Shown piece after piece: positions 1 to 64,000 of a stretch of DNA of 64,000 nucleotides. Each line of letters opens with the position of its first letter. The stretch's first letter is position 1. The DNA lies in NCBI GenBank assembly GCA_002239005.1, contig MPNL01000003.1, forward strand, positions 1-64,000, written 5' to 3'. The notes below the pieces were generated by a model. It saw nothing but the letters and a program-made list of their open reading frames with translations, did no database searches and was not told the DNA's origin. This DNA comes from Truepera sp. bin119 (GTDB taxonomy: Bacteria > Deinococcota > Deinococci > Deinococcales > Trueperaceae). Both the position numbers and the translations under genes were made by a program.

Positions 1-106
1 CTGATGGGTGCTCTTGGCCCAACTCAAAGGCTCTAGACTTCAAGCCCTCGAGGTGGCCTTTGAGGTGTCTGCGAAGGCTACTATCACCCTCGGTAAGGGC
101 TGTCAA
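1..106 (-). CDS. possible 5' part of a leftward gene, runs off the window
   Basis: The reverse strand is open from a TTG at 106-104 to the window edge, about 35 codons with protein-like composition (charged helix, ending ELGQEHPS). A TATATT box lies 4 bases before the TTG, so a leaderless start is conceivable. No family was recognised. An open frame of this length can arise by chance. Confidence 0.28.
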   Translation of the reverse strand, partial: MTALTEGDSSLRRHLKGHLEGLKSRAFELGQEHPS

Positions 107-114
107 CCCTAATA

Positions 115-120
115 TATAAT
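115..120 (+). promoter_or_regulatory. perfect TATAAT -10 box
   Basis: TATAAT lies in an AT-rich island within GC-rich DNA, about 40 bases before the small frame at 160. No convincing -35 box sits 17 bases upstream. The same AT island could also serve the leftward frame at 106. Confidence 0.35.
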
Positions 121-159
121 CCCCTTCGTTAAGCTAAAGGTGGAAAACTCCAGTTCGCA

Positions 160-279
160 ATGGCCCGGTTTTCGGGGGAAGGGTCACTGGCGGACCTCGC
201 CCGCGCCATGTTCCGAGCTGCAGACAGAGATTTGCTTGCCAGGAAGCAGACTCAGAAAGCCCACCTCCCGAAGGAGTGA
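160..279 (+). CDS. possible small protein, 39 residues
   Basis: ATG at 160 opens a frame that ends in TGA at 277-279. The peptide starts MARFSGEGSLADLARAMF and is helix-like, rich in Ala, Arg and Leu. It is too short for family recognition and no strong ribosome binding site precedes it. It could be a gene remnant at the edge of the accessory region. Confidence 0.28.
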   Translation: MARFSGEGSLADLARAMFRAADRDLLARKQTQKAHLPKE

Positions 280-364
280 TCCGACGAGTCGGACCTCGGA
301 TGGGTGTCATGTCGCGTTTTGTATGTACGACGCGGTCACGTGTCCGACGTGAGCGTCAGTCTCG

Positions 365-370
365 TATACT
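365..370 (+). promoter_or_regulatory. TATACT -10 box upstream of the 913-residue gene
   Basis: TATACT is the commonest -10 sequence in this window. Transcription would start near 377, giving a leader of about 70 bases and a conventional AAAGGGA-type ribosome binding site before the ATG at 447. Confidence 0.45.
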
Positions 371-446
371 TAATGCCTCGACTGCGGACGCGTTGTCAGC
401 GGCCGGGATGCGAGTGAGCCTGCGGTATCGTGCAAAGGGATAAGTA

Positions 447-3188
447 ATGGGCAAGGCTTTGTCCAAGAACCGGGACATGTTCCAGACCGGGCTTTCACCC
501 AGCCTGAAACGTCTGATCACCAATCCCAAGCGAATCGGTGCGGTGAGCTTGTGGAACGCGCTGGAGGCGGACGAGCGGGCGGCGGCCGCGCAGGCGTATC
601 TCGGCGCTGAAGCGGGTGGGCGGGAGAAGCTGAACAGGATCGTCGCGAGAGCCCGCAGTTTTCGACCTGCCACGGTGCAAAAGTGGCCGGAAGAGAAGAT
701 CGTGAAGGCGACTAGGCATGTTCCGCTCCACAACCCCCAGGTCGCGTCGGGGCTTCTGACCTGCCACCACGTTCCCGGCCAACTGGCCATGGTGACTGCC
801 TTTCTGAATGCCCTGGGTGTGTCCCACAATCAGGGTCGGGTCGATCCCCGCGCTGCGATAAACGCCGAGGAAGAGGTGGTGCGGTCCGCAATACGCGGGA
901 TCGTGGAGGAATACGGGCCACGGGCGTCAGTAGTCTACCTGTTGGCGCTGCGGTTCTTTGGCGCACCCGCCGGCGAGATGGGGCGGGCCTGGCTCCAGGA
1001 GCTTCTCGAGGCACCGGCTGGCGAAGCGGAGGAATCTCAAGCGGTTGAGGTGGAAGCGGTTGGGCGTCATACGGAGGAGGATCAGCTGGAGCAAGACGAT
1101 CCCACTGGCCAGCTGTCGTTCACCACGCTTGACCGACTATTGATCCTCGCAGCGGTCGACTCGGCCCAAGGAATTAAAGGGGCTCTAAGCGAAGATCAGC
1201 TGGACGACGTGATCGACGAGCTGGTTACGCTGAACGGTCGAAGGCACCAGTCCTACTTTCACGTCGGCTTTCGCGACGTGCTCTTCGACAAGCCGGTCGC
1301 CCAAGAGCTGAGGGCGGAGAATCAGTCGCGGCTGCGCTGGTATTGGACCGGCGCGGTCCAGGGGTGGGCAAGGCGCAAGCGGTGGGATTGCATCGTTCGC
1401 GAACACGCCAACAATCCCGTTGTCAGAGAGCTCGGTAGCGGAGCGAGTGAGGCTTCTGTGGCTGCGGTTCGGCACATCGCCGAGGCGCTACGCCAGGAAG
1501 GCCGCACGGCAGAGATCGCGCAGTTTGTGAAGGTGCGCGCCCTTGTTGGACAGCCCGGTCTCTTCAAGCTACTGCTCGACGCCGCCACCGAACTCCTGGG
1601 GAAGGGCGACGCGGCCAGCGCGCTGCCCATCTTCGAACTCCTCATGAAGACGCGCACGGAACTCGAGAAGCGGGGCGTGTCGCCGACGGAGCGGCTGCTC
1701 CTCGACGCTCACCGACGTATGGCTCACTGTCTTCGGCACCTTCACCAGCACGCCCGCGCCCGCGGGCTGCTGAGAGACCTGCTGAAGCAGGACCTGGAAC
1801 CCAACATCCATGCCATGGTACACGCCGATCTGGGTCTCATGGTCGGGGGCTTCGACGGGTTGGAAGAAGTCGTGCTGCCTCTGCGCCGTGACGAGCTCCG
1901 CGGGGTGGTGGACAGGCTCGCGAAAGGAGAGGAGCATTTCCGCGAGTCCGTGACAATCGAGACTGCCTATTCGGCGCACGGCCACTACTGCCTGGGCGTA
2001 CTGGCGCTCGGACGCGCCGCGGACGACCACGTGTTCGAGGACGCCGAGTACCACCTACAGCATACACGCGTTCATTTCTCGGAGGCCGCAGACTCCTATT
2101 CCGGAAACCTTGTCGAGCACGCCAATCTGTACTTCGGGATCGCCAAGGCGCAGCAGCTTTCCTCGAACAAGATCGCCCATGCAGCCGATGTGATCACCGA
2201 TGCCCTAGCGTCCGGAGCCCGCATGCCGGCCTATCTGATCGATCAAACGGTTGAGGCTCTCGGACTGGCGGAGGAAAAGAGGGACCTGCAACGTGTCACC
2301 GATGCTATCCTCGACACCGGTGGAGACCCGGCGCTGGACGAGTTGACCGCCTGCGATGCGGCGCTCGATCACTGTCCGGCGCTGGCGGACAGGTTGTACA
2401 AGCGCGCCGGGGCCGATGGTAGGGCCGCCGCCGACCGAGCGGCGGATCTTCGATCGGCGCTGCGCGGCTTCTTGCACAGGAGAGACAGGAAGGCGGCGGG
2501 TAAGGCCCTGGACGGACTGGAGGGACTTGCTCAGGATGACGTGGCCGTACCGGAATTCCTCGGGTTGCTCGAAGACCGGGCTTCCTACGACCTCGCGTGG
2601 GACCTCGAAGATGCGATCATCGCGCGTGCTCGCTGCCATGAGGATCGAGGAGAGTTTGAGGAAGCGACAACCGTCCTGCTGGATCTGTTCTACCGTCTCG
2701 CATCCCCGGAAAGGGAGGGCGGGCTGAACGACGCCGCGGGCGTACTGGAACGGATTTCGGGGTATGGCATCGACCCGGACCTCTACTCGGACATGACCCG
2801 CAGGTACAACGCGCTTGCCACCCAGGAAGCGGACGAGGAGGCACGGGTCGAACCGGATCGTCCGGTGTCCGTCAGAGTCCTGGTCGTTGGGGGAGCGCAA
2901 CAGCAGGCGAAAGCCGAGAACGTGGTGCGCGGCAGGCTGAGGGAGCTGTATCCCCACATTTGCGTGCGGTTTATCCAGACGGGATGGAGCGGAAACTGGA
3001 GTCGTACCTTCTTCGAAATCAAACGTGAGATGGAGAAGCACGACGCGCTCGTGATCATCCGCTTCATGCGAACGCACCTGGGCCGCGAAATCCGGCGGAC
3101 CTGGAAGGGACCGTGGCGCTCCTGCTGGGGCGGCGGCCCCGGCGCAATTGTGGAGGCGGTGGCCAAGGCGGCCGCGGCGGCGCAGTAA
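447..3188 (+). CDS. 913-residue protein of unknown function, helical-repeat body with a small C-terminal alpha/beta domain
   Basis: I do not recognise this gene. The ATG follows AAAGGGATAAGTA, a reasonable binding site. Residues about 1-800 are Ala/Leu/Arg-rich and look like an alpha-helical TPR-type solenoid (inference from composition and periodicity). After a Pro/Val linker near 805, the last 100 residues change character: a beta strand RVLVVGG, then HDALVIIRFM and a Gly-rich WGGGPGAIVEAVAKA segment. This recalls the DUF2325 pattern of a GG strand, a DxxI strand and a Gly-Ser helix cap, but the match is only by eye. There is no signal peptide or membrane segment, so it should be cytoplasmic. 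It stands alone, next to a low-GC patch and a restriction-modification operon, so a role in defence or stress is possible but unproven. Confidence 0.72.
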   Translation: MGKALSKNRDMFQTGLSPSLKRLITNPKRIGAVSLWNALEADERAAAAQAYLGAEAGGREKLNRIVARARSFRPATVQKWPEEKIVKATRHVPLHNPQVASGLLTCHHVPGQLAMVTAFLNALGVSHNQGRVDPRAAINAEEEVVRSAIRGIVEEYGPRASVVYLLALRFFGAPAGEMGRAWLQELLEAPAGEAEESQAVEVEAVGRHTEEDQLEQDDPTGQLSFTTLDRLLILAAVDSAQGIKGALSEDQLDDVIDELVTLNGRRHQSYFHVGFRDVLFDKPVAQELRAENQSRLRWYWTGAVQGWARRKRWDCIVREHANNPVVRELGSGASEASVAAVRHIAEALRQEGRTAEIAQFVKVRALVGQPGLFKLLLDAATELLGKGDAASALPIFELLMKTRTELEKRGVSPTERLLLDAHRRMAHCLRHLHQHARARGLLRDLLKQDLEPNIHAMVHADLGLMVGGFDGLEEVVLPLRRDELRGVVDRLAKGEEHFRESVTIETAYSAHGHYCLGVLALGRAADDHVFEDAEYHLQHTRVHFSEAADSYSGNLVEHANLYFGIAKAQQLSSNKIAHAADVITDALASGARMPAYLIDQTVEALGLAEEKRDLQRVTDAILDTGGDPALDELTACDAALDHCPALADRLYKRAGADGRAAADRAADLRSALRGFLHRRDRKAAGKALDGLEGLAQDDVAVPEFLGLLEDRASYDLAWDLEDAIIARARCHEDRGEFEEATTVLLDLFYRLASPEREGGLNDAAGVLERISGYGIDPDLYSDMTRRYNALATQEADEEARVEPDRPVSVRVLVVGGAQQQAKAENVVRGRLRELYPHICVRFIQTGWSGNWSRTFFEIKREMEKHDALVIIRFMRTHLGREIRRTWKGPWRSCWGGGPGAIVEAVAKAAAAAQ

Positions 3189-3378
3189 CGGCGGGAGTTC
3201 ATGTCGGGCCAACTGTGCCCGGGCACGACCGGTAGTCTGTTGAAGAGCACTAACGTGGGCCGTGTATGCCAATGTCGCCAGCCCGGAGCAGATGGGTCTG
3301 AAAGATGGAGACCCCTTCAACACCCCAATAGATCATCTTAGGGACGACTTAAAATATCTGATTAGGAAGAAGGCATAG

Positions 3379-3624
3379 TTACGAGATCAATAGCGCGTCG
3401 AGAGTCTCGGCACTATCGTATATAGTTCCCATTGCTTCAAATATCAATTCCCCCCCTTTGCTAGGTTGAAGCAACCAAAAAAGACCTTCCAACTCATCAC
3501 CACGTCCAGCCTCTTTCGAGTTCTTCCAGCGAAACAGTCTGTTCGCAAATAGCTCTCCGTTAATAAGATCTTCAGCGTAGCGTCTCTTGTTGTATAGCTT
3601 CACAAGAATTGCATCTGCCCTCAT
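3379..3624 (-). CDS. small hypothetical protein, probably truncated
   Basis: The frame is 81 residues from ATG at 3624, preceded by GGGGAGTGAA. A longer in-frame start at 3648 is possible. The N-terminus (VKLYNKRRYAEDLINGEL, then FRWKN and RGDELEG) resembles the start of a family of hypothetical proteins of roughly 200 residues or more, found in phages and accessory islands, in which a Lys-Leu-Tyr strand is followed by RGD-x-EG. The product here stops soon after that motif, so I read it as a fragment. Base composition is clearly lower in GC than the neighbours, which suggests transfer. Confidence 0.42.
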   Translation of the reverse strand: MRADAILVKLYNKRRYAEDLINGELFANRLFRWKNSKEAGRGDELEGLFWLLQPSKGGELIFEAMGTIYDSAETLDALLIS

Positions 3625-3716
3625 TTCACTCCCCAAAACACCCCCCAATTCCCCATAAGAGATGTTTATGGGAAATTAGAAATCGACCCGCTGCATGGTA
3701 CGAATGAGATTTGAAG

Positions 3717-4175
3717 ATGACACTTTCATTCGGTCTCACTGCACCCAACCTTCTTGAAGAGTTGAAGGACTATGTGGAGCGGTTCAGAGATAATGACCTC
3801 GATGAAGGTCTGGCGCGGGATTGTGCTTGGAGAGCCTGGCATCTTTGTGATTACGTATTTGAGGAACTAGGTCCGAATTCCCAGTTTCCCTGCCCGAAGA
3901 AACTCAAGAATCACGTCAAATGTGTCTGCCCTGAACTCGCCTACATTCAGGATATTTGGAACGCAACAAAACACGTAGAGATCACAAGGTACACGCCTCA
4001 GGTCAAAGCGGCCCGTTATCACGGGGGTGCCTTCAGTTGCGACTTCAGCCACGACTTTGACATTTCGCATCTTAGAGTAGTGCTAGCCGACGGCCAATGG
4101 GTCTTTTTCGCCGATGTCATCGATCGTGCCGTGGAATTCTGGTCTGCCTTCTTCAAGGACCACGGGATCGAATGA
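3717..4175 (+). CDS. conserved-looking hypothetical protein, 152 residues
   Basis: ATG at 3717 is preferred; a TTG two codons earlier is the other option. No strong binding site is visible. Notable segments are WRAWHLCDYVFEE, a cluster of three Cys (PCPKK, CVCPE), DIWNATKHVEI and a C-terminal FFADVIDRAVEFW. The pattern W-H-L-x-D-x-V-F followed by N-x-x-K-H resembles small soluble proteins often seen in accessory regions, but no function is known to me. It is soluble, with no signal peptide. It lies in the same low-GC patch as the truncated gene at 3379 and points toward the end of the methyltransferase gene. Confidence 0.6.
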   Translation: MTLSFGLTAPNLLEELKDYVERFRDNDLDEGLARDCAWRAWHLCDYVFEELGPNSQFPCPKKLKNHVKCVCPELAYIQDIWNATKHVEITRYTPQVKAARYHGGAFSCDFSHDFDISHLRVVLADGQWVFFADVIDRAVEFWSAFFKDHGIE

Positions 4176-4301
4176 AACCCACCCTCTGAGAGCCCCGCTA
4201 AGGCCCCTCGAAAACTTCCCGAAGATTGGGGGTGGAAATATCGGCCCCTACTGTCCTGAACAGGAGACAGTGCGAGTGAGTGCGTCTGCTATCAGCTGTC
4301 C

Positions 4302-5936
4302 TCATGCTTCCTCAGTTGTGGTCAGCTTATCGAGTTGCACCGTCCTTTCGAATAGTTCGCCCTGTTTTTGCCGTGCCGATTCCGGCAGAAGGTCCGCGAT
4401 TGCGACCGCTGGCACATTGCCTAATTCCTTCGGTTCCAGCTTGTGAAGCCCGCCGCCGTACACTCGGCCCTCACCGAGCATTGCTAGCGGGCAAATCCCG
4501 TTCAGGAACTCCCAGAGTCGCCTTTTCAAAGCTGGGTCGTCCTCAAGTGCACACTCAATCGGCCCCTTCGGATACAGCATCAGATACACATTCGTGGCTG
4601 TCGCCCGAGAATTGTTCAGTATGAAGCGGAACGGCCGCCTGCTCATCGTATCGCTCCGGCCGAGGTAGGTGCATACGAACGGTGCCGGCGGACGATTTTC
4701 CTGCGAGTACCACGGTGTCCTGTGCCGGCAGAGATAGCGTTCGGCTATGCCTTGTGCCTTCCCCTCTTCAAGATAAGCCCATAGCTTCGGATACCTCTCC
4801 CTGATCTCGCCTTCCCCCCACTGACAGTCCAGCAGAAACAAGCGCCGATCCAACACAGGGTTTCCCGTCTCATCTGCCACGACCTCGTCTTCCGGCAAAT
4901 AGCGCGGACTCGGCAATATCGGCCGGAACACCTCGACCGGCAACTCACGCCGCTCGATCTCTCCAGCCGACAAAATGAAGTAGTTATTATTGCCCGTAGC
5001 CAGCCCACGCTTAATCTTGAAGAAATCGCCCAGAACCGGCGTATTCGCTTCTCCAAAGCCCTCTTGCATCGGATACCGTGACCATTTCGTGCTGCGGCGC
5101 AACGTCTCGGCCGGTACCAGGCGCTCCAGCTTCGGCTGATCGAGTGATCCGCCATAGGTAAACCGCACTTCATGCCCTACCGGCGGCACTCCCTTGCGGA
5201 ACCACACCACGGCTGACGGCACCAGCGCGTCGCCGAATTGCACATCGTTCGGGTCGAAGCGGTGAATGTGCAGCAGAGTCACCTTGTTGAGCAGATAGTA
5301 TTTCACCGAAGCGCCATAGTTCACGTCCATGAATTCGCTCGGGATCAACCAGCCCGCCAGTCCTCCATCTGCCATCCACGCGTGGCCCAGCCCGAGGAAG
5401 TAGCAATACAGCCCGGCCAGCCCGCTGATCTCCATCCCGCACACTTCCTGTGTACGCGCCTTCAGGCGTTGCTTCTCACCATTGACGATATGGTGATGCC
5501 GCACATAGGGGGGATTGCAGATCAGCAGATCGAACTTTTCAGAGTCCGGTTGCATCTCAGCCTGTGTAAAGTCCTCTAGGCGCACATCCAGGCCGGTCTC
5601 TCCCCATAACTTCGCCGCCGGTGTCCCGTAGTGTGGGTCGATCTCATAACCCACAGCAACGCCGATTCGGCTCTGTGTAAACACGGTGAGCAGGGCTGAA
5701 TAGAACGACCCGGTTCCGATAGCCGGATCGATGAATCGAACCTTCTCGTTGTTCCCGAGTTGCGCCTTTGCGTAGCGAAGGATGTCGACAGCCAGCCCGG
5801 TCGGTGTAGCGAACTGCCCCATCCGGTTCCGCTCTGCCTGCCCCTTCTCAATGTCCAGCTCCCCCTGCAGAACCAGCCGGCGCTCCTCAAGTTCTGTTGC
5901 CGCCCCCTGTTTCAACCTAAAGCCCAAGCTCTCCAA
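4302..5936 (-). CDS. N6-adenine DNA methyltransferase of a type II restriction-modification system
   Basis: This gene methylates adenine in the target site and protects host DNA from the neighbouring endonuclease. It carries GQFATPTGLA near the N-terminus, the S-adenosylmethionine motif DPAIGTGSFYSALL and the catalytic motif LLICNPPYVRHHH, in the order typical of gamma-type (Eco57I/TaqI-like) enzymes. The C-terminal half would contain the target-recognition domain. The frame is open to 6167, but its first 76 or so codons read like a shadow of the endonuclease. I therefore place the start near the TTG at 5936, giving about 544 residues and a 20-base overlap with the endonuclease end. This start is uncertain because the best binding-site candidate (GGGAG) sits 16 bases upstream. 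Confidence 0.85.
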   Translation of the reverse strand: MESLGFRLKQGAATELEERRLVLQGELDIEKGQAERNRMGQFATPTGLAVDILRYAKAQLGNNEKVRFIDPAIGTGSFYSALLTVFTQSRIGVAVGYEIDPHYGTPAAKLWGETGLDVRLEDFTQAEMQPDSEKFDLLICNPPYVRHHHIVNGEKQRLKARTQEVCGMEISGLAGLYCYFLGLGHAWMADGGLAGWLIPSEFMDVNYGASVKYYLLNKVTLLHIHRFDPNDVQFGDALVPSAVVWFRKGVPPVGHEVRFTYGGSLDQPKLERLVPAETLRRSTKWSRYPMQEGFGEANTPVLGDFFKIKRGLATGNNNYFILSAGEIERRELPVEVFRPILPSPRYLPEDEVVADETGNPVLDRRLFLLDCQWGEGEIRERYPKLWAYLEEGKAQGIAERYLCRHRTPWYSQENRPPAPFVCTYLGRSDTMSRRPFRFILNNSRATATNVYLMLYPKGPIECALEDDPALKRRLWEFLNGICPLAMLGEGRVYGGGLHKLEPKELGNVPAVAIADLLPESARQKQGELFERTVQLDKLTTTEEA

Positions 5937-6879
5937 GATCGTCGATACGGTGCTCCCACACCCAGTCGATGCCTTCTGCCGCCTCGTAACCCAGATAACC
6001 ACTGTCGAAATATCCACACAGGAACAGAATGAACCGCACCTCCTGACCATAGGTCCAGCACAGCTGGCGCATCTTGGTAGCTTCTTCCTTGCGTTGCTTA
6101 TTGACGTTTGTAAAGTCGCCCGCGGACTTCGCCTCAATGAGCAAGGGCAACTCACCCACCCTGGCACTCTTCGGCATCACCACAGCATCCACAGGGATGT
6201 TGAGCGACTTGTCGGTGCCTTCCTGTTCGACCGGCACGTTGAGTCGGAACGAGAATGTGCCCGGCTGCATCTCGTCATATTTCGTGCCCACCCCTGCCGG
6301 CACGTTCTCGTAGTCAATACTCGTTAGCCAATCGCAGATCGCGGCAAGCTGTCGCTCTTCCTGCGCATTACGGATAATTGGATTTGCGGTCGCGCCGCAG
6401 AGTCGGTCGGCCACGATCGTCGCGGCCCGGTACAGCTCCTGTTTGGACGGGCTGTCACCACTTTCCAGCCACACGAAAATGTCCGGGTCGGCCATCTTCT
6501 TGATGGTCGCTCCGATCTTCGTAAGGTCACCATCCAGCTTGCTCTGCGGCATCCGTGGCGGTAGCTTCCCCTCCTTCTCCATCACCTTGACAAGGTTCTT
6601 TGAAACGCCGGCGAGTCCGATCAGTCTGTCTACAGCAAGTAGTGGGCAGGCCGACATTCGCAGCGTCGGCAGGACACCGGGGTTTGCCTTCAGCAATGCC
6701 ACGCCTATATCCCTCAAGTTATCCGTCGCTTTCAGTGTCGCCTCGACATCCTTCGTTGTCTGCACCCGCGTCGTCCGATAGGCCTCCGGTGCAAACTGCA
6801 CGAACCAGGTGTTGTACATATCCACCGACTGCGCGATGTCTTCTTTCCAACGATCCGGCTTATCCCTGTTGACTGCCAT
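5917..6879 (-). CDS. XamI-family type II restriction endonuclease
   Basis: 320 residues. The N-terminal segment (DRWKEDIAQSVDMYNTWF, then PEAYRTTR) and overall layout match the XamI endonuclease family; the founding enzyme XamI cuts GTCGAC. A PD-(D/E)xK core is visible toward the C-terminus: Asp in IPVDAVVMP, then LLIEAKSAGD with Glu-x-Lys. It is the middle gene of a leftward operon, overlapping the regulator upstream by 20 bases and the methyltransferase downstream by about 20, so the three products are translationally linked. The real cutting site of this copy is not shown by the sequence. Codon use is close to the host average. Confidence 0.85.
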   Translation of the reverse strand: MAVNRDKPDRWKEDIAQSVDMYNTWFVQFAPEAYRTTRVQTTKDVEATLKATDNLRDIGVALLKANPGVLPTLRMSACPLLAVDRLIGLAGVSKNLVKVMEKEGKLPPRMPQSKLDGDLTKIGATIKKMADPDIFVWLESGDSPSKQELYRAATIVADRLCGATANPIIRNAQEERQLAAICDWLTSIDYENVPAGVGTKYDEMQPGTFSFRLNVPVEQEGTDKSLNIPVDAVVMPKSARVGELPLLIEAKSAGDFTNVNKQRKEEATKMRQLCWTYGQEVRFILFLCGYFDSGYLGYEAAEGIDWVWEHRIDDLGELGL

Positions 6880-8788
6880 CGTTCACCCTATAACCCGACC
6901 ACACTGCCGGTTCCCTCGTCTCCTCCACAGCTCTATCGTGACTTTTTCCCACATCCGGACACAGCACTGGTAGCGCCTTTAGCACCTCTTCATCCCCTCT
7001 TGACCTGAGGAGAGATCGCACCTCCTTTTGGTCACATTGGAGTGCCGAGGCGATATCCTCCATACTGCTGGGGGTGGCAATGCCAGTCAGCCTGCCGACG
7101 AGCCCCCAGCTAGGTTCGTAATTGGCCGGGTCGGTCAAATATGCAGCAATCGACATGTCCGATCTGTCAAGTATCAGCGTTAGCAGGTCTCCGGCTTGAG
7201 CAGAAAGATGTTCGGCTATCTGGCGAATCGACCCAATACTCGGCCCGACTATAGAGGATTCGGGGAATGTAACCATCACGGTATGGCCATGTTCATTGGT
7301 GAATATCAGGTTGTCATTCACCCCGACATCTAGGATGGCGCCAGCCGCGTGGGTTAACAAACGACCGCTACCTCGGAGAATCTCTTCGTCCACAGAAAAT
7401 AGCCGGCCGACCCGACCCGGTCCGAGATGGAAGACCCCCTGAGCTCGTCGTATTGAGTCAGGGTCAAGCCGGTATGGCTCGTCCTCTTCAGTCCGGAGTC
7501 GGACCACCCCGTTCTCAGTGACAAACATTGGAGCAGAACTGCAGTATGTCCAGATGGTGGTCTCTTTGATGTTGAAGTCTCGCTGTATATGCCAAACTAT
7601 GCCGTCGATGGGCATTGAGCCATCACTCTCTTCGAGCAGATCCCGAATCAAGTCCACAACCCTTTCATAGACCGGCAGGTCCCAAGAGGCTAGGCCCCAA
7701 CGTGTTGGGTTTCGATCAACCTGGACCAGTCTCGGGTCACGATACATTGCATTGGAGACCGAACGTCGGTTTCGGTTCTCGCCTATATGACACATCATCT
7801 CTTCGAGAGTTGCGGGGCAGCCAATGTCCGCAAGCGCGAAGGCCATCCGGTCACCTACGGACCCGCCCCAGCGAACCAACTGGCTATTGAATACCCGGAT
7901 GTCGCCGCTGCGTGTCAGCCAAGCCTCGTGAAGAGAGTCGCGAATACCCCACTCACGAAGCTGCGCGGTTGCCTGTTCGCGATCAATGCGGCCAAACTCG
8001 TCAGCTTGCGAGAGGATCGTTTCCGTTGGATCAGTGCGGCGCGCTGACGCGCATACCAGCCACCCACTGTTCTGGACAAACATGTCAGGAGTGTAGGGAC
8101 CGGCCAGCTCTAGCAGAATCGAACGGTAGTCATTGCTGCTTCCTGGTGCTCTCAATATCGGTTCGGCGGCATTCATAGGGAACGCAGTACCTAGGGTGTC
8201 CCTTATGGTCTTCGCTCGCCAGTGAATCGGTCGAGCTTCTTCCTGCTTGAGAAACATGTGCAATCTCTTACGGACCCTCTTCTCTAGCTGCCGGACCCGT
8301 TCCCTGGTAACTTCCAGGAGGGTTCCAATCTCTGCGAGAGTAGACTCTGGTTTCAACACCGAGACCCGCTTCCAGAAAATCTCACGTTCTCTAATCGGCA
8401 ATCCTCCAGCCCAGTCATCCAGGATTTCATAGGGATGATCAGGGAGATCTGCCAGGTGTTCCAAACGGGTGCTCTTAACCAGCTCCCACTCTTTGATCAA
8501 GGTATGCCTTAGCGACACTTCGGCAACCGCCTCGCCGACGGTCGATGCGTCGGTTTCTGCCCTGGCCCAAGCCGCAAACCTGTTCAGATGGTCTAACATC
8601 GGGCTGGTCGCTGCTAGGACTCTAGGAGCACCCAAGGCAAAGAGGATCAGGGCAACTTGGTTGTTGCCATCCAGCCGGTAGAGCTCGCTACCATTAACGA
8701 CACGCTGCTCCCCGCCTTCGCTGACAATTAGAAAGGGGGTATCGTCTGGTAAGCCCTCTAGGGCTCTTTCGATCTGGCCTTTGGTCAT
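6860..8788 (-). CDS. sigma-region-4 / winged-helix DNA-binding regulator of the restriction-modification operon
   Basis: 642 residues. At about 132-177 is a sigma-70 region 4.2-like helix-turn-helix: TLAEIGTLLEVTRERVRQLE closely follows the TLEEIG...VTRERIRQIE consensus of primary sigma factors. No regions 1-3 are present, so it is not a working sigma factor. Further on are two winged-helix-like repeats (around CPATLEEMMCHIGENRNRRS and around SMPIDGIVWHIQRDFNIKET), each ending in a short beta pair. It is the first gene of the operon and overlaps the endonuclease by 20 bases. A TATACT box 5 bases before its ATG should give a leaderless mRNA. Control of the operon, or sensing of incoming DNA, is an inference from position and domains. 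Confidence 0.72.
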   Translation of the reverse strand: MTKGQIERALEGLPDDTPFLIVSEGGEQRVVNGSELYRLDGNNQVALILFALGAPRVLAATSPMLDHLNRFAAWARAETDASTVGEAVAEVSLRHTLIKEWELVKSTRLEHLADLPDHPYEILDDWAGGLPIREREIFWKRVSVLKPESTLAEIGTLLEVTRERVRQLEKRVRKRLHMFLKQEEARPIHWRAKTIRDTLGTAFPMNAAEPILRAPGSSNDYRSILLELAGPYTPDMFVQNSGWLVCASARRTDPTETILSQADEFGRIDREQATAQLREWGIRDSLHEAWLTRSGDIRVFNSQLVRWGGSVGDRMAFALADIGCPATLEEMMCHIGENRNRRSVSNAMYRDPRLVQVDRNPTRWGLASWDLPVYERVVDLIRDLLEESDGSMPIDGIVWHIQRDFNIKETTIWTYCSSAPMFVTENGVVRLRTEEDEPYRLDPDSIRRAQGVFHLGPGRVGRLFSVDEEILRGSGRLLTHAAGAILDVGVNDNLIFTNEHGHTVMVTFPESSIVGPSIGSIRQIAEHLSAQAGDLLTLILDRSDMSIAAYLTDPANYEPSWGLVGRLTGIATPSSMEDIASALQCDQKEVRSLLRSRGDEEVLKALPVLCPDVGKSHDRAVEETREPAVWSGYRVNDGSQQG

Positions 8789-8793
8789 GGCTC

Positions 8794-8799
8794 AGTATA
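8794..8799 (-). promoter_or_regulatory. -10 box of a leaderless promoter, restriction-modification operon
   Basis: TATACT (reverse strand) ends 5 bases before the ATG at 8788. At this spacing the transcript would begin at or next to the start codon. There is no ribosome binding site. Confidence 0.6.
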
Positions 8800-8857
8800 G
8801 TGGTGGGTCTGTCGCTGTGGGCCACTGATTCCTCCGGGCCCGATATCGGTTCGGGGC

Positions 8858-9067
8858 CTAGCCCTCGAAGACCAGACGAGAGGCGACCTTATCCAACTGG
8901 ATCCGCCAGGCGGTGTCTTCACCATGGAATCGTTCGTTCTGCCGGCAAACTTCCTCGAGCAGGGCGACAGTCCTGGCTCGACCCTCTTCCTGGCGGCGGG
9001 CCCGCCTGGCTTCCTTGCGGGCGCTCGAGTCGATCACGTCTTCATGAGATAGCTGGCCATGCCACAC
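8858..9067 (-). CDS. possible small charged protein or gene remnant, 69 residues
   Basis: The frame starts with GTG and encodes a highly charged helix (SARKEARRARRQEEGRA), then a segment with Trp and ending LVFEG. There is no binding site and no recognised family. It sits between the restriction-modification operon and tRNA-Ser, where remnants of older insertions are common. It may simply be a chance frame. Confidence 0.28.
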   Translation of the reverse strand: MWHGQLSHEDVIDSSARKEARRARRQEEGRARTVALLEEVCRQNERFHGEDTAWRIQLDKVASRLVFEG

Positions 9068-9197
9068 CCGGCTTAGCTAGAACGACGTGCGAGTCTCCCA
9101 TGCTCTCTCTGGGGAAGCCGGGCGCCTTTGAGACAAGGACAGGGGTGCGCCAATCAACGAGCTTGAGCCTGAGTTTGGGAAACGAGTGACAAGGGGA

Positions 9198-9230
9198 CGT
9201 GCACGATCAAGGGCTTTGTTGTCGTGCACG
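9198..9230. repeat. perfect 9-bp inverted repeat (hairpin)
   Basis: CGTGCACGA (9198-9206) and TCGTGCACG (9222-9230) flank a 15-base loop, between the accessory block and tRNA-Ser. No T-run follows, so it is not a classic terminator. The rest of 9068-9375 shows no supported gene. Confidence 0.5.
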
Positions 9231-9375
9231 CGGCTTGGAGACATCAACCGAAACGCTTCCCACAGAGTCCTCGGAAGTCCTCTTTATGCCAAGCCTATAT
9301 TGTATCTGAAATTGTATATCTAGCTGAGGGATCTATCGGAAAACGCTGTCTGTCACGCAATCTAGCAACTGAGAG

Positions 9376-9467
9376 TGGCGGAGGGTGAGGGATTCGAACC
9401 CCCGATAAGGTGTAGACCCTATAACGGTTTTCAAGACCGCCGCTTTCAACCACTCAGCCAACCCTCC
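9376..9467 (-). tRNA. tRNA-Ser (anticodon UGA)
   Basis: Read on the reverse strand it starts GGAGGGTTGGCTGAGTGG and ends GGTTCGAATCCC...CCCTCC-G-CCA, with CCA encoded at 9378-9376. The acceptor stem GGAGGG/CCCTCC is intact. The anticodon loop is CTTGAAA, giving UGA, which reads UCA and related serine codons. A long variable arm marks a type II tRNA as expected for Ser. The 3' end faces the accessory block at 1-9.3 kb, the side at which islands insert in tRNA genes. No second copy of the tRNA end was found in the window. Confidence 0.95.
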
Positions 9468-9481
9468 GGTCGGCGTCCGCA

Positions 9482-9487
9482 AGTATA
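9482..9487 (-). promoter_or_regulatory. -10 box of tRNA-Ser
   Basis: TATACT preceded by TG lies 14 bases before the tRNA 5' end, a normal distance for a short tRNA leader. Confidence 0.55.
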
Positions 9488-9507
9488 CAGACCGCGCTGA
9501 GGTGGTG

Positions 9508-10242
9508 TCAATGACGTTTCCGGTGGCCGGGAAGGTGTCCCGGAGGTTGATCAGCGGCCCACTTCACCTGCTGCCAAAGGCCCCGCAGGGCGGAGATCTC
9601 GCGGGGGTCGAGTTCCGCCCGGTCGAACATCCGCCGAAACAGGTGCTCGGCGCTGCGGGTGCGCAGTTCGTCGGTGTAGCCAATGTGGTGGAGGACCTTA
9701 AGCAGGTGGGCGTACATCGCCTCGTGCTCCTCGCGGGAAGCTCGTTCCCGAGTGGGTCTCGCCCTGGGCTCGGGCCTTGAGCGCCGCGTGAACCAAGTGT
9801 AGGCGATCAGCCCGACGGCTTGGGCGAGGTTTAGGGAGGAGTAGCTGGCCGTTGGGATGCGCACGAATGACTGACACCGATCTAGTTCCTCATTGGAGAG
9901 GCCAAAGTCTTCCGAGCCAAACACGACCGCCCCCCCGATATCGGGAAGGGTGAGTGCTAGGTCATCGGGGAGGAGTTCCCGGAAGGCATCGGAGGCCCGT
10001 GGCCGTCCTGAGGTGCCGACGACGACGGAACAGCTCGCGAGGGCCTCCTCAAGGGTTTCGCAGATCACGGCGCAGTCGAGCAGGTCTCCAGCATGCGACG
10101 CCAGATGGTAAGCTCGTGGCCGCAGCGAGCACCTCGGGGCGACAAGGTAGAGCTCCTCAAGCCCGAAGTTCTTCATGGCTCGGGCCGCCCCGCCTATATT
10201 ACCTGCCTCTTTGGTCCTGACGAGGACGATCCTTGGCGGCAC
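9508..10242 (-). CDS. trmJ: tRNA (cytidine/uridine-2'-O-)-methyltransferase TrmJ
   Basis: 244 residues, SpoU (SPOUT) superfamily. It transfers a methyl group to the 2'-hydroxyl of nucleotide 32 in tRNA. Visible motifs are the N-terminal VRTKEAGNIGGAARAMKNFG, the middle VVFGSEDFGLSNEEL and the C-terminal SSLNLAQAVGLIAY, which together form the knotted cofactor site. The GTG start at 10242 has no ribosome binding site but a TATCGT box exactly 6 bases upstream, so it is probably a leaderless transcript. The C-terminal helical extension matches TrmJ rather than TrmH or TrmL. Confidence 0.88.
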   Translation of the reverse strand: MPPRIVLVRTKEAGNIGGAARAMKNFGLEELYLVAPRCSLRPRAYHLASHAGDLLDCAVICETLEEALASCSVVVGTSGRPRASDAFRELLPDDLALTLPDIGGAVVFGSEDFGLSNEELDRCQSFVRIPTASYSSLNLAQAVGLIAYTWFTRRSRPEPRARPTRERASREEHEAMYAHLLKVLHHIGYTDELRTRSAEHLFRRMFDRAELDPREISALRGLWQQVKWAADQPPGHLPGHRKRH

Positions 10243-10248
10243 GGGATC

Positions 10249-10254
10249 ACGATA
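10249..10254 (-). promoter_or_regulatory. -10 box of a leaderless promoter, trmJ
   Basis: TATCGT followed by GATCCC and then the GTG start. The spacing of 6 bases fits a transcript beginning at the start codon. Confidence 0.55.
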
Positions 10255-10612
10255 CCCTGCTCGGAGTTTTGAGCCGGCGACTTCCAGATGATCTGCCGCC
10301 TACTCTACTTGACACTGTTTTTCTTGGATTCTTGGATTAAGGGTAGTGTTGTCGAGCTGTTGTTGGGCACTTCACCCTATCGTCAGCGGCTGACCTTATC
10401 CTGGTTGCCCTAGGCCCCTAGGTCAGGTGCGACTAGAGTAGAAGCTACGCTGCCTGGCCCTTCCCAGGACCCGGAAGTGCAAAGTCGCTGGTGGTGAATG
10501 GGTAGGGTTGGAGCGTCAAGCATTGTGTTCCCAATCTGATGCGGTGACCGTGGGAGAGAGAAGCCGCAAACTAGGGTGCACCGTTACTAGTCCCTTCGAA
10601 AGCCGGTAGTGT
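10255..10612. other. intergenic, no gene seen
   Basis: This stretch between trmJ and rpsT has no supported coding frame in either direction and no clear terminator. It contains a T-rich patch near 10,317-10,330. Confidence 0.6.
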
Positions 10613-10882
10613 TCAGGCTGGCTGGACGCTGCGGATGCGCTTCGCGAGGCGGGCCTTCTTGCGAGCCGCAGTGTTCTTATGGAAGGTCGAAGTCTTTGCC
10701 GCGCGGTCGACGAGGCCCTGCACCACCCTCTGGTACTTTGCGGTGGCCTCCATATCGCCTGCTGAGGCGGCCTCCACAGCCTTCTTGGTGAAGGTGCGGA
10801 TCATGCTTTTGCGGGACCGATTTGCCAGCCTGCGCCGCTCCGACTGCTTGTGCTGTTTCATCGCTGATGCGTTTCTCACCAT
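10613..10882 (-). CDS. rpsT: 30S ribosomal protein bS20
   Basis: 89 residues. A primary-binding protein of the small ribosomal subunit contacting 16S rRNA. The sequence is typical: KQHKQSERRRLANRSRKS near the start, a central VEAASAGDMEATAKY, and a basic end with HKNTAARKKARLAKRI. The ATG at 10882 is chosen over the longer frame because GAGGAG lies 5 bases upstream. It has no operon partner, as is common for this gene. Confidence 0.95.
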   Translation of the reverse strand: MVRNASAMKQHKQSERRRLANRSRKSMIRTFTKKAVEAASAGDMEATAKYQRVVQGLVDRAAKTSTFHKNTAARKKARLAKRIRSVQPA

Positions 10883-11072
10883 TATTCTCCTCGTGTTCCG
10901 CATTGGTAACGGTGTGCTCGCATGCACAAGAATGGCCGCTAGCTAGCGGCCGATCTTCGAATGTTAGCACACAGCGCAGTGCGTTGGCAACGATTGCGAG
11001 ATCCGCAGCCTTCTTTTACCTCCGTTCTGCATTTCTTCTGCGGCTTAGGCTCTGGCGGAAAGCGGTACAGGT

Positions 11073-11104
11073 GCGCCGGGTGGACCCGTAGGTACGCCCG
11101 GCGC
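11073..11104. terminator. possible terminator hairpin downstream of the spondin_N gene
   Basis: GCGCCGGG (11073-11080) and CCCGGCGC (11097-11104) form an 8-bp perfect stem with a 16-base loop. No U-tract follows, so intrinsic termination is only suggested. Confidence 0.35.
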
Positions 11105-11125
11105 TGGGGTGGAGGAGGTGGGAAG

Positions 11126-11830
11126 TCAGTTGTTAATAGTGATTGTCACTCGGATGACAGGACCGGTCAGGTGGGGTGCCTCGTCGCCTGCGAGGAGGCG
11201 GACCACACCTTCCTCGTTGACGCCGCTGTTGGGCCCCGGCTGGCGGGGGGCCTGATAGGAGCCGGTTCCGGGTTCTTCATCGACCTCGGTGCCGGCGTTC
11301 CAGAGGAGGACCTGGGAGGTCACGTCGCCACTGACAGGGTCGCCGTTGCCATTAAAGAGGGCGATACCAGACTCGGCGGGGGCAAAGAACCAGTCGTTGG
11401 ACTGTACGAACATGGTGGCAAAGCTTAACGCGTAGCTAGGGGCGGCCTCGAAGCTGAACTCATAGACTCCACCGGGGAGCAGTGGGCCAGGGCCTTCCGC
11501 TCCGACTGGAGTGTTGAACACGCCCGAGGTGCCGGCCATCATGGTTTCCGCAAGGTATAGCTCGAGCACGCTGGGATTACCATCTTCGGCATTGTTCTCG
11601 AGGCCTTGGCCGCGGTCGACCTCATTGCGGCTGAATAGAGGTGCCACGTCCTTGTGAAGGACCCAGTTACCGGGGGCGAGGGGGACCGGGACGCTACCGC
11701 TCATAGTCTTGAGGGTATCACCCACCGAAACGTTTTCGATCCGGACGGTAAAAGAGGTCCTCTCCTGGGCTAGAACCAGCCCGGAAAGGAGAAATAGGGT
11801 CGGAAGGATGAGGGCTCGTTTCATTTTCAT
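11126..11830 (-). CDS. exported spondin_N-domain protein
   Basis: 234 residues with a clear signal peptide (MKMKRALILPTLFLLSGLVLA, cleavage near AQE). The mature part has the spondin_N layout: FTVRIENVS at the start, a central segment GGVYEFSFEAAPSYALSFATM, then SNDWFFAP and a late VLLWNAGTEVDEEPG. Bacterial members are secreted or periplasmic beta-sandwich proteins of unknown role; a carbohydrate or metal-binding function is often supposed. AGGAGAATGAAA places the ribosome just before the ATG. It appears to be a single-gene unit. Confidence 0.82.
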   Translation of the reverse strand: MKMKRALILPTLFLLSGLVLAQERTSFTVRIENVSVGDTLKTMSGSVPVPLAPGNWVLHKDVAPLFSRNEVDRGQGLENNAEDGNPSVLELYLAETMMAGTSGVFNTPVGAEGPGPLLPGGVYEFSFEAAPSYALSFATMFVQSNDWFFAPAESGIALFNGNGDPVSGDVTSQVLLWNAGTEVDEEPGTGSYQAPRQPGPNSGVNEEGVVRLLAGDEAPHLTGPVIRVTITINN

Positions 11831-12110
11831 TCTCCTTAAATCACAACTGTTTATAGTGTCTCCACCATACCGAGAGAGAGTCTAGTAAATAGTCTTCACA
11901 ATCTCATCCCTGAGCCCTCACGAAAGATTAACGGAGACCGTCGCCAGGGTGGTGGACGACTCACCTGGGATGGCGGGCAGCGCGACCTGTCCATCAGCCT
12001 ATGGTTACGTCTACGGATTCCGATGATGCGGCAGAGGTGCGAAGTGCCTTCCAGAACTATGCCCGCGTTCCCAGGGTGGGCCGCACGCAGTCAATAAAGG
12101 CACACCGAAT
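11831..12110. other. intergenic, no gene seen
   Basis: This holds the promoter region of the spondin_N gene and the 3' flank of kynU. No supported reading frame was found. Confidence 0.55.
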
Positions 12111-12127
12111 CCGCCCGTAACGGGCGG
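12111..12127 (-). terminator. hairpin just after kynU
   Basis: CCGCCCG, a 3-base loop, then CGGGCGG. It starts 10 bases after the kynU stop on the reverse strand. A short stem and tight loop without a U-tract make it a weak intrinsic terminator or a bidirectional structure. Confidence 0.45.
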
Positions 12128-12134
12128 GCCTGTC

Positions 12135-12177
12135 ACTCAGGTGACGAGGGGCTCGTCGAGGACCTCGTCACCTGAGT
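12135..12177 (-). repeat. 15-bp perfect inverted repeat spanning the 3' end of kynU
   Basis: ACTCAGGTGACGAGG (12135-12149) and its exact complement (12163-12177) flank 13 bases. The structure encodes the last 12 or so codons of kynU and covers the stop codon. It may act as terminator or mRNA 3'-end stabiliser within the coding sequence. Confidence 0.75.
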
Positions 12178-13312
12178 TGAGCAGTTCGCGCATGATTGCA
12201 ACGGCCTCTTCGAGTTCGACCTCCGTGTTGTACAAGGGAGCCGGAGTGAGCCGTAGAAGGTCTGGCGGCCGGAAGTCTGGCGTGACCCCACGAGCCCGGA
12301 GGCCCAAGCTGAGGTGCCGCGCGGCTGGGAACTCGAACACGACGTGTCCGCCTCGCGACTCGGGGGCTCGTGGTGTTCTGAGTATCAGCTCAGGCAGGTG
12401 TTCGTCGGCGAGGCGAATCAGGGCTTCGGTAAGCTGCAGGGAGCGGCTGCGGACCTCGCTTATGTCTACTTCCTCGAACACGGCTAGGGCGCCCTCGAGG
12501 CCAGCCAGTGCGAGGATGCTCGGCGTACCAATCTGGTAGCCTGCCGCGCCTGGGGCTGGGGTGAACTCCGACCGCATGGCGAATTGACTCTCCTTCTCGT
12601 GCCCCCACCAGCCGGGCAGGCCGGGCCGCAGCGCCGCATGGCGGCGGTGGACGAAGAGCCCCCCGGGACTCCCGGGTCCGGCGTTTAAGTACTTGTAGGT
12701 GCACCAGACTGCGAAGTCCGCGCCGTCGTCGTGGAGGGTGTGTGGCATAACCCCTATCGAGTGGGCGGCGTCCCAGCCGATCAGGATGCCTCGGGAGCGG
12801 ACCTCCCGCGTGATTCCGGTGACGTCGAGACGTTGCCCGCTCCGGTAGAGGACGGTGGGAAACCAAGCTAGGGCGATGTCTCCGGTGAGAGAGGCGATGA
12901 GATCGTCGGGGTGTAGCGTATGACCGTCGCGAGTGGGGACGAGACGGAGTCTTCCACCTTCCCGGTCTGCCCAAGCCCGCAGGGCGTAGAGGTCGCTTGG
13001 GAAGTCGAGGCTGGTGGCTAGCAGGTTACGGCGCTCCCCTGAGGGCCTGTAGAACGTTGCGAGGAGGGCGTGGAGGTTAGAGGTGGTGGTCCCTGTGGTG
13101 ATGATCTCGTCCGGGTGGCTGCCGAGCAATCTGGCCAGAGCGGGGGAGAGCCGCTCGGAGAGCGCGAACCACTCCTCCCAGGCGTTCACTGCCCCGTGCT
13201 GCCACTGGCGGAGGCGCCGTTCGACGGCGGCCTGGGCAGCGTGGGTGAGTGGGCCGAGTGAGTTGCCGTCGAGATAAATGCCTCGTGGCAGGAGGAAGGC
13301 TTCTCGCTTCAC
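12137..13312 (-). CDS. kynU: kynureninase
   Basis: 391 residues, PLP-dependent aspartate-aminotransferase fold. It splits L-kynurenine into anthranilate and alanine. Key features: IYLDGNSLGPLT at the start; ITTGTTTSNLHALL (phosphate-binding); LIGWDAAHSIG with the Asp that contacts the PLP ring; and WCTYKYLNAGPGSPGG with the Schiff-base Lys. The open frame extends to 13471, but the extra residues read through the end of kynB. The GTG at 13312, overlapping the kynB stop as GTGA, is the natural start. With kynB it forms a two-gene tryptophan catabolism operon. Anthranilate from this step could re-enter tryptophan synthesis. Confidence 0.9.
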   Translation of the reverse strand: MKREAFLLPRGIYLDGNSLGPLTHAAQAAVERRLRQWQHGAVNAWEEWFALSERLSPALARLLGSHPDEIITTGTTTSNLHALLATFYRPSGERRNLLATSLDFPSDLYALRAWADREGGRLRLVPTRDGHTLHPDDLIASLTGDIALAWFPTVLYRSGQRLDVTGITREVRSRGILIGWDAAHSIGVMPHTLHDDGADFAVWCTYKYLNAGPGSPGGLFVHRRHAALRPGLPGWWGHEKESQFAMRSEFTPAPGAAGYQIGTPSILALAGLEGALAVFEEVDISEVRSRSLQLTEALIRLADEHLPELILRTPRAPESRGGHVVFEFPAARHLSLGLRARGVTPDFRPPDLLRLTPAPLYNTEVELEEAVAIMRELLNSGDEVLDEPLVT

Positions 13313-13920
13313 AGGGGTTCGAGGAGGGCTCGGACTGGCGAGGCGTCCGCCTCGGGCAGATTGAGCGGCAGGCACACGAGACGATAACGGCCGGCCCGGA
13401 CCCCGCCTAGCCTGAGGCCCTCGATGATGATGAGGTTCCGCTTTGCGCAGGCCTGGTGGGTGGGCAGGCATTTGCTCGAGAAGGCGTCCACGCTGGGACA
13501 GTCGGTCCCGATCAGCTTCACCCCCCGATCCGCTAAGGTGTGGACGAGCGCGGGCGCTAGGTAGGAGAAGGTCTCGGGGAAGGTCTCCCAGTGGTCGGGC
13601 TGGCCGGAGTAGAAGAGGATCCGTTCCGGGAGGCGGGTCCAGTTCTCGAGGATCTCCGGGGTCAACTCCTGCTCTTGGGGAACCTCGATCACTAAGGCCT
13701 CGCCGATTAAGAGTTCTAAGGGGACCGTAGCGAGGCGACCCCCGTCCGGGTCGTAGTGATAGGGTGCGTCGAGGTGGGTTCCGCAGTGGGTAGAGGTCGC
13801 GAGACTCATGAGGTTTACGCTCGAGCCCTCACTCATGAGCGCAGTCGGTTCGAGGGTGAACGGCCGATCTCCGGGCCAATTTGGGTGGTTGGGGACGAGT
13901 GATCGGGTGATGTCGATCAT
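13309..13920 (-). CDS. kynB: kynurenine formamidase (cyclase family)
   Basis: 203 residues. It hydrolyses N-formylkynurenine to kynurenine and formate, the step before kynureninase. The metal site is visible as STHCGTHLDAPYHYDPDG (H-x-G-T-H-x-D-A-P-x-H). The C-terminal NLIIIEGLRLGGVRAGRYRL is typical of the family. The ATG at 13920 follows GAGGTAAC; the frame extends 8 codons further upstream. The assignment as KynB rather than another cyclase-like hydrolase rests on the overlap with kynU. Tryptophan 2,3-dioxygenase (kynA) is not in the window. Confidence 0.85.
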   Translation of the reverse strand: MIDITRSLVPNHPNWPGDRPFTLEPTALMSEGSSVNLMSLATSTHCGTHLDAPYHYDPDGGRLATVPLELLIGEALVIEVPQEQELTPEILENWTRLPERILFYSGQPDHWETFPETFSYLAPALVHTLADRGVKLIGTDCPSVDAFSSKCLPTHQACAKRNLIIIEGLRLGGVRAGRYRLVCLPLNLPEADASPVRALLEPL

Positions 13921-13989
13921 GGCGTTACCTCGTTCCCGACCCATCGTCGGAAGCCTCGACCTTGCACCACCGTACCCCAGCTCGAGGTG

Positions 13990-15321
13990 TCAGACGATCT
14001 TGGCAGCTTCCTCCACCGCCTCCGCGACTCTGTGCGCCACGTCGCCGACAGCATCTACGTCGTCCCCTTCGACCATGATCCGGATGAGCGGCTCGGTTCC
14101 ACTGGGACGCAGGTCGATGCGTCCGTCCGTGCCCAGAGCCTCTTTCGCTTTGTGGACAGCGGCCGTCACCTCGTCGCAGATTGCGAGAGCTGCTTTCTGA
14201 TCCGGCGGCACCTTCACGTTGATGAGAGTCTGTGGGAAGACGGGAATCGCGTCTATCCAATCCTCAAGCGTCGCATCCGACTTTCGTACGGCCGCTAGGG
14301 TCTGGAGGGCGGTCAACAGCCCGTCGCCGGTGGATGCAAGATCGAGGAACAGCAGGTGGCCTGACTGCTCACCCCCGAGGAGGAGCTCTCTTTCGCGGAG
14401 GGCCTCGAACACGTGGCGGTCGCCGACCCGGGTCCGGTACAAAGAGATGCCCTGTTCGGTGAGGTATCGTTCGGTACCCAAGTTGGTCATCTGGGTCGCC
14501 ACCACGGAAGACTCTCCCCGGGAGACGGCGTTGATAGCGAGCATGTGATCTCCAGTGACGAGCCTTCCCCTACAGTCGACCAGTTGCACTCGATCGGCGT
14601 CTCCGTCGAAGGCGACCCCCACCTCAAGGCCATCCCGGATGATGCAGTCGCGGATCGCCTGTGGGTGGCCGGAGCCGCACTCTACATTGATGTTCCTGCC
14701 GTCCGGGTTGTGGTTGATCACGATCAGCTTCGCCCCGATCCGGCGGAAGATGTGGGGAGCTATGTCGGAGGCCGCCCCGTTGGCACAGTCGATGCCGACC
14801 TTGAGGCCGTCGAGGTAGGGGGCGTGGCTGAGGAGAAATTGGAGATACTCACCATCCTCGTGGCGGTACCGGGCAGAGCGGCCGATGCGGCTAGCTTCCG
14901 GCTCGGCTTCGTTAGTGTCGAGCAGGCCTTCGATTCTGGCCTCGACCCCGTCGCTCAATTTCTGGCCAAGCCGGTCGAAGAGTTTAATCCCATTGTCTGT
15001 ATAGGGGTTGTGCGAGGCGCTGATAACGATCCCTACTGTGCCCCCGAGTTCCCGCGTCAGATAGGCAACCCCAGGAGTCGGCATGACCCCGAGCCAGAGG
15101 ATGTCGGCACCGCAGGAGGTGATTCCGGCGGCAATGGCGTGAGCGAACATCGACCCCGATTCGCGGGTGTCCATCCCGACCAGGGCCCGGACGGGTTCGG
15201 CGTCCCCCTCAAAGGTCTGCGCGACCGCAACCCCTAGCCTGAGCGCAAACTCGGCCGTCATCGGTTTCTGCCCCACCGTTCCCCGAATACCGTCGGTGCC
15301 GAACAGTTTCTGTTCAGTCAT
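13990..15321 (-). CDS. glmM: phosphoglucosamine mutase
   Basis: 443 residues. It interconverts glucosamine-6-phosphate and glucosamine-1-phosphate for peptidoglycan precursor synthesis. The four domains of the hexose-phosphate mutase family are evident: N-terminal LFGTDGIRGTVG, the phosphoserine loop VISASHNPYTDNGIKLF, the metal loop VAFDGDADRVQLVD, the sugar loop LGGEQSGHLLFLD and the C-terminal phosphate loop DLRPSGTEPLIRIMVEG. A TAGAAT box ends 6 bases before the ATG at 15321, so this is a likely leaderless transcript. PolA lies 50 bases upstream on the same strand. Confidence 0.95.
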   Translation of the reverse strand: MTEQKLFGTDGIRGTVGQKPMTAEFALRLGVAVAQTFEGDAEPVRALVGMDTRESGSMFAHAIAAGITSCGADILWLGVMPTPGVAYLTRELGGTVGIVISASHNPYTDNGIKLFDRLGQKLSDGVEARIEGLLDTNEAEPEASRIGRSARYRHEDGEYLQFLLSHAPYLDGLKVGIDCANGAASDIAPHIFRRIGAKLIVINHNPDGRNINVECGSGHPQAIRDCIIRDGLEVGVAFDGDADRVQLVDCRGRLVTGDHMLAINAVSRGESSVVATQMTNLGTERYLTEQGISLYRTRVGDRHVFEALRERELLLGGEQSGHLLFLDLASTGDGLLTALQTLAAVRKSDATLEDWIDAIPVFPQTLINVKVPPDQKAALAICDEVTAAVHKAKEALGTDGRIDLRPSGTEPLIRIMVEGDDVDAVGDVAHRVAEAVEEAAKIV

Positions 15322-15327
15322 GGGCGC

Positions 15328-15333
15328 ATTCTA
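15328..15333 (-). promoter_or_regulatory. -10 box of a leaderless promoter, glmM
   Basis: TAGAAT, then GCGCCC, then ATG. The 6-base spacing implies transcription from the start codon itself. Confidence 0.55.
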
Positions 15334-15373
15334 GCCTGTGGGAAGTTGCGGGGCGGGTAGCCCGGGGGCCGGA

Positions 15374-17914
15374 TCACTTGGCGTCGAGCCAGTTATCGCC
15401 CACCCCGACTTCGGCCACCACCGGGACGGCTAGGGCGTAGGCCCTTTCCATAATTCCTCGCACCCGTTCGGAGGCCTCTTCGACGTGGGGTGCCGGCACC
15501 TCAATGACCAACTCGTCGTGCACTTGGAGGAGCAGGTGGGCGTCGAGTGGGGCTAGAGCCGGGGCGAGTTGCACCATGGAGATCTTCATGATGTCAGCAG
15601 CCATCCCCTGGATCGGCATGTTGTAGGCTGTGCGCTCGGCATATTCGCGGGCGTTCCGGTTCGAACTATTTATGTCGGGGATGTGTCGGCGTCGACCGAG
15701 GAGCGTTTCTACGTAGCCCTTCTGTCGGCAGAAGTTCAGGGTCGAGTCGATATAGCTGCGGACGCCCGGGTAGCCGGTGAAGTAGGTGTCTATAAAGTGC
15801 TCTGCTTCATCATACTCAATACCGAGTTCGCGGGCAAGACGGTGTGCGGACATGCCGTAGAGGATTCCGAAATTGATCACCTTGGCCACCCTCCGCATTT
15901 CGGGGGTGACCTCGTCGGCTGCTACGTGGTAAACGTTCACTGCGGTCCGGCGGTGGATATCTTCTCCCTCCCTGAAGGCCTTGATCAGGGTCGGATCTTC
16001 CGCCACATGCGCGAGGATCCGCAGTTCGATCTGGGAGTAGTCGGCCACCAACAACTTCCGCCCCTCCTCTGCCACGAAGGCCCGGCGGATCTCCCGCCCG
16101 ATCTCCGTGCGTACCGGGATATTCTGCAGGTTCGGGTTGGTGCTGGAGAGCCTCCCCGTAGCCACCACGGCCTGGTTAAAGGTGGTGTGGACCCGGCCGG
16201 TGGCGGGGTGGACGAGCCTAGGGAGCGGGTCGAGGTAGGTGTTCTTGAGCTTCGCGAGTTCGCGGTACTCGAGGATCTTGCCGACCACCTCGTGCTCCTC
16301 CCTAAGCGGTTCGAGCGCACTCACGGCGGTACTGCGCTTCCCTGTCGAAGTGCGCCTGCCGGGCTGCAGGTTCAGTCTGTCGAACAGGAGTTCAGCGAGC
16401 TGATCTCGGGAGTTGAGGTTGAGTGAGTTGTCCCCGGCGACCTTGCGGACGTGCGATTCGATCTCTGCCAATGTTTCCGCAAGGGTCTCCGACAGGTCGA
16501 TGAGCCTGTCTTGGTCGATCTTGATGCCGCAGAGCTCCATGTCGGCAAGGATGCTCTGAAGGGGGCGTTCGATGGACTCATAGATCTCCCTCTGGCGCCC
16601 CCTGAGCTGTTCTCTCAGGATCCGCAGCAACTCCGCCGTGGCCTCGGCCCGTACCCTAGGGTCTTCTCCCCATTCGCCTGCTCCGTAGCGGCGTGCCACC
16701 TCCTCCACTTGCACTGTGTTGACATCGAAGAGATAGGCCATGAGCAGGGGGTCATCACCGGGTGAGGCCTTAAGCCCTAGGCGGCGAGCGAAGACGGAGA
16801 GCGCCTTGGCGTCGCAGGCGTCGAGGTTGGAAGCACTCCGGAGATAGGCGATTGCCGCCTCGGGATCGGGCGCTGCCACGACCTCGCCGTCGCGGGCGAG
16901 GGCGAACCCCCTGAGTTCGGCCATCATGGGGTTTGTGTTCGAGAGGGAGAAGCCCATGACGCCCCCCTCGAGGGGCCAAGAAGCCTCCCGGTACTTAACG
17001 GCTTCGGAGAGTCCGAGTTCCCGGATGATGCTGCCGAATTCGAGCTCTTGGAGGAGCTTTAGGAGGGATTCCTTCTGCAGCTTCCGATCTGCCCAGCCGC
17101 CGGGGTCGATCTCAAGGGGGGCGTCCGTGACGATCCGGGAGAGTTCCAGGGACTGGCGGACTTCCGAGAGCGAGGTGCGGATCTTCTTGGCCTGGGATGA
17201 TGGTTCGATCCGGTCCAGGTTGGCGAGGATGGTGTCGAGGTCGCCGTAGCGCTGGAGTAGCTTCTGGGCGCTCTTCGGCCCGATTCCTCTCGCCCCGGGG
17301 ATGTTGTCACTCGGATCCCCCGTCAGTGCCCGGTAGTCAGTCCACTGCTCGGCGCTGACTCCGTACTTCTTAAGAACCTCGTCCGGTCCGAATCGCTCTC
17401 GCTTATCTAATCCCCGGACCGAGATATGGTCGCTGACGAGTTGATAGGCGTCCCGGTCACTGGTGACGATTTCGACGCTGTAACCTAAGTCCTCACAGCG
17501 CTTGGCGATAGTTCCGATGAGGTCGTCTGCCTCGAGACCTGGGACCTCCACCTGATGGAGGCCGAGGAGGTCGACGATCTCCTTGATGGTTTCCACCTGG
17601 GCCGGGAGATCTTCGGGGGTGGGTGCGCGACCCGCCTTGTAGTCCTCGTAGGCTTCGTGCCGGAACGTCCTCGCCGATGAGTCAAAGGCCACCACAGTTG
17701 CGTCGTAGTCGCCCTCCTCGCTAAGGATGCGTAGCAGGGATCTTGCGAAGCCGAAGATGGCATTGGTTGTGCGGCCTTTGCTGTTGGTGAGATTGCGAAT
17801 GGCGTAGTAGCTCCGGAAGGCAAGCGCATGTCCATCGATGATCACCACCGTATGGCCACCGGTCTCCGCAGGCTCTGGCGATTTCGGGAATAGAGGGGCC
17901 TGGGCCTCGGTCAT
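15374..17914 (-). CDS. polA: DNA polymerase I
   Basis: About 846 residues from ATG 17914, chosen because a TATGCT box lies 7 bases before it; the frame is open to 17950. The 5'-3' exonuclease domain comes first (VIIDGHALAFRSYYAIRNL, then TGDPSDNIPGARGIGPKSA). The middle proofreading domain is degenerate: at the Exo I site, where active enzymes have D-x-E, it reads FSLSNTNPM, with Ser in both places, as in Taq-type enzymes. The polymerase domain has motif A DYSQIELRILAHV, motif B RRVAKVINFGILYG and motif C LLQVHDELVIEVP. It replaces RNA primers and fills repair gaps; proofreading should be lacking (inference). Confidence 0.96.
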   Translation of the reverse strand: MTEAQAPLFPKSPEPAETGGHTVVIIDGHALAFRSYYAIRNLTNSKGRTTNAIFGFARSLLRILSEEGDYDATVVAFDSSARTFRHEAYEDYKAGRAPTPEDLPAQVETIKEIVDLLGLHQVEVPGLEADDLIGTIAKRCEDLGYSVEIVTSDRDAYQLVSDHISVRGLDKRERFGPDEVLKKYGVSAEQWTDYRALTGDPSDNIPGARGIGPKSAQKLLQRYGDLDTILANLDRIEPSSQAKKIRTSLSEVRQSLELSRIVTDAPLEIDPGGWADRKLQKESLLKLLQELEFGSIIRELGLSEAVKYREASWPLEGGVMGFSLSNTNPMMAELRGFALARDGEVVAAPDPEAAIAYLRSASNLDACDAKALSVFARRLGLKASPGDDPLLMAYLFDVNTVQVEEVARRYGAGEWGEDPRVRAEATAELLRILREQLRGRQREIYESIERPLQSILADMELCGIKIDQDRLIDLSETLAETLAEIESHVRKVAGDNSLNLNSRDQLAELLFDRLNLQPGRRTSTGKRSTAVSALEPLREEHEVVGKILEYRELAKLKNTYLDPLPRLVHPATGRVHTTFNQAVVATGRLSSTNPNLQNIPVRTEIGREIRRAFVAEEGRKLLVADYSQIELRILAHVAEDPTLIKAFREGEDIHRRTAVNVYHVAADEVTPEMRRVAKVINFGILYGMSAHRLARELGIEYDEAEHFIDTYFTGYPGVRSYIDSTLNFCRQKGYVETLLGRRRHIPDINSSNRNAREYAERTAYNMPIQGMAADIMKISMVQLAPALAPLDAHLLLQVHDELVIEVPAPHVEEASERVRGIMERAYALAVPVVAEVGVGDNWLDAK

Positions 17915-17921
17915 TGGCTTA

Positions 17922-17927
17922 AGCATA
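17922..17927 (-). promoter_or_regulatory. -10 box of a leaderless promoter, polA
   Basis: TATGCT, then 7 bases, then the ATG at 17914. It also argues for this start over the upstream in-frame codons. Confidence 0.5.
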
Positions 17928-18184
17928 CCGCGGACGATGCCGACTCCCAATCTTCCTGTGTGGGGTGACTGGAGCCGTGCGCCTCACCCCTGTTCCGATG
18001 ATCGGCACGATTCGCCTCTCGCGGAAGATCAAAACTTAGTTTGGAGCGACCGCAAGACCCAACCTCTCCGCAGTTGAGGTGACGGGCACTCTAGCGACCT
18101 GAGCCTTCGCCACCCGCTCCGCCTAGAAGCCTGTGCCGAAGTACCTTAGTGAGCCGCTGGCCCGGTGGGGAGTTCTGGAAGACT

Positions 18185-18901
18185 TTAGAGGTTCCAGCCA
18201 CCGGCCACTTCGATTGTCACCCCGGTGATGTACGCAGCTTCGTCCGAGAGCAAGTATCTCGCGGCCGCGACCAGCTCGCTGAGCCTGCCGAGCCTGCCGC
18301 TGGGGACCGTGTCCAGCGGCTTTGTTACACTGTTCTCCATCACCCCGGGGCTGATGACGTTGACGGTAATCGAAGTCTCCGCTTCGGTCCGGGCAAGGGC
18401 CTTGCTGTAGAGGATCACGCCGGTCTTAGCAATCTGGTAGGGGGCGATTGTGGGCCGGGCTTTGAGATACTCCGCCCCGGCGTACCCGATATTGATGATG
18501 CGACCGCCCCCTAGTGCACGCATGATGGGCACTGCTTGCTGACAGGTATAGAAGGTGGCGTGCAGGTTGCTAGCGAACATGGCGTGCCAGGTCTTGTCAT
18601 CGAGAGTGTCGAGCGGTCCCCGGTGGTAGTTGCCGACATTGTTGATCAGCACATCAAGGCGGCCGAGTTGCGCGGCTGCGGCGTCGACGAGGCCGCGCGC
18701 CTTCTCAGGATCGGTCACATCCGCCTGCAGGGCTATGGCACGTACCCCAAAACCTTCGGCCTCACCGACGACTCTCTCCGCCTCCTCGCGACTGTCGCGA
18801 TAGTGAACGGCCACGTCGAGTCCATCCTCGGCTAGGGCTAGTACAAGGGCCCTGCCGATCCCCACAGCAGATCCTGTTACCAGGGCGGTGCTTACCTTCA
18901 C
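18185..18901 (-). CDS. SDR-family NAD(P)-dependent oxidoreductase
   Basis: 238 residues, Rossmann fold. The cofactor loop is ALVTGSAVGIGRALVLALAE; LDVLINNVGNYH follows; the active-site Tyr-x-x-x-Lys is in IAPYQIAKTGVILYSKALA. The catalytic Ser usually found about 13 residues before the Tyr is not evident: that segment reads INIGYAGAEYL. Such Ser-less SDRs exist and may use another residue or a different chemistry. The C-terminal DEAAYITGVTIEVAGGWNL is standard. The GTG start has GGGGAG upstream. The substrate cannot be told from the sequence; a FabG-like or pterin/quinone reductase role are both possible. Confidence 0.82.
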   Translation of the reverse strand: MKVSTALVTGSAVGIGRALVLALAEDGLDVAVHYRDSREEAERVVGEAEGFGVRAIALQADVTDPEKARGLVDAAAAQLGRLDVLINNVGNYHRGPLDTLDDKTWHAMFASNLHATFYTCQQAVPIMRALGGGRIINIGYAGAEYLKARPTIAPYQIAKTGVILYSKALARTEAETSITVNVISPGVMENSVTKPLDTVPSGRLGRLSELVAAARYLLSDEAAYITGVTIEVAGGWNL

Positions 18902-19316
18902 GGCTCCCCAGAGAGATCGTCTTGGAGGGGGTGCTCGATCAGTTTTGGGTCGGCGCGTTGAGAGCGCAGTTGGGTGCCTCCTCAGGGTTTGTCCGGTTGC
19001 GCGCCTTCGGGACCCTAGTCAAGCGGTCGACCCTGGTGGATATGGAGGTATCGTCATCCTTCACGGCCTCCGGTCGCCCCCTCTCAGAGGAGCTGAGCGA
19101 CAGGCGATTGTCCTTCACGGGTAGGTGGCGTCGGAACTGGGGCGTCGCGGACCTGTTGGGCGTCGATGTGTGAGGGGAGCTAGGCGCAAGCCTGCGAACG
19201 GTCGGACTGCACTGAGTAACGAGCGGTCGAATGACGACCACGATCTCACCGTGTGGTCGCAGCTTTGCTGGCCATTGCAAGTTCATGCGCTGCCAATGGT
19301 ATCACCCGTCCGTCGG
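18902..19316. other. intergenic, no gene seen
   Basis: Overlapping short frames exist on both strands but none has a start signal, family likeness or consistent codon use. The stretch carries the divergent promoters of the SDR gene (left) and the GDPD gene (right). Confidence 0.5.
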
Positions 19317-19322
19317 TATACT
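19317..19322 (+). promoter_or_regulatory. -10 box of a leaderless promoter, GDPD gene
   Basis: TATACT, then 8 bases, then the GTG at 19331. No ribosome binding site is present. Confidence 0.55.
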
Positions 19323-19330
19323 GAAGTTGT

Positions 19331-20170
19331 GTGGCGCTCCTCGTTCCGGCGCTCCTTGTTCTAACGTTCCTCTGGACCACCGTCCTGTGGAGCCCTCGCC
19401 CCCTGCTAGGGGTGAGGGTGGGTTGCCCGCGACTCATCGGCCATCGCGGGGTCCGTGGCTCTCTGCCGGAAAACACCCTGGCAGCCTTCAGAGCAGCTTT
19501 TGACGCCGGCCTTGACGGAGTTGAGTGTGACGTGCAGCGGACCCATGACGGTGCCCTCGTGCTGGTGCATGATTTCGATGTCGAGGAGGGGAGCGTGGTC
19601 CGGACAACCTTAAAGGATCTCCGGCGCTCCGGTCCGATCCCGGAGAGGCTGGAAGACCTCCTCGAGTCGATGGGCTGCTATCCGGGTCGGCTGCTGAACA
19701 TCGAACTGAAGGTCCGCGGCCTCCGGGGGCTGCAGCTTGCCCGCTCCACGGCCCAAGCGGTGCGCGAGGCCGGACTTTTGGACCGAGTCCTAGTGTCGAG
19801 CTTTAGCCCCCTCGCCCTCCTCTTCGCTCGGGTGGCCGATTCGAGGCTTAGGGTCGCCCTGTTGTTTGCACCCGGCGTGAGGCTCTACCTGCCGTCAGAG
19901 TTGGTGGCAGCACTCCTTCACGTAGACGCTTTGCACCCGCATTACACCTTGGTCGACGGTCCTCTGATTGCCCGCGCCCATCGCCGCAGACTCTCAGTGC
20001 ATACCTGGACTGTCAACGAACCGGGTCGTGTCGCAGAGCTTCTGTCGGCGGGCGTTGACGGTATCATAGCTGATGATCCGGCTGAACTGTTGGAGGCCGC
20101 TGGGAGGGGACGATGTTCAAGGTTCAGACCGGCCACCTCTCGAACAGTACAGGGCTCTGCTGAGGAGTAA
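19331..20170 (+). CDS. membrane-anchored glycerophosphodiester phosphodiesterase
   Basis: 279 residues. It hydrolyses glycerophosphodiesters to glycerol-3-phosphate and an alcohol. An N-terminal hydrophobic helix (ALLVPALLVLTFLWTTVLW) is probably a membrane anchor. The catalytic TIM-barrel motifs are complete: LIGHRGVRGSLPENTLAAF with the catalytic His, GVECDVQRTHDGALVLVHD with metal-binding Glu/Asp and the second His, LNIELK, and the late VHTWTVNEPG and GIIADDP. The GTG start has a leaderless promoter. It could take part in phospholipid turnover at the membrane surface. Confidence 0.9.
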   Translation: MALLVPALLVLTFLWTTVLWSPRPLLGVRVGCPRLIGHRGVRGSLPENTLAAFRAAFDAGLDGVECDVQRTHDGALVLVHDFDVEEGSVVRTTLKDLRRSGPIPERLEDLLESMGCYPGRLLNIELKVRGLRGLQLARSTAQAVREAGLLDRVLVSSFSPLALLFARVADSRLRVALLFAPGVRLYLPSELVAALLHVDALHPHYTLVDGPLIARAHRRRLSVHTWTVNEPGRVAELLSAGVDGIIADDPAELLEAAGRGRCSRFRPATSRTVQGSAEE

Positions 20171-20724
20171 TTCGGCGGTGCGGATCGGCGTGATGGGAAG
20201 GTTTGGTCGTAGCGTAGAGCACTCTGGTTGGGAGGCAGTGGTCGCCAACTCCACACTAAAGGCCTTTAGCCTTAGAGGCCTGCGCTGTGACCGCTTGTAC
20301 TGTCGGCCACTCCATCTCCATTCTTGTCATCGACGATGAGTTGAATCTCCTGGTGATCCCTCCCTCGCAAGTTTCGACCTCCCCATGCTTGGTAACCCAC
20401 GCAACGCGGTGGGCGACTTCCAGAGTTGCCCTCGATCGTTGCCAACCTCCCCATACCCAGAGTGGCATCCAACTTCATGCAAGGGGGTTTGGGAGGTCGG
20501 CGAGCACCGGAGGATCGAATCTCGCTCCGGTGGGGTGTGACCGCCTTAACAAGTCCTCTGATCGGTGGGGTAGAAGGTTGCCAGCCTGACAGGACTCGGT
20601 CACAGTTATCCATGGCGAGTCGCGCACCACTGCTAAGGTAGTGGAGACGCTCTGTCCTGGCAAGACGGTAAGGTCCCACCCCCGCTTCGCTGAGTCGAAG
20701 GAGAGCTTCCCTAGGTTGTACTGG
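20171..20724. other. intergenic, no gene seen; contains one hairpin
   Basis: About 550 bases without a convincing gene. Several frames of 60-135 codons overlap each other on both strands, which speaks against any of them. The only structure is an 8-bp inverted repeat at 20505-20532. Confidence 0.5.
20505..20532. repeat. 8-bp inverted repeat
   Basis: CACCGGAG (20505-20512) and CTCCGGTG (20525-20532) with a 12-base loop. No U-tract follows; the role is unknown. Confidence 0.45.
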
Positions 20725-20730
20725 TAGACT
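20725..20730 (+). promoter_or_regulatory. extended -10 promoter of fabI
   Basis: TGGTAGACT is a TGnTAnnnT extended -10 element. The leader to the ATG is about 38 bases and contains a GC-rich hairpin and an AGAGGAG binding site. Confidence 0.45.
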
Positions 20731-20774
20731 GAGGCCGCTCGACCCGGGCCGAAGCCGGGCAGCAGAGGAGTGGC

Positions 20775-21581
20775 ATGGTAGAGATCGACCTTAAGGGAAA
20801 GAACGGCCTCGTCTTAGGCGTGACCAATCAGCGTTCGATCGCCTGGGCCATCGCACGTCCCCTCGCGGAGGCTGGCGCGCGCCTAGCGTTCGGCTACCAG
20901 CTGGACAGGCTCAGGCCGACCCTCGAGAAGCTCACCAGTGGGTTGGGGGGGACCATACTGGCGGAGTGCGACGTGCAAGACGACGACCAGCTTGACGGGC
21001 TGTTCGAGGTGGTGGAGGGGGAGATGGGGAACCTCGATTTCGTCGTTCACTCGCTCGCCTTCGCTCCCCAGGAGACCTTCACCTCTCCCTTCGTTGAGAC
21101 GGATAGGGAACAGTGGCGGGTCGCGATGGACGTTAGTGCCTATTCGCTCGTGGCTGTCGCCCAGCGTGCGGCCCCGCTCATGACCCAGGGGGGTAGCATT
21201 ATCACGCTCACCTACCTTGCGGCGGAACGGGTGGTTCCTCACTACAATATGATGGGCGTGGCCAAGGCGGCGCTTGAGGCTAGTATGCGGTTCCTCGCTT
21301 ATGATCTGGGTGCTAGGGGCATTCGGGTGAACGCCATCAGCGCGGGTCCGCTCCGGACGGTCGCAGCACGGTCCATCTCGGGTTTCGCCGACATCTACTC
21401 TGAGGCGGGCAAGCTCTCTATGCTTCGTCGCAACATCACCCAGGAGGAGGTGGGCGGGCTGGCCCTCTCTCTGATCAGTGATCGCCTCGGTGGGGGTATT
21501 ACCGGTGAGACCGTGTACGTCGACGCCGGCTATCAAGCGATGGGCATGTTTTTGCAAGAGCCAGACGGTGGGCCTGGCTAG
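20775..21581 (+). CDS. fabI: enoyl-ACP reductase I
   Basis: 268 residues. It catalyses the last reduction of each fatty-acid elongation cycle with NAD(P)H. The atypical SDR signature of FabI is present: GVTNQRSIAWAIARPLAEAG at the cofactor site, and the Tyr-x6-Lys pair in HYNMMGVAKAALE. The conserved NAISAGPLRTVAARSISGF follows, and the C-terminus reads GETVYVDAGYQAMGM. A good AGAGGAG binding site precedes the ATG. It is a single gene before the trp leader; the product is the target of triclosan-like inhibitors in other bacteria. Confidence 0.93.
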   Translation: MVEIDLKGKNGLVLGVTNQRSIAWAIARPLAEAGARLAFGYQLDRLRPTLEKLTSGLGGTILAECDVQDDDQLDGLFEVVEGEMGNLDFVVHSLAFAPQETFTSPFVETDREQWRVAMDVSAYSLVAVAQRAAPLMTQGGSIITLTYLAAERVVPHYNMMGVAKAALEASMRFLAYDLGARGIRVNAISAGPLRTVAARSISGFADIYSEAGKLSMLRRNITQEEVGGLALSLISDRLGGGITGETVYVDAGYQAMGMFLQEPDGGPG

Positions 21582-21652
21582 GTGCCCTGCGGCGCTCGCT
21601 GCGGACCCTCCCGAGCGTTTGGACCTACCCCCGTCTTAAACGAGATTGCGGT

Positions 21653-21658
21653 TATACT
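21653..21658 (+). promoter_or_regulatory. -10 box of the trp operon, leaderless
   Basis: TATACT, then CCGACT, then ATG of the leader peptide at 21665. The spacing of 6 bases means the leader peptide would be read from the very 5' end of the mRNA. No clear -35 box was found. Confidence 0.62.
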
Positions 21659-21664
21659 CCGACT

Positions 21665-21727
21665 ATGTCCTGCCTCTTCTCTTGGACCGGCGTCCTAGGG
21701 CGATGGCGCGCACGCGTGCCCTTCTAG
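21665..21727 (+). CDS. trpL: trp operon leader peptide with two Trp codons
   Basis: A 20-residue frame, MSCLFSWTGVLGRWRARVPF, with Trp at positions 7 and 14, ends in TAG 87 bases before trpE. It is too short for ordinary gene calling. Two Trp codons in 20, a matching TATACT promoter and its place directly before trpE argue strongly for an attenuation leader. Ribosome stalling at the TGG codons (21683 and 21704) under tryptophan starvation would change downstream folding. In contrast to the enteric leader, there is no ribosome binding site because the mRNA should start at the ATG. Confidence 0.72.
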   Translation: MSCLFSWTGVLGRWRARVPF

Positions 21728-21775
21728 AGCACGCGCCCTTGCTGGTCGTTACCGGACCGCGACCCGAGGGTCGTA
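21712..21775 (+). promoter_or_regulatory. candidate attenuator hairpins of the trp operon
   Basis: CGCGTGC (21713-21719) pairs with GCACGCG (21729-21735), overlapping the trpL stop. Downstream, CGACC (21760-21764) can pair either with GGTCG at 21744-21748 or with GGTCG at 21769-21773, the latter closing a CGAG tetraloop. The two pairings exclude each other, as in an antiterminator/terminator switch. A U-tract is lacking, so termination might need a factor, or control might act on trpE translation. Confidence 0.45.
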
Positions 21776-21813
21776 AAGACCGCTAGTTCAGGATAGATAG
21801 AGGACGGTTTAAG

Positions 21814-23250
21814 GTGGGAATTCCAACGTGCAGCACCGCGAAGGTCGGGCCGGTCTACCGCTCGATCCTCGCTGATTTAGAGACCCCTCTCACAGCCTTT
21901 CTCAAGGTCGCCGGGCACCCGAGTTTCCTGCTTGAGAGCGTGGAGCAGGGTGAGCACATCGCCCGTTACTCATTCATCGGCACCGGGGCGCGCAGGCGCC
22001 TGGAGGCCCGGGGGACCCGGGTCAGTGTCACCACCCCCGAAGGGGTCAGGGAGTTCGATTCGGACGACCCCCTAAAGACCCTCTGGGAGATGACTGTGCG
22101 CGAGGCCGATCAACCCCCGGATCTGCCAGACTTCTGGGCGGGTGCTGTGGGCTTCGCCGCCTACGACCTCATTCGGCTCTATGAGAAGCTCCCCGATGAG
22201 AACCCGGATGAACTGGGCGTGCCCGACCTGCTCTTTATCGAACCCGAGGTGCTCGTGATTTTCGATCATCTCGAGAGGCGCCTTAGCATAGTGGCGCTGG
22301 CGCTCGTGGGCGATGAGGCCGACGAGGGGCGTGCCCTCCAGCTCGTGAACGAGACCTACGCCCGGCTCCGTGGCCCGCTCCCCGGTGTCCCCGGCGACCG
22401 CGCCGGGAAAAGGACAGAATTCCGGGCCAACTTCACCCGTGAGAGATACATGGAGGCTGTGGCCCGTTCGGTGGAGTACATCCGGGCGGGAGATGTTTTC
22501 CAGGTTGTCCCCAGTCAGCGGCTGTCGGCCGACCTTGGCGTGCATCCGTTCGCCGTCTACCGGGCGCTCCGAGCCATCAACCCCAGCCCCTATCTCGGCT
22601 ATTTGGACCTCGGACCGGTGACGCTGGTTGCCTCGAGCCCGGAGAGTCTCGTCCGGAGCGACGGAGACCGGGTGGAGACATTACCGATCGCTGGGACAAG
22701 GCGGCGCGGCGTGACCCCCGAGGAGGATGCGGAGCTGGCTGAGGAACTTCTCGCCGATGAGAAGGAGAGGGCGGAGCACATTATGCTTGTGGACCTGGGA
22801 CGTAACGACCTCGGCCGGGTGTGCCGCTACGGCTCGGTTCGGGTCGACAACCTCATGCGGGTCGAACGTTACAGCCACGTGATGCATATCGTCTCCACTG
22901 TCTCCGGCAATCTGGTGAAGGGGCGAACCCCCCTCGACGCCTTGGCGAGCACCCTCCCTATGGGCACGGCTAGCGGCGCCCCGAAGGTGCGGGCGATGGA
23001 GATCATCGACGAACTCGAGCCGGTCCGCCGTGGCCCCTACGCCGGGGCGTTCGGCTACGTCTCGGTCACCGGCGCCATGGACATGGCTCTGACCCTCCGC
23101 ACGGTTGTGGTGACGGGGGGGAGGATCCACCTGCAGGCTGGTGGCGGCGTGGTCGCCGACAGCGACCCCGCGTTCGAGTATCAGGAGAGCCTTAACAAGC
23201 TCGCTGCACTCCGCAAGGCGGTTGAGATGGCTACCGAGGGGCTGGGCTGA
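21814..23250 (+). CDS. trpE: anthranilate synthase component I
   Basis: 478 residues. It converts chorismate and ammonia to anthranilate, the first step of tryptophan synthesis. The N-terminal region has [19 protein letters not shown], containing the LLES motif that binds feedback-inhibiting tryptophan. The catalytic half shows [49 protein letters not shown] and [13 protein letters not shown]. The GTG start at 21814 follows GAGGA. The stop TGA shares a base with the trpG ATG, so the two subunits are translationally coupled. Control is probably by the leader peptide upstream and by feedback inhibition. Confidence 0.96.
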
Positions 23251-23825
23251 TGAAGCGCCTCCTCGTGGTCGACAACTACGACTCGTTCACCTATAACCTT
23301 GTGCAATACCTCGGTGAGCTCGGCAGCGAGGTGATCGTGTGGCGCAACGACCGGTTCGTGCTGGACGAGGTCACCAGGCTCGACCCGGATGGGATCGTCA
23401 TCTCTCCCGGTCCCTGTACGCCGAACGAGGCCGGGGCGTCTGTGGAGGTGATCCGCAGCTTTACGGGGCGCTACCCGATCTATGGCGTCTGTCTGGGACA
23501 TCAGGCGATCGGGGCGGCGTTCGGAGCGGAGGTGGTGCGGGCTCGCAAGATCATGCATGGCAAGACCAGTCCGATCCGGCACGACGGGTCAGGAACCTTC
23601 AGGGGGATCGACAACGATATTACCGCCACCCGGTACCACTCCCTCGTCCTCCGGAACCTGCCCGCTGAACTCGCGGTTAACGCCTGGACCGAAGATGATG
23701 GCGAACAGGTGCTGATGGGGATCCGGCATCTGGAGTTTCCGGTCTGGGGTGTCCAGTTTCATCCAGAGAGCATCCTCACCGATGAGGGTCACGCGCTGCT
23801 AAAGAACTTCCTGGACATCTGCTAA
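23250..23825 (+). CDS. trpG: anthranilate synthase component II (glutamine amidotransferase)
   Basis: 191 residues, class I amidotransferase supplying ammonia to Trp[15 protein letters not shown] at the start, the oxyanion segment [11 protein letters not shown], nucleophile Cys in [15 protein letters not shown], and the His-Glu of the triad in [14 protein letters not shown] are all present. In many bacteria the same protein also serves aminodeoxychorismate synthase; no pabB is seen here, so the trp role is preferred. It overlaps trpE by one base and precedes the glycosyltransferase by 4 bases. Confidence 0.95.
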
Positions 23826-23829
23826 AGCC

Positions 23830-24678
23830 ATGTCGCCACCCTTGATCTCAGTAATTACAGTGACCCGTAACCGACGCCTGCTGATGATGCGCAAACTAGA
23901 GTCGCTCGCCCGGCAGACGGTGGCGTCCGGTCTGTTCGAGGTGGTGGTATGCGTCAACGGTGACGGGCAGGGCACGCTTCAGGCGCTCGAGGCCGCCGAC
24001 CCACCCTTCAACCTCCTAGCCTTCGCCTTTGCCGAGAACCGGGGGGCCTCGGTGGGCCGCAACGCCTGCGTCCGCAGGGCGCGGGGCCACCTGCTCTACC
24101 TCTCCGACGATGATTGCATGCTGAGGCCCGAGACCTTGGCTTGCCACCTTGAGGTGCAGCGGGAGGCCCCCGGGGTGTACCAGGGGGGTGTGCGCTTTCA
24201 CCAAGAGGGTGGGGGGTGGGAGGATCTCCTCCCCGGTCGCCGGCTGCGCTACTGGAACTTCCACGGGGTGAACACGAGCCTTCCAGGCGACCTGTTCCGG
24301 GTCGCGGGGGGCTTTCCAGAGTGGCTCAGCACCTACGGTCACGAAGATGTTCTCTTGGGCTTTCATCTTGAGCGTGCTGGCCATCGGTTGCGACCCCTTC
24401 GTGGGGCCGAGATCGACCATGTCGGTTCGAACCCGGTGTCTGCAGGGGATAGGAACAAGGCCCGAAGCGCAGGCAGCAACGCCGCCAAGATCGCGGTCCG
24501 TTTCCCGGAGATGGCCTTCCAGTTGGGCGTCCACCCCTGGCTCTTGGCGATCAAAAAGCTCCTGCTGGGGCCGCTCGTCGGGGGTGTCCTCGCGCACATC
24601 GATCCGGGCAGGGTCGCCTACGAACGTGCCTATCTCACCGGGGCTCTGGAACAGAGGGGGGAGTTGAATCATGACTAA
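23830..24678 (+). CDS. family 2 glycosyltransferase inside the trp operon
   Basis: 282 residues, GT-A fold. ISVITVTRNRRLLMMRKLESL opens the nucleotide-binding domain, followed by FAENRGASVGRNACVRRARG and the metal-binding LLYLSDDDCML (DxD). A mid-region GHEDVLLGFHLERAGHRL is the usual acceptor/catalytic ED motif of GT2. A short hydrophobic stretch near the C-terminus (LAIKKLLLGPLVGGVLAHI) may touch the membrane. It begins 4 bases after trpG and overlaps trpD by 8 bases, so it is a true operon member although it has no known link to tryptophan. The sugar donor and acceptor are unknown. Confidence 0.87.
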   Translation: MSPPLISVITVTRNRRLLMMRKLESLARQTVASGLFEVVVCVNGDGQGTLQALEAADPPFNLLAFAFAENRGASVGRNACVRRARGHLLYLSDDDCMLRPETLACHLEVQREAPGVYQGGVRFHQEGGGWEDLLPGRRLRYWNFHGVNTSLPGDLFRVAGGFPEWLSTYGHEDVLLGFHLERAGHRLRPLRGAEIDHVGSNPVSAGDRNKARSAGSNAAKIAVRFPEMAFQLGVHPWLLAIKKLLLGPLVGGVLAHIDPGRVAYERAYLTGALEQRGELNHD

Positions 24679-25708
24679 GACCGCCGAAAACGCAGATCTG
24701 GCGCCGCTCCTAAACCGACTCTTCGCAGGGGAGATCCTCACAACGGCTGAGGCGAGGGAGGTTATGGGTCAACTGATGGATGGACGGGTCTCCGAGATCC
24801 AGGCTGCGGCACTGCTAGCGGCCCTGCGGACGCGTGGGGAGAGCGTTGAGGAGATCACAGGGTTCGCTGAGGCGATGAGGGCCCGAGCGGTGAGGGTGCC
24901 TTGGGGTGGGTCCAGACCGTTGCTGGACACCTGCGGGACGGGCGGAACCGGGATCTCGACCCTGAATATCAGTACCACCGCCCTCTTCGTCGTCGCTGCG
25001 GGGGGTGTTAAGGTTGCCAAGCACGGCAATCGGGGGGTGACGAAGCGGTCGGGTTCCGCAGACCTGCTCGAGGCGCTCGGCGTTCGGATCGAGCAGGAGC
25101 CTGAGGAGCTCGCTAGGAGCCTTGAGGAGACAGGGATCGCTTTCCTCTTCGCCCGCAGCCACCACCCTGCTATGCGCTTCGTCGCGCCGATTCGTGGGGA
25201 GTTGAAGGCTAGGACGGTGTTCAACGTGCTCGGCCCACTCACCAATCCGGCCGGAGCCACCCGGCAGCTCCTGGGTGTCTTTGACCCTGCACTGACCGAG
25301 CAGCTCGCAAGGGTGCTCTCACAGCTCGGCGTTGAGCGGGCCCTGGTGGTACATGGTGACGGTCTCGACGACTTCTCCATAACTGGGGAGAATGTGGTGA
25401 GCGAACTGGAGGCTACCGGTGAGATTCGCAGCTACCGTTTGGCGCCGGAGGAGGTCGGTCTTAAGAGACACCCCCTCGAAGCGCTCGCCGGAGGCGATCC
25501 GGAAGCCAACGCAAGGATCGCCAGGGAGGTGCTCTCGGGGGCGGAGCGCGGGGCGAAGCGGGATATCGTGCTGTTCAATGCTGGGGCGGGCCTCTATCTC
25601 GGCGGTTGCACTGCGGGAATCCGGGAGGGTGTGGCAAGGGCGGCCGAACTGATCGACAGGGGAGCGGTTCTAGAGACCTTCGAAGCGTACGTCGCCTTCA
25701 ACGCCTAG
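24671..25708 (+). CDS. trpD: anthranilate phosphoribosyltransferase
   Basis: 345 residues. It joins anthranilate to phosphoribosyl pyrophosphate, step two of tryptophan synthesis. Signatures are LLDTCGTGGTGISTLNIST (PRPP site), VAKHGNRGVTKRSGSADLLEALG, HHPAMRFVAPIRGELKARTV and NVLGPLTNPAGA. The ATG overlaps the glycosyltransferase end. The remaining trp genes (trpC, trpF, trpA, trpB) are not in the window. Confidence 0.95.
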   Translation: MTKTAENADLAPLLNRLFAGEILTTAEAREVMGQLMDGRVSEIQAAALLAALRTRGESVEEITGFAEAMRARAVRVPWGGSRPLLDTCGTGGTGISTLNISTTALFVVAAGGVKVAKHGNRGVTKRSGSADLLEALGVRIEQEPEELARSLEETGIAFLFARSHHPAMRFVAPIRGELKARTVFNVLGPLTNPAGATRQLLGVFDPALTEQLARVLSQLGVERALVVHGDGLDDFSITGENVVSELEATGEIRSYRLAPEEVGLKRHPLEALAGGDPEANARIAREVLSGAERGAKRDIVLFNAGAGLYLGGCTAGIREGVARAAELIDRGAVLETFEAYVAFNA

Positions 25709-25717
25709 GTTGCGTTG

Positions 25718-25723
25718 TACACT
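25718..25723 (+). promoter_or_regulatory. -10 box of pdxS
   Basis: TACACT lies 9 bases after the trpD stop. The leader to the pdxS ATG would be about 80 bases and includes a GAGGTGAG binding site. Confidence 0.42.
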
Positions 25724-25808
25724 TTTCTCTAACCGCCGGTCCCCGCTGCACGGTGGTGCCGCCTACGCGCGGCTGAAGTGTCGATCTGGAATGTTGATGA
25801 GGTGAGTA

Positions 25809-26747
25809 ATGGCTGAGAGCAACGGATCTACAACCAGGACGATCGGCAGCACCGCTGTAAAGACTGGGTTCGCAGAGATGTTTAAAGGTGGCGTCATCAT
25901 GGATGTTGTGGACGCCGATCAGGCCCGGATCGCTGAGGAGGCCGGGGCAGTCTCGGTGATGGCCCTCGAGCGGGTCCCCGCCGACATCCGCGCCCAAGGA
26001 GGGGTTGCCCGGATGAGCGATCCCGACAAGATAGTCGAGATTGTCCGGGCCGTTTCGATTCCAGTGATGGCTAAGGCGCGGATCGGCCACTTCGTCGAGG
26101 CGCAGATTCTAGAGGCGCTCGGCGTCGATTTCGTCGACGAGTCGGAGGTACTCACCCCGGCCGATGAAAGGTTCCACATCGGCAAGCACGGTTTCAGGGT
26201 GCCCTTTGTCTGCGGTGCCACGAACTTAGGGGAGGCGCTCCGGCGGATCGGCGAGGGGGCCAGCATGATTCGCACCAAGGGCGAGGCCGGCACCGGCAAT
26301 GTGGTCGAGGCGGTCCGTCATGCCCGCAGCCTGCTCGGAGAGATCCGGGCGGTGCAGGCGATGCCCGAGGAGGAACTGATGGCCTACGCCAAGGGCATAG
26401 GTGCCCCCTACGACTTAGTAAGGTACGTGCACGAACATGGGGCGCTGCCCGTCGTGAACTTTGCTGCGGGCGGGGTGGCCACGCCAGCCGACGCGGCCCT
26501 AATGATGCAGCTCGGTGTCGACGGAGTGTTCGTCGGCTCCGGCATCTTCAAGTCGGCTCCCGGATTGCCCGAGGCCGAGCGCCATCAGGCTTGGTTTAAG
26601 CGGGCCCAGGCCATCGTCAGAGCGGTTACCCACTTCGACGATGCGTCCATCTTGGCCGAGGTGTCGCGTGGTCTAGGAGAGGCCATGGTCGGGATCAACA
26701 TCGACACGCTTCCGCAAGAGGAATTGCTGGCGACCAGGGGCTGGTAG
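25809..26747 (+). CDS. pdxS: pyridoxal 5'-phosphate synthase subunit PdxS
   Basis: 312 residues. It makes PLP from ribose-5-phosphate, glyceraldehyde-3-phosphate and ammonia from PdxT. TIM-barrel landmarks: [59 protein letters not shown] with the key Lys, and [18 protein letters not shown] with the second Lys. The length and C-terminus match the family. Its partner pdxT lies 3.2 kb downstream on the same strand rather than adjacent. PLP is the cofactor of the kynureninase encoded nearby. Confidence 0.97.
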
Positions 26748-26809
26748 GTTAAACCGCATCGGGACTCGAGCCGGACTTGGGCCACATGGCCTCTCATTTC
26801 CCTCCTGTG

Positions 26810-26815
26810 TAGAAT
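26810..26815 (+). promoter_or_regulatory. -10 box of a leaderless promoter, penicillin-binding protein gene
   Basis: TAGAAT, then AGAATT, then the GTG at 26822. There is no ribosome binding site. Confidence 0.55.
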
Positions 26816-26821
26816 AGAATT

Positions 26822-29044
26822 GTGGGCGTGAGAGTCGTCCGGGGGATCTTCCTTGTAATCCTGACGATTGTGCTGTCGGCCACCTCTCTGCTGGCCTCCT
26901 CTGCCCTGCTGTGGGCACAGGATCTCCCCAGCATGGAGGGTCTCGACGCCCTGGCTTTCACCGCCACATCGAAGATCTTCGCGCGCGACGGCACCGAGAT
27001 CGGCTCTATCGTCCCGGTGTTCGGCGAGGATAGGGCTGGCATCAACCGGATTCCGGTCGGTCTTGGCGAGGTCTCTCCAGCCGCTCTGCAGGCCATCATC
27101 GCCTATGAGGACGACCAATTCTTCAATCACTATGGCTTCGACCTCCCCGGTATTGCTCGGGCCTTCTACGAGGAGTTTTTCGGCGAGGCCGGCCGCGGCG
27201 GCTCGACCATCACCACCCAGCTGATCAAGAACACCCTCTTAGTCGAGATTAGTAGCGACCGCTCGCTGGAGCGCAAGGCCAAGGAGGTGATGCTGGCGAC
27301 CGAGCTTGAGCGGAGACTCACCAAGGCTGAGATCTTGCAGAGGTATGTCAACGTGATCTTCTGGGGAGGGAACGTCTACGGCATCCGCGCTGCGGCGCAG
27401 GCCTATTTCGGTAAGGACCCGATCGAGCTTAACCTCGCGGAGGGCCTCTACTTGGCGAGGCTCGTTCCGCTGCCCAACCTCTATCACGAGGACTTGGTGG
27501 GGTCGCGCGGGAGCATGAGGGTTGTTCTCGACCGGATGGTTCGACAGGGGATGGTGAGCCGGGAGGCGGCAGAACGGGCGTGGCTCTACCCGCTGCAGCC
27601 TAGGGGCTGGCGGGTAGTGTACGGCGCCGATGGGGAGATCGTCTCCGCTGAGCGTATGGGAGATGAGGTGATCGTTCAGGAGAGCGTGAGTTCGGAGATC
27701 TCGAGCCACGTCGTGTTCGCGGTCCGTAACTGGCTTACCGATCGTTTTGGCGAGAGCGTGGTGTTCAGGACCGGCGGCCTCAACGTACACACCACCATCG
27801 ACCTGCAGGCGCAGCGTGCGGCCAACTTGGCCTCTGAGCGGGCGGAGGTACCTGAGGGCGCTCAACTTGCTATCGTCGGTATCGACCCCGTCACAGGCGA
27901 GGTGCTGGCCATGGTCGGTGAGAAGCTTAAGCCGGGTACCGAACCGCTGGAGTTTAACCGCGTGACCCAGGCCCGGAGACAGCCCGGTAGCTCCTTTAAG
28001 CCGATCGTCTACGCAACCGCCATCGAACTGGGCGGGCTTCACCAAGGGAGCATTATTCTCGACGCACCGACTATCTTCAAGCGGCGTGGCCAGGAGGGGG
28101 ATTATGCGCCCCTGAACCACGATGAAGAGTTCATCGGCTTGGCCACGGTCCGGCAGCACCTCAACCTGTCGCGGAACATCCCTGCGGTCAAGGTTCTCGA
28201 GGCTGCTTCCGCTGAGGCTGTAGTGCAGCGGGCCCGAGAACTCGGGTATACCGACGTGCAGCCCTACTTCTCCCTGGCCTTGGGGTCGTTCGAGGTCACG
28301 CCTATGCAGCACGCGGCCGCCTTCTCGGCCTTCGCCAACGGCGGGGTTCGGGTTGAACCCCACTTCATTCGGCGGGTGGAGGATGCGGACGGCAATCTCT
28401 TATACGAAGCGAAGCCCAGGAAGAGCAGGGTGTGGAGTGAGCAGACCGCCTACATCGTTCTCGACCTGATGCGTGGCAATGTCGTGGACCGGAATCCGAC
28501 CGCGTTCAGTTGGAGGGCTGCGCTGGACGGTCGCTGGGTTGCGGGGAAGACGGGCACTACGAACGACGAGAAGGATATCTGGTTCGTCGGGGTCACCCCC
28601 GGTCTGGTTGCGGCCGTCTGGATAGGCTACGACGATCCGGAGCCACTGCCGGAGTCGATGCTCCGGAGCGACGGCGAGCGTGAGATCGTGACCAGTTCCA
28701 GACAGCCGATCTACGCCTGGACCGACTTTGTGGAGAATGCCTTGCAGGGGAAGCCGAGCGATCCTGAGGGCTTCCCTGTCCCCAACGGTATTGTGTTGCG
28801 GCGCTTCAACCCCTTTAGCGGAGAGGTGAGTTCATCCGGCACTTTGGGCGCCTTTGTTGAGGGGACGGAGATCCCGTCGAAGTCTCTTTTCAGCCGGATC
28901 AAGATCACCCTAGCGATCGATACCAGGACGGGGTTGCAGGCGACCTCCGAGACCCCCTTGGAGAACATCGAGATTATCGAGGTTGCACCGGATGAGATCG
29001 ACCGGTACCTGCTACCGCTCTCGCAGACCCCGCTCGGTCCTTGA
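26822..29044 (+). CDS. bifunctional class A penicillin-binding protein (PBP1a-like)
   Basis: 740 residues. It polymerises and cross-links peptidoglycan on the outer face of the inner membrane. One N-terminal membrane helix (IFLVILTIVLSATSLLASSA) is followed by the GT51 transglycosylase: EDDQFFNHYGFDLPG with catalytic Glu, GGSTITTQLIKNTLL, and ILQRYVNVIFWGGNVYGI. The transpeptidase domain has the active-site Ser in RRQPGSSFKPIVYA (SxxK), a second motif in LNLSRNIPAVK (SxN) and VAGKTGTTNDEKDIWFVG (KTG). The C-terminal tail past residue 620 is short. The TGA overlaps the TTG start of the next gene. Confidence 0.94.
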   Translation: MGVRVVRGIFLVILTIVLSATSLLASSALLWAQDLPSMEGLDALAFTATSKIFARDGTEIGSIVPVFGEDRAGINRIPVGLGEVSPAALQAIIAYEDDQFFNHYGFDLPGIARAFYEEFFGEAGRGGSTITTQLIKNTLLVEISSDRSLERKAKEVMLATELERRLTKAEILQRYVNVIFWGGNVYGIRAAAQAYFGKDPIELNLAEGLYLARLVPLPNLYHEDLVGSRGSMRVVLDRMVRQGMVSREAAERAWLYPLQPRGWRVVYGADGEIVSAERMGDEVIVQESVSSEISSHVVFAVRNWLTDRFGESVVFRTGGLNVHTTIDLQAQRAANLASERAEVPEGAQLAIVGIDPVTGEVLAMVGEKLKPGTEPLEFNRVTQARRQPGSSFKPIVYATAIELGGLHQGSIILDAPTIFKRRGQEGDYAPLNHDEEFIGLATVRQHLNLSRNIPAVKVLEAASAEAVVQRARELGYTDVQPYFSLALGSFEVTPMQHAAAFSAFANGGVRVEPHFIRRVEDADGNLLYEAKPRKSRVWSEQTAYIVLDLMRGNVVDRNPTAFSWRAALDGRWVAGKTGTTNDEKDIWFVGVTPGLVAAVWIGYDDPEPLPESMLRSDGEREIVTSSRQPIYAWTDFVENALQGKPSDPEGFPVPNGIVLRRFNPFSGEVSSSGTLGAFVEGTEIPSKSLFSRIKITLAIDTRTGLQATSETPLENIEIIEVAPDEIDRYLLPLSQTPLGP

Positions 29045-29934
29045 ACGACACGCTGACCGCCGTAGCTGGCCTCCGCGTGGGCCACTGGACCGATCGTGTG
29101 GGCCAGACCGGTTGCACTGTGATCCTCTGTCCCCCCGAGGGCTGCGTGGCCTCGGTTGCGGTCTGCGGCAGTGGACCGGCCAGCCGCGAGACTGCGCTGC
29201 TCGCCCCCGAAAAGAGCGTGCAACGTGTCCACGCCGTGGTTCTTTCGGGGGGGAGTGCCTTCGGACTGGATGCTGCGGGAGGGGTGATGCGCTGGCTCGA
29301 GGAGAGGGGGAGGGGATTCAACACTCCGTGCGGGCCGGTGCCCATCGTGCCCGCAGCCGCGATCTACGACCTGTGGTCGGGGGACCCGAGGGCTAGGCCG
29401 GGTTGTGCTCAGGGGTACAGGGCAGCGCAGGCAGCGACGAGTGGGCCCGTCGACATGGGCAGGGTCGGGGCTGGGACGGGGGCCAAGGTGGGGAGCTACC
29501 GGGGTATCGAGTACGCCTCTCCCGGAGGTCTGGGATCGGCGAGCGCTGAGCTAGCCGGTGCTACCGTGGCGGTCCTGGCTGTCGTCAACGCCGGGGGCAA
29601 CGTAGTCGACCCCCATTCGGGCCGGCTCGTGGCTGGCGTCTCAGAGGGCATAGGTGGGCTCTCCGATCACTTCGCCGGCACCGAGGGGACGGCTACGACG
29701 TTGGTCATCGTGGCGACTGACGCGCCGATCTCCAAAGCTGAAGCTCGACTCTTGGCCGGCAGCGCCCAGTCGGGACTTGTCCGTGCTGTCCGACCCGTCA
29801 CGTTGTTCGATGGGGATACCTGCTTCGTGTTGAGTACCGCCAGCGGCCCAGGGGTCCCTTTAGTCGCCCTATCTCTGGTCGTCCAGGAGTTGGTAGCTCG
29901 CGCTATCGTCGCCGCCGTTTCCCCCCCTCCGTAG
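29041..29934 (+). CDS. P1 (S58/DmpA-like) family peptidase
   Basis: 297 residues. The family makes self-processing N-terminal nucleophile aminopeptidases or amidases. GLRVGHWTDRVGQTGCTVIL is the standard start; VHAVVLSGGSAFGLDAAGGV and VGAGTGAKVG are conserved Gly-rich loops. Autocleavage would occur before the TTL Thr in GTEGTATTLVIVATD, giving the nucleophile. The TTG start overlaps the PBP stop as TTGA, so the two are coupled. A role in peptide or D-amino-acid recycling near the cell wall is an inference from this coupling. Confidence 0.87.
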   Translation: MNDTLTAVAGLRVGHWTDRVGQTGCTVILCPPEGCVASVAVCGSGPASRETALLAPEKSVQRVHAVVLSGGSAFGLDAAGGVMRWLEERGRGFNTPCGPVPIVPAAAIYDLWSGDPRARPGCAQGYRAAQAATSGPVDMGRVGAGTGAKVGSYRGIEYASPGGLGSASAELAGATVAVLAVVNAGGNVVDPHSGRLVAGVSEGIGGLSDHFAGTEGTATTLVIVATDAPISKAEARLLAGSAQSGLVRAVRPVTLFDGDTCFVLSTASGPGVPLVALSLVVQELVARAIVAAVSPPP

Positions 29935-29980
29935 TCCCCGATCCCCGAGTCGCGACCTCGCATGGCACGATGGCGGTCAT

Positions 29981-30568
29981 ATGGCAGTCATGAGGATCGG
30001 AGTTCTGGCCCTCCAGGGTGCTTTCCGAGAGCACCGAAGGGCCCTTGGGCGGCTCGGTGTTGACACCCTCGAGGTGCGCCTGCCCGAGCATCTCAAGGGC
30101 CTCTCCGGCCTGATCATTCCTGGGGGGGAATCGACGACTATGATGAAATTGATGGAGACCTACGGCTTCGACCGGGCGATACCGGACTTCTACCGGGCAG
30201 GCGGTGCCGTGTGGGGCACCTGTGCAGGGGCGATCACCCTGGCGTCGGAGTTGCCTGGGTACGAGGAGCAGCCCCGGTTGGCGCTATTGCCCGTGGCCGT
30301 ATGCCGGAACGCCTATGGCCGTCAGATAGACTCTTTCGAGGCTGACTTGGAGGTCGCCGGAGGCGAAGGCACCTTTCACGGCGTGTTCATCCGCGCGCCG
30401 AGAATCACCTCGGTCGGTGAGGGGGTGGAGGTGCTCTCCCGCTTTGATGGCGATCCCGTCTTGGTCCGCTACGGCCGCGTCCTCGTCTCGATATTCCACC
30501 CTGAGCTCTCCGGTGACGATCGCATCCACCTGCTGTTTGTACAGGAGGTCTGCCGTCCTACAGCCTGA
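29981..30568 (+). CDS. pdxT: pyridoxal 5'-phosphate synthase glutaminase subunit PdxT
   Basis: 195 residues. It releases ammonia from glutamine and channels it to PdxS. The class I amidotransferase triad is visible: Cys in VWGTCAGAITLA, and His-x-Glu in SIFHPELSGDD. GLIIPGGESTTMMKL is the conserved binding loop. ATG 29981 and ATG 29990 are both possible starts. Its 3' end overlaps crcB on the opposite strand by 11 bases. Confidence 0.95.
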   Translation: MAVMRIGVLALQGAFREHRRALGRLGVDTLEVRLPEHLKGLSGLIIPGGESTTMMKLMETYGFDRAIPDFYRAGGAVWGTCAGAITLASELPGYEEQPRLALLPVAVCRNAYGRQIDSFEADLEVAGGEGTFHGVFIRAPRITSVGEGVEVLSRFDGDPVLVRYGRVLVSIFHPELSGDDRIHLLFVQEVCRPTA

Positions 30569-30944
30569 GAGCAACAGCCCTTCCCAAGAGGATCATTAGG
30601 TAGCCGAGGAGCAGGTTCCCGAAGAGGTAAGAGAGGCCGAGGAGGGCCTTGGAACTCCGGAACAGTTGATCGGTCTCTAACTCGAAAGTCGAGAAGGTCG
30701 TCAGCGCCCCGAGGAAACCGGTTCCGACCGTGAGCCTGAGTTGCGGCGGCAGAGAGAGGCGCGGTTGGAACAGCAGTAGAGCCAGGAGGAAGGTCCCGAC
30801 GATGTTGACCACGAGTGTCCCTAGCGGGAAGCCTGACCACGGAGTAGATCGGAGGAGCCCCTGGAAGAGGAGGCTCACCCCGTACCGGCATAGCGCCCCG
30901 AGCGCGCCGCCGACGGCTATACCTAGGAGGCTTATCGTGCCCAC
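30558..30944 (-). CDS. crcB: fluoride ion channel CrcB/Fluc
   Basis: 128 residues with four membrane helices. It exports fluoride as a dual-topology dimer. The motifs are GGALGALCRYGVS in helix 1, FPLGTLVVNIVGTFLLALL in helix 2 and GFLGALTTFSTFELE in helix 3. The GTG start at 30944 has AAAGGG upstream. Transcription converges on pdxT with an 11-base overlap. I looked for a fluoride riboswitch in the 60 bases upstream and did not find one. Confidence 0.92.
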   Translation of the reverse strand: MGTISLLGIAVGGALGALCRYGVSLLFQGLLRSTPWSGFPLGTLVVNIVGTFLLALLLFQPRLSLPPQLRLTVGTGFLGALTTFSTFELETDQLFRSSKALLGLSYLFGNLLLGYLMILLGRAVALRL

Positions 30945-31001
30945 CAGCTTGGGCCCTTTGTACTGATCATCTGCGGTATACCCCTATTTGGTAGAGGGCA
31001 G

Positions 31002-31955
31002 CTACAGATCCAGGCCGACGTTGTTTTGCGCAGAGGCCTGTTCCGCCCGGTAACTTGAGCGGACGAGGGGTCCGGAAACCACCTCGTGGAAGCCCTTCTC
31101 GATACCCCTTTCGCGGAGTTCAGCGAAGGCTTCCGGTGGCAGATAGCGTTCGACCGGGAGGTGAGCGGGTGAGGGCCTTAAGTACTGCCCCAGCGTGAGG
31201 ATGTCGACGTTGGCTGCACGAATGTCGTCCATCGTCTCAAGGATCTCTTCGTCCGTCTCCCCGAGACCTAGCATGAGGCTGGTCTTGGTGAGGATGCTCG
31301 GTCGGTATTGCTTGGCAGCCTTTAGGACCCGCAATGTTTGCTCGTAGCCAGCCCGGGGGTCGCGGACAGGGTGCGTGAGCCTCTGGACGGTCTCCAGGTT
31401 CTGAGCGAAGACCTCGATACCGGAGTCTAAGACGGTCTGGACCGCAGCGATGTCGCCACGGAAGTCGGGGGTAAGGGCTTCTACAGCGGTGTCGGGATTG
31501 AGCTCCTTGATGCTCCGCACACACTCGGCGTAGTGGCTGGCCCCCCCGTCGGGGAGGTCGTCACGGTCGACGGAGGTGAGGACTATGTACTTCAATCCCA
31601 TCAGCTTCACAGATTCGGCTGCCAGCCTGGGCTCGTCGGGGTCGAGAAGGCCCCTCGGATTTCCGGTAGCGACGGCGCAGAACCTGCAGGCCCTGGTACA
31701 GACAGAGCCCATCAGCATGATGGTGGCGGTGCCGGCGTTCCAACACTCTGCAAGGTTCGGGCAGCGCGCCTCCTCACAGACAGTGGCGAGCCGCTTACCG
31801 GTAACGGTCTCCTTGATCTTCTGATAGCGACTCCCACTCGGGAGCCGCACCTTCAGCCACTCCGGTTTCCGGTCGCGTGGCCGCTCTGCGTTCTGGTCTG
31901 CGACCCCACCATGAACGGACTTGACTTGGTTCTTAAATTCCCTGGAGTCGATCAT
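31002..31955 (-). CDS. lipA: lipoyl synthase
   Basis: 317 residues, radical SAM enzyme inserting two sulfurs into octanoyl groups on lipoyl domains. Both Fe-S clusters can be traced: the auxiliary cluster in [15 protein letters not shown] (C-x4-C-x5-C) and the SAM cluster in [14 protein letters not shown] (C-x3-C-x2-C). [16 protein letters not shown] and [16 protein letters not shown] are family hallmarks. Its ATG overlaps the lipB stop (ATGA), so lipB-lipA is a coupled operon. Confidence 0.97.
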
Positions 31956-32602
31956 GTGGCCATCTTCAGGAAGGCTCTGCCCATTGCCTCGATGAGGCGC
32001 GGTTTGACCTCGTCGAATTCAACCCTCCTGCCTAGGAGCTCACTCAGGCTGGTCACCCCCTTGCCTTCGAGGCCACAGGGGACGATGGTGTTGAAGTGAC
32101 CTAGATCCGTATGGATGTTCATTGCGAAGCCGTGGAACGAAACGTCACGCTTGACAGCTACGCCGATGGCGACCACCTTTCGCTCCCCTACCCAGACCCC
32201 GGCGTAACCGGGGCTGCCGACGCTGTCGATTCCAAGCGACGTAAGTGAGTCGACTATAGCGGCCTCGAGGGTCCTAAGGTACCTTAGGACTCTCCGTCCC
32301 ACCCGGAAGATCGGGTAGCCGACGAGCTGCCCCGGGCCGTGGTAGGTCACGTCGCCGCCACGTTCGACATCGAAGAGTTCGAAGCCCTTGGCACTGAGGA
32401 CCTCCTCGCTCTCACGCAGGTTCTGCCGGCCCCCCTTCTTGCCGAAGGTGATTACGGGCGGATGTTCCACTAGCAGGAGTGTCGGGGGCACCTCCCGGGC
32501 GACCACAGCGGCGTGGGTCTCGAGCTGCAGCTTCCAGGCGTCGCGGTAAGCCATAAATCCCAGATCACGCACCTTGAACGGTTCGTCGAGCGGTTCGTTC
32601 AT
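31952..32602 (-). CDS. lipB: octanoyl-ACP:protein N-octanoyltransferase
   Basis: 216 residues. It transfers octanoate from ACP to lipoyl domains, the step before Lip[20 protein letters not shown] is the lipB signature; the catalytic acyl-binding Cys lies in [19 protein letters not shown] and the Lys partner in [19 protein letters not shown]. The frame runs far upstream to 32896, but those residues are the shadow of the sugar dehydrogenase gene. ATG 32602 is chosen because a TATCAT box lies 6 bases before it. Confidence 0.95.
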
Positions 32603-32608
32603 GGACTG

Positions 32609-32614
32609 ATGATA
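32609..32614 (-). promoter_or_regulatory. -10 box of a leaderless promoter, lipB-lipA
   Basis: TATCAT, then CAGTCC, then ATG at 32602. It lies 61 bases after the end of the sugar dehydrogenase gene. Confidence 0.55.
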
Positions 32615-32675
32615 CCAGCGCGGTTCCGCACCGAGAGCAAGGTCGAAAGCGATGTCATGATGTCTGCCTCCGGGG

Positions 32676-33797
32676 TCACCGGCCCAGGAGATAGACGGCT
32701 CCCGAGTTGTAGGCGGCCAAGTAGAGTTCGCCAGCCGCATCCTCCCCGAACGTCGAGATGTTGAGCCCCGTCTCCATGAGGAGTTCGATGGACCAGCCGT
32801 CGTAGCTCCGGATTCCTCGCCACAGCCTCCCGCTAACAAAGTCACCGAAGAGATAGTCGCCCTGCAGCGTCGGGTGGATGTCGCCCCGATAGACATATCC
32901 CCCCGTTACCGAACGACCCCCCTCGGGGCCGTGGTCATACACCAGGATCGGCGCGATCAGCCCCGTGCGGTCGCAGTCGTTTCGCGGCGCGAAGCAGAGG
33001 TCGCCCTCGGTGACGTTCCAGCCGAAGTTCTGTCCACCGCCGCTGCCCGCAGGCAGGAGATCGATCTCCTCGAGGCGATTCTGGCCCACATCGCCTATGA
33101 ATAGATCGCCCGTCTCCCTGTCGAAGCTGAAGCGCCAGGGGTTGCGGAGACCGTAGGCCCAGATCTCGGCGCGGGCGTCGGGGGTCTTGAGGAACGGGTT
33201 GTCTTCTGGGATAGCGTAGGGGTCGCCCCTGTCAACATCGATCCGGAGCAGCTTGCCGAGCAGGGTTGAGAGGCGCTGTCCGGCGCCCAGCGGATCTCCT
33301 GCCCCTCCGCCATCTCCAAGCCCCAAATAGAGGTATCCGTCCGGCCCGAAGGCGAGCTGCCCTCCATTGTGGTTCGCAAAGGGCTGCTCGATGGTGAGGA
33401 GCACACGCTCCGAGGCAGGGTCAGCGCGGTCGGGGTCATCGGTCACGCGAAATTGGGAGATGACACTGTCTCCTGATGCGTCCGAATAGTGGACAAAGAA
33501 GAGACCGTTTTCTCGGTGATCGGGGTGAAAGGTAAGGCCGAGGAGCCCCCGCTCGCCACCGTAGGAGATCGATGCCCGCAGGTCGAGAAAGGGCTCAGAG
33601 AGGAACTCAGATCCCGCGAAGATCCAGATCCTGCCCGGCTGTTCGGCAATGAAGAGCCGTCCTGAGCCATCTCCCGCATGCGTAATGACTACCGGGTTCC
33701 TGAGTCCGTCGGTGATGAGGATAAGTTCTTGGCCGGCACCCCACGAGAGAGTGGCCATGACGGCTAGGGTTGCCAAGAGGGGGGGCAGACGGTGCAT
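32676..33797 (-). CDS. exported PQQ-dependent sugar (aldose) dehydrogenase
   Basis: 373 residues with a signal peptide (LPPLLATLAVMATLSWGAGQ). The six-bladed beta-propeller of the soluble glucose/aldose-sugar dehydrogenase family is recognisable: VVITHAGDGSGRLFIAEQPG, ERGLLGLTFHPDHRENG, FANHNGGQLAFGPDGYLYLG, RNPWRFSFDRETGDLFIGDV and QNFGWNVTEGD. The conserved His for PQQ chemistry is in FHPDH. It would oxidise sugars in the periplasm. A TAGGCT box lies 6 bases before the ATG. Confidence 0.88.
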   Translation of the reverse strand: MHRLPPLLATLAVMATLSWGAGQELILITDGLRNPVVITHAGDGSGRLFIAEQPGRIWIFAGSEFLSEPFLDLRASISYGGERGLLGLTFHPDHRENGLFFVHYSDASGDSVISQFRVTDDPDRADPASERVLLTIEQPFANHNGGQLAFGPDGYLYLGLGDGGGAGDPLGAGQRLSTLLGKLLRIDVDRGDPYAIPEDNPFLKTPDARAEIWAYGLRNPWRFSFDRETGDLFIGDVGQNRLEEIDLLPAGSGGGQNFGWNVTEGDLCFAPRNDCDRTGLIAPILVYDHGPEGGRSVTGGYVYRGDIHPTLQGDYLFGDFVSGRLWRGIRSYDGWSIELLMETGLNISTFGEDAAGELYLAAYNSGAVYLLGR

Positions 33798-33803
33798 AGC
33801 GCC

Positions 33804-33809
33804 AGCCTA
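33804..33809 (-). promoter_or_regulatory. -10 box of a leaderless promoter, PQQ sugar dehydrogenase
   Basis: TAGGCT, then GGCGCT, then the ATG at 33797. Confidence 0.5.
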
Positions 33810-33828
33810 GCAGAGCGTAGCGAGAGAA

Positions 33829-34461
33829 TTACCCGTCCCCACGCTTGTTCAGCGGAGAAACGGGGCTCTGGAGTCGCTGCGCCTCCGTCTGGTGAAGCCA
33901 GGCGAACGCCTGTTCGGCTATGGCACTCTCCTCGAGTTGCGGGCGGTCGTAGAGGCCCGCCCCCCACCGCTGGCGCTGGGCCTCGAACAGGATGACTGCC
34001 GCTGCGACCGATACGTTGAGCGACCGGACCATTCCGAGCATGGGGATGACGATGTGGTGGTCGGCTGCGGAGGCCGCCTCTGGGCTGACTCCACTCTTCT
34101 CGTTCCCGAAGATGATGCAGGTCCTGCCGGTATAGTCGACCTCCCGGTAGTCGATGGCCTCATCGGAGAGGTGGGCGGCGAGGATCTGGGCCTCTGGATG
34201 CCCGGCGGCGTCCAGTGCCTCCTTAAGGTCTCTATGGACCCTGACCTCCACCCACTTGTCGGCGCTCGCGCTGGTGGCGGTGAAGGTCGGTACCCCCCCA
34301 GTCGGGTTGATTGCGTGAATGGTCCCTATACCTACGGCGTCGCAGCTACGCAGCGTCGCGGAGAGGTTATGCGGCTTGTGGATGTCCTCGGCCAGCAGGG
34401 TCAGGTCGGGCTGGCGCCTGTGCAGCACCTCAAGGATCCGACGGTAGCGGGCCTCAGTCAT
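33829..34461 (-). CDS. trmH: tRNA (guanosine-18-2'-O-)-methyltransferase TrmH
   Basis: 210 residues, SPOUT fold. It methylates G18 in the D-loop of tRNAs. [20 protein letters not shown] and the following [21 protein letters not shown] mark TrmH; the knot motifs are [14 protein letters not shown] and [24 protein letters not shown] 34461 is chosen for the family start, though the frame is open to 34536. A TATCCT-type box about 10 bases upstream would leave at most a very short leader. It is divergent from tRNA-Leu. Confidence 0.92.
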
Positions 34462-34507
34462 ACCACTGACAAGGATATACTTTGCTAGCCTCCTAATGAG
34501 GCTCTCC

Positions 34508-34536
34508 TTGACACCTTCCGTAGCGGACAGTATCAT
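34508..34536 (+). promoter_or_regulatory. strong consensus promoter of tRNA-Leu
   Basis: TTGACA (34508-34513), a 17-base spacer and TATCAT (34531-34536). Transcription would start near 34543, about 23 bases before the tRNA. It is the best -35/-10 pair in the window. Confidence 0.75.
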
Positions 34537-34565
34537 TCTTTTTGCGTCTTGCTCGGATGTCTTTT

Positions 34566-34653
34566 GCCGAGGTGGCGGAATTGGTAGACGCGCTAGCTTG
34601 AGGGGCTAGTGACCGGTTAGGTCGTGTGGGTTCAAGTCCCATCCTCGGCACCA
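34566..34653 (+). tRNA. tRNA-Leu (anticodon GAG)
   Basis: It starts GCCGAGGTGGCGGAATTGG and ends GGTTCAAGTCCC...CCTCGGC-A-CCA with CCA encoded. The acceptor stem GCCGAGG/CCTCGGC is perfect. The anticodon loop CTTGAGG gives GAG, reading CUC/CUU. A long variable arm is present, as expected for Leu. Confidence 0.96.
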
Positions 34654-34722
34654 GAAAAGCCGGCGAAGGCGCTGGCTCTTTCTATATCTGATCGGGGGTT
34701 TCGGCCCGTGGTAGCGTAGGCC

Positions 34723-36340
34723 GTGGCGGGTTCGGGCTTCCCCTTCCGACACTACCGAACTGGGCAACGTGAGGCCATTGAACGGGCCAGAGAAGCCTTC
34801 GGTAGAGGGAAGAGGTTCGTGGTCGTGGAGGCCCCAACCGGGGCGGGGAAGAGTGCAATCGCCGTAACCTTGGCCCGCGAAGCGAGCAGCGCCTATATTC
34901 TTACAGCCCAGAAGATTCTGCAGGATCAGTACCTTCGGGACTTCCCCGAACTCGCGGTCATGAAGGGGCGGGGGGACCATCCCCCCCCGCGTGCCCCCCC
35001 ACACCCGCACGCGCGCCCCCCCCTCTCAGGGGCGGGCGAACTATCCCTGCCTGGTAGCCCCCACGCACGCGGCAGCGGCCCCCTGTATTGTGGGTCGGAG
35101 GTTTCCTGAGTGCGATGACTGCCCGTACTTCACTGCCAAGGGTGGTGCCATCGCAGCCTCTGGGACGATCATGAACTATGCTTACTTTCTGGCCGAACTG
35201 AACCACGGAGGCGGCTTCTCTAATCGTGATCTCCTCGTGCTCGACGAGGCGCACAACGCCGAGGAGACCCTTATGAACTTTGTCCAGATCACCCTGACCG
35301 ACCGTACCCTGGAGGAGGTAGGGATTGCCGAGCGGGTGCCTACTTCCTTCGACAATGAGGAGTACTTCGAGTTTGCCGAGGATCTGATTTCTCGGTTCGT
35401 GAACCGGAGTCTCGAGATCGACGCCAAGCTGAAGAAAGATGTGCACAAGGCGGATCTGGCCCTCGCGTTGATGCAGGCCAAGCAGTGGCTCGAACAGCAG
35501 ATCCAACGTCTTGAGTTGCTGCACTACAGCCGCGAAGACATGCGCGACGAGTGGGTGGTTGAGCGTTGGCGGGATAGAGATGGGCAGGGAATCAGGTTCA
35601 AGCCTGTTTGCGTCGCAGGTCTCGCTGGCGACCTGCTGTTCGGTTTCACAGAGCGGGTCCTGATGCTTTCGGCGACAATCCTCGATCCAGCCACGTTCCT
35701 CCGCTCACTCGGTGTTGTGTCCGAACAGGCCGAGGTCATCCAGGTCGAGTCAGACTTTCCCCCTGAGAACCGACCTCTCTATCCCCGGCCCGTGGGCAAG
35801 CTTACCCGGCACTACCTCGACGCCTCGCTTCCCCGTCTAGTCGCAGAGATCGCCGACCTGTTCGAATCCCACCCCTGCGACAAAGGTCTGATCCATGCCC
35901 ACAGCTACCGCATAGCGAGCTACATCGCCCGCAACCTACCACCCCGATTGGCCTCAAGGTTGATTGCCCACTACAGCCCTACGGGCCGGGAGGCCGCTCT
36001 CGAGAGACATCTGCTCAGCAGCGAGCCCACCGTCCTGTTGACACCGAGTATGACAGAGGGAATCGACTTGGTTGATGACCTAGCCCGGTGGCAGGTTATT
36101 TGCAAGATCCCCTACCCCTATCTGGGCGATCCCCAGGTGGCGCGGCGCAAGGAGATCGATCCTGCCTGGTATGCGTGGAGGGCCTGTCTGACGATCGTCC
36201 AGGCGTACGGTCGGTCGGTGCGCGGCCCGGACGACTTCGCGGTTACCTACGTCATGGACGGAGATTTCGAGCTGTTCGTGAGACGACAGGAGAGAAGGTT
36301 GCCGGAGTGGTTCCTGGCAGCCCTGCAGCCTAGCCCTTGA
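34723..36340 (+). pseudogene. DinG/XPD-like ATP-dependent helicase, interrupted by a 64-bp insertion
   Basis: The first half (GTG 34723) encodes Walker A in VVVEAPTGAGKSAIAVTLA. The second half, in another frame, carries NYPCLVAP, PECDDCPYF and LLVLDEAHNAEE (DEAH box), then helicase motifs up to TPSMTEGIDLVDDLARW and QAYGRSVRGPDD. Four Cys between the Walker A and DEAH boxes suggest an Fe-S cluster as in XPD. The frames part at 34972-35035, a 64-base GC-rich insert between two GGGGCGG copies. Deleting one repeat plus the insert restores MKGRANYPC exactly and one protein of about 517 residues. Unless the insert is an assembly error, the helicase is inactive here. It would act in repair of unusual DNA structures. 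Confidence 0.85.
34965..35035. repeat. 7-bp direct repeats flanking a low-complexity insert
   Basis: GGGGCGG at 34965-34971 and at 35029-35035. Between them is a C-rich sequence with several runs of 7-8 C and CGCG tracts, unlike the rest of the window. The layout is that of a short insertion with a target duplication or a slippage/assembly product. Confidence 0.7.
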
Positions 36341-36645
36341 CGGTCACGCCAATCTCAACGTTCAACTTTGACTCTCGATCCCTATCCCTTTGGGGTCTGG
36401 CGCACCTAGGACGCAGTCTTGGGGCTTAAGAGAGCCCCGCTTCGAGCATTCCTCCGACCACAGGGTGCCCACCGCAACGATCCCTGCAGTGATCTGTCTC
36501 TGTTGTAACCTCAACATCCTGTTCGTATGTTTCTACTATGTCCGTAGCCTGGCAGCCGTTCCAGTGTCGATTACCCTACCCCCTAGTAAGATCGGAACTG
36601 ACAGGCAGCAGGCAGTTACGGAGCCATAACTGGGTGCCGAGACAT
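36341..36645. other. intergenic, no gene seen; one hairpin
   Basis: Between two convergent genes. GGGGCT (36421-36426) and AGCCCC (36433-36438) form a short hairpin that may serve as a bidirectional terminator, but no U-tract follows. Confidence 0.5.
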
Positions 36646-37149
36646 CTATCCTCCCCCTATTTCACTATCGAAAGGGAGGTGCATAGGCCGCTCGACGTTG
36701 GTATTTAACACCATCGTGGTCTCGGTCCGTTCTACACCCTCGAGCATAAAGAGCCGGTCGAGGAAGTAATCGAGTGCAGCAGGGTTCTCCACGCGCACCT
36801 TCGCAATGTAGCTGTAGGTGCCAGCGACGGCATGAAGCTCCTCGATCTCCAGAAACTTCATGAGGCGGTCGACAAGTTGGGAGGCGGGTTTCCTAGGCTG
36901 CGGTGCAATGGCGACGAAGGCGGTAACTGTGAGACCTACACGGTCGGGTTCAATGATGGCTCGGTAGCCTAAGATTACACCGGCCTTCTCGAGCTTGCGG
37001 ATCCTCTCGCCTACGGCCGGTGCGGAGAGCCCGACCTCTCTAGCGATGGTGGCGTGGGTGGCCCTCCCATCCTTCCGGAGGATGGTGAGGATCTGGCGAT
37101 CAACAGCATCGAAGGTCTGGGACATTAGCCTACCGTGAGAGCCTATCAT
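36646..37149 (-). CDS. Lrp/AsnC-family transcriptional regulator
   Basis: Up to 167 residues. The N-terminal winged helix-turn-helix (AVDRQILTILRKDGRATHAT, then IAREVGLSAPAVGERIRKLE) is followed by the RAM ligand-binding domain (AVAGTYSYIAKVRVENPAAL, then LDRLFMLEGVERTETTMVL). Two starts are possible: ATG 37149, preceded 5 bases upstream by TATCAT, or ATG 37125, preceded by GGTAGG. It is divergent from the ArsC-fold gene and may control it or itself. An amino-acid effector is usual for the family. Confidence 0.9.
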   Translation of the reverse strand: MIGSHGRLMSQTFDAVDRQILTILRKDGRATHATIAREVGLSAPAVGERIRKLEKAGVILGYRAIIEPDRVGLTVTAFVAIAPQPRKPASQLVDRLMKFLEIEELHAVAGTYSYIAKVRVENPAALDYFLDRLFMLEGVERTETTMVLNTNVERPMHLPFDSEIGGG

Positions 37150-37154
37150 GTCGG

Positions 37155-37164
37155 ATGATATCCT
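37155..37164. promoter_or_regulatory. overlapping divergent -10 boxes
   Basis: Reverse strand: TATCAT at 37160-37155, 5 bases before the Lrp ATG. Forward strand: TATCCT at 37159-37164, 9 bases before the GTG of the ArsC-fold gene. The two boxes share two bases, so the two promoters should exclude each other. Confidence 0.45.
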
Positions 37165-37173
37165 TGTCGCATC

Positions 37174-37536
37174 GTGCAGATCCGGATCATCGGTAGTCCG
37201 AAGTCAAAAGATACTCGGAAGGCGGAGCGATTCTTTAGGGAACGTGGGCATAGGCCCCACCTCCTCGACCCACGCAGGGGTTACCTCGCTCCGGGCGAAC
37301 TAAGGCGCTTCTCGCGCAAGTTCGGCCCCGAGCAGTTGGTGAATGTCGAGAGCGAGACCTTTCGGCGTCAGGGTCTCGCCTACCTGAAGATGAGCGAGAT
37401 GGACCTCCTTGAGCGGTTGGTGATCCACCCCGAACTCCTAATCCAGCCGCTGGTTGCTGTGAACACCACCTTAGGCCTTGGCTGGGATGAAGATTTCTGG
37501 CGCGAGTGGCTTCGAGCGCAGAGAGCAAGCGGATAA
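37174..37536 (+). CDS. ArsC/Spx-fold protein without the catalytic cysteine
   Basis: 120 residues with the thioredoxin-like ArsC/Spx layout: MQIRIIGSPKSKDTRKAERFF at the start, a central LLDPRRGYLAPGELRRF, and EMDLLERLVIHPELLIQPLV near the end, matching the conserved helix and the cis-Pro strand of the family. Where arsenate reductases have G-x-x-x-C-x-x-T/S, this protein has Ser-Pro-Lys-Ser-Lys-Asp and no Cys at all in the chain. It cannot reduce arsenate by the usual route, so a binding or regulatory role is more likely (inference). GTG start at 37174. Confidence 0.78.
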   Translation: MQIRIIGSPKSKDTRKAERFFRERGHRPHLLDPRRGYLAPGELRRFSRKFGPEQLVNVESETFRRQGLAYLKMSEMDLLERLVIHPELLIQPLVAVNTTLGLGWDEDFWREWLRAQRASG

Positions 37537-37611
37537 GTCGGCTGCTAAGGTGATCCCGGTAAGGGGCTAAAGAGGAGGGTGCCCAATACCTGTGCGCGCT
37601 GGGCAAAGCCT

Positions 37612-37617
37612 TACACT
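37612..37617 (+). promoter_or_regulatory. -10 box of a leaderless promoter, YmdB-type phosphoesterase
   Basis: TACACT, then GTCACC, then the GTG at 37624. It also decides the start among several in-frame codons. Confidence 0.58.
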
Positions 37618-37623
37618 GTCACC

Positions 37624-38397
37624 GTGAGACTCCTATTCGTCGGGGATGTGTTCGGAGCGCCGGGAATGAGGGTGGCCCGCCGCTTTCTCAGGGCGGTTCG
37701 TGAGGAGTACGACTTCGTTATCGTCAACGGCGAGAATGCCGCAGGTGGATTCGGGATCACCCGGAAGCACTTCTGGCAACTGCGGGAGGCGGGCGCTGAT
37801 GTCGTCACCTTGGGCAACCACGGTTGGGACCAGGCCGAGGCTCTCCAGTTGGTGGAGGAAACCCCTCACCTGCTGCGGCCCCTCAACTACCCTCCGGGGA
37901 CTCCTGGCCTTGGGTCGGGAACCTTTACTGCGCGTACGGGAGAACGGGTCACAGTGGCACAGATCATGGGCCGCATCCTCATGGAACCTCTTCTCGACGA
38001 CCCGTTCCGTGCCATCGACGTTCTCCTGGCTGAGGAGCGGGACCACAGCGTTGTCGTCGACTTCCACGCCGAGGCGACGAGCGAGAAGAAGGTCATGGGG
38101 TACCATCTCGCAGGCAGGTGCAGTGCCCTATTAGGAACCCATACCCATGTGCAGACAGCAGATGAGACTATCCTTTCCGGGACCGGATATATAACCGATG
38201 TCGGGATGACCGGTGTCCAGAACTCTTCGATCGGCATGAACTTCGAGGAGGTCCACTTCCGGTTCACAACTGGACTCCCCAAGCGGTACCGGCCAGCCGA
38301 TCAGCCCGGAGAGGTGAGGGCGGTGGCGCTTGTGCTTGAGGGGGGCAAGACTAAGTCTATTCGGCGGGTACGTTGGGGGCCTGATGGTAAGGACTGA
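37624..38397 (+). CDS. YmdB-family metallophosphoesterase (2',3'-cyclic nucleotide phosphodiesterase)
   Basis: 257 residues. Motifs in order: LLFVGDVFGAPGMRVARRFL, FVIVNGENAAGGFGI, DVVTLGNHGWDQAE, VVDFHAEATSEKKVMGYHLAG and LLGTHTHVQTADETILSGTG, all typical of the YmdB group, which has two metals and hydrolyses cyclic mono- and dinucleotides. The frame is open to 37579 but GTG 37624 fits both the family start and the promoter. It ends 16 bases before ppc, so the two are probably co-transcribed. Confidence 0.92.
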   Translation: MRLLFVGDVFGAPGMRVARRFLRAVREEYDFVIVNGENAAGGFGITRKHFWQLREAGADVVTLGNHGWDQAEALQLVEETPHLLRPLNYPPGTPGLGSGTFTARTGERVTVAQIMGRILMEPLLDDPFRAIDVLLAEERDHSVVVDFHAEATSEKKVMGYHLAGRCSALLGTHTHVQTADETILSGTGYITDVGMTGVQNSSIGMNFEEVHFRFTTGLPKRYRPADQPGEVRAVALVLEGGKTKSIRRVRWGPDGKD

Positions 38398-38413
38398 AGG
38401 GGAGAGTGTGGCG

Positions 38414-41134
38414 ATGGGCCAGGCGGGATCGCCTGCCGCACAGGCCTTCGATCGGTTGAGAGCCGATGTGGATTTCCTCGCTAGCGCTTTGGGAGAGACC
38501 CTGAAGGAGCTTGAGGGCGAATGGCTCTTCGGCTTAGTGGAGAGGGTCCGGGCGCTCACCAAGCGGATGCGAGCTGAGCCTGGGCGCACGGAGTTGCGCG
38601 CCGAACTTCGGGAGATCCTTTCGGGGCTCAGCCTCAAGACAGCGGAGCGCCTGCTCCGGGCGTTTACGGTTTACTTCCAGTTGATCAACCTTGCCGAGGA
38701 GATTCACAGGGTTCGGGTCAACCGCCTGCGGGAGGGTCGAGCCAGCCTTGAGGCCCCCCGGTCCGAATCGGTTGCGGCCGCTCTCAAGGCGCTTAAGGAT
38801 CAGGGGTGGTCCCGGAGTGAGGCCCGCCGCTTCCTTGAGACCCTCGACATCCAGCTCACCCTTACCGCCCACCCGACAGAGGTGAAGCGCTACACCATCC
38901 GACTCAAGCTTGAGCGCATCGCATCCGCTATGAGGCACCGGGGTGAGCGCGACCTGTCGCCGCAGGAGCGCGAGCGGGTCGAGCGGGAGATCTATGCCGA
39001 GATCGCTACCCTCTGGCAGACACGCGAACTGGTCTCCAAAAAGCCGACTGTGATCGACGAAGTCAAGAGCGCACTCTACTACCATAGGCGTTCGCTGCTC
39101 GAAGCTGTCCCCCGTCTGATGCTCGACATGGAGGATGCGCTGGACACCTACTATGGTCCATCGGAGACCCCGCCCCTGCCCCCGGTTGTCACCTTCCGTT
39201 CCTGGATCGGGGGCGACCGTGACGGAAACCCGTTCGTCACCCCGGAGGTGATGGTGGAGACTTACCGACTGCAGGCGGAGGTCGCCCTTGAAGCCCATCT
39301 CGCTGATGTAAACCACCTCATTCGACAGCTCTCCCTGTGGGAGGGCCGTGTCACCCTTACCCAGCCTTTCCGTGAGGATCTTCGGAGCCTGCTCCGCGAA
39401 CAGGGACCGCTGGATCGGTTTGAGGGTGAACCCTACCGACAGAAACTCGCTTACATGCACCGCTTCCTTAAGTGGGAGCAGGGGCGCGAAGACTCTCTCA
39501 ATAAGGGGTATGTAGGCGGTGCGCAGGGGTACGCTGCCGATCTCGCCTTAATTGAGCAGACGCTCCGTCTGAGCCAAGGATGGCGGGCGGCTCAGGCCTT
39601 CGTCCGCCCCAGCATTTACAGGGCTGCCGCCTTCTGTTTCCATCTCTCTGCCCTGGATATTCGGGAACACTCGGCGGTCCACGCCAGCGCGGTCGCCGAC
39701 CTTCTATCCTATGCAGGGGTCGAGGGTGCCTACGAGGGGCTCGACGAGCGGAGCCGGGTCGAACTGCTCACCCGGGAGTTGGAGTCGAAACGCCCACTGG
39801 CCCCCAGAGACGCGCCCCTCGCGAAGGAGACCCTCCGCGCCCTTGCCTTCCTCGAGGTGTTTAGAGAGGCGCAAAGGGGCTTCGGAGAGGGCTCGACCGG
39901 CTCCTACATTGTGTCGATGACGGAGGGGGTGTCGGACATCCTTGAGGTTCTGGTGCTCGCAAAGCAGGTGGGCGTCGAGGGGCTCGACGTCACTCCGCTA
40001 TTCGAGACCGAGGATGACTTGGTTGCGGCTCCAAAGATCCTTGCGCAGTTGTTTGGCATCCCCGTCTACAAGAGCCACATCGATCGGTGTGGGGTTCAGG
40101 AGGTCATGATCGGGTATTCGGACTCAAACAAGGATGCCGGATTCCTGACAGCGAACTGGGCCCTCTACCGTGCCCAGGAAGGCGTAGCCAGGGTGTGTCG
40201 GGAAGCCGGAGTGCCACTACGCCTCTTCCACGGCCGTGGCACCAGCATCGGGCGGGGTGGGGGGCCTAGTGGCCGGGCGATTCTGGCTCAGCCGCCCGGG
40301 TCTCTCGAGGGTCGCATGCGGATGACGGAGCAAGGGGAGGCACTGGCTGATCGCTACACCGACCCCGACCTCGCGCATCGCCACCTCGAGCAGGTGGCTC
40401 ACGCCTTCATTCTCTCCTCGGCTAGGGATAGAGGTTCGCTCCCTGAGGTCCCCGATCGGTACCGAGATGCTCTGGACCGGGCCTCGGTGGCGGCCCGCGA
40501 GCGCTACCAGGGTCTCTTAAGGGCGGAAGGGTTCCTCGATTTCTATGCGACGGTAACGCCCATTGAGGAGATCAGTCGGCTGAATATAGGCTCCCGTCCG
40601 GCGCGGCGCAGGGGGAGCAGATCCCTCTCGAATCTGCGCGCGATCCCCTGGGTGTTCTCCTGGACTCAGTGCCGCGGGAACCTCCCGGGCTGGTTCGGGC
40701 TCGGCACCGGATTGTCGACGATCGATTCGGAACTGCTAAAAGAGATGTATGCCTCCTGGCCCTTCTTCCAGACGGTCCTCGATTTTGCCCAGATGAGCCT
40801 CGCCAAAGCCGACATGGGGATCTTCGAAGGCTACCTGACACTTGTTCGGCAGGAGTTGCGCAGCCGGTTCTGGCCCCTGATCTGCGACGAGTATGAGAGG
40901 ACCGTGGGGCTGGTTGAGGCCGCGATGGGACAGTCGCTCATGGGTCGGGACGAGACCTTGGCCCGGGCGATTGAGTTACGCAATCCCTACGTCGATCCGC
41001 TCAGCTACCTGCAGGTCGAACTTCTGGGTCGATTCCGCTCCCTCCCTAGCGAGAGCCCTGAGCGCGATGGGCTCGGCGACGCCCTGCTGGTGAGCCTGAT
41101 CGGTATCTCTGCGGGGTTAAGGAATACCGGTTGA
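38414..41134 (+). CDS. ppc: phosphoenolpyruvate carboxylase
   Basis: About 906 residues from ATG 38414 (GGGGAG 9 bases upstream); the frame is open to 38330 within the preceding gene. It converts PEP and bicarbonate to oxaloacetate to refill the TCA cycle. Key motifs: QLTLTAHPTEVKRYTIRLKL with the catalytic His, SWIGGDRDGNPFVTPEV, VMIGYSDSNKDAGFLTANWA, LFHGRGTSIGRGGGPSGRAI and the end GLRNTG, the usual C-terminal peptide. Full length and complete. Confidence 0.96.
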   Translation: MGQAGSPAAQAFDRLRADVDFLASALGETLKELEGEWLFGLVERVRALTKRMRAEPGRTELRAELREILSGLSLKTAERLLRAFTVYFQLINLAEEIHRVRVNRLREGRASLEAPRSESVAAALKALKDQGWSRSEARRFLETLDIQLTLTAHPTEVKRYTIRLKLERIASAMRHRGERDLSPQERERVEREIYAEIATLWQTRELVSKKPTVIDEVKSALYYHRRSLLEAVPRLMLDMEDALDTYYGPSETPPLPPVVTFRSWIGGDRDGNPFVTPEVMVETYRLQAEVALEAHLADVNHLIRQLSLWEGRVTLTQPFREDLRSLLREQGPLDRFEGEPYRQKLAYMHRFLKWEQGREDSLNKGYVGGAQGYAADLALIEQTLRLSQGWRAAQAFVRPSIYRAAAFCFHLSALDIREHSAVHASAVADLLSYAGVEGAYEGLDERSRVELLTRELESKRPLAPRDAPLAKETLRALAFLEVFREAQRGFGEGSTGSYIVSMTEGVSDILEVLVLAKQVGVEGLDVTPLFETEDDLVAAPKILAQLFGIPVYKSHIDRCGVQEVMIGYSDSNKDAGFLTANWALYRAQEGVARVCREAGVPLRLFHGRGTSIGRGGGPSGRAILAQPPGSLEGRMRMTEQGEALADRYTDPDLAHRHLEQVAHAFILSSARDRGSLPEVPDRYRDALDRASVAARERYQGLLRAEGFLDFYATVTPIEEISRLNIGSRPARRRGSRSLSNLRAIPWVFSWTQCRGNLPGWFGLGTGLSTIDSELLKEMYASWPFFQTVLDFAQMSLAKADMGIFEGYLTLVRQELRSRFWPLICDEYERTVGLVEAAMGQSLMGRDETLARAIELRNPYVDPLSYLQVELLGRFRSLPSESPERDGLGDALLVSLIGISAGLRNTG

Positions 41135-41209
41135 TATGGATATCTGTACATGTGCAACGGGGATCGCATACGATAGCTGGGGTGAGTCTGGGCGAGCAAG
41201 GAGTTGGGA

Positions 41210-41881
41210 ATGGATCTGCTGCTGAGTGGCGGTCCCGTTCTGGTCGCCATCCTGCTGATTTCGCTGTACGCTGTCTACCTGTTCTTTGAACGGCTCCTCA
41301 AGCTCTCGCGTGAGCGGCTGGAGGCGGATACGCTGATGAATAGAGTTAACGCCGCGGTACGCAATCGGGATCTAGAGATGGCACTCGCCGCCTGCGACCG
41401 CCACGGGGGGCCTGTTGCCCGCGTACTCAAGGCCGCCCTGATGCGTCTCCCCTACGGCCGGTCGGCGGTGGAGGCTGCTTTCCAAGAGGCTTCGTTGGAG
41501 GAGGAGCAGCGTCTCACGCGTGGCCTGAGGCCGCTCGCGACTATCGCGCAGATCGCTCCGCTTCTGGGCCTGCTAGGGACGGTGACGGGGATGATCATCG
41601 CCTTCGCCGAGATCTCAAACCGGGGGACGGGGGACCCAGCGGCTCTGGCCGACGGTATTGGCCAGGCCTTAGTCACTACCGCAGCAGGTTTGATTGTGGC
41701 GATCCCTGTGGTGATAGGCCAAAGCTTCCTAGCCAACCGGGTCGATCATATCCTGCTCGAGATCGAGCGGCGTCGCGAGGAGCTCATGGGCAATGTGGTC
41801 CAGGTTGTCGCCAGCCGCAAGGAGGAGCGCCGTGAGGAGCCGCGCGCGGACGTGGCGCCTACCTCTGCGAATCCGACATGA
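41210..41881 (+). CDS. ExbB/TolQ/MotA-family proton channel protein
   Basis: 223 residues with three membrane helices: VLVAILLISLYAVYLFFERL near the N-terminus, ATIAQIAPLLGLLGTVTGMI and IGQALVTTAAGLIVAIPVVI later, the last two being the hallmark pair of ExbB/TolQ. ATG 41210 follows AAGGAG with a 6-base gap. It overlaps the next gene (ATGA). It forms the pentameric channel that powers envelope machines with the proton gradient. Whether it serves a TonB, Tol or other system is not told by the sequence. Confidence 0.92.
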   Translation: MDLLLSGGPVLVAILLISLYAVYLFFERLLKLSRERLEADTLMNRVNAAVRNRDLEMALAACDRHGGPVARVLKAALMRLPYGRSAVEAAFQEASLEEEQRLTRGLRPLATIAQIAPLLGLLGTVTGMIIAFAEISNRGTGDPAALADGIGQALVTTAAGLIVAIPVVIGQSFLANRVDHILLEIERRREELMGNVVQVVASRKEERREEPRADVAPTSANPT

Positions 41882-42285
41882 ACTCGAGGCGTACCCGTCG
41901 CCTTTCGCGATTAAACCCCAGGCTCGATCTCACCCCGATGATCGACGTGGTGTTCCTATTGATCATCTTCTTCATGGTTTCGACCACCTTCATCTCCCCG
42001 GAAGCAAACCTGCCCGTGGACCTGCCTCGGTCGCAGACCTCGCAGCTGCAGTCTGCTGATCTCCCCACGGTGACTATTACCAAGGATCTTAAGATCTTCC
42101 TGGGTGGCACGGCTGTGAAGGAGGCGGACATTGCTCAGGCACTCCAGATTCGCCTCGCTGACCAGGACGAGTCTGTTGTAGTGCTGCGTGCGGACCGCAC
42201 CGTGCCCCATGGGCTGGTAGTTCAAGTTATGGACCAGATTAAGCGTTCTGGGGCTCGGCGGATCGCCATCGCCACGGGCGGTTAA
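41878..42285 (+). CDS. ExbD/TolR-family biopolymer transport protein
   Basis: 135 residues: one N-terminal membrane helix with the conserved proton-carrying Asp (LDLTPMIDVVFLLIIFFMVS), then a periplasmic domain (VTITKDLKIFLGGTAVKEAD, and VVLRADRTVPHGLVVQVMDQ). It overlaps the ExbB gene by 4 bases and is followed 9 bases later by the DUF3048 fusion gene. Confidence 0.93.
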   Translation: MNSRRTRRLSRLNPRLDLTPMIDVVFLLIIFFMVSTTFISPEANLPVDLPRSQTSQLQSADLPTVTITKDLKIFLGGTAVKEADIAQALQIRLADQDESVVVLRADRTVPHGLVVQVMDQIKRSGARRIAIATGG

Positions 42286-42294
42286 GGGGACTGG

Positions 42295-44064
42295 ATGGGC
42301 TACCAGGCCTTATGGCAGGATCGCGATAGGCGGCGGGCGCTTCTCCTGTCACTCATGGTTCACCTGCTGGTGGTGCTCGCTATTGCCATCTGGATCACGC
42401 TTCCTGACCCGGTTCCTCTCGAGTCCTTCATCATTATCGATATTGGGACACCCACTGAGGCAATCGAAGAGATACAAGCTCCCGCGTCGGCGTCTCCCGC
42501 GCCGCTGGCCCAAACACCACAGGTCGGGGCTCCCGAGGCAGGTGAGTCTCAGGCAACCGCCCTTGATCTCCTCTCGACCGTTCCGCCCCCCGATCCCGTT
42601 GAGATGCAATTGGGCAGTGACGTCGCCCCTCCCGAACCTGAAGCGGCCACCCCGTTGGAGGTGCCCCCGCAGGCCACCCCGCTGCGGGCACCGCCCCCGG
42701 AGGTGCGCCTGCCCGCCTCAGAATCGGGCAGTGTCGATCTGCCTCTTGCAGACATTCCGACGACGACTCTGCCTCAGATCGATGCCGAGGTGCTGGTTCC
42801 CCGACCCCTCGCCGAATCCATCCAGATTCCACGTCCTACCTCGGTGGTCCAGGTCCCTGAGGCTCGTGCCCTGGCCCTCACCCCAACCGTCATCGTGGCC
42901 CCCGGAGGGGTCATCCCTAAGCCAAGCGTTGAGGTTGCCGTAGCGGTAGCCGAGGCGATTCCTCAACCACTTCTCCGAGTGGTGGTGGTAGAGGATCAGC
43001 CGGATACCCGGGCTCCAGCTGTGTTCGGGGAGACTAGGGCCGGAGCCTTCCTAACCCAGGGAGACGTAGATAGCGACCGCTTGGATAACCGATTGGAGGG
43101 GGGCGACGCGCCAAGGTCTGGACAGACCGTTGCAGATGCCGAGGCCGACGCTAGCAATCTCGGAGCGGCTGCCGAAATCGATAGGGGGGAGGCTTTGGGC
43201 TCCAGGCTGGCCTTGCCCCCGACCCCCTTCCAAGAGCAGAGGGAGCGCCCTCTCATGGTTCTGATTGACAATGTGGGAGGCTATCCCCAGTCTGGTCTCT
43301 TTGAAGCCGCCCAAGTTGTGGAGATGCCAGTCGAGGGAGGACTTACTCGCCTGATGACTGTGTTCGACCGCTCCGACCCCGAGCAGGTCGGTCCCATACG
43401 GAGCGCCCGTGACTACTTTGTCATGCTGGCACAGAGCGTGGACGGGATCCTCGTTCACGACGGCGGTTCCCCCTCTGCTCTAGCCGCCATTTCCAGAGAT
43501 GGACTGACCACCTTCAACGCCTACAGCCGCGGCGAACTCTTCAGCCGGGTCGCTGGTCGGAGTGCCCCGTACAACCTCTACAGCTACGGTACGACCCTGC
43601 GCGAAGCCGTCGACCGCCTGGGCCTTGAGCGGCCCCGCTCCGTGAGCGGGGTAATCTATAGGCCGCCAGACTCGAGTACTTCAGTTGGAGGTTTGGAAAT
43701 CCGCTTCAGTGGAGTGTATTCCAGCGGCTTCGTCTATGTCGAGGAGGAAAAACGCTACCACTGGTTGCGAAATGAGGAGGGGGCAGTGGACGCCTTCGGC
43801 GAGAGGGTACTTGTCGACGCCGTGGTGGTTGCCTCGATTGAGGCTCGGCCCCTTCCCGATGACCCTGAGGGAAGGCTCTACATCCCCTTACGTGGAGGTC
43901 CCGCTACCCTGTTCATCGGCGGCAAGATGGTGTCGGGGAGTTGGTCTAAGAAGGAGGGGGTCGGAGTAGAGTTCGTAAGCGATGAGCAGTTGCCGGTCGA
44001 CCTCAGTCCGTTTAAGACCTGGGTGATTCTCACCCCAGAGTATAATGGGGTGGTCCTGCACTAA
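42295..44064 (+). CDS. TonB-like N-terminus fused to a DUF3048 domain
   Basis: 589 residues. Residues about 14-38 are an inner-membrane anchor preceded by Arg-rich cytoplasmic residues (RDRRRALLLSLMVHLLVVL), exactly as in TonB/TolA. Residues 50-310 are a Pro/Ala/Glu-rich periplasmic spacer. From about 317 the chain is a DUF3048 (YerB-like) domain: PLMVLIDNVGGYPQSGLFEA, VEGGLTRLMTVFDRSD, VGPIRSARDYFVMLAQ, VDGILVHDGGSPSALAAIS and a C-terminal PVDLSPFKTWVILTPE. The gene closes the ExbB-ExbD operon. This suggests that energy from the channel is passed to the DUF3048 domain instead of a TonB C-terminal domain. The usual DUF3048 protein is a surface lipoprotein of unknown function. Confidence 0.85.
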   Translation: MGYQALWQDRDRRRALLLSLMVHLLVVLAIAIWITLPDPVPLESFIIIDIGTPTEAIEEIQAPASASPAPLAQTPQVGAPEAGESQATALDLLSTVPPPDPVEMQLGSDVAPPEPEAATPLEVPPQATPLRAPPPEVRLPASESGSVDLPLADIPTTTLPQIDAEVLVPRPLAESIQIPRPTSVVQVPEARALALTPTVIVAPGGVIPKPSVEVAVAVAEAIPQPLLRVVVVEDQPDTRAPAVFGETRAGAFLTQGDVDSDRLDNRLEGGDAPRSGQTVADAEADASNLGAAAEIDRGEALGSRLALPPTPFQEQRERPLMVLIDNVGGYPQSGLFEAAQVVEMPVEGGLTRLMTVFDRSDPEQVGPIRSARDYFVMLAQSVDGILVHDGGSPSALAAISRDGLTTFNAYSRGELFSRVAGRSAPYNLYSYGTTLREAVDRLGLERPRSVSGVIYRPPDSSTSVGGLEIRFSGVYSSGFVYVEEEKRYHWLRNEEGAVDAFGERVLVDAVVVASIEARPLPDDPEGRLYIPLRGGPATLFIGGKMVSGSWSKKEGVGVEFVSDEQLPVDLSPFKTWVILTPEYNGVVLH

Positions 44065-44070
44065 ACTGTG

Positions 44071-44847
44071 TCAGCGCTGAACCCACTCGTCAAAAAAGAG
44101 ACCGCGCATACGCAGTCTGTACTGCCCCCTGCAGATCTTGATTTCGAGGTAGGTGTATTCATCTAGATAACCGTTTGTATCGATCAGGATCGCTCGACCT
44201 TGAGAGGCGATGTTGACGCCTCCCCGAACGGGGGTGTGTCCGTAGATCCCGAGCCGGCAGGGTGTGTCTTTTAAGAAATCCCTATCCTCGTAGATCCACC
44301 GGCGCCGATTCTCTACGTAGAAGCCTTCGTCGTAGGTGTTGTGCTCGGGGTAGGGTCCGACGTGGGCTAGGTGGAGCCCCTCGATCTCCGTTTCCTTAGG
44401 CCAACTCCTTATCCAGTCGAAGAGGTCTTTGTCGAGAGAACTGCCCGACACCCCTTTCCACTCGAGGTGGGAGACATCGTCAGTCCGGAGCGGCCCCTGT
44501 TCCTGGTCGATAGTGTTGAAGTCGTGGTTCCCCATGAGGATATGCATGGCTCCTGCGGGGAGGGCGTCCTGGAACGCCTTGACCTCTCGCAGGAAGTTCT
44601 CCTGGACCAGTTCCGCCTTGCGAAGGTGTTCTGGGTTGAACTCGTCGTAGATCTGGACGTTGGTGAGCTCCGCGTAGCGCTCGCGGCTCTTTGCGTGGAC
44701 GAGGTCTCCTAGGAGGACGAGTTGGATGTCGCCTCCCAGGAGTCTTTTTGTCGGAACGCGCTTCTCATCAGCGAGACCGGCCTCTATAAGGACGCGCCAG
44801 AACTTTTCCACTTGGGCGTGAATGTCACCTACGATAACTACCCGCAC
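44071..44847 (-). CDS. calcineurin-like metallophosphoesterase
   Basis: 258 residues with a full set of dinuclear-metal motifs: VVIVGDIHAQVEKFW (GDxH), LVLLGDLVHAKSRERY (GDxxH), HILMGNHDFNTIDQE (GNHD), LHLAHVGPYPEHNT and IYGHTPVRGGVNIA (GH-x-P). The layout resembles PrpE/ApaH-like protein phosphatases and diadenosine tetraphosphatases, but the substrate is open. The GTG start has AGGAGGGG upstream. It converges on the DUF3048 gene with only a 6-base gap. Confidence 0.85.
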   Translation of the reverse strand: MRVVIVGDIHAQVEKFWRVLIEAGLADEKRVPTKRLLGGDIQLVLLGDLVHAKSRERYAELTNVQIYDEFNPEHLRKAELVQENFLREVKAFQDALPAGAMHILMGNHDFNTIDQEQGPLRTDDVSHLEWKGVSGSSLDKDLFDWIRSWPKETEIEGLHLAHVGPYPEHNTYDEGFYVENRRRWIYEDRDFLKDTPCRLGIYGHTPVRGGVNIASQGRAILIDTNGYLDEYTYLEIKICRGQYRLRMRGLFFDEWVQR

Positions 44848-45480
44848 AGCCCTGTCCCCTCCTGGGTAACTAGGTGTGGCAGGGGCTGGACGGAGCTCGC
44901 TGTTAGCAAGGAACTCATGCTGGTGGTTCGATGCTAGCTTATCTGCTTTGGCAATCGAGGTAAGAAATCTCTCGACCCCCTAATAGCCATCTCAAAAATA
45001 CCTTGAGCAGGATCAACATAAGCGAGCAGAACCATCCCGCAATAGAGTAAGAGCGGACTCTCCGGGTCCGGATCTGCCAGGCACTCCTGCCGAACCAACA
45101 CTCAAGGGCAGCTTCGTTGGATCCGTAGGGTTCGTCTATGGCAGTTCTTTCTCCCTAACCCGGTTGCGGTAGAGTCGGTGGCAGGTTTGGTAGGGAGGGT
45201 ACTGCCGGGGAGGTCGTGCCAGGGGTGCTCCTGTGCGGAGGATGAGGCCATTGAGGACTTCTCGATAGGTCTCTCCGGGGTCGGCTACGACCGTCTGGTC
45301 GTCTTGGCAGTTAAGGGATGAGTGGTCGGGTCCATTGCTTATCGGTAAGATTCACACCTCAGCATGAACTAAGGGCTTGGCCTCTAGTGACGCTTTTCTG
45401 AAATTCCCGCTTACGGTGCCGCTTTGGCACCGGATGTCTGACGTCTGTGGTTGAGTGCGGGACTCGTGCTGGCAAGGTGG
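44848..45480. other. intergenic with a diverged copy of the AAGGACGG repeat and a hairpin
   Basis: No supported gene. A diverged copy of the repeat described at 48-49 kb lies at 45104-45125. CGGTGCC (45414-45420) and GGCACCG (45426-45432) form a 7-bp hairpin with loop GCTTT, about 50 bases after the end of the LysM gene, possibly its terminator. Confidence 0.5.
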
Positions 45481-47130
45481 CTACCGCCCTGCCTCCGCTT
45501 CGAGGATTGGGAGTGGATCGACAGGCGACCCGTCAACCCTGATCTCGAAGTGGAGGTGAGAGCCGGTTGAGCGCCCAGTGGTGCCGACACGCGCTATGGG
45601 TTGGCCTATGCGCACTGCTTCTCCGACCGAGACAAGGAGCTCGGAGGCGTGTCCGTAGTAGTAGGTGGAGTCGCCTTGCTTTACAATGATCAGATTCCCG
45701 TAACCGCCCCTCCAGCCGCTATAGCTGACGACACCATCGGTTGCAGAAACGATCAGGTCGCCGGTGGCACCGTCGATGTCGAGACCGTTATGCCAGTTGG
45801 AGCCGCCTATCCTGAGTTGACGATAGCCGAAGCGGGAGGTGATCTTCCCAACGAGCGGCCAAACCATAGCTGTCCCAACGGGCGTTATCCGGCTGTCGGG
45901 GGCTGCTATGGCGCGGGCGGGAGAGAGTTCGTTCCCTGGAACGACCCGCAGGAGTTGGCCCGCAATTATGCGCTCGCTCGAGAGGGAATTTGCCGACATT
46001 AGGGCTGCGACCGAGGTATTGTAGCGTCGGGCGATTTCCCAGAGCGTGTCTCCCAATTGCACCTTAAGACTCGGCGGAGTAGCCCCCCCCTGTTTGGATG
46101 AGGTGCCCGCGTAGTGCCCCGGAATCGTCAGGGTGTCCCCCGGGCGGATTAGCTTGATGTCCAAGAGGTGATTGGTAGCGGCTATGGCGGCGACAGTGGT
46201 GTTGTATTCTTGCGCGATTCCCCAGAGTGTGTTGCCTGGGTCTACGGTTAGCACGAGGGGGGTAGGGGTGGGGAGACCCGAACTCAGAAGGAGTTTCTGC
46301 CCCGGGCGGATGACTGTGCCGTCGAGATTGTTGAAGGCGATCAGGTCGTTGACAGAGGGGCCGTAAGCGAGGGCGATATCGTAGAGGGTATCCCCCTCTT
46401 GGACGATGTAGGTGCGCTTCTGGACGCTGGGTTCCGGCAGGGTCAGAACGGTTCCAGGGTCGATGGTCTTGTCCCCGAGGTTGGCACCGTGGGTAGTGGC
46501 GACCTGTAAGAGGTGGTCGTCCGGCTCGACGCGGTAGCTGGAGGTCGCCTCCTTAAGAGGGGGAAGGTTAAGAGTCATCCCCGCGCGAAGGTGATCGGAG
46601 GTGAGCAGGTTAATGGTCATCAGGTTGTCGACGGTCGTTCCGTTGGCGAGGGCGAGGCCGTAGAGTGTATCTCCCTGGCGCACGGTGTGGGTGCGGGGCG
46701 TCGGGTGGGCGACAGGTGCAGGTTGCCCTTCGTTGGCCGCTACGACCTGGCTAGAGATCTCAGCTGCATCGGCGAGTACCGAGGCAAGTTCGGGGGTGAT
46801 AGCCTCCGACTCGAGGGCCGGGGCTGGTGATGCTGCTATGGGAATCGGAACCTCGACAGTGTTTCCGGTGATGGCATTCTCGAAGGTGACTGTGGACAAG
46901 GTGGGCACCATATCTGGTTGAGGGGCATATGAGGCGTTTCTGGGGAGCTGTGGGAGAACCGCAGTGCAGGTCACATCGGAGTGGACGCTGCCGACTCCGA
47001 GTCCGTCTGCAGGGGTACTGTGGTGTACTCCCAGTGACCAAGGGGTGTTGCTCGGAGCGACGCCGACCTCCTCTACTAGGTCCAGTGCAATGGATAGCAG
47101 TAATACTAATGCGATAGGGGTACGTGGCAC
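45481..47130 (-). CDS. LysM-repeat M23 metallopeptidase (murein endopeptidase or its regulator)
   Basis: 549 residues. The N-terminal hydrophobic segment (IALVLLLSIALDLV) is a signal peptide or anchor. Five LysM repeats follow at about 148-191 (TVRQGDTLYGLALANGT), 196-231 (degenerate), 238-281 (IVQEGDTLYDIALAYG), 290-333 and 351-394 (VQLGDTLWEIARRYN). The M23 domain ends the protein: NWHNGLDIDGATGDLIVSA with metal His and Asp, TYYYGHASELLV, and the HLHFEI motif. It would bind peptidoglycan and cut cross-links. GTG start; a TATGCT box lies 9 bases upstream. Confidence 0.9.
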   Translation of the reverse strand: MPRTPIALVLLLSIALDLVEEVGVAPSNTPWSLGVHHSTPADGLGVGSVHSDVTCTAVLPQLPRNASYAPQPDMVPTLSTVTFENAITGNTVEVPIPIAASPAPALESEAITPELASVLADAAEISSQVVAANEGQPAPVAHPTPRTHTVRQGDTLYGLALANGTTVDNLMTINLLTSDHLRAGMTLNLPPLKEATSSYRVEPDDHLLQVATTHGANLGDKTIDPGTVLTLPEPSVQKRTYIVQEGDTLYDIALAYGPSVNDLIAFNNLDGTVIRPGQKLLLSSGLPTPTPLVLTVDPGNTLWGIAQEYNTTVAAIAATNHLLDIKLIRPGDTLTIPGHYAGTSSKQGGATPPSLKVQLGDTLWEIARRYNTSVAALMSANSLSSERIIAGQLLRVVPGNELSPARAIAAPDSRITPVGTAMVWPLVGKITSRFGYRQLRIGGSNWHNGLDIDGATGDLIVSATDGVVSYSGWRGGYGNLIIVKQGDSTYYYGHASELLVSVGEAVRIGQPIARVGTTGRSTGSHLHFEIRVDGSPVDPLPILEAEAGR

Positions 47131-47173
47131 CAGTTGAATAGCATAGCAGATCTGGGGTCCGTGATCATGCGGA

Positions 47174-47935
47174 TTACGAGAGAGTCACCTTGGTTCCTGC
47201 TGCACCCCTCTGCACGTTCCCCAAAACTCCTGTGTACCTCCCATTGACGATCATTGCGGATGGCGCTCCCTGCTTCAGGGCACTGGTGGCGGCCTCCACC
47301 TTGGGGATCATTCCTCCCGAGATCCGCCCGTCAGCGATGCGGCTCTCGATTTCCTGAAGGGTGATGTGCGCTATGAGGCTCGACGGGTCGGCTGGCTCCT
47401 CGAGGACCCCAGGAACGTCGGTGAGGAAGATGACTGGGGATCTTAGGGCGCCGGCAACCGCACCTGTTACCTCATCGCCATTCACGTTCAGCAGGCTCCC
47501 ATCGGCAGCGACGGCGAGGCAGGCGAGGACGGGCGTGAACCCCGAATCGAGGATGGTGGTGATTGCGTCTTTATTGACGCTCCGCATCCTACCGACCTCG
47601 CCTAACTCCTCGTCGAATCGCTCCGCCACGAGGAGTCCCGCGTCGCGTCCTGTGAGCCCCAGAGCGTTGCCGATCTCCTGAGCCAGGATCTTCCCAAGTT
47701 GGGTGAGAACGGCCTCGACCACCTCCATACCCTTTGGGGGGGTAACCCTCAGCCCACGAACGAAGGAGTGCTCAACTCCGGCCCGATCGAGTGCCCTGCC
47801 GATGAAGGGGCCTCCCCCATGAACCACGACGGGGCGTTCGCCCCGGTCGGCCAACTCCCTTATCTCGGTGGCTATCCGCGGCCGCAAGGTGGGATCCGTC
47901 ATGGCGCTGCCTCCGTACTTGATAACCCACGGCAT
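47174..47935 (-). CDS. argB: acetylglutamate kinase
   Basis: 253 residues. It phosphorylates N-acetylglutamate in arginine synthesis. VIKYGGSAMTDPTLR is the nucleotide-binding start, VVVHGGGPFIGRALDRAG the second glycine loop, VSGGMIPKVEAATSALKQG (here starting ISGGM) the C-terminal catalytic region, and LNVNGDEVTGAVAGAL the substrate site. TAGACT ends 5 bases before the ATG, so it is probably leaderless. No other arg synthesis gene is adjacent. Confidence 0.94.
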   Translation of the reverse strand: MPWVIKYGGSAMTDPTLRPRIATEIRELADRGERPVVVHGGGPFIGRALDRAGVEHSFVRGLRVTPPKGMEVVEAVLTQLGKILAQEIGNALGLTGRDAGLLVAERFDEELGEVGRMRSVNKDAITTILDSGFTPVLACLAVAADGSLLNVNGDEVTGAVAGALRSPVIFLTDVPGVLEEPADPSSLIAHITLQEIESRIADGRISGGMIPKVEAATSALKQGAPSAMIVNGRYTGVLGNVQRGAAGTKVTLS

Positions 47936-47940
47936 GAGCT

Positions 47941-47946
47941 AGTCTA
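47941..47946 (-). promoter_or_regulatory. -10 box of a leaderless promoter, argB
   Basis: TAGACT, then AGCTC, then the ATG at 47935. Confidence 0.5.
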
Positions 47947-48012
47947 CTCCTAGAGACCTGCCTTGGACAGGCGCTTCTGCTATCTGTCAGGGTGGCAAGT
48001 AAGGGTAGTGAT

Positions 48013-48238
48013 GTGAGATTATCTCACCCCCCTACCAGAGGAGATGCGTACCAGGCATTAGCAAAGCCCATGGTATTGGAATTGGTGCCGGTAGGGGGGT
48101 GATAATGAGGAGTGAAGGGGCGGTTCTCGAACAGATTTCACCGAGTTGTACCCATATCAGGGGATCGAGAAATCACCTTCCAGACGGGGATAACTTCATT
48201 TTGGAGGATGGCTTGAAGGGGGGGTGAGATAATCTCAC
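48013..48238. mobile_element. 226-bp MITE-like element with 20-bp terminal inverted repeats
   Basis: The left end GTGAGATTATCTCACCCCCC... reads inward from 48013, and its exact 20-bp complement ends at 48238. The outer 15 bases are themselves palindromic. The inside has no gene. No target duplication is evident next to the ends. The size, perfect ends and lack of coding sequence resemble miniature inverted-repeat elements or the small intergenic repeats of Deinococcus; movement is not proven. Confidence 0.55.
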
Positions 48239-48319
48239 CCTACGACCCAAGTAAGGGCCTCAGGGGCTATTCCATAAGTCATACTGAGAGGATTCTCAGG
48301 TGCTCTCCGCTGCTCAGAC

Positions 48320-48339
48320 AAGGACGGCTTCGTTGGAGC
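48320..48339 (+). repeat. copy of the AAGGACGG repeat family
   Basis: AAGGACGGCTTCGTTGGAGC. Related copies lie at 48478-48501, 48730-48751, 48784-48805, 49018-49039 and, diverged, 45104-45125. Confidence 0.6.
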
Positions 48340-48729
48340 TTCGGGTCCGAGTTGCTCGCCACATCAGGGATCGGTGCACATCCAGCTTCACCCACGCCAC
48401 CGACTCGCAAGGGTTCGTTCGAACTCCTTGGCCAGACAACGGCGGCGACCCAGCCAGCAAAGGTCCCTGAAGACGGACAAGTGCGGCTTCGCTGGGCCCG
48501 TAGAGCATATCTTCGCTTCGGGTCCACCACCTAGAGACGAGATAGAATAGCAAAGCCCGTGGTCTTCCGATCGTAACGTGAGATTATCTCTACCCCCCAA
48601 AGGAGGGAGGCCTGTCCTGGTGCATCCTGCACCATGTGAAAAATAGAGACCGACCTCCCATAGCAAGTCTAGCCTGTGTCAATCATGAGTGCCTCAGTTA
48701 CGGTCAGCTAGGACAGGGCAACCTCAGGG

Positions 48730-48751
48730 AAGGACGGGTTCGCTGGACCCG
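48730..48751 (+). repeat. copy of the AAGGACGG repeat family
   Basis: AAGGACGGGTTCGCTGGACC followed by CG. It lies within the 516-bp element. Confidence 0.6.
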
Positions 48752-48783
48752 TAAGAGCTACGGACCAGACCGGATCCGTTACT

Positions 48784-48805
48784 AAGGACGGATTCGCTGG
48801 ATACG
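48784..48805 (+). repeat. copy of the AAGGACGG repeat family
   Basis: AAGGACGGATTCGCTGGATA followed by CG. The first 19 bases are identical to the copy at 49018. Confidence 0.65.
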
Positions 48806-48968
48806 CTGCCTGAACTGCCAGAGCGAGTTCAGTGAACGTAAGAACACTCCCTAAGGGCGGACAAGACCCGTAGAGTCCGTACCCCCAGCGGGGGACCCCG
48901 GCTTTGACCGTTTTTGCTTCGGGTGTGGAATAGCAAGATCGGTGAGAGCAAAGCCTGCGCTATTGCTG

Positions 48969-49036
48969 ATCCAGCGAATCCGTCCTTCCGATCATATTTG
49001 GAGTATTCGAGAGTTGCAAGGACGGATTCGCTGGAT
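48969..49036. repeat. 19-bp perfect inverted repeat made of two opposed repeat copies
   Basis: ATCCAGCGAATCCGTCCTT (48969-48987) and its exact complement (49018-49036) flank a 30-base AT-richer loop. As RNA it would form a stable hairpin. Confidence 0.8.
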
Positions 49037-49321
49037 TCGCTCACCTACTTATCCGGGTGGGGGGCAGAGATAATCTCACGTTACGACCGGTCTTCCTAGG
49101 TTTTTCATAAGCTCTATCAGCTAAGAGAGTCCCAGCCACCTCAACCTCCCGGCCAGTTTCGGCCCCGCATAGCCCCCATCAGCAGATACCTTCTCGACCG
49201 TCGGGGTCCTCACCAGCGACTCCAGGATCAGGGCCGGAGTTCCTACCTGGTCTTGCACCGGGGCTGCGGAGGCCTTGATCTACAATCTGGCCTGTTCGCC
49301 CGGAACTTTAGCTGACGAGGA

Positions 49322-50371
49322 TCAGAGTTGAATCAGTCCTTTCTCACTCTTCGAGAGCACCTCTGTCCCCTCTTGAGTCACCGCCAGCAAATCCTCAATC
49401 CGGACCCCGACATCGCCGGGGATATATACGCCAGGTTCTATAGTGATCACCATGCCTGGCATAAGCAGGTCGTCAAACCGCTGCGACAGGCGTGGTCCCT
49501 CATGAATCTGCAAGCCGACCCCGTGGCCGAGGCTGTGTGCGAAATACTCGGCGAGGCCTTGCTCCGCGAGCCGGTCGCGAGCAAGTCTGTCGAGCTCCGC
49601 TCCGCGGGCTCCAGGCACGACGGCCGCGATAGCCTCGGTCTGTGTGGTCAGGACCGCATCGTAGAGAGCTGTGTGCTGAGCTGAGATTTTCCCTAACGCC
49701 AGGGTACGTGTCATGTCCGAGTGATAGCCGGAGACGACCGCCCCGAAATCGAGGGTGACCAGTTCGCCTGTTCGTAATACCCGTTGCGAGGCGCGGCCGT
49801 GCGGCATCGCGGAGCGGGGCCCACTAGCTACGATGGGATCGAAACTGGACGAGTCGGCGCCGCAGAGCCGCATGTGGCGCTCGAGTTCGAGTGAGATCTC
49901 AACCTCCTGTATGCCGGGGCGGATGACCTCGAGGATGTGGTCGAAGGCGGCGTCTGTGATCTCGGCCGCCCGGCGCAAGTGGGCGATCTCCACCTCATAC
50001 TTGATGAGTCGGTGCCCCTCGACAAGCCCTGAGACCCTCACGGGGCAGTGCCCAAGCTCCTGGGAGAGCTGCTCGTAGGTCGCTAGGGTCATGTGGTCGG
50101 CCTCCACAGCTAGCCGTACCCCCTGAAGGGTTGCGGCCAGCCACTCTTGCCAAGGTCTAGCGATCACCACCTCAACGGTCGACTCTTCGTCTGCCTGGGC
50201 TAGGTAACGGCCATCAGTTATGAGGATGGTCCGCTCCGGTAGGAGGACTACCACGCCGTCCTCGGGAGAGGAGAAGCCGGAGAGGTAGCGGACGTTTGCG
50301 GGCGCACTTACCAGGAACGCCTCAGCTCCTGCCTCCTGAACCCTTTCATAGAGGGCGTCGCGGACGCTCAT
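49322..50371 (-). CDS. Xaa-Pro aminopeptidase/dipeptidase, M24 family
   Basis: 349 residues. The N-terminal creatinase-like domain ([18 protein letters not shown]) precedes the pita-bread catalytic domain with its five metal ligands: [19 protein letters not shown] (two Asp), [18 protein letters not shown] (His), [20 protein letters not shown] (two Glu). It removes residues next to proline from peptides. The ATG overlaps the tpiA stop, so it is the last gene of a tpiA-pepQ operon, with lon just upstream. Confidence 0.93.
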
Positions 50372-51129
50372 CCCGCCGCTTCCACGATCGCCAACAGCGA
50401 GTCCAATTCGAGGCTCGCACCTCCAATGAGGCCACCGTTTACGTCGGCACGTGAGAGGAGTTCGGCCGCATTTGCGGGTTTCATGCTGCCCCCGTAGAGC
50501 AGCCGGATGCTGTCGGCCACCGCAGGGTAGAGGGTTCGAAGTTCGGATCGGATGGTGGCAGCCATCGACTGGGCATCGTCCGCAGTCGCGGTCCGGCCGG
50601 TGCCGATCGCCCAGACCGGTTCGTAGGCGATCACTAGGGCGCTGCTCTCAGACACACAGAGACCCCTGAGCCCGGTACGGAGTTGCTCAAGCACCACAGC
50701 AAGCGCCTCTTCACCGGCGTCCCGCTCCGCCTCGCTTTCCCCAACGCAGAGGATCGGCACTAGGTCGTTCCGGCGCGCCGCCTTGAGTTTTCGGTTTACC
50801 AGTTCGTCACTTTCGCCGTGGAGGGTACGCCGTTCGGAGTGGCCCACGATCACGAACGATGCTCCGGCGTCGCCGAGCATCGCGCCGGAGACCTCCCCAG
50901 TGTAGGCTCCCTCGTTGTGGGCACTAAGGTCCTGTCCACCTAGTGCAACGGGCGTCCCGCGCGCGAGTCGGGCCATCGGGGCGAGGTGGGTGGCAGGCAC
51001 ATTGAGGAGGATCTGGACATGCTCGTGCGCCTTGGAAGGGAGTTCTCGTAAGAGCGTCTCCAGCCAAGCCACCCCCTCGCTGGGGAGTTTGTGCAGCTTC
51101 CAGTTGGCGGCGATGAGCGGAGTAATCAT
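50368..51129 (-). CDS. tpiA: triosephosphate isomerase
   Basis: 253 residues. It interconverts dihydroxyacetone phosphate and glyceraldehyde-3-phosphate. LIAANWKLHKLPSEG, VIVGHSERRTLHGES with the catalytic His, VIAYEPVWAIGTGRTA with the catalytic Glu, and IRLLYGGSMKPANAAEL are all intact. It lies 55 bases after lon on the same strand. Confidence 0.97.
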   Translation of the reverse strand: MITPLIAANWKLHKLPSEGVAWLETLLRELPSKAHEHVQILLNVPATHLAPMARLARGTPVALGGQDLSAHNEGAYTGEVSGAMLGDAGASFVIVGHSERRTLHGESDELVNRKLKAARRNDLVPILCVGESEAERDAGEEALAVVLEQLRTGLRGLCVSESSALVIAYEPVWAIGTGRTATADDAQSMAATIRSELRTLYPAVADSIRLLYGGSMKPANAAELLSRADVNGGLIGGASLELDSLLAIVEAAG

Positions 51130-51184
51130 GGATTTCCGGGAGAGTGCAAGGCTGACACCAGCCTAGACCGAGACCGGGGGACCT

Positions 51185-53644
51185 TCAGGCCTGCGCCGAT
51201 GCCTGCGGCTTCTCCGGTTTGGTATGGCGACGTTTGCGCGGCGCCGGAAGGGCATTCGCCTCGAGTGCCGCGAGGCCGCCTACCAGCGCGTGGTCAAGGA
51301 CCTTATCCAGACTATCCACGCTGTGCAGGCGAAGACTCTTGGTAAGGTGATTGGCGATATCCTTCATGTCTGGGGTGTTCTTTTCTGGGAAAATGATGTG
51401 AGAGATCCCAGCGCGCTTTGCCCCTAGGATCTTCTCCTTGAGACCTCCTATGGGTAGCACCCGGCCGCGGAGGGTCACCTCTCCGGTCATAGCCACATCC
51501 TTGCGGACTGGGATGTCGGTCAGTGCACTGATCAGAGAGGTGGCGAGTGCGGTTCCCGCGCTCGGACCTTCCTTTGGAACGGCCCCGGCTGGGACGTGGA
51601 TGTGGATCTCACTGTCGTCTAAGAGTTCCTGATCGATCCCGAACCGGTCAGCGTTGCGCTTGGCGTAGGTCAGGGCCGCGCGCGCTGACTCCTTCATCAC
51701 CTCACCGAGTTGGCCGGTTAGTACCAGACCACCCTTGCCCGCAGTGATCGAGGTCTCGACAAACAGGATGTCTCCGCCGACCGGGGTGAAGTACATACCG
51801 GTGGCCACCCCGACGAGGTTCTCTTCCGCCTCACTCTCGGGGGTGAAGCGCTCGGGCCCGAGCAGACTCTCGAGGCTCCGCTCCGTAATCCTGATCCGCT
51901 TCGCCCTACCCTCGGCAATCCGCCGCGCGGCCTTGCGGGCAACCGTTCCAATCGTGCGCTCTAAGTTCCGCACTCCAGCTTCGCGGGTGTAAGAGGTCAC
52001 CAGCCTAGAGAGGGCACCGTCGCTGATACTAATCTGGCGCGGGCTGAGCCCGTTCTCTCTGACCTGTCTAGGAACCAGGTAACGCCGGGCGATCTCGAGC
52101 TTCTCCTGTTCGATATAGCTCGAGAAATCGATCAGTTCCATCCTATCTAAGAGCGCGTCGGGGATCTGCTGAGCGAGGTTCGCGGTGGCGATGAACAATA
52201 CCTCGGAGAGGTCGAATGGGACCCCGAGGTAGTGATCGACGAAGCTGTTGTTCTGGGCCGGATCGAGGACTTCTAAGAGGGCGCTTGAGGGATCACCCTG
52301 GTACGAGATCCCGAGCTTGTCTACCTCGTCGAGGAGGAAAACAGGATTCTTTGTACCAGCCTGACGGATCCCCTGGAGGATGCGCCCTGGCATTGAGCCA
52401 ATATAGGTTCTCCGGTGGCCGCGGATGTCACTCTCGTCGCGAGCCCCACCTAAGGAGATGCGTACGTACTCGCGCCTGAGCGCCTTCCCTATCGATTTGG
52501 CGATTGAGGTTTTGCCGACGCCGGGGGGTCCAACGAAGAGCAGGATCGGCCCCTTGTTTACCTCCCCATCATCGAGTTCCCCACGCTCTACCCACTCGGC
52601 CTTGAGCTTGCGGACCGCGAGGTACTCTAAGACACGGTCCTTGACCTTCTCGAGACCATAGTGATCCTCGTCGAGGATTGTCACGGCTTCGGTCATGTCA
52701 AGCCGATCCTGGCTCCGGACGCTCCAGGGCAGTTCCACGATGGTGGTCAGGTAGGTGCGGATGACCGAGGCCTCGGCAGAGTCAGGGTGCATTCGCGAGA
52801 GCCGATTGAGCTCCCTCTGAGCCTCCTTCATCGCGGCTTCGGGGAGGTCGAGTTCCGCCAGCTTCTGGCTGAAGGCTCCGATCTCGTCGTCCTCGTCGTC
52901 ACTCCCGGTTAGCTCCTTCTGGAGGGCCTTGATCTGCTCCCTAAGAAAGTACTCGCGCTGGTTTCGGTCGATCTCGTCCTTGACCTCGCGTTGTAGTCGG
53001 CGCTGGGTCTCCTGCAGCTCGAGTTCAGTGTCGATCAGGAGAAGCACCTTGCGAAGCCGCTCGGCCACTGAGGTAGCCTCTAAGACCATCTGTTTGTCAT
53101 CGATTCTAAAGTCGAGATGGAAGGCTAGGTAGTCTGCGAACTGTCCTGGATCGTCGAGGTTGAGGACAAACTGGGCCACATCCGTTTGGAGGTTGCGTCC
53201 GCCGAGTTCAAGCAGTTGAGAGAACTTCTCTTTCAGCTCCCGGTAGGTGGCCTCGAGGACGACCTGGTCGCCGTCTGGAATCTCTAGCGGGCTGACCTCG
53301 GCCTCGATCAGTTCCGCGGACCCCCGATACTCTTCGATGCGTACGCGTGCGAAGGCCCGGACCAGCATCTGGATACTACCGTCAGGATTCTTCTTTAAGC
53401 GCATGATGTTGCAGGCGGTGCCGACACGGAAGAGATCTTCGGCACTAGGCTCTTCGACCTCTCGGTCGCGCTGACTCACGATCACGATCGTGCGGTCTCG
53501 ATCGATGGCCGCGTTGATCGCTTCAATGGAAATGGGTCTCCCGGCATCGATCGGCATGACCATGCTGGGGTAGAGGACCGAGGCGCGAACGGGGCAGACG
53601 GGTATCACGCTCTCGAACTGAAGGGATTCTTTGGCCTCAGCCAT
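51185..53644 (-). CDS. lon: ATP-dependent protease Lon
   Basis: 819 residues from ATG 53644, chosen because AGGAGAACACT lies just before it; the frame is open to 53716. Domain order: N-terminal substrate-binding region ([19 protein letters not shown]), coiled coil, AAA+ module with Walker A in [20 protein letters not shown] and [19 protein letters not shown], then the Ser-Lys protease domain with [19 protein letters not shown] (catalytic Ser) and the following Lys region. The basic C-terminal tail ([14 protein letters not shown]) is extra. It degrades misfolded and regulatory proteins. A TTGACA box lies upstream near 53,716-53,721. Confidence 0.96.
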
Positions 53645-53854
53645 AGTGTTCTCCTGGGATTCCGGCTCTCCTGGGCGTTGGAGGCCGCAGGAAAAACCTG
53701 AGTCGATATGTGTCAAGTTTACTAATAAAACTAGACGAAAGATAGAGGCTAGTTTACATGATCTTCCCTGTCGATTCTTCCCTGGACTCCTAAACCAGTA
53801 TATGGCAGTTGCGTGGGGTGGGGGCGAACGCGCGCTCGGGCGATGACGATGTGA

Positions 53855-53860
53855 TAGCTT
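53855..53860 (+). promoter_or_regulatory. possible -10 box of a leaderless promoter, argS
   Basis: TAGCTT, then 8 bases, then the ATG at 53869. No ribosome binding site is present. Confidence 0.42.
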
Positions 53861-53868
53861 AGCTCTCT

Positions 53869-55704
53869 ATGCGGGATCTCAGCTGTGCCCTCTCGGCCTC
53901 TCTCTCACTCGTACTCGACCAGCTCGGGGTGGGGGAGACTGAGGTGTCCATCCAGGAGGTGCCCCTTGGCAAGCCCGGGGACTTCGGCACCCCGGTCGCC
54001 TTCGGCCTCGCCCGAGTCCTGCGGAAGAGTCCGACTTTGATTGCCGAGAAGATCGTTGAACGGATCGAACTCCCCAACGGGGTGTTGCGGGCCGAGGCCG
54101 TCGGGCCCTACATCAACTTCTTCGTAGACCCAGGCCCCTACGTGCGCTCTGTCATCGAGTTGCCCCTCAGCTTAGTAAACACCTCCGGCACCGAGGTGAT
54201 CGTTGAACATACCAGCGTCAACCCGAACAAGGAGACCCACATCGGTCACGTAAGGAATATCGTTCTTGGGGATGCGGTCGCCCGGATCCTGACCGCAGCG
54301 GGACACACCGTCGAAGTCCAGAACTATATCGATGACACCGGTCGCCAGGCGGCCGAGAGCCTCTTTGCCATCGACTACTTCGGAGCTCGCTACGATGGGG
54401 AGGGAAAGTACGACCGTTGGCTGGGTGACCTCTATGTCCGACTCGGCAGGGCCAAAGAGGATGACGGCGAGGTGATCGACCGGGGTGTCGACGCGGTCAT
54501 GCGCCGGCTCGAGCGCGGCGAACTCCGCGCTGAGGTCGAGGCGGTGGTGCGAGCGCAGCTAGAGACCTGCTACGCCCTCGGGGCCGAGTACGACCTACTG
54601 GTCTGGGAGTCCGATATCGTGCGTTCTGGATTCCTCGACCGCGGTCTCAAGATCCTGCGCGAGAGCGAACATGTCAGCCAGCCGACGGAGGGAAAGTTCG
54701 CAGGTGCTCTGGTAATGGACGTGAGCGCCTTCATCCCGGGCCTTGAAGAGCCCAATGTCGTCCTCGTCCGGAGCGATGGCAACGCCATGTACGTTGCTAA
54801 GGATATCGGCTACCAGTTTTGGAAGGCTGGGCTGTTTAAGGGGCTCAACTACCGGCGCTTCGATACCCAACCCTCCGGTCGCCCGCTCTATACCAGCGCG
54901 CCCGACGGCGAGCCCGAACCGGGCGGTCGGCGCCTCGTCCACGCCCAGGAGATCGTAAACGTCATCGGGGTCGAGCAGTCGCACCCGCAGACCTTGGTCC
55001 GGGCCGCTCTAGCCCTGTCGGACAGCGCAGAGAGCTTAGCCGCCTCTAAAGGCTCTCGCCACTTGGCCTACGAGTTGGTCTCCTTCGAAGGACAGACCAT
55101 GAGTGGCCGCAAGGGCATCGCACTCCCGGCGGACGAGGTGATCGAGGAGGCGGTGAGCCGGGCACGGGCCGTCATCAAGAGAAAGAATCCTGATCTGGGG
55201 CCGGCGGACGAGGTGGCCCGTCAGGTAGGAGTGGGGGCGCTCCGCTTCGCGATGCTTAAGAGCGAGGCTAGGCGGGTGATCGACTTCCGCTGGGAGCAGG
55301 CCCTCTCGCTTCAGGGAGACTCTGCTCCCTACGCCCAGTACGCGCACGCGCGCGCCTGCAGCATTCTCCGCTCTGCCCCAGAGGTACTCGGGATCGGCAC
55401 CGATTGGAGGGCGCTCGGAGAACTTGAGGTGAGGCTCGCTCAGGTGGTTGCGCGGCTACCCCAGGTGGTTGCTGCAGCGGCCCGGGATCTTGCTCCCCAC
55501 CTCGTTACCCAATACGTCCTCGACTTAGCCACCGCCTGGAACGGCTACTACAATCATAAAGACGACGAGGGTCGGCCCGATACGCAGATCCTGCGCTCTG
55601 CCCCGGGCCTGCGTGAGGCCCGCTTGGCCCTTGTCACGAAGGTCCGAGACACGCTGGCCGCCAGCCTCGATCTCCTAGGTGTCGAGGCCCCGGAGCAGAT
55701 GTAG
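53869..55704 (+). CDS. argS: arginyl-tRNA synthetase
   Basis: 611 residues, class I synthetase. The HIGH signature is in SVNPNKETHIGHVRNIVLGD. The KMSKS loop appears as QTMSGRKGIALPADEV, a common variant in ArgS. The C-terminal anticodon-binding domain (QGDSAPYAQYAHARACSILR) and the terminal LATAWNGYYNH to DLLGVE segment are complete. It has an N-terminal additional domain that contacts the tRNA D-loop. Confidence 0.96.
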   Translation: MRDLSCALSASLSLVLDQLGVGETEVSIQEVPLGKPGDFGTPVAFGLARVLRKSPTLIAEKIVERIELPNGVLRAEAVGPYINFFVDPGPYVRSVIELPLSLVNTSGTEVIVEHTSVNPNKETHIGHVRNIVLGDAVARILTAAGHTVEVQNYIDDTGRQAAESLFAIDYFGARYDGEGKYDRWLGDLYVRLGRAKEDDGEVIDRGVDAVMRRLERGELRAEVEAVVRAQLETCYALGAEYDLLVWESDIVRSGFLDRGLKILRESEHVSQPTEGKFAGALVMDVSAFIPGLEEPNVVLVRSDGNAMYVAKDIGYQFWKAGLFKGLNYRRFDTQPSGRPLYTSAPDGEPEPGGRRLVHAQEIVNVIGVEQSHPQTLVRAALALSDSAESLAASKGSRHLAYELVSFEGQTMSGRKGIALPADEVIEEAVSRARAVIKRKNPDLGPADEVARQVGVGALRFAMLKSEARRVIDFRWEQALSLQGDSAPYAQYAHARACSILRSAPEVLGIGTDWRALGELEVRLAQVVARLPQVVAAAARDLAPHLVTQYVLDLATAWNGYYNHKDDEGRPDTQILRSAPGLREARLALVTKVRDTLAASLDLLGVEAPEQM

Positions 55705-55728
55705 CGGCATCCCGCCGATCGGGGCAGG

Positions 55729-58611
55729 TCAGCCTAGGGCGTCCGCGAGCACACTCGCCAGGTGGTGGGTGCGCACGCTGGTCCCATCCCAGATCTGATG
55801 CCGACAGCTGAACCCACAGGCGACCGAGACGCCTCTGTGGTTACGTATCTCCGGAAAGAGCCGCTGCTCCCCGATCTGCATGGAGAGGTCATGGTGGGTG
55901 TAGCCGAAGCTGCCCGCCATCCCGCAGCAGCCCGAGTCGAGTTCCCGAACGTCATCGCTGACCCATTCGAGGACCGCGCGTGTCGCAGAGGTGCCGAGCA
56001 CGGCCTTCTGCTGGCAGTGCCCGTGCAGCAAGATCGATTCGGGTCTCAGGCGAAAGGAGCTTTTGGGGTCGAGTTGGCCCGATGTCCAGGCTTTGGCGAG
56101 AAACTCGTCGATCATCTTCACCTGCTTTGCGGTGGCTTCGGCCCGCTCCCCTGGTACTAGGTCGAGGTAGTCGTCACGGAAGGGGGTCACACAGGAGGGT
56201 TCGAGTCCGACCACGGGGACACCGCGCCGAACGTAGGGCGCGAGCGCTTCCAGGTTCGCCTCCGCCTGCTGCTGGGCCTGCCGCAGCAGGCCTTTCGAGA
56301 TGAGTGGCCTGCCGCAGCATCGGTAGGGGACGAGTTCGACCCGATGGCCGAGTGCCTCGAGCACTGCGGTGGCGGCCCTGCCTACTTCGGGTTCGTTGAA
56401 CATCGTCCAGGTGTCAGCAAACAGTGCGACAGCGCCCCTAGATGCTGGGCGCGTCGGTGCCGACCGACCCTCGAACCACTGGGCGAACGAACGTCGGGCG
56501 TACTTCGGGAGGGTCCGTCGGCGGTCGATTCCTACGGCCCTTTCGAGTGTCCAGCGGACAGGTTTCAGCGGTAGTAGTATGTTGGTGATCGGGGCCAGCG
56601 CTCGGCCCAGCGGCGCCAAGCGGCCCACGTTCCCAATCGCCCGTGCCGCTAGCGGAGTGCCGTGGTCATCGTAGTACTGTTGAAGGAACTCGTATTTGAT
56701 CTTGGCCAGATCCACCTGGCTAGGGCACTCGACCTTGCAGGCCTTACACTCTAAGCACAGGTCGAGCACGTCGAACACCTGGCGGCTGGTTAGGCCACCT
56801 GGCATCCTCCCGTTGATGGCCTCACGTAGGACATTTGCCCGCCCACGGGTCGAGTGGTCCTCGTCGCGAGTCGCCATGTAACTCGGGCACATGGTCCCTG
56901 TTCCCACCTTGCGGCAGGAACCGACTCCGGTACACATCTCGATCGCGCCGAGGTACCCACCGTCTTTCGAGAAGTCGAACACCGTCTCGACCGAGCTTTG
57001 AGGGTAGTTGGGGCCGTAACGGAGGTTTTCTGTCATTCTCGGTGCATCGACGATCTTGCCCGGATTCATGAGATTCTTGGGATCGAAGGAGCGTTTTATC
57101 TCTCGGAAAGCCTCGTAGATCTGGTCGCCGAATAGCTTCCGATTCTGGTAGCTGCGTATCAACCCGTCGCCATGCTCTCCGCTCCACGATCCTCCGTAGC
57201 GCTTTACCAGTTCGAAAGTTTCCTGGCTGATCGATTCGAACGTGCCGATGTCGTCAGCGTCTTTCAGGTCGAGGAGCGGTCGGACATGAATCACCCCTAC
57301 GCTGGCGTGGGCATAGATCACGGCTTCCACCCCGTGAGATTCGCAGACGGCGAGCACGTCGGGGATATAGCGCGGCAGGTTCTCTACCGGGATGGCTGCA
57401 TCCTCGATAAACGGTACTGGTTTCCTTCGACCCTTCACGGTCGCGTAGGTGCCGAGGCCAGCTCGGCGGAACTCGAGGACCTTCTGCTGCTCCTCGTCGC
57501 TATGCGCTAGGTGTGTGTGATAGCTTAGCCGCTGCACCTCAGGGTCCGCTGCGAGGGCATCGAGGCCCTCCTGCATCTCAGATTGACTCTCGCCGTCGAA
57601 CTCGACCATCAGCACTGCCGCCGGACACCCGTCGAGCCAGCTCAGCAGGGGAGCTATGGCCGGGTTCCTGTGCCCCAGGTCGAACAGCACTTGGTCCATG
57701 ATCTCGACTGCGGACGGGCCGTGACGATTGATGTATTTTATCGCCTCCAGCGCATTTTGTAAGCTGTCGAAGTGCAGCAGCGCCAGCGCTTGGTGGGTCG
57801 GGATGGGGAAGAGTTTTAGGGTGACGTCGAGGATGATGGCTAGGGTTCCCTCACTGCCGGTGACGAGCTTGGCCAAGTTGAAGGGTCGGTCCTCAACGAA
57901 TTCGTTGAGGTTATAGCCCCCGACCTGCCTCATGACCTTTGGGAAGCGCTCTAGAATCTCCTCCTCGAGCTCCGTGGTGAGCCGCTGCACGGTCCGGTAG
58001 ATTTCTCCTTCTAAATTGGGCTGGGCTAGCTTGGCCGCTAGCTCTCCCCCCTCCACCTCATGGAACTCTGTGATCGTCCCATCTGCCAACATCACCGTCA
58101 GAGCTAGGACCTGATCGACCGACTTGCCATACTTGATGCTTCGAGTCCCAGCGCTGTTGTTTGCGACCATTCCCCCCACGTTGGCTCGGTTGGTTGTTGA
58201 GATGTCGGGGGTGAACTGGAGACCATGAGGGCGCAGGAAGCTGTTAAGCTCGTCGCGAACGAGGCCGGGTTGTACCCGCACCACCCTCGCCTCTGGATCG
58301 AACTCTAAGATCTTATTCATGAATTTCGAGAAGTCGATCACGATGGCGCTGCCGACAGTCTGACCCGCGAGGCTAGTGCCTCCCCCCCGGGGCAGGATCG
58401 GTACGCCGAAGCGGTTGGCGACCTCGACTACGGCCCGGACATCCTCGACCCTCTTCGGCAGGACCACGCCGTAGGGCTGGATTTCGTAGGGGCTGGCGTC
58501 GGTGGCGTAGAGGGTACGGGCGAGGTCGTCGAAGCGGACCTCTCCCAGGACCCTGGGTCTTAAGGCCGCCGCCAGTCTTTCCGGGAGCGGCCGTTCGGTC
58601 GTGATGTTCAT
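55729..58611 (-). CDS. FAD-binding and Fe-S oxidoreductase (D-2-hydroxyacid dehydrogenase, YdiJ-like)
   Basis: 960 residues. The N-terminal FAD domain of the GlcD/PCMH type is clear (PYGVVLPKRVEDVRAVVEVA, PILPRGGGTSLAGQTVG). The C-terminal half has a ferredoxin-like segment: one site altered to CTGVGSCRKVGTGTMCPSYM and one canonical, CLECKACKVECPSQVDLAKI. Two CCG motifs follow (YRCCGRPLISKG and SGCCGMAGSFGYTHHD), as in heterodisulfide-reductase-like subunits. Such fusions oxidise D-2-hydroxyglutarate, D-lactate or glycolate and pass electrons to a quinone or flavoprotein. The exact substrate is open. A GATACT box 6 bases before the ATG may give a leaderless transcript. Confidence 0.88.
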   Translation of the reverse strand: MNITTERPLPERLAAALRPRVLGEVRFDDLARTLYATDASPYEIQPYGVVLPKRVEDVRAVVEVANRFGVPILPRGGGTSLAGQTVGSAIVIDFSKFMNKILEFDPEARVVRVQPGLVRDELNSFLRPHGLQFTPDISTTNRANVGGMVANNSAGTRSIKYGKSVDQVLALTVMLADGTITEFHEVEGGELAAKLAQPNLEGEIYRTVQRLTTELEEEILERFPKVMRQVGGYNLNEFVEDRPFNLAKLVTGSEGTLAIILDVTLKLFPIPTHQALALLHFDSLQNALEAIKYINRHGPSAVEIMDQVLFDLGHRNPAIAPLLSWLDGCPAAVLMVEFDGESQSEMQEGLDALAADPEVQRLSYHTHLAHSDEEQQKVLEFRRAGLGTYATVKGRRKPVPFIEDAAIPVENLPRYIPDVLAVCESHGVEAVIYAHASVGVIHVRPLLDLKDADDIGTFESISQETFELVKRYGGSWSGEHGDGLIRSYQNRKLFGDQIYEAFREIKRSFDPKNLMNPGKIVDAPRMTENLRYGPNYPQSSVETVFDFSKDGGYLGAIEMCTGVGSCRKVGTGTMCPSYMATRDEDHSTRGRANVLREAINGRMPGGLTSRQVFDVLDLCLECKACKVECPSQVDLAKIKYEFLQQYYDDHGTPLAARAIGNVGRLAPLGRALAPITNILLPLKPVRWTLERAVGIDRRRTLPKYARRSFAQWFEGRSAPTRPASRGAVALFADTWTMFNEPEVGRAATAVLEALGHRVELVPYRCCGRPLISKGLLRQAQQQAEANLEALAPYVRRGVPVVGLEPSCVTPFRDDYLDLVPGERAEATAKQVKMIDEFLAKAWTSGQLDPKSSFRLRPESILLHGHCQQKAVLGTSATRAVLEWVSDDVRELDSGCCGMAGSFGYTHHDLSMQIGEQRLFPEIRNHRGVSVACGFSCRHQIWDGTSVRTHHLASVLADALG

Positions 58612-58632
58612 GGCGTCAGTATCGCACGCCCC

Positions 58633-60840
58633 TCAGCCGAAAAGGGTCGCAACGGTGATTGCAAAACCGGCGTCGTCGGCCGCTAAATAGGCCTTTAGGA
58701 ATCCCCTCAAGCGGTATTGTTCGAGGAGACCCTCCATCAGCGAATCCGAGAGGTAGGGATTACGCTTCTGGCCGCTCCTTAATCTCCCGAGTTCGTCGAA
58801 GAGCCCCAACTCCTCTAGGGCTTGGCGGATCAGGATCTGCTTGGCTTCGTCAAAGGGCAATGGCTGCTCCCTCTTAAGGCAGACAAAGCTCTGGCGGAGG
58901 TCTGCGACGCTCGGAAAACTATCTGCATAGTGGCGTATCTTTCTGATCGCCTCGGGCGTTAGGTCGAAGTGGAGGGTGGCCCTGCACTTTACCAGTTGGG
59001 CCAGGATCTTTGAGGTCGCAAACGGCGCGGCCGGGTCGTCCAGTGGCAGCCTTCGGACCCAGACCGTCTCGCCTGAGGTGGGAAGGTTCCAGGGGTCTTT
59101 CAGTTCACCGCTGTCGGATTTGGGGCGTCCCCGTAGGATTCGGCTTATCGGAGTCCGGTCGGCCCGCACCTCAAGCGGCTTGCCTAGACGGATCTCGGTC
59201 GCTACGAACTCGACCGACCGCTTTTCCCTCCAGAGGTTCTCCCGAAGCGAGATTGCGACATTCACCCCTAGCCCTGCTGGGAATTTCCGAGCCAGTTCAC
59301 CCTTGCTCCAGGCGATGCCCTTGACGCCCCCGATGCGCAGCTGAAGGGTGTTCCCGTTGACCCCCACGGCGCGGGCTGCCTCGAGCTCCCCGGAGAGTGC
59401 GAAGGCAGGGGCTGGGTGCCCTTCGCCGAAGGGTTCGAGTTCCTGAATCGATCGATAGAGATCGCTCCCGATCTCATCGGCAGAGATCAGAGTGTCGATT
59501 TCCACAGTCGGCTGTGGGGTCGGGTGGCGTCTTACGAAGGTGTAGATGGTCTTCTTAAATGCTTCGAGTTCACTTCCCTCGATTGCGAATCCTGCTGCCC
59601 CCTCGTGTCCCCCGAAACTGATAAGGTGCTTTGCGGCGAAGCTAAGGGCCGCAACGGCAGAGATCCCCGGAGTGGAGCGGACGCTGCCCTTTCCCTTAGC
59701 TACGATGAACACGGGGCGGAAAAAGGCATCAACGAGTTTGCTTGCGACGACACCGATTACGCCTGGGTGCCACGAATCGTGGCTGAGTACCAACGCTGGC
59801 GCCTCTGGATCGGCTAGCTCAAGCGCCTGCCGGAACATGTCGTCCTGAATGCGGCGCCGGTCGGCGTTGCGGGCATCAAGGTAGGCTGCGAGTTCCCGCC
59901 CGCGGCGCTCCGATGATGTTGTGAGGAGCTCGAGGCCGATTTCGGCCTCGCCGAATCGCCCCGCCGCATTGAGTCTCGGCGCGAGTACGAAGGCGACATC
60001 TCGGGCCGTGGGGTTGTGCCTTAAACCTGCCTGGACTAGGCTTGCTCGGAGGCCGGGCCAGAGAGAGGTACCTAGGCGCTTCAGCCCCTCCCGGACCAGC
60101 GCCCGATTCTCACCGAGCAGCGGTGCTACATCGGCCACCGTGCCTAACATGGCGATGTCTGCGTACTCGTGCGGGGGCTCGAGACCGAGCCTGCGATGCA
60201 GGGCCCACAGGAGGTGGAAGGCAACCCCGGCCCCGGTGAGTTGAGAGTGCCCGCCCGGACTGGTCTGTGGGATTCGCGGGTGGACCACTAGGCAGTTGGG
60301 AAGCTCTGGACTAGGCTGGTGGTGATCGGTCACGATCACCTCAACGCCTGCCGCCTTCAGAGAACGGATCTCCTTTAGATTGGTGATACCGCAATCGACC
60401 GTGATGAGCAGATCTGCCTCTTCGGCGTGGTTTGCGACCCGCTCGGGGTGGATGCCATACCCATCGGTCAGGCGATTCGGGAGGTAGGGGGTGACGTCTC
60501 CACCCAATGCCCTCAGGCCTATTGTGAGGATGGCCGTTCCGCTAATCCCGTCAGCGTCGTAGTCTCCGTGGATCAGGACACGGCTTCCGGTCAAGAGGGT
60601 CCGCTCGAGAGTCGCCGCTGCCTCATCGAGGGTTGGGATGGCGCTCGGCTCCAGCGCAGGGGCGAGGACCGCAGAGACATCGCTGCGGAATCCGCGCGAC
60701 CATAGGACGCTCGCCACGAGGGGGGGGACACCGAGTTCACGGCAGATGGGCACGAGGACCTCTGGCGGGGCCGGGGCACTCACCCGCCAGAGAGGCCTGG
60801 GGTAGCTTTGCGACTGGCTGGCTACTAAACGCTGCTTCAC
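58633..60840 (-). CDS. recJ: single-stranded-DNA 5'-3' exonuclease RecJ
   Basis: 735 residues. It resects DNA ends for recombination and removes tails in repair. The DHH catalytic core shows VLIHGDYDADGISGTAILT, LLITVDCGITNLKEI, VIVTDHHQPSPELPNCLVV and the DHHA1 domain with HLISFGGHEGAAGFAIEG. A long C-terminal domain (about residues 545-735) matches the extra domain of Deinococcus-type RecJ. The GTG start directly follows the stop codon of the LapA-like gene, so both are co-transcribed. Confidence 0.94.
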   Translation of the reverse strand: MKQRLVASQSQSYPRPLWRVSAPAPPEVLVPICRELGVPPLVASVLWSRGFRSDVSAVLAPALEPSAIPTLDEAAATLERTLLTGSRVLIHGDYDADGISGTAILTIGLRALGGDVTPYLPNRLTDGYGIHPERVANHAEEADLLITVDCGITNLKEIRSLKAAGVEVIVTDHHQPSPELPNCLVVHPRIPQTSPGGHSQLTGAGVAFHLLWALHRRLGLEPPHEYADIAMLGTVADVAPLLGENRALVREGLKRLGTSLWPGLRASLVQAGLRHNPTARDVAFVLAPRLNAAGRFGEAEIGLELLTTSSERRGRELAAYLDARNADRRRIQDDMFRQALELADPEAPALVLSHDSWHPGVIGVVASKLVDAFFRPVFIVAKGKGSVRSTPGISAVAALSFAAKHLISFGGHEGAAGFAIEGSELEAFKKTIYTFVRRHPTPQPTVEIDTLISADEIGSDLYRSIQELEPFGEGHPAPAFALSGELEAARAVGVNGNTLQLRIGGVKGIAWSKGELARKFPAGLGVNVAISLRENLWREKRSVEFVATEIRLGKPLEVRADRTPISRILRGRPKSDSGELKDPWNLPTSGETVWVRRLPLDDPAAPFATSKILAQLVKCRATLHFDLTPEAIRKIRHYADSFPSVADLRQSFVCLKREQPLPFDEAKQILIRQALEELGLFDELGRLRSGQKRNPYLSDSLMEGLLEQYRLRGFLKAYLAADDAGFAITVATLFG

Positions 60841-61209
60841 CTAGGTCCGGTCGTTGTCTGGGAGTGGTGGTATCTGGGTGCTAAGCGGGTTTCGGTCGGG
60901 GATGACCGGTTTGGCCCCTTGGCGGTCCTGATCGTAGCTCGGGACGTGCTGCTCGAGCTCCTGAATCTTGCGCCTGAGTTGCCTCACCTCCCGCCCCTTG
61001 CGCCACAGGGTCAGTCGTCCAGGCAGCCACCCGACAAGCCAGCTGGCAACGATCACCAAGGCCAGGATCCAGGCCGGCGGGAGCGGAGGGAGGAAGCGGT
61101 CGGTAAGGGGAAGGGTGATGCTGCTGCCTGGGTTATCGCGGTCTAGAAACACGAGGTAGATGATCAGGGCGATGACCAGAACGACCTGAATGATGCGTGC
61201 GGATTTCAA
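60841..61209 (-). CDS. LapA-like small membrane protein
   Basis: 122 residues. Two membrane helices (IIQVVLVIALIIYLVFL and WILALVIVASWLVGWLPG) are followed by a coiled-coil segment (WRKGREVRQLRRKIQELEQH) and a Pro-rich tail. This is the LapA (lipopolysaccharide assembly protein A) domain pattern, also widespread in bacteria that lack classical lipopolysaccharide. TTG start with GGGAGG six bases upstream. It is the first gene of a recJ operon. Confidence 0.8.
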   Translation of the reverse strand: MKSARIIQVVLVIALIIYLVFLDRDNPGSSITLPLTDRFLPPLPPAWILALVIVASWLVGWLPGRLTLWRKGREVRQLRRKIQELEQHVPSYDQDRQGAKPVIPDRNPLSTQIPPLPDNDRT

Positions 61210-61320
61210 ACCGTACCTCCCGATATTACAACTCTACCGCGCTGTGCCTAACTGCGCCAGCCGCACGAGTGCCAGTCTGGGTAATGTAGGATCCCTTCGA
61301 GGCGGCAGTTCCCTAGCGGG

Positions 61321-61326
61321 TAGACT
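61321..61326 (+). promoter_or_regulatory. -10 box of a leaderless promoter, mnmA
   Basis: TAGACT, then 8 bases, then the GTG at 61335. Confidence 0.48.
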
Positions 61327-61334
61327 GGTAGGTT

Positions 61335-62438
61335 GTGAGCCTCCCGACTATAAAAGAACCGGCCCTCGTGCCGCTGAGGGTGCTATGCGCCCTGTCCGGT
61401 GGTGTGGATTCCTCCGTAGCCACTGCCCTCTTGCAGGAGCGGGGTTTCGCCGTGGTCGGTGCGATGATGCGATTTTGGCCCGATGATAGGCCCGCTGGTG
61501 CCTTCGATCTCTGTTGCAGCCCGGAGGCTGCCTATGATGCGCGCCGAGTCGCTGACAGGCTGAATGTGCCTTTCTACCTCCTCGACTACCGTAAGGAGTT
61601 CGATGAGGTCGTTGTCGATCCTTTCGTGCCCAGCTACCTTCGCGGTGAGACGCCCAACCCCTGTGTCTGGTGCAACCGGCACATCAAGTTTGGCAGCTTG
61701 GTTCGCCGGGCCCAAAAGCTGGGCTGCGAGTTTATGGCGACTGGCCACTATGTCCGGCGGGTGGACCGATCCGAAGGGGTCGAGCTCCATCGCGGCCGCG
61801 ACCCAGGTAAGGATCAGACCTACTTCCTATGGGCTCTGCCGCGGGATATCCTCCCGTACCTGCTATTTCCGCTTGGTGAGTTTGACAAGCTTCAGGTCCG
61901 TCAGATGGCCCGCGAGCGTGGCCTTGGTACGTCCGAGAAACCTGGGTCGAGCGGTCTCTGTTTCATCACCCACTCCGTCCGCGACTATCTTAGGGCTACA
62001 ACTGAGCCCAACCCGGGGCCCGTTATCGATGCCTCTCGGGATGGCGAAGTGGTGGGTGAGCACCACGGGATCCAGTACTATACTGTTGGCCAGAAGCGTG
62101 GCCTGGGCCTATTCCAGTCACATCTTTCCCGCTATGTGATCGACCTTCGCGGCGACGACAATACCGTGGTTGTGGGCACCCGCGAGATGTGTCAGTGGGA
62201 ACGCCTTGAGGTGCATCGGGCCAACTTCTTGCTTGATGTTGACGAGGTCCCAAGGTGCGTGATGGTGCAGGTTCGCTACCGTCAGGACCCAACCCCTGCA
62301 ACCCTCGCATTTACAGGACCCGACTCGTTCGAGTTGCGCTTCGGCAAGCCTGTCTTCGCCGTGACCGTCGGCCAGTCAGCTGTGCTCTACCAGGGCGAAA
62401 GGCTTCTGGGTGGTGGTGTAATCGTTGAGAGGGGCTGA
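61335..62438 (+). CDS. mnmA: tRNA-specific 2-thiouridylase MnmA
   Basis: 367 residues. It thiolates U34 of tRNAs for Lys, Glu and Gln. The PP-loop VLCALSGGVDSSVATALLQ binds ATP. The catalytic Cys pair lies in ETPNPCVWCNRHIKFG and SGLCFITHSVRDYLR. QYYTVGQKRGLGLF and the C-terminal beta-barrel (FTGPDSFELRFGKPVFAVTV) complete it. GTG start. Confidence 0.95.
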   Translation: MSLPTIKEPALVPLRVLCALSGGVDSSVATALLQERGFAVVGAMMRFWPDDRPAGAFDLCCSPEAAYDARRVADRLNVPFYLLDYRKEFDEVVVDPFVPSYLRGETPNPCVWCNRHIKFGSLVRRAQKLGCEFMATGHYVRRVDRSEGVELHRGRDPGKDQTYFLWALPRDILPYLLFPLGEFDKLQVRQMARERGLGTSEKPGSSGLCFITHSVRDYLRATTEPNPGPVIDASRDGEVVGEHHGIQYYTVGQKRGLGLFQSHLSRYVIDLRGDDNTVVVGTREMCQWERLEVHRANFLLDVDEVPRCVMVQVRYRQDPTPATLAFTGPDSFELRFGKPVFAVTVGQSAVLYQGERLLGGGVIVERG

Positions 62439-62496
62439 CTCGGGCGTGACACCTGCAGTGTACCCTACACTTCCGATGAGGGGGTCTTGCGCGTCA

Positions 62497-62649
62497 TCAT
62501 ACTGGTGATTCCTGTAGTGATCGATCAAGAGTCGGATTGGTGTCCAGTTGAAGCGCCCCGGCGACCTCGTCCCCAGCCTTGCGGAGACCGTGCAGGGCTA
62601 TGTCGCGCACGAGCAAGGGATCTTCGGATGTGAGGATCGCAGACATCAT
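62497..62649 (-). CDS. doubtful small frame, 50 residues, perhaps a gene remnant
   Basis: It starts MMSAILTSEDPLLVRDIALH and continues as an amphipathic helix (GLRKAGDEVAGALQ). The frame is also open upstream of the ATG for about 24 codons with protein-like composition, which fits the 3' part of a decayed gene. No family recognised. Confidence 0.3.
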   Translation of the reverse strand: MMSAILTSEDPLLVRDIALHGLRKAGDEVAGALQLDTNPTLDRSLQESPV

Positions 62650-62855
62650 TTCAGTCTCTGGGTCTGTAGGCCAAACCTGTAATCCCGCTTCCTGAACTGC
62701 TCCATTGAAGGGACATAATCAGGCCAACGCCTCCTTACCCAAGGGTGTAGCACCGGTCAGTTCACATGCACGGTCCATCTGTGCCTTCCTGCCCAATGAA
62801 GAATGGGGCCGATGCTAGTTGTAGAAGGATTTCCACTTCTTCGAGCTGCATCCGG

Positions 62856-62882
62856 TCGTAACGTGAGATTATCTCCACCCCC
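62856..62882 (+). repeat. solo copy of the TCGTAACGTGAGATTATCTC repeat
   Basis: It matches the left end of the 516-bp element over about 45 bases, including the downstream ACCCCC-AAAGG-GAGGCC context. No inverted partner was seen in the window. Confidence 0.7.
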
Positions 62883-63107
62883 AAAGGGGAGAGGCCAGCT
62901 CTATCTCGTCGTTGGGTAGTGGAACGAACCTTTTCTTCACTGAGTCTCTGCCGGCGATTGGCTAAGGATTTTGAGAGAACTGTTGCGAGCTCTGTAGCGT
63001 GGGTGAGCCATCTGCCGGTTCCTGATGCGGCGGGTTGCCAGAAGTATTGTGCAACGGAAAGTACTTGGGGATCCTCTCGATAATGATTTATGGAAGAGAC
63101 CCTAAGG

Positions 63108-63138
63108 TTGCGAACAGGAACACCTTTGTGCTAATAAT
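63108..63138 (+). promoter_or_regulatory. possible promoter of rpsA
   Basis: TTGCGA (63108-63113), an 18-base spacer and TAATAAT. The leader would be about 40 bases with AAGGAGG at 63165-63171, 11 bases before the ATG. Confidence 0.42.
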
Positions 63139-63182
63139 GGGCAATTGCCATTCTGACAACGGCTAAGGAGGAACCCTTATCA

Positions 63183-64000
63183 ATGGAAGATAAGACGAGA
63201 CCGGCTGTGGACGCCCCTGCCCCGGCCACCGACTACGACCCAGAGGTGAGTTTTAATCAGGTCCAGGCGGCAGCAGGCGAGCAGGGCAACGCTGGCGTTG
63301 CTGAAGAGGTCGAGAGCCAGGTCGAAGTCACGACAGAAGCGCCCGTCGACTCGGTTGCTCCTGAGGAAGCCACTGACAACCCAAGCCCTGACCCTAAAGC
63401 CGTTACAGAAGCGACTATAGAACCTTCTCTGGAATCGGAATCGGCCATCGGAGCCTCGACCGCTGAGAGCGCAGATGCGAAGGGGGAGGAGGGCACAACT
63501 CCTGGACCCGGGCCGATGAAATCCGCGTCGGCAGAAGCCCTTCTCATGAGCACGGAGGGGACAACCGCAGAATCCAAGGAGCTAGAAACTTTGGAGACTC
63601 CAGACCCCATCGCAACAACAGCTGTGGGGAAGGAGGCTGGGAATCACGACATCACCATGGAGGATGTCCTAAAGGCCAGTGATGAGCACCTCGCCAGCAA
63701 ACCGGTCCACCGGGGCATGATCACTACCGGTGAGATCATCATGTTGTCACAGGAGGGCATCGTTGTCGATGTCTCTTCCAAAATTGAGGGCATCCTACCC
63801 TACAACCAACTGTTCGAATATGAGTCGAGCGCCGAGGACGCCGCTAAGTATTTCAGACCCGGCGACAAGATCCAAGTGTTTGTGATCCGTGCCGACATCC
63901 CCAACAACACCATTGTTCTATCCAAACGGAGGGCTGACCAGGAGCGCGCCTGGAATCTACTCCAGGAAATCTATGACAAGCAGAAGCCCGTCGAGGTAGA
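63183..64000 (+). CDS. rpsA: 30S ribosomal protein S1, N-terminal part (runs off the window)
   Basis: 272 codons are present, no stop before the edge. The first 160 or so residues are an acidic, Ala/Glu/Thr/Pro-rich tail (MEDKTRPAVDAPAPATDYDP at the start) with no predicted fold. From about 173 the S1 repeats begin: KPVHRGMITTGEIIMLSQEG, VVDVSSKIEGILPYNQLFEY and then VLSKRRADQERAWN, the classic end of an S1 repeat. S1 binds mRNA and helps initiation on structured leaders. The long acidic tail resembles those of other Deinococcota S1 proteins. A strong AAGGAGG site precedes the ATG. Confidence 0.92.
   Translation, partial: MEDKTRPAVDAPAPATDYDPEVSFNQVQAAAGEQGNAGVAEEVESQVEVTTEAPVDSVAPEEATDNPSPDPKAVTEATIEPSLESESAIGASTAESADAKGEEGTTPGPGPMKSASAEALLMSTEGTTAESKELETLETPDPIATTAVGKEAGNHDITMEDVLKASDEHLASKPVHRGMITTGEIIMLSQEGIVVDVSSKIEGILPYNQLFEYESSAEDAAKYFRPGDKIQVFVIRADIPNNTIVLSKRRADQERAWNLLQEIYDKQKPVEV

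Follow-up and report, generated by a model that had tools for sequence, protein, structure and literature searches.

Upstream of trpE in a member of the Trueperaceae (Deinococcota), we identified a short frame containing two Trp codons. It probably encodes a leaderless leader peptide through which translation of trpE is attenuated in response to tryptophan. In the window, by which we mean the whole 64,000-nt stretch of DNA analyzed here, located on contig 33 of a 3.2-Mb draft genome, and in related genomes, we observed the leader frame and its conservation, a conserved spacing to a -10 box, specific co-variation between the leader and the trpE ribosome-binding region, and no terminator.

Locus, leader frame and -10 box

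The presumed regulated gene, trpE (21814..23250; this and all leader features below are on the plus strand), starts with GTG and encodes anthranilate synthase component I (Pfam PF00425 and PF04715). An enoyl-ACP reductase-like gene (20775-21581) precedes the trp leader, and trpE is followed by trpG, a glycosyltransferase gene, trpD and a pdxS-like gene. The glycosyltransferase gene (family 2; window 23830-24678) separates trpG from trpD, whose start it overlaps; in the related genome G009, a glycosyltransferase-like gene likewise stands ahead of trpD. Throughout the comparison, trpE start codons were picked by the position of the Shine-Dalgarno (SD) sequence; at L009 (G021), the best-placed start, following AAAAGGAG, is ATT, with no ATG, GTG or TTG in frame.

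The leader peptide frame, MSCLFSWTGVLGRWRARVPF, presumably leaderless, occupies 21665..21727 and comprises 20 codons from its ATG at 21665 to a TAG stop at 21725-21727. Its first Trp codon is codon 7 (21683..21685), which falls within a helix formed with the trpE ribosome-binding site and is lost or replaced in some relatives. The second, codon 14 (21704-21706), is preceded by the rare Arg codon CGA, and the two are contained in the motif CGATGGC (21701..21707), 36 nt from the start codon. The preliminary description of this DNA had given the TATACT box, the ATG, the 20 codons and TGG at codons 7 and 14, all of which are correct base for base; it had further read the frame as a trp leader peptide that is leaderless and senses through its Trp codons, and had proposed a comparison with relatives as a check. 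We carried out this comparison on the regions upstream of trpE in nearly all genomes of the same family with a trpE match, together with 19 loci from other families of the order, and recovered in other Trueperaceae genera the same box at 6-8 nt followed by a related peptide before trpE. The frame, the box spacing and the Trp codons are conserved across these genera, the opposite of the outcome that had been named beforehand as refuting the proposal.

In related genera, the short frame reads M....SWTGxLGRWRR or a close variant and lacks an SD, with the core WTGxLGRWR retained across genera. Trueperaceae frames from independent genera include MVVPPSWTGVLGRWRR, MNATSSWTGVLGRWRR, MFNSFSWTGVLGRWR, MHVLHSWTGALGRWR, MQALYSWTGALGRWR, MISPHSWTGALGRW, MYCFSWTGVLGRWR and MTSLHRWTGALGRWRR, and variant leaders occur in genera g13 and g16 (MFPPLSWLEPRRWRR, MPFQLEPQRWRL and DRRWRR). 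There is free variation at the third position of the Thr, Gly, Val/Ala and Leu codons, and the distance from the ATG to CGATGGC is exactly 36 nt in most Trueperaceae leaders. In every two-Trp Trueperaceae leader behind a TATACT or TAGACT box, the last Trp is preceded by Arg encoded as CGA, a codon used for only 1-14% of the Arg residues of TrpE in the same genomes; these genomes share ancestry, so no p-value is attached to this invariance. A motif search for TANNCT-N5-9-ATG-N20-34-CGATGGC over all 39 family genomes recovered the trpE leader in 13 genomes, along with scattered other matches. In the incomplete genome G009, it retrieved a leader, MNIFSKTRLWLGRWR..., directly upstream of another trp gene, trpD. 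This trpD leader (L189, G009:C484:3500-6500, at about L189:311) carries a TATACT box and CGATGGCG, and lies between the glycosyltransferase gene and trpD. The trpE upstream region of L032, from a Trueperaceae metagenome-assembled genome, is the same as that of G011 (L006) in the same family. At the level of sequence, these comparisons confirm the leader reading frame as real and conserved beyond chance.

The -10 box TATACT (21653..21658) lies 6 nt ahead of the leader ATG, a spacing conserved at 6-8 nt in relatives, with TAGACT in place of TATACT in genus g14; no SD for the leader fits in the six bases separating box and ATG. Across the host genome, TATAMT-N5-8-ATG occurs 59 times, against 20 occurrences of the reversed pattern and 21 at a spacing of 20-23, and 17 of the 18 other matches to TATAMT-N6-ATG begin frames of at least 100 codons. 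Two of these N6 matches, read from their sequence without a family search, we take to be a tryptophanyl-tRNA synthetase (L175) and a TrpF-like phosphoribosylanthranilate isomerase (L143). By these counts, TATAMT-N6-ATG marks putatively leaderless genes across the host genome. In Deinococcus-Thermus, a -10 motif adjoining the start codon yields leaderless mRNA, a common mode of expression (PMC12340547). Because of the host-genome statistics and this precedent in the phylum, the 5' end of the transcript is very probably the leader ATG or next to its A. Among the matches of the -10 pattern search, we also observed a dispersed repeat of the host genome, beginning TATACTGGTANCGGGGATGG...TCATG, six times (for example, G000:C22:20748, C34:31126, C48:20951, C53:52164, C68:5744 and C1:53888).

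Pairing between the leader and the trpE ribosome-binding region

In the minimum free energy fold of 21665-21824, the first nine codons of the leader pair with the region preceding trpE, forming a helix that we term P1. Its 5' arm (21667..21691; leader nt 3-27), which would act as an anti-ribosome-binding-site element, is supported by both the fold and co-variation, and its 3' arm (21782..21805) contains the trpE SD, AGAGGAC (21799-21805). The paired segments are 21667-21671/21801-21805, 21675-21677/21795-21797, 21680-21687/21786-21793 and 21689-21691/21782-21784; since these pair across 21782-21805, the trpE SD lies within the helix, with an SD-leader pairing probability of 0.86 in the host genome. 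Most Trueperaceae leaders have the same architecture with differing sequences, such as CACUCCUGG/CCAGGAGUG in L012 and UUUCUUGGAC/GUCUAAGGAG in L015.

The helix register shifts between genomes, and column-by-column alignment of the arms was therefore dropped as a means of counting pairs. We used instead a swap test, in which leader nt 1-36 and trpE -38..+3 were exchanged between genomes and the stabilities of the native and swapped duplexes compared, with duplex energies that ignore co-transcriptional folding. Native duplexes were more stable than swapped ones across 20 genomes (-551 vs -450, sd 18) and across the 16 leaderless genomes (-424 vs -338, sd 15), each with p 5e-5, the floor set by the number of permutations. 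With one genome per genus, the test gave z -5.2 and p 1e-5, with 11/11 negative; the co-variation of the arms across genomes ranged from z -5.2 to -5.7, and other window sizes gave z -3.1 to -4.6. A control window just inside trpE showed no co-variation with the leader (z -0.05), and a two-dimensional scan resolved a single antiparallel ridge at leader 0-30 x trpE -40..-10. The leader and the ribosome-binding region also paired to a greater extent than under either null model (synonymous-codon, combined p 1.8e-6; shuffle, 2.3e-7). In the host genome alone, the synonymous-codon null was not significant (p 0.50), so that the case rests on the family.

P1 pairing was not convincing in G001 (L010) or G009, both AT-rich with longer leaders, and the arms pair weakly in G016 (L004). 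As a held-out test of P1, G009 had a duplex of its own no better than shuffles; its swap residual was negative despite this.

A second hairpin region, P2 (21702..21750), is nested in P1, with a 5' arm that begins at the second Trp codon; here, 14 nt from CGATGGC co-vary with a window 25-39 nt downstream (z -4.1). The preliminary description had also pointed to CGACC (21760-21764) as able to pair alternatively with GGTCG at 21744-21748 or 21769-21773. Both complementarities are real, but no conserved feature points to a switch: GCGACC/GGTCGT (21759..21774; arms 21759-21764/21769-21774), in the loop between the P1 arms, is simply a local hairpin of the window with no U-tract after it and no conserved counterpart. 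We likewise set aside a possible second frame from the ATGGC of CGATGGC, which by eye stops after 2-5 codons in L009, L010 and L015 and is not a conserved gene.

Proposed mechanism and competing explanations

Under translational attenuation, the transcript would start at the ATG at 21665 or immediately beside it, with direct loading of a ribosome on the 5' AUG. With ample Trp-tRNA, the 20-codon frame would be cleared, leader nt 3-27 would refold onto 21782-21805, and the trpE SD would be hidden, resulting in poor trpE translation. With scarce Trp-tRNA, UGG7 or UGG14 would hold the ribosome up, and another may queue behind; the leader would then be kept from folding back, leaving the trpE SD open for translation. 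Of this scheme, we infer where the transcript starts, that ribosomes stall and may queue, and which way the response runs. In a folding model, masking leader nt 1-34 raised the openness of the SD from 0.20 to 0.37, a moderate opening, and a ribosome at the stop codon left it at 0.18. A ribosome at UGG7 would cover the P1 arm directly; the better-conserved Trp codon, codon 14, lies outside P1, the buried one being codon 7. In the model, a lone ribosome at UGG14 left SD openness at 0.20, and a second ribosome behind it raised this to 0.36. Hypothetically, the constant 36-nt spacing would suit a ribosome held at UGG14 with another loading on the 5' AUG; a role for the slow CGA codon is a hypothesis of the same kind. 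A more elaborate version, which we put forward tentatively and consider doubtful, is a two-ribosome gate formed by this spacing and the invariant CGA-UGG codon pair, in which CGA in the P site would sharpen the stall at UGG14 and a second 70S ribosome, loading on the exposed 5' AUG roughly one ribosome length behind, would complete a pair covering the whole anti-ribosome-binding-site arm; if this were true, leaderless initiation would be part of the switch itself.

The lack of a U-tract in the window, as originally described, is confirmed, and in the window and nearly all Trueperaceae the stretch from leader to trpE contains no hairpin followed by a T-run; from the second Trp codon to trpE, T4 runs are absent from Trueperaceae leaders save in two AT-rich genomes. 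The preliminary description had left the mechanism open between factor-dependent termination and control of trpE translation, and the pairing of the leader with the ribosome-binding site narrows it toward translational control of trpE over an intrinsic terminator. The missing U-tract would also suit the first of these options, in which Rho-type termination occurs in the untranslated stretch before trpE once the leader has been cleared and a stalled ribosome prevents it. Rho often gains access to mRNA whose ribosome-binding site is hidden, and such termination could act jointly with translational attenuation. We nevertheless consider it unlikely as the explanation, as it does not account for co-variation of the leader arm that is specific to the trpE ribosome-binding site; on a non-systematic look, we also saw no conserved unpaired element rich in C.

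The alternative pairings first described would suggest classical trp-type transcription attenuation, in which hairpins compete and an intrinsic terminator is used. Just such an arrangement is seen in other families of the order, where leaders such as MKRFAVRFWWWPG, MALFSARWWPG and MQRVRTNWWWQLG follow the pattern M...WW(W)PG and a stop, -10-like boxes lie mostly 6-8 bases from the ATG, and a strong GC hairpin followed by a T-run was present in 18/19 loci. The AT-rich G001 likewise has a hairpin from the second Trp codon followed by T-rich sequence. As an account of the Trueperaceae leaders, classical attenuation is very improbable, given that the window and nearly all members of the family lack a hairpin with a T-run and that the position of the stop codon relative to the last Trp codon is highly variable (1 to about 20 codons). 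Only outside the Trueperaceae do contiguous UGG codons prevail, the two Trp codons of the host leader being seven codons apart. Because the other families have the hairpin and T-run together with low SD-leader pairing (mean probability 0.06), the leaderless Trp leader appears to be common to the order and its output to differ, with intrinsic termination elsewhere and hiding of the trpE ribosome-binding site in the Trueperaceae. If so, one sensory leader peptide has been wired to two outputs within a single bacterial order.

Conservation of the non-Trp residues TGxLGR over varying third codon positions could instead point to the peptide itself, acting through nascent-chain arrest or in trans like Sinorhizobium meliloti peTrpL, for which there is precedent (PMC7298713). 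We regard this as most improbable: pairing with the trpE region accounts for some of the conservation (UGG AC), and several relatives retain only RWR. Control by a T-box, TRAP or TrpR was rejected, as there was no Rfam match to a T-box or other known RNA family at E<=5, and neither TRAP (TrpBP) nor TrpR (Trp_repressor) proteins were found in the host genome.

Related systems and variants among relatives

Translational attenuation at this locus would share with the E. coli-type trp attenuator a short leader frame before trpE and ribosome stalling on Trp codons; it differs in having no leader SD and no terminator hairpin with a U-tract, and in its proposed output, trpE translation. In the same phylum, leaderless transcripts of Deinococcus deserti are reportedly predicted to encode attenuator leader peptides, which are said to be transcription attenuators, a view that fits the terminators seen in the other families of the order; the Trueperaceae version has no terminator. 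The trpL mRNA of S. meliloti starts at the ATG of the leader peptide (PMC7298713). It resembles the host leader in where the mRNA would begin, but there trpLE(G) is regulated by attenuating transcription, with a small RNA set free in the process (PMC7298713); the host locus has no visible terminator. A leaderless trp leader is therefore not without precedent. Attenuator-like leaders without terminators have also been described upstream of cys operons in Actinobacteria (PMC1262725). The preliminary description had referred to attenuation in the trp operons of Proteobacteria; the organism here is not a proteobacterium but a member of the Deinococcota.

In erm-type translational attenuators, which sense macrolides, a stalled ribosome governs the downstream ribosome-binding site, and the erm and rtpA leaders both use an SD. 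In the polycysteine attenuators of mycobacteria, stalled ribosomes reportedly block structures that hide a downstream ribosome-binding site. The rtpA leader peptide of B. subtilis controls anti-TRAP translation (Chen and Yanofsky 2004, via PMC11255114), where the host leader would act on trpE. In both the erm and the rtpA systems, a stalled ribosome governs access to a downstream ribosome-binding site, as is proposed for the host locus. The mycobacterial attenuators are leaderless polycysteine short ORFs acting on downstream genes (Canestrari et al. 2020, via PMC9031893) and resemble the system proposed here, with its presumably leaderless sensory frame, in that ribosome speed on the frame controls the downstream gene through attenuation. 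They differ in sensing cysteine through contiguous Cys codons in Actinobacteria, where the host has two spaced Trp codons and belongs to the Deinococcota, and in that here the leader frame itself would be the arm pairing with the trpE ribosome-binding site. Our search, which covered the open-access literature, turned up no account of this element in Trueperaceae and none of a trp leader in which the peptide frame doubles as the sequence that hides the ribosome-binding site of trpE. The present system would add tryptophan, and a distant phylum, to the leaderless translational attenuation known for cysteine in mycobacteria, and could offer a natural system for studying ribosome queuing on leaderless mRNAs and the role of a rare CGA before the sensing codon.

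Among the relatives, several loci depart from this arrangement. The closest relative by trpE, G002 (L003), keeps TATACT and the leaderless ATG ahead of a frame, MCSRSFCTGFLHS, that ends in a stop codon, and has lost both Trp codons and CGATGGC. Genus g6 (G005, G018 and G024; L026, L030 and L031) has a single-Trp frame, ERWRRG, with CGA TGG CGT and no -10 box; it lies about 50-120 nt upstream of the trpE start, and the end of the upstream reductase gene either overlaps it or adjoins it. Judged from this arrangement, the leader has apparently moved from leaderless to coupled translation, and pairing with the ribosome-binding site was not supported for G005 and G018. In genera g11 and g16, the upstream reductase gene is mostly followed directly by trpE, without a leader. 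At L112 (G003), trpE itself is seemingly leaderless (TATGCT, 7 nt, ATG), with no leader peptide. A further conserved arrangement, TACACT or TAGACT followed by a short ATG frame and GGGAGGTGGTGCCGTGGACGATGGC, was observed at G029:C8:147854, G019:C11:411176, G036:C4:23102, G025:C3:63959, G033:C43:32967, G006:C1:2214515 and G014:C100:12200, and is possibly another leaderless upstream frame, overlapping a gene start.
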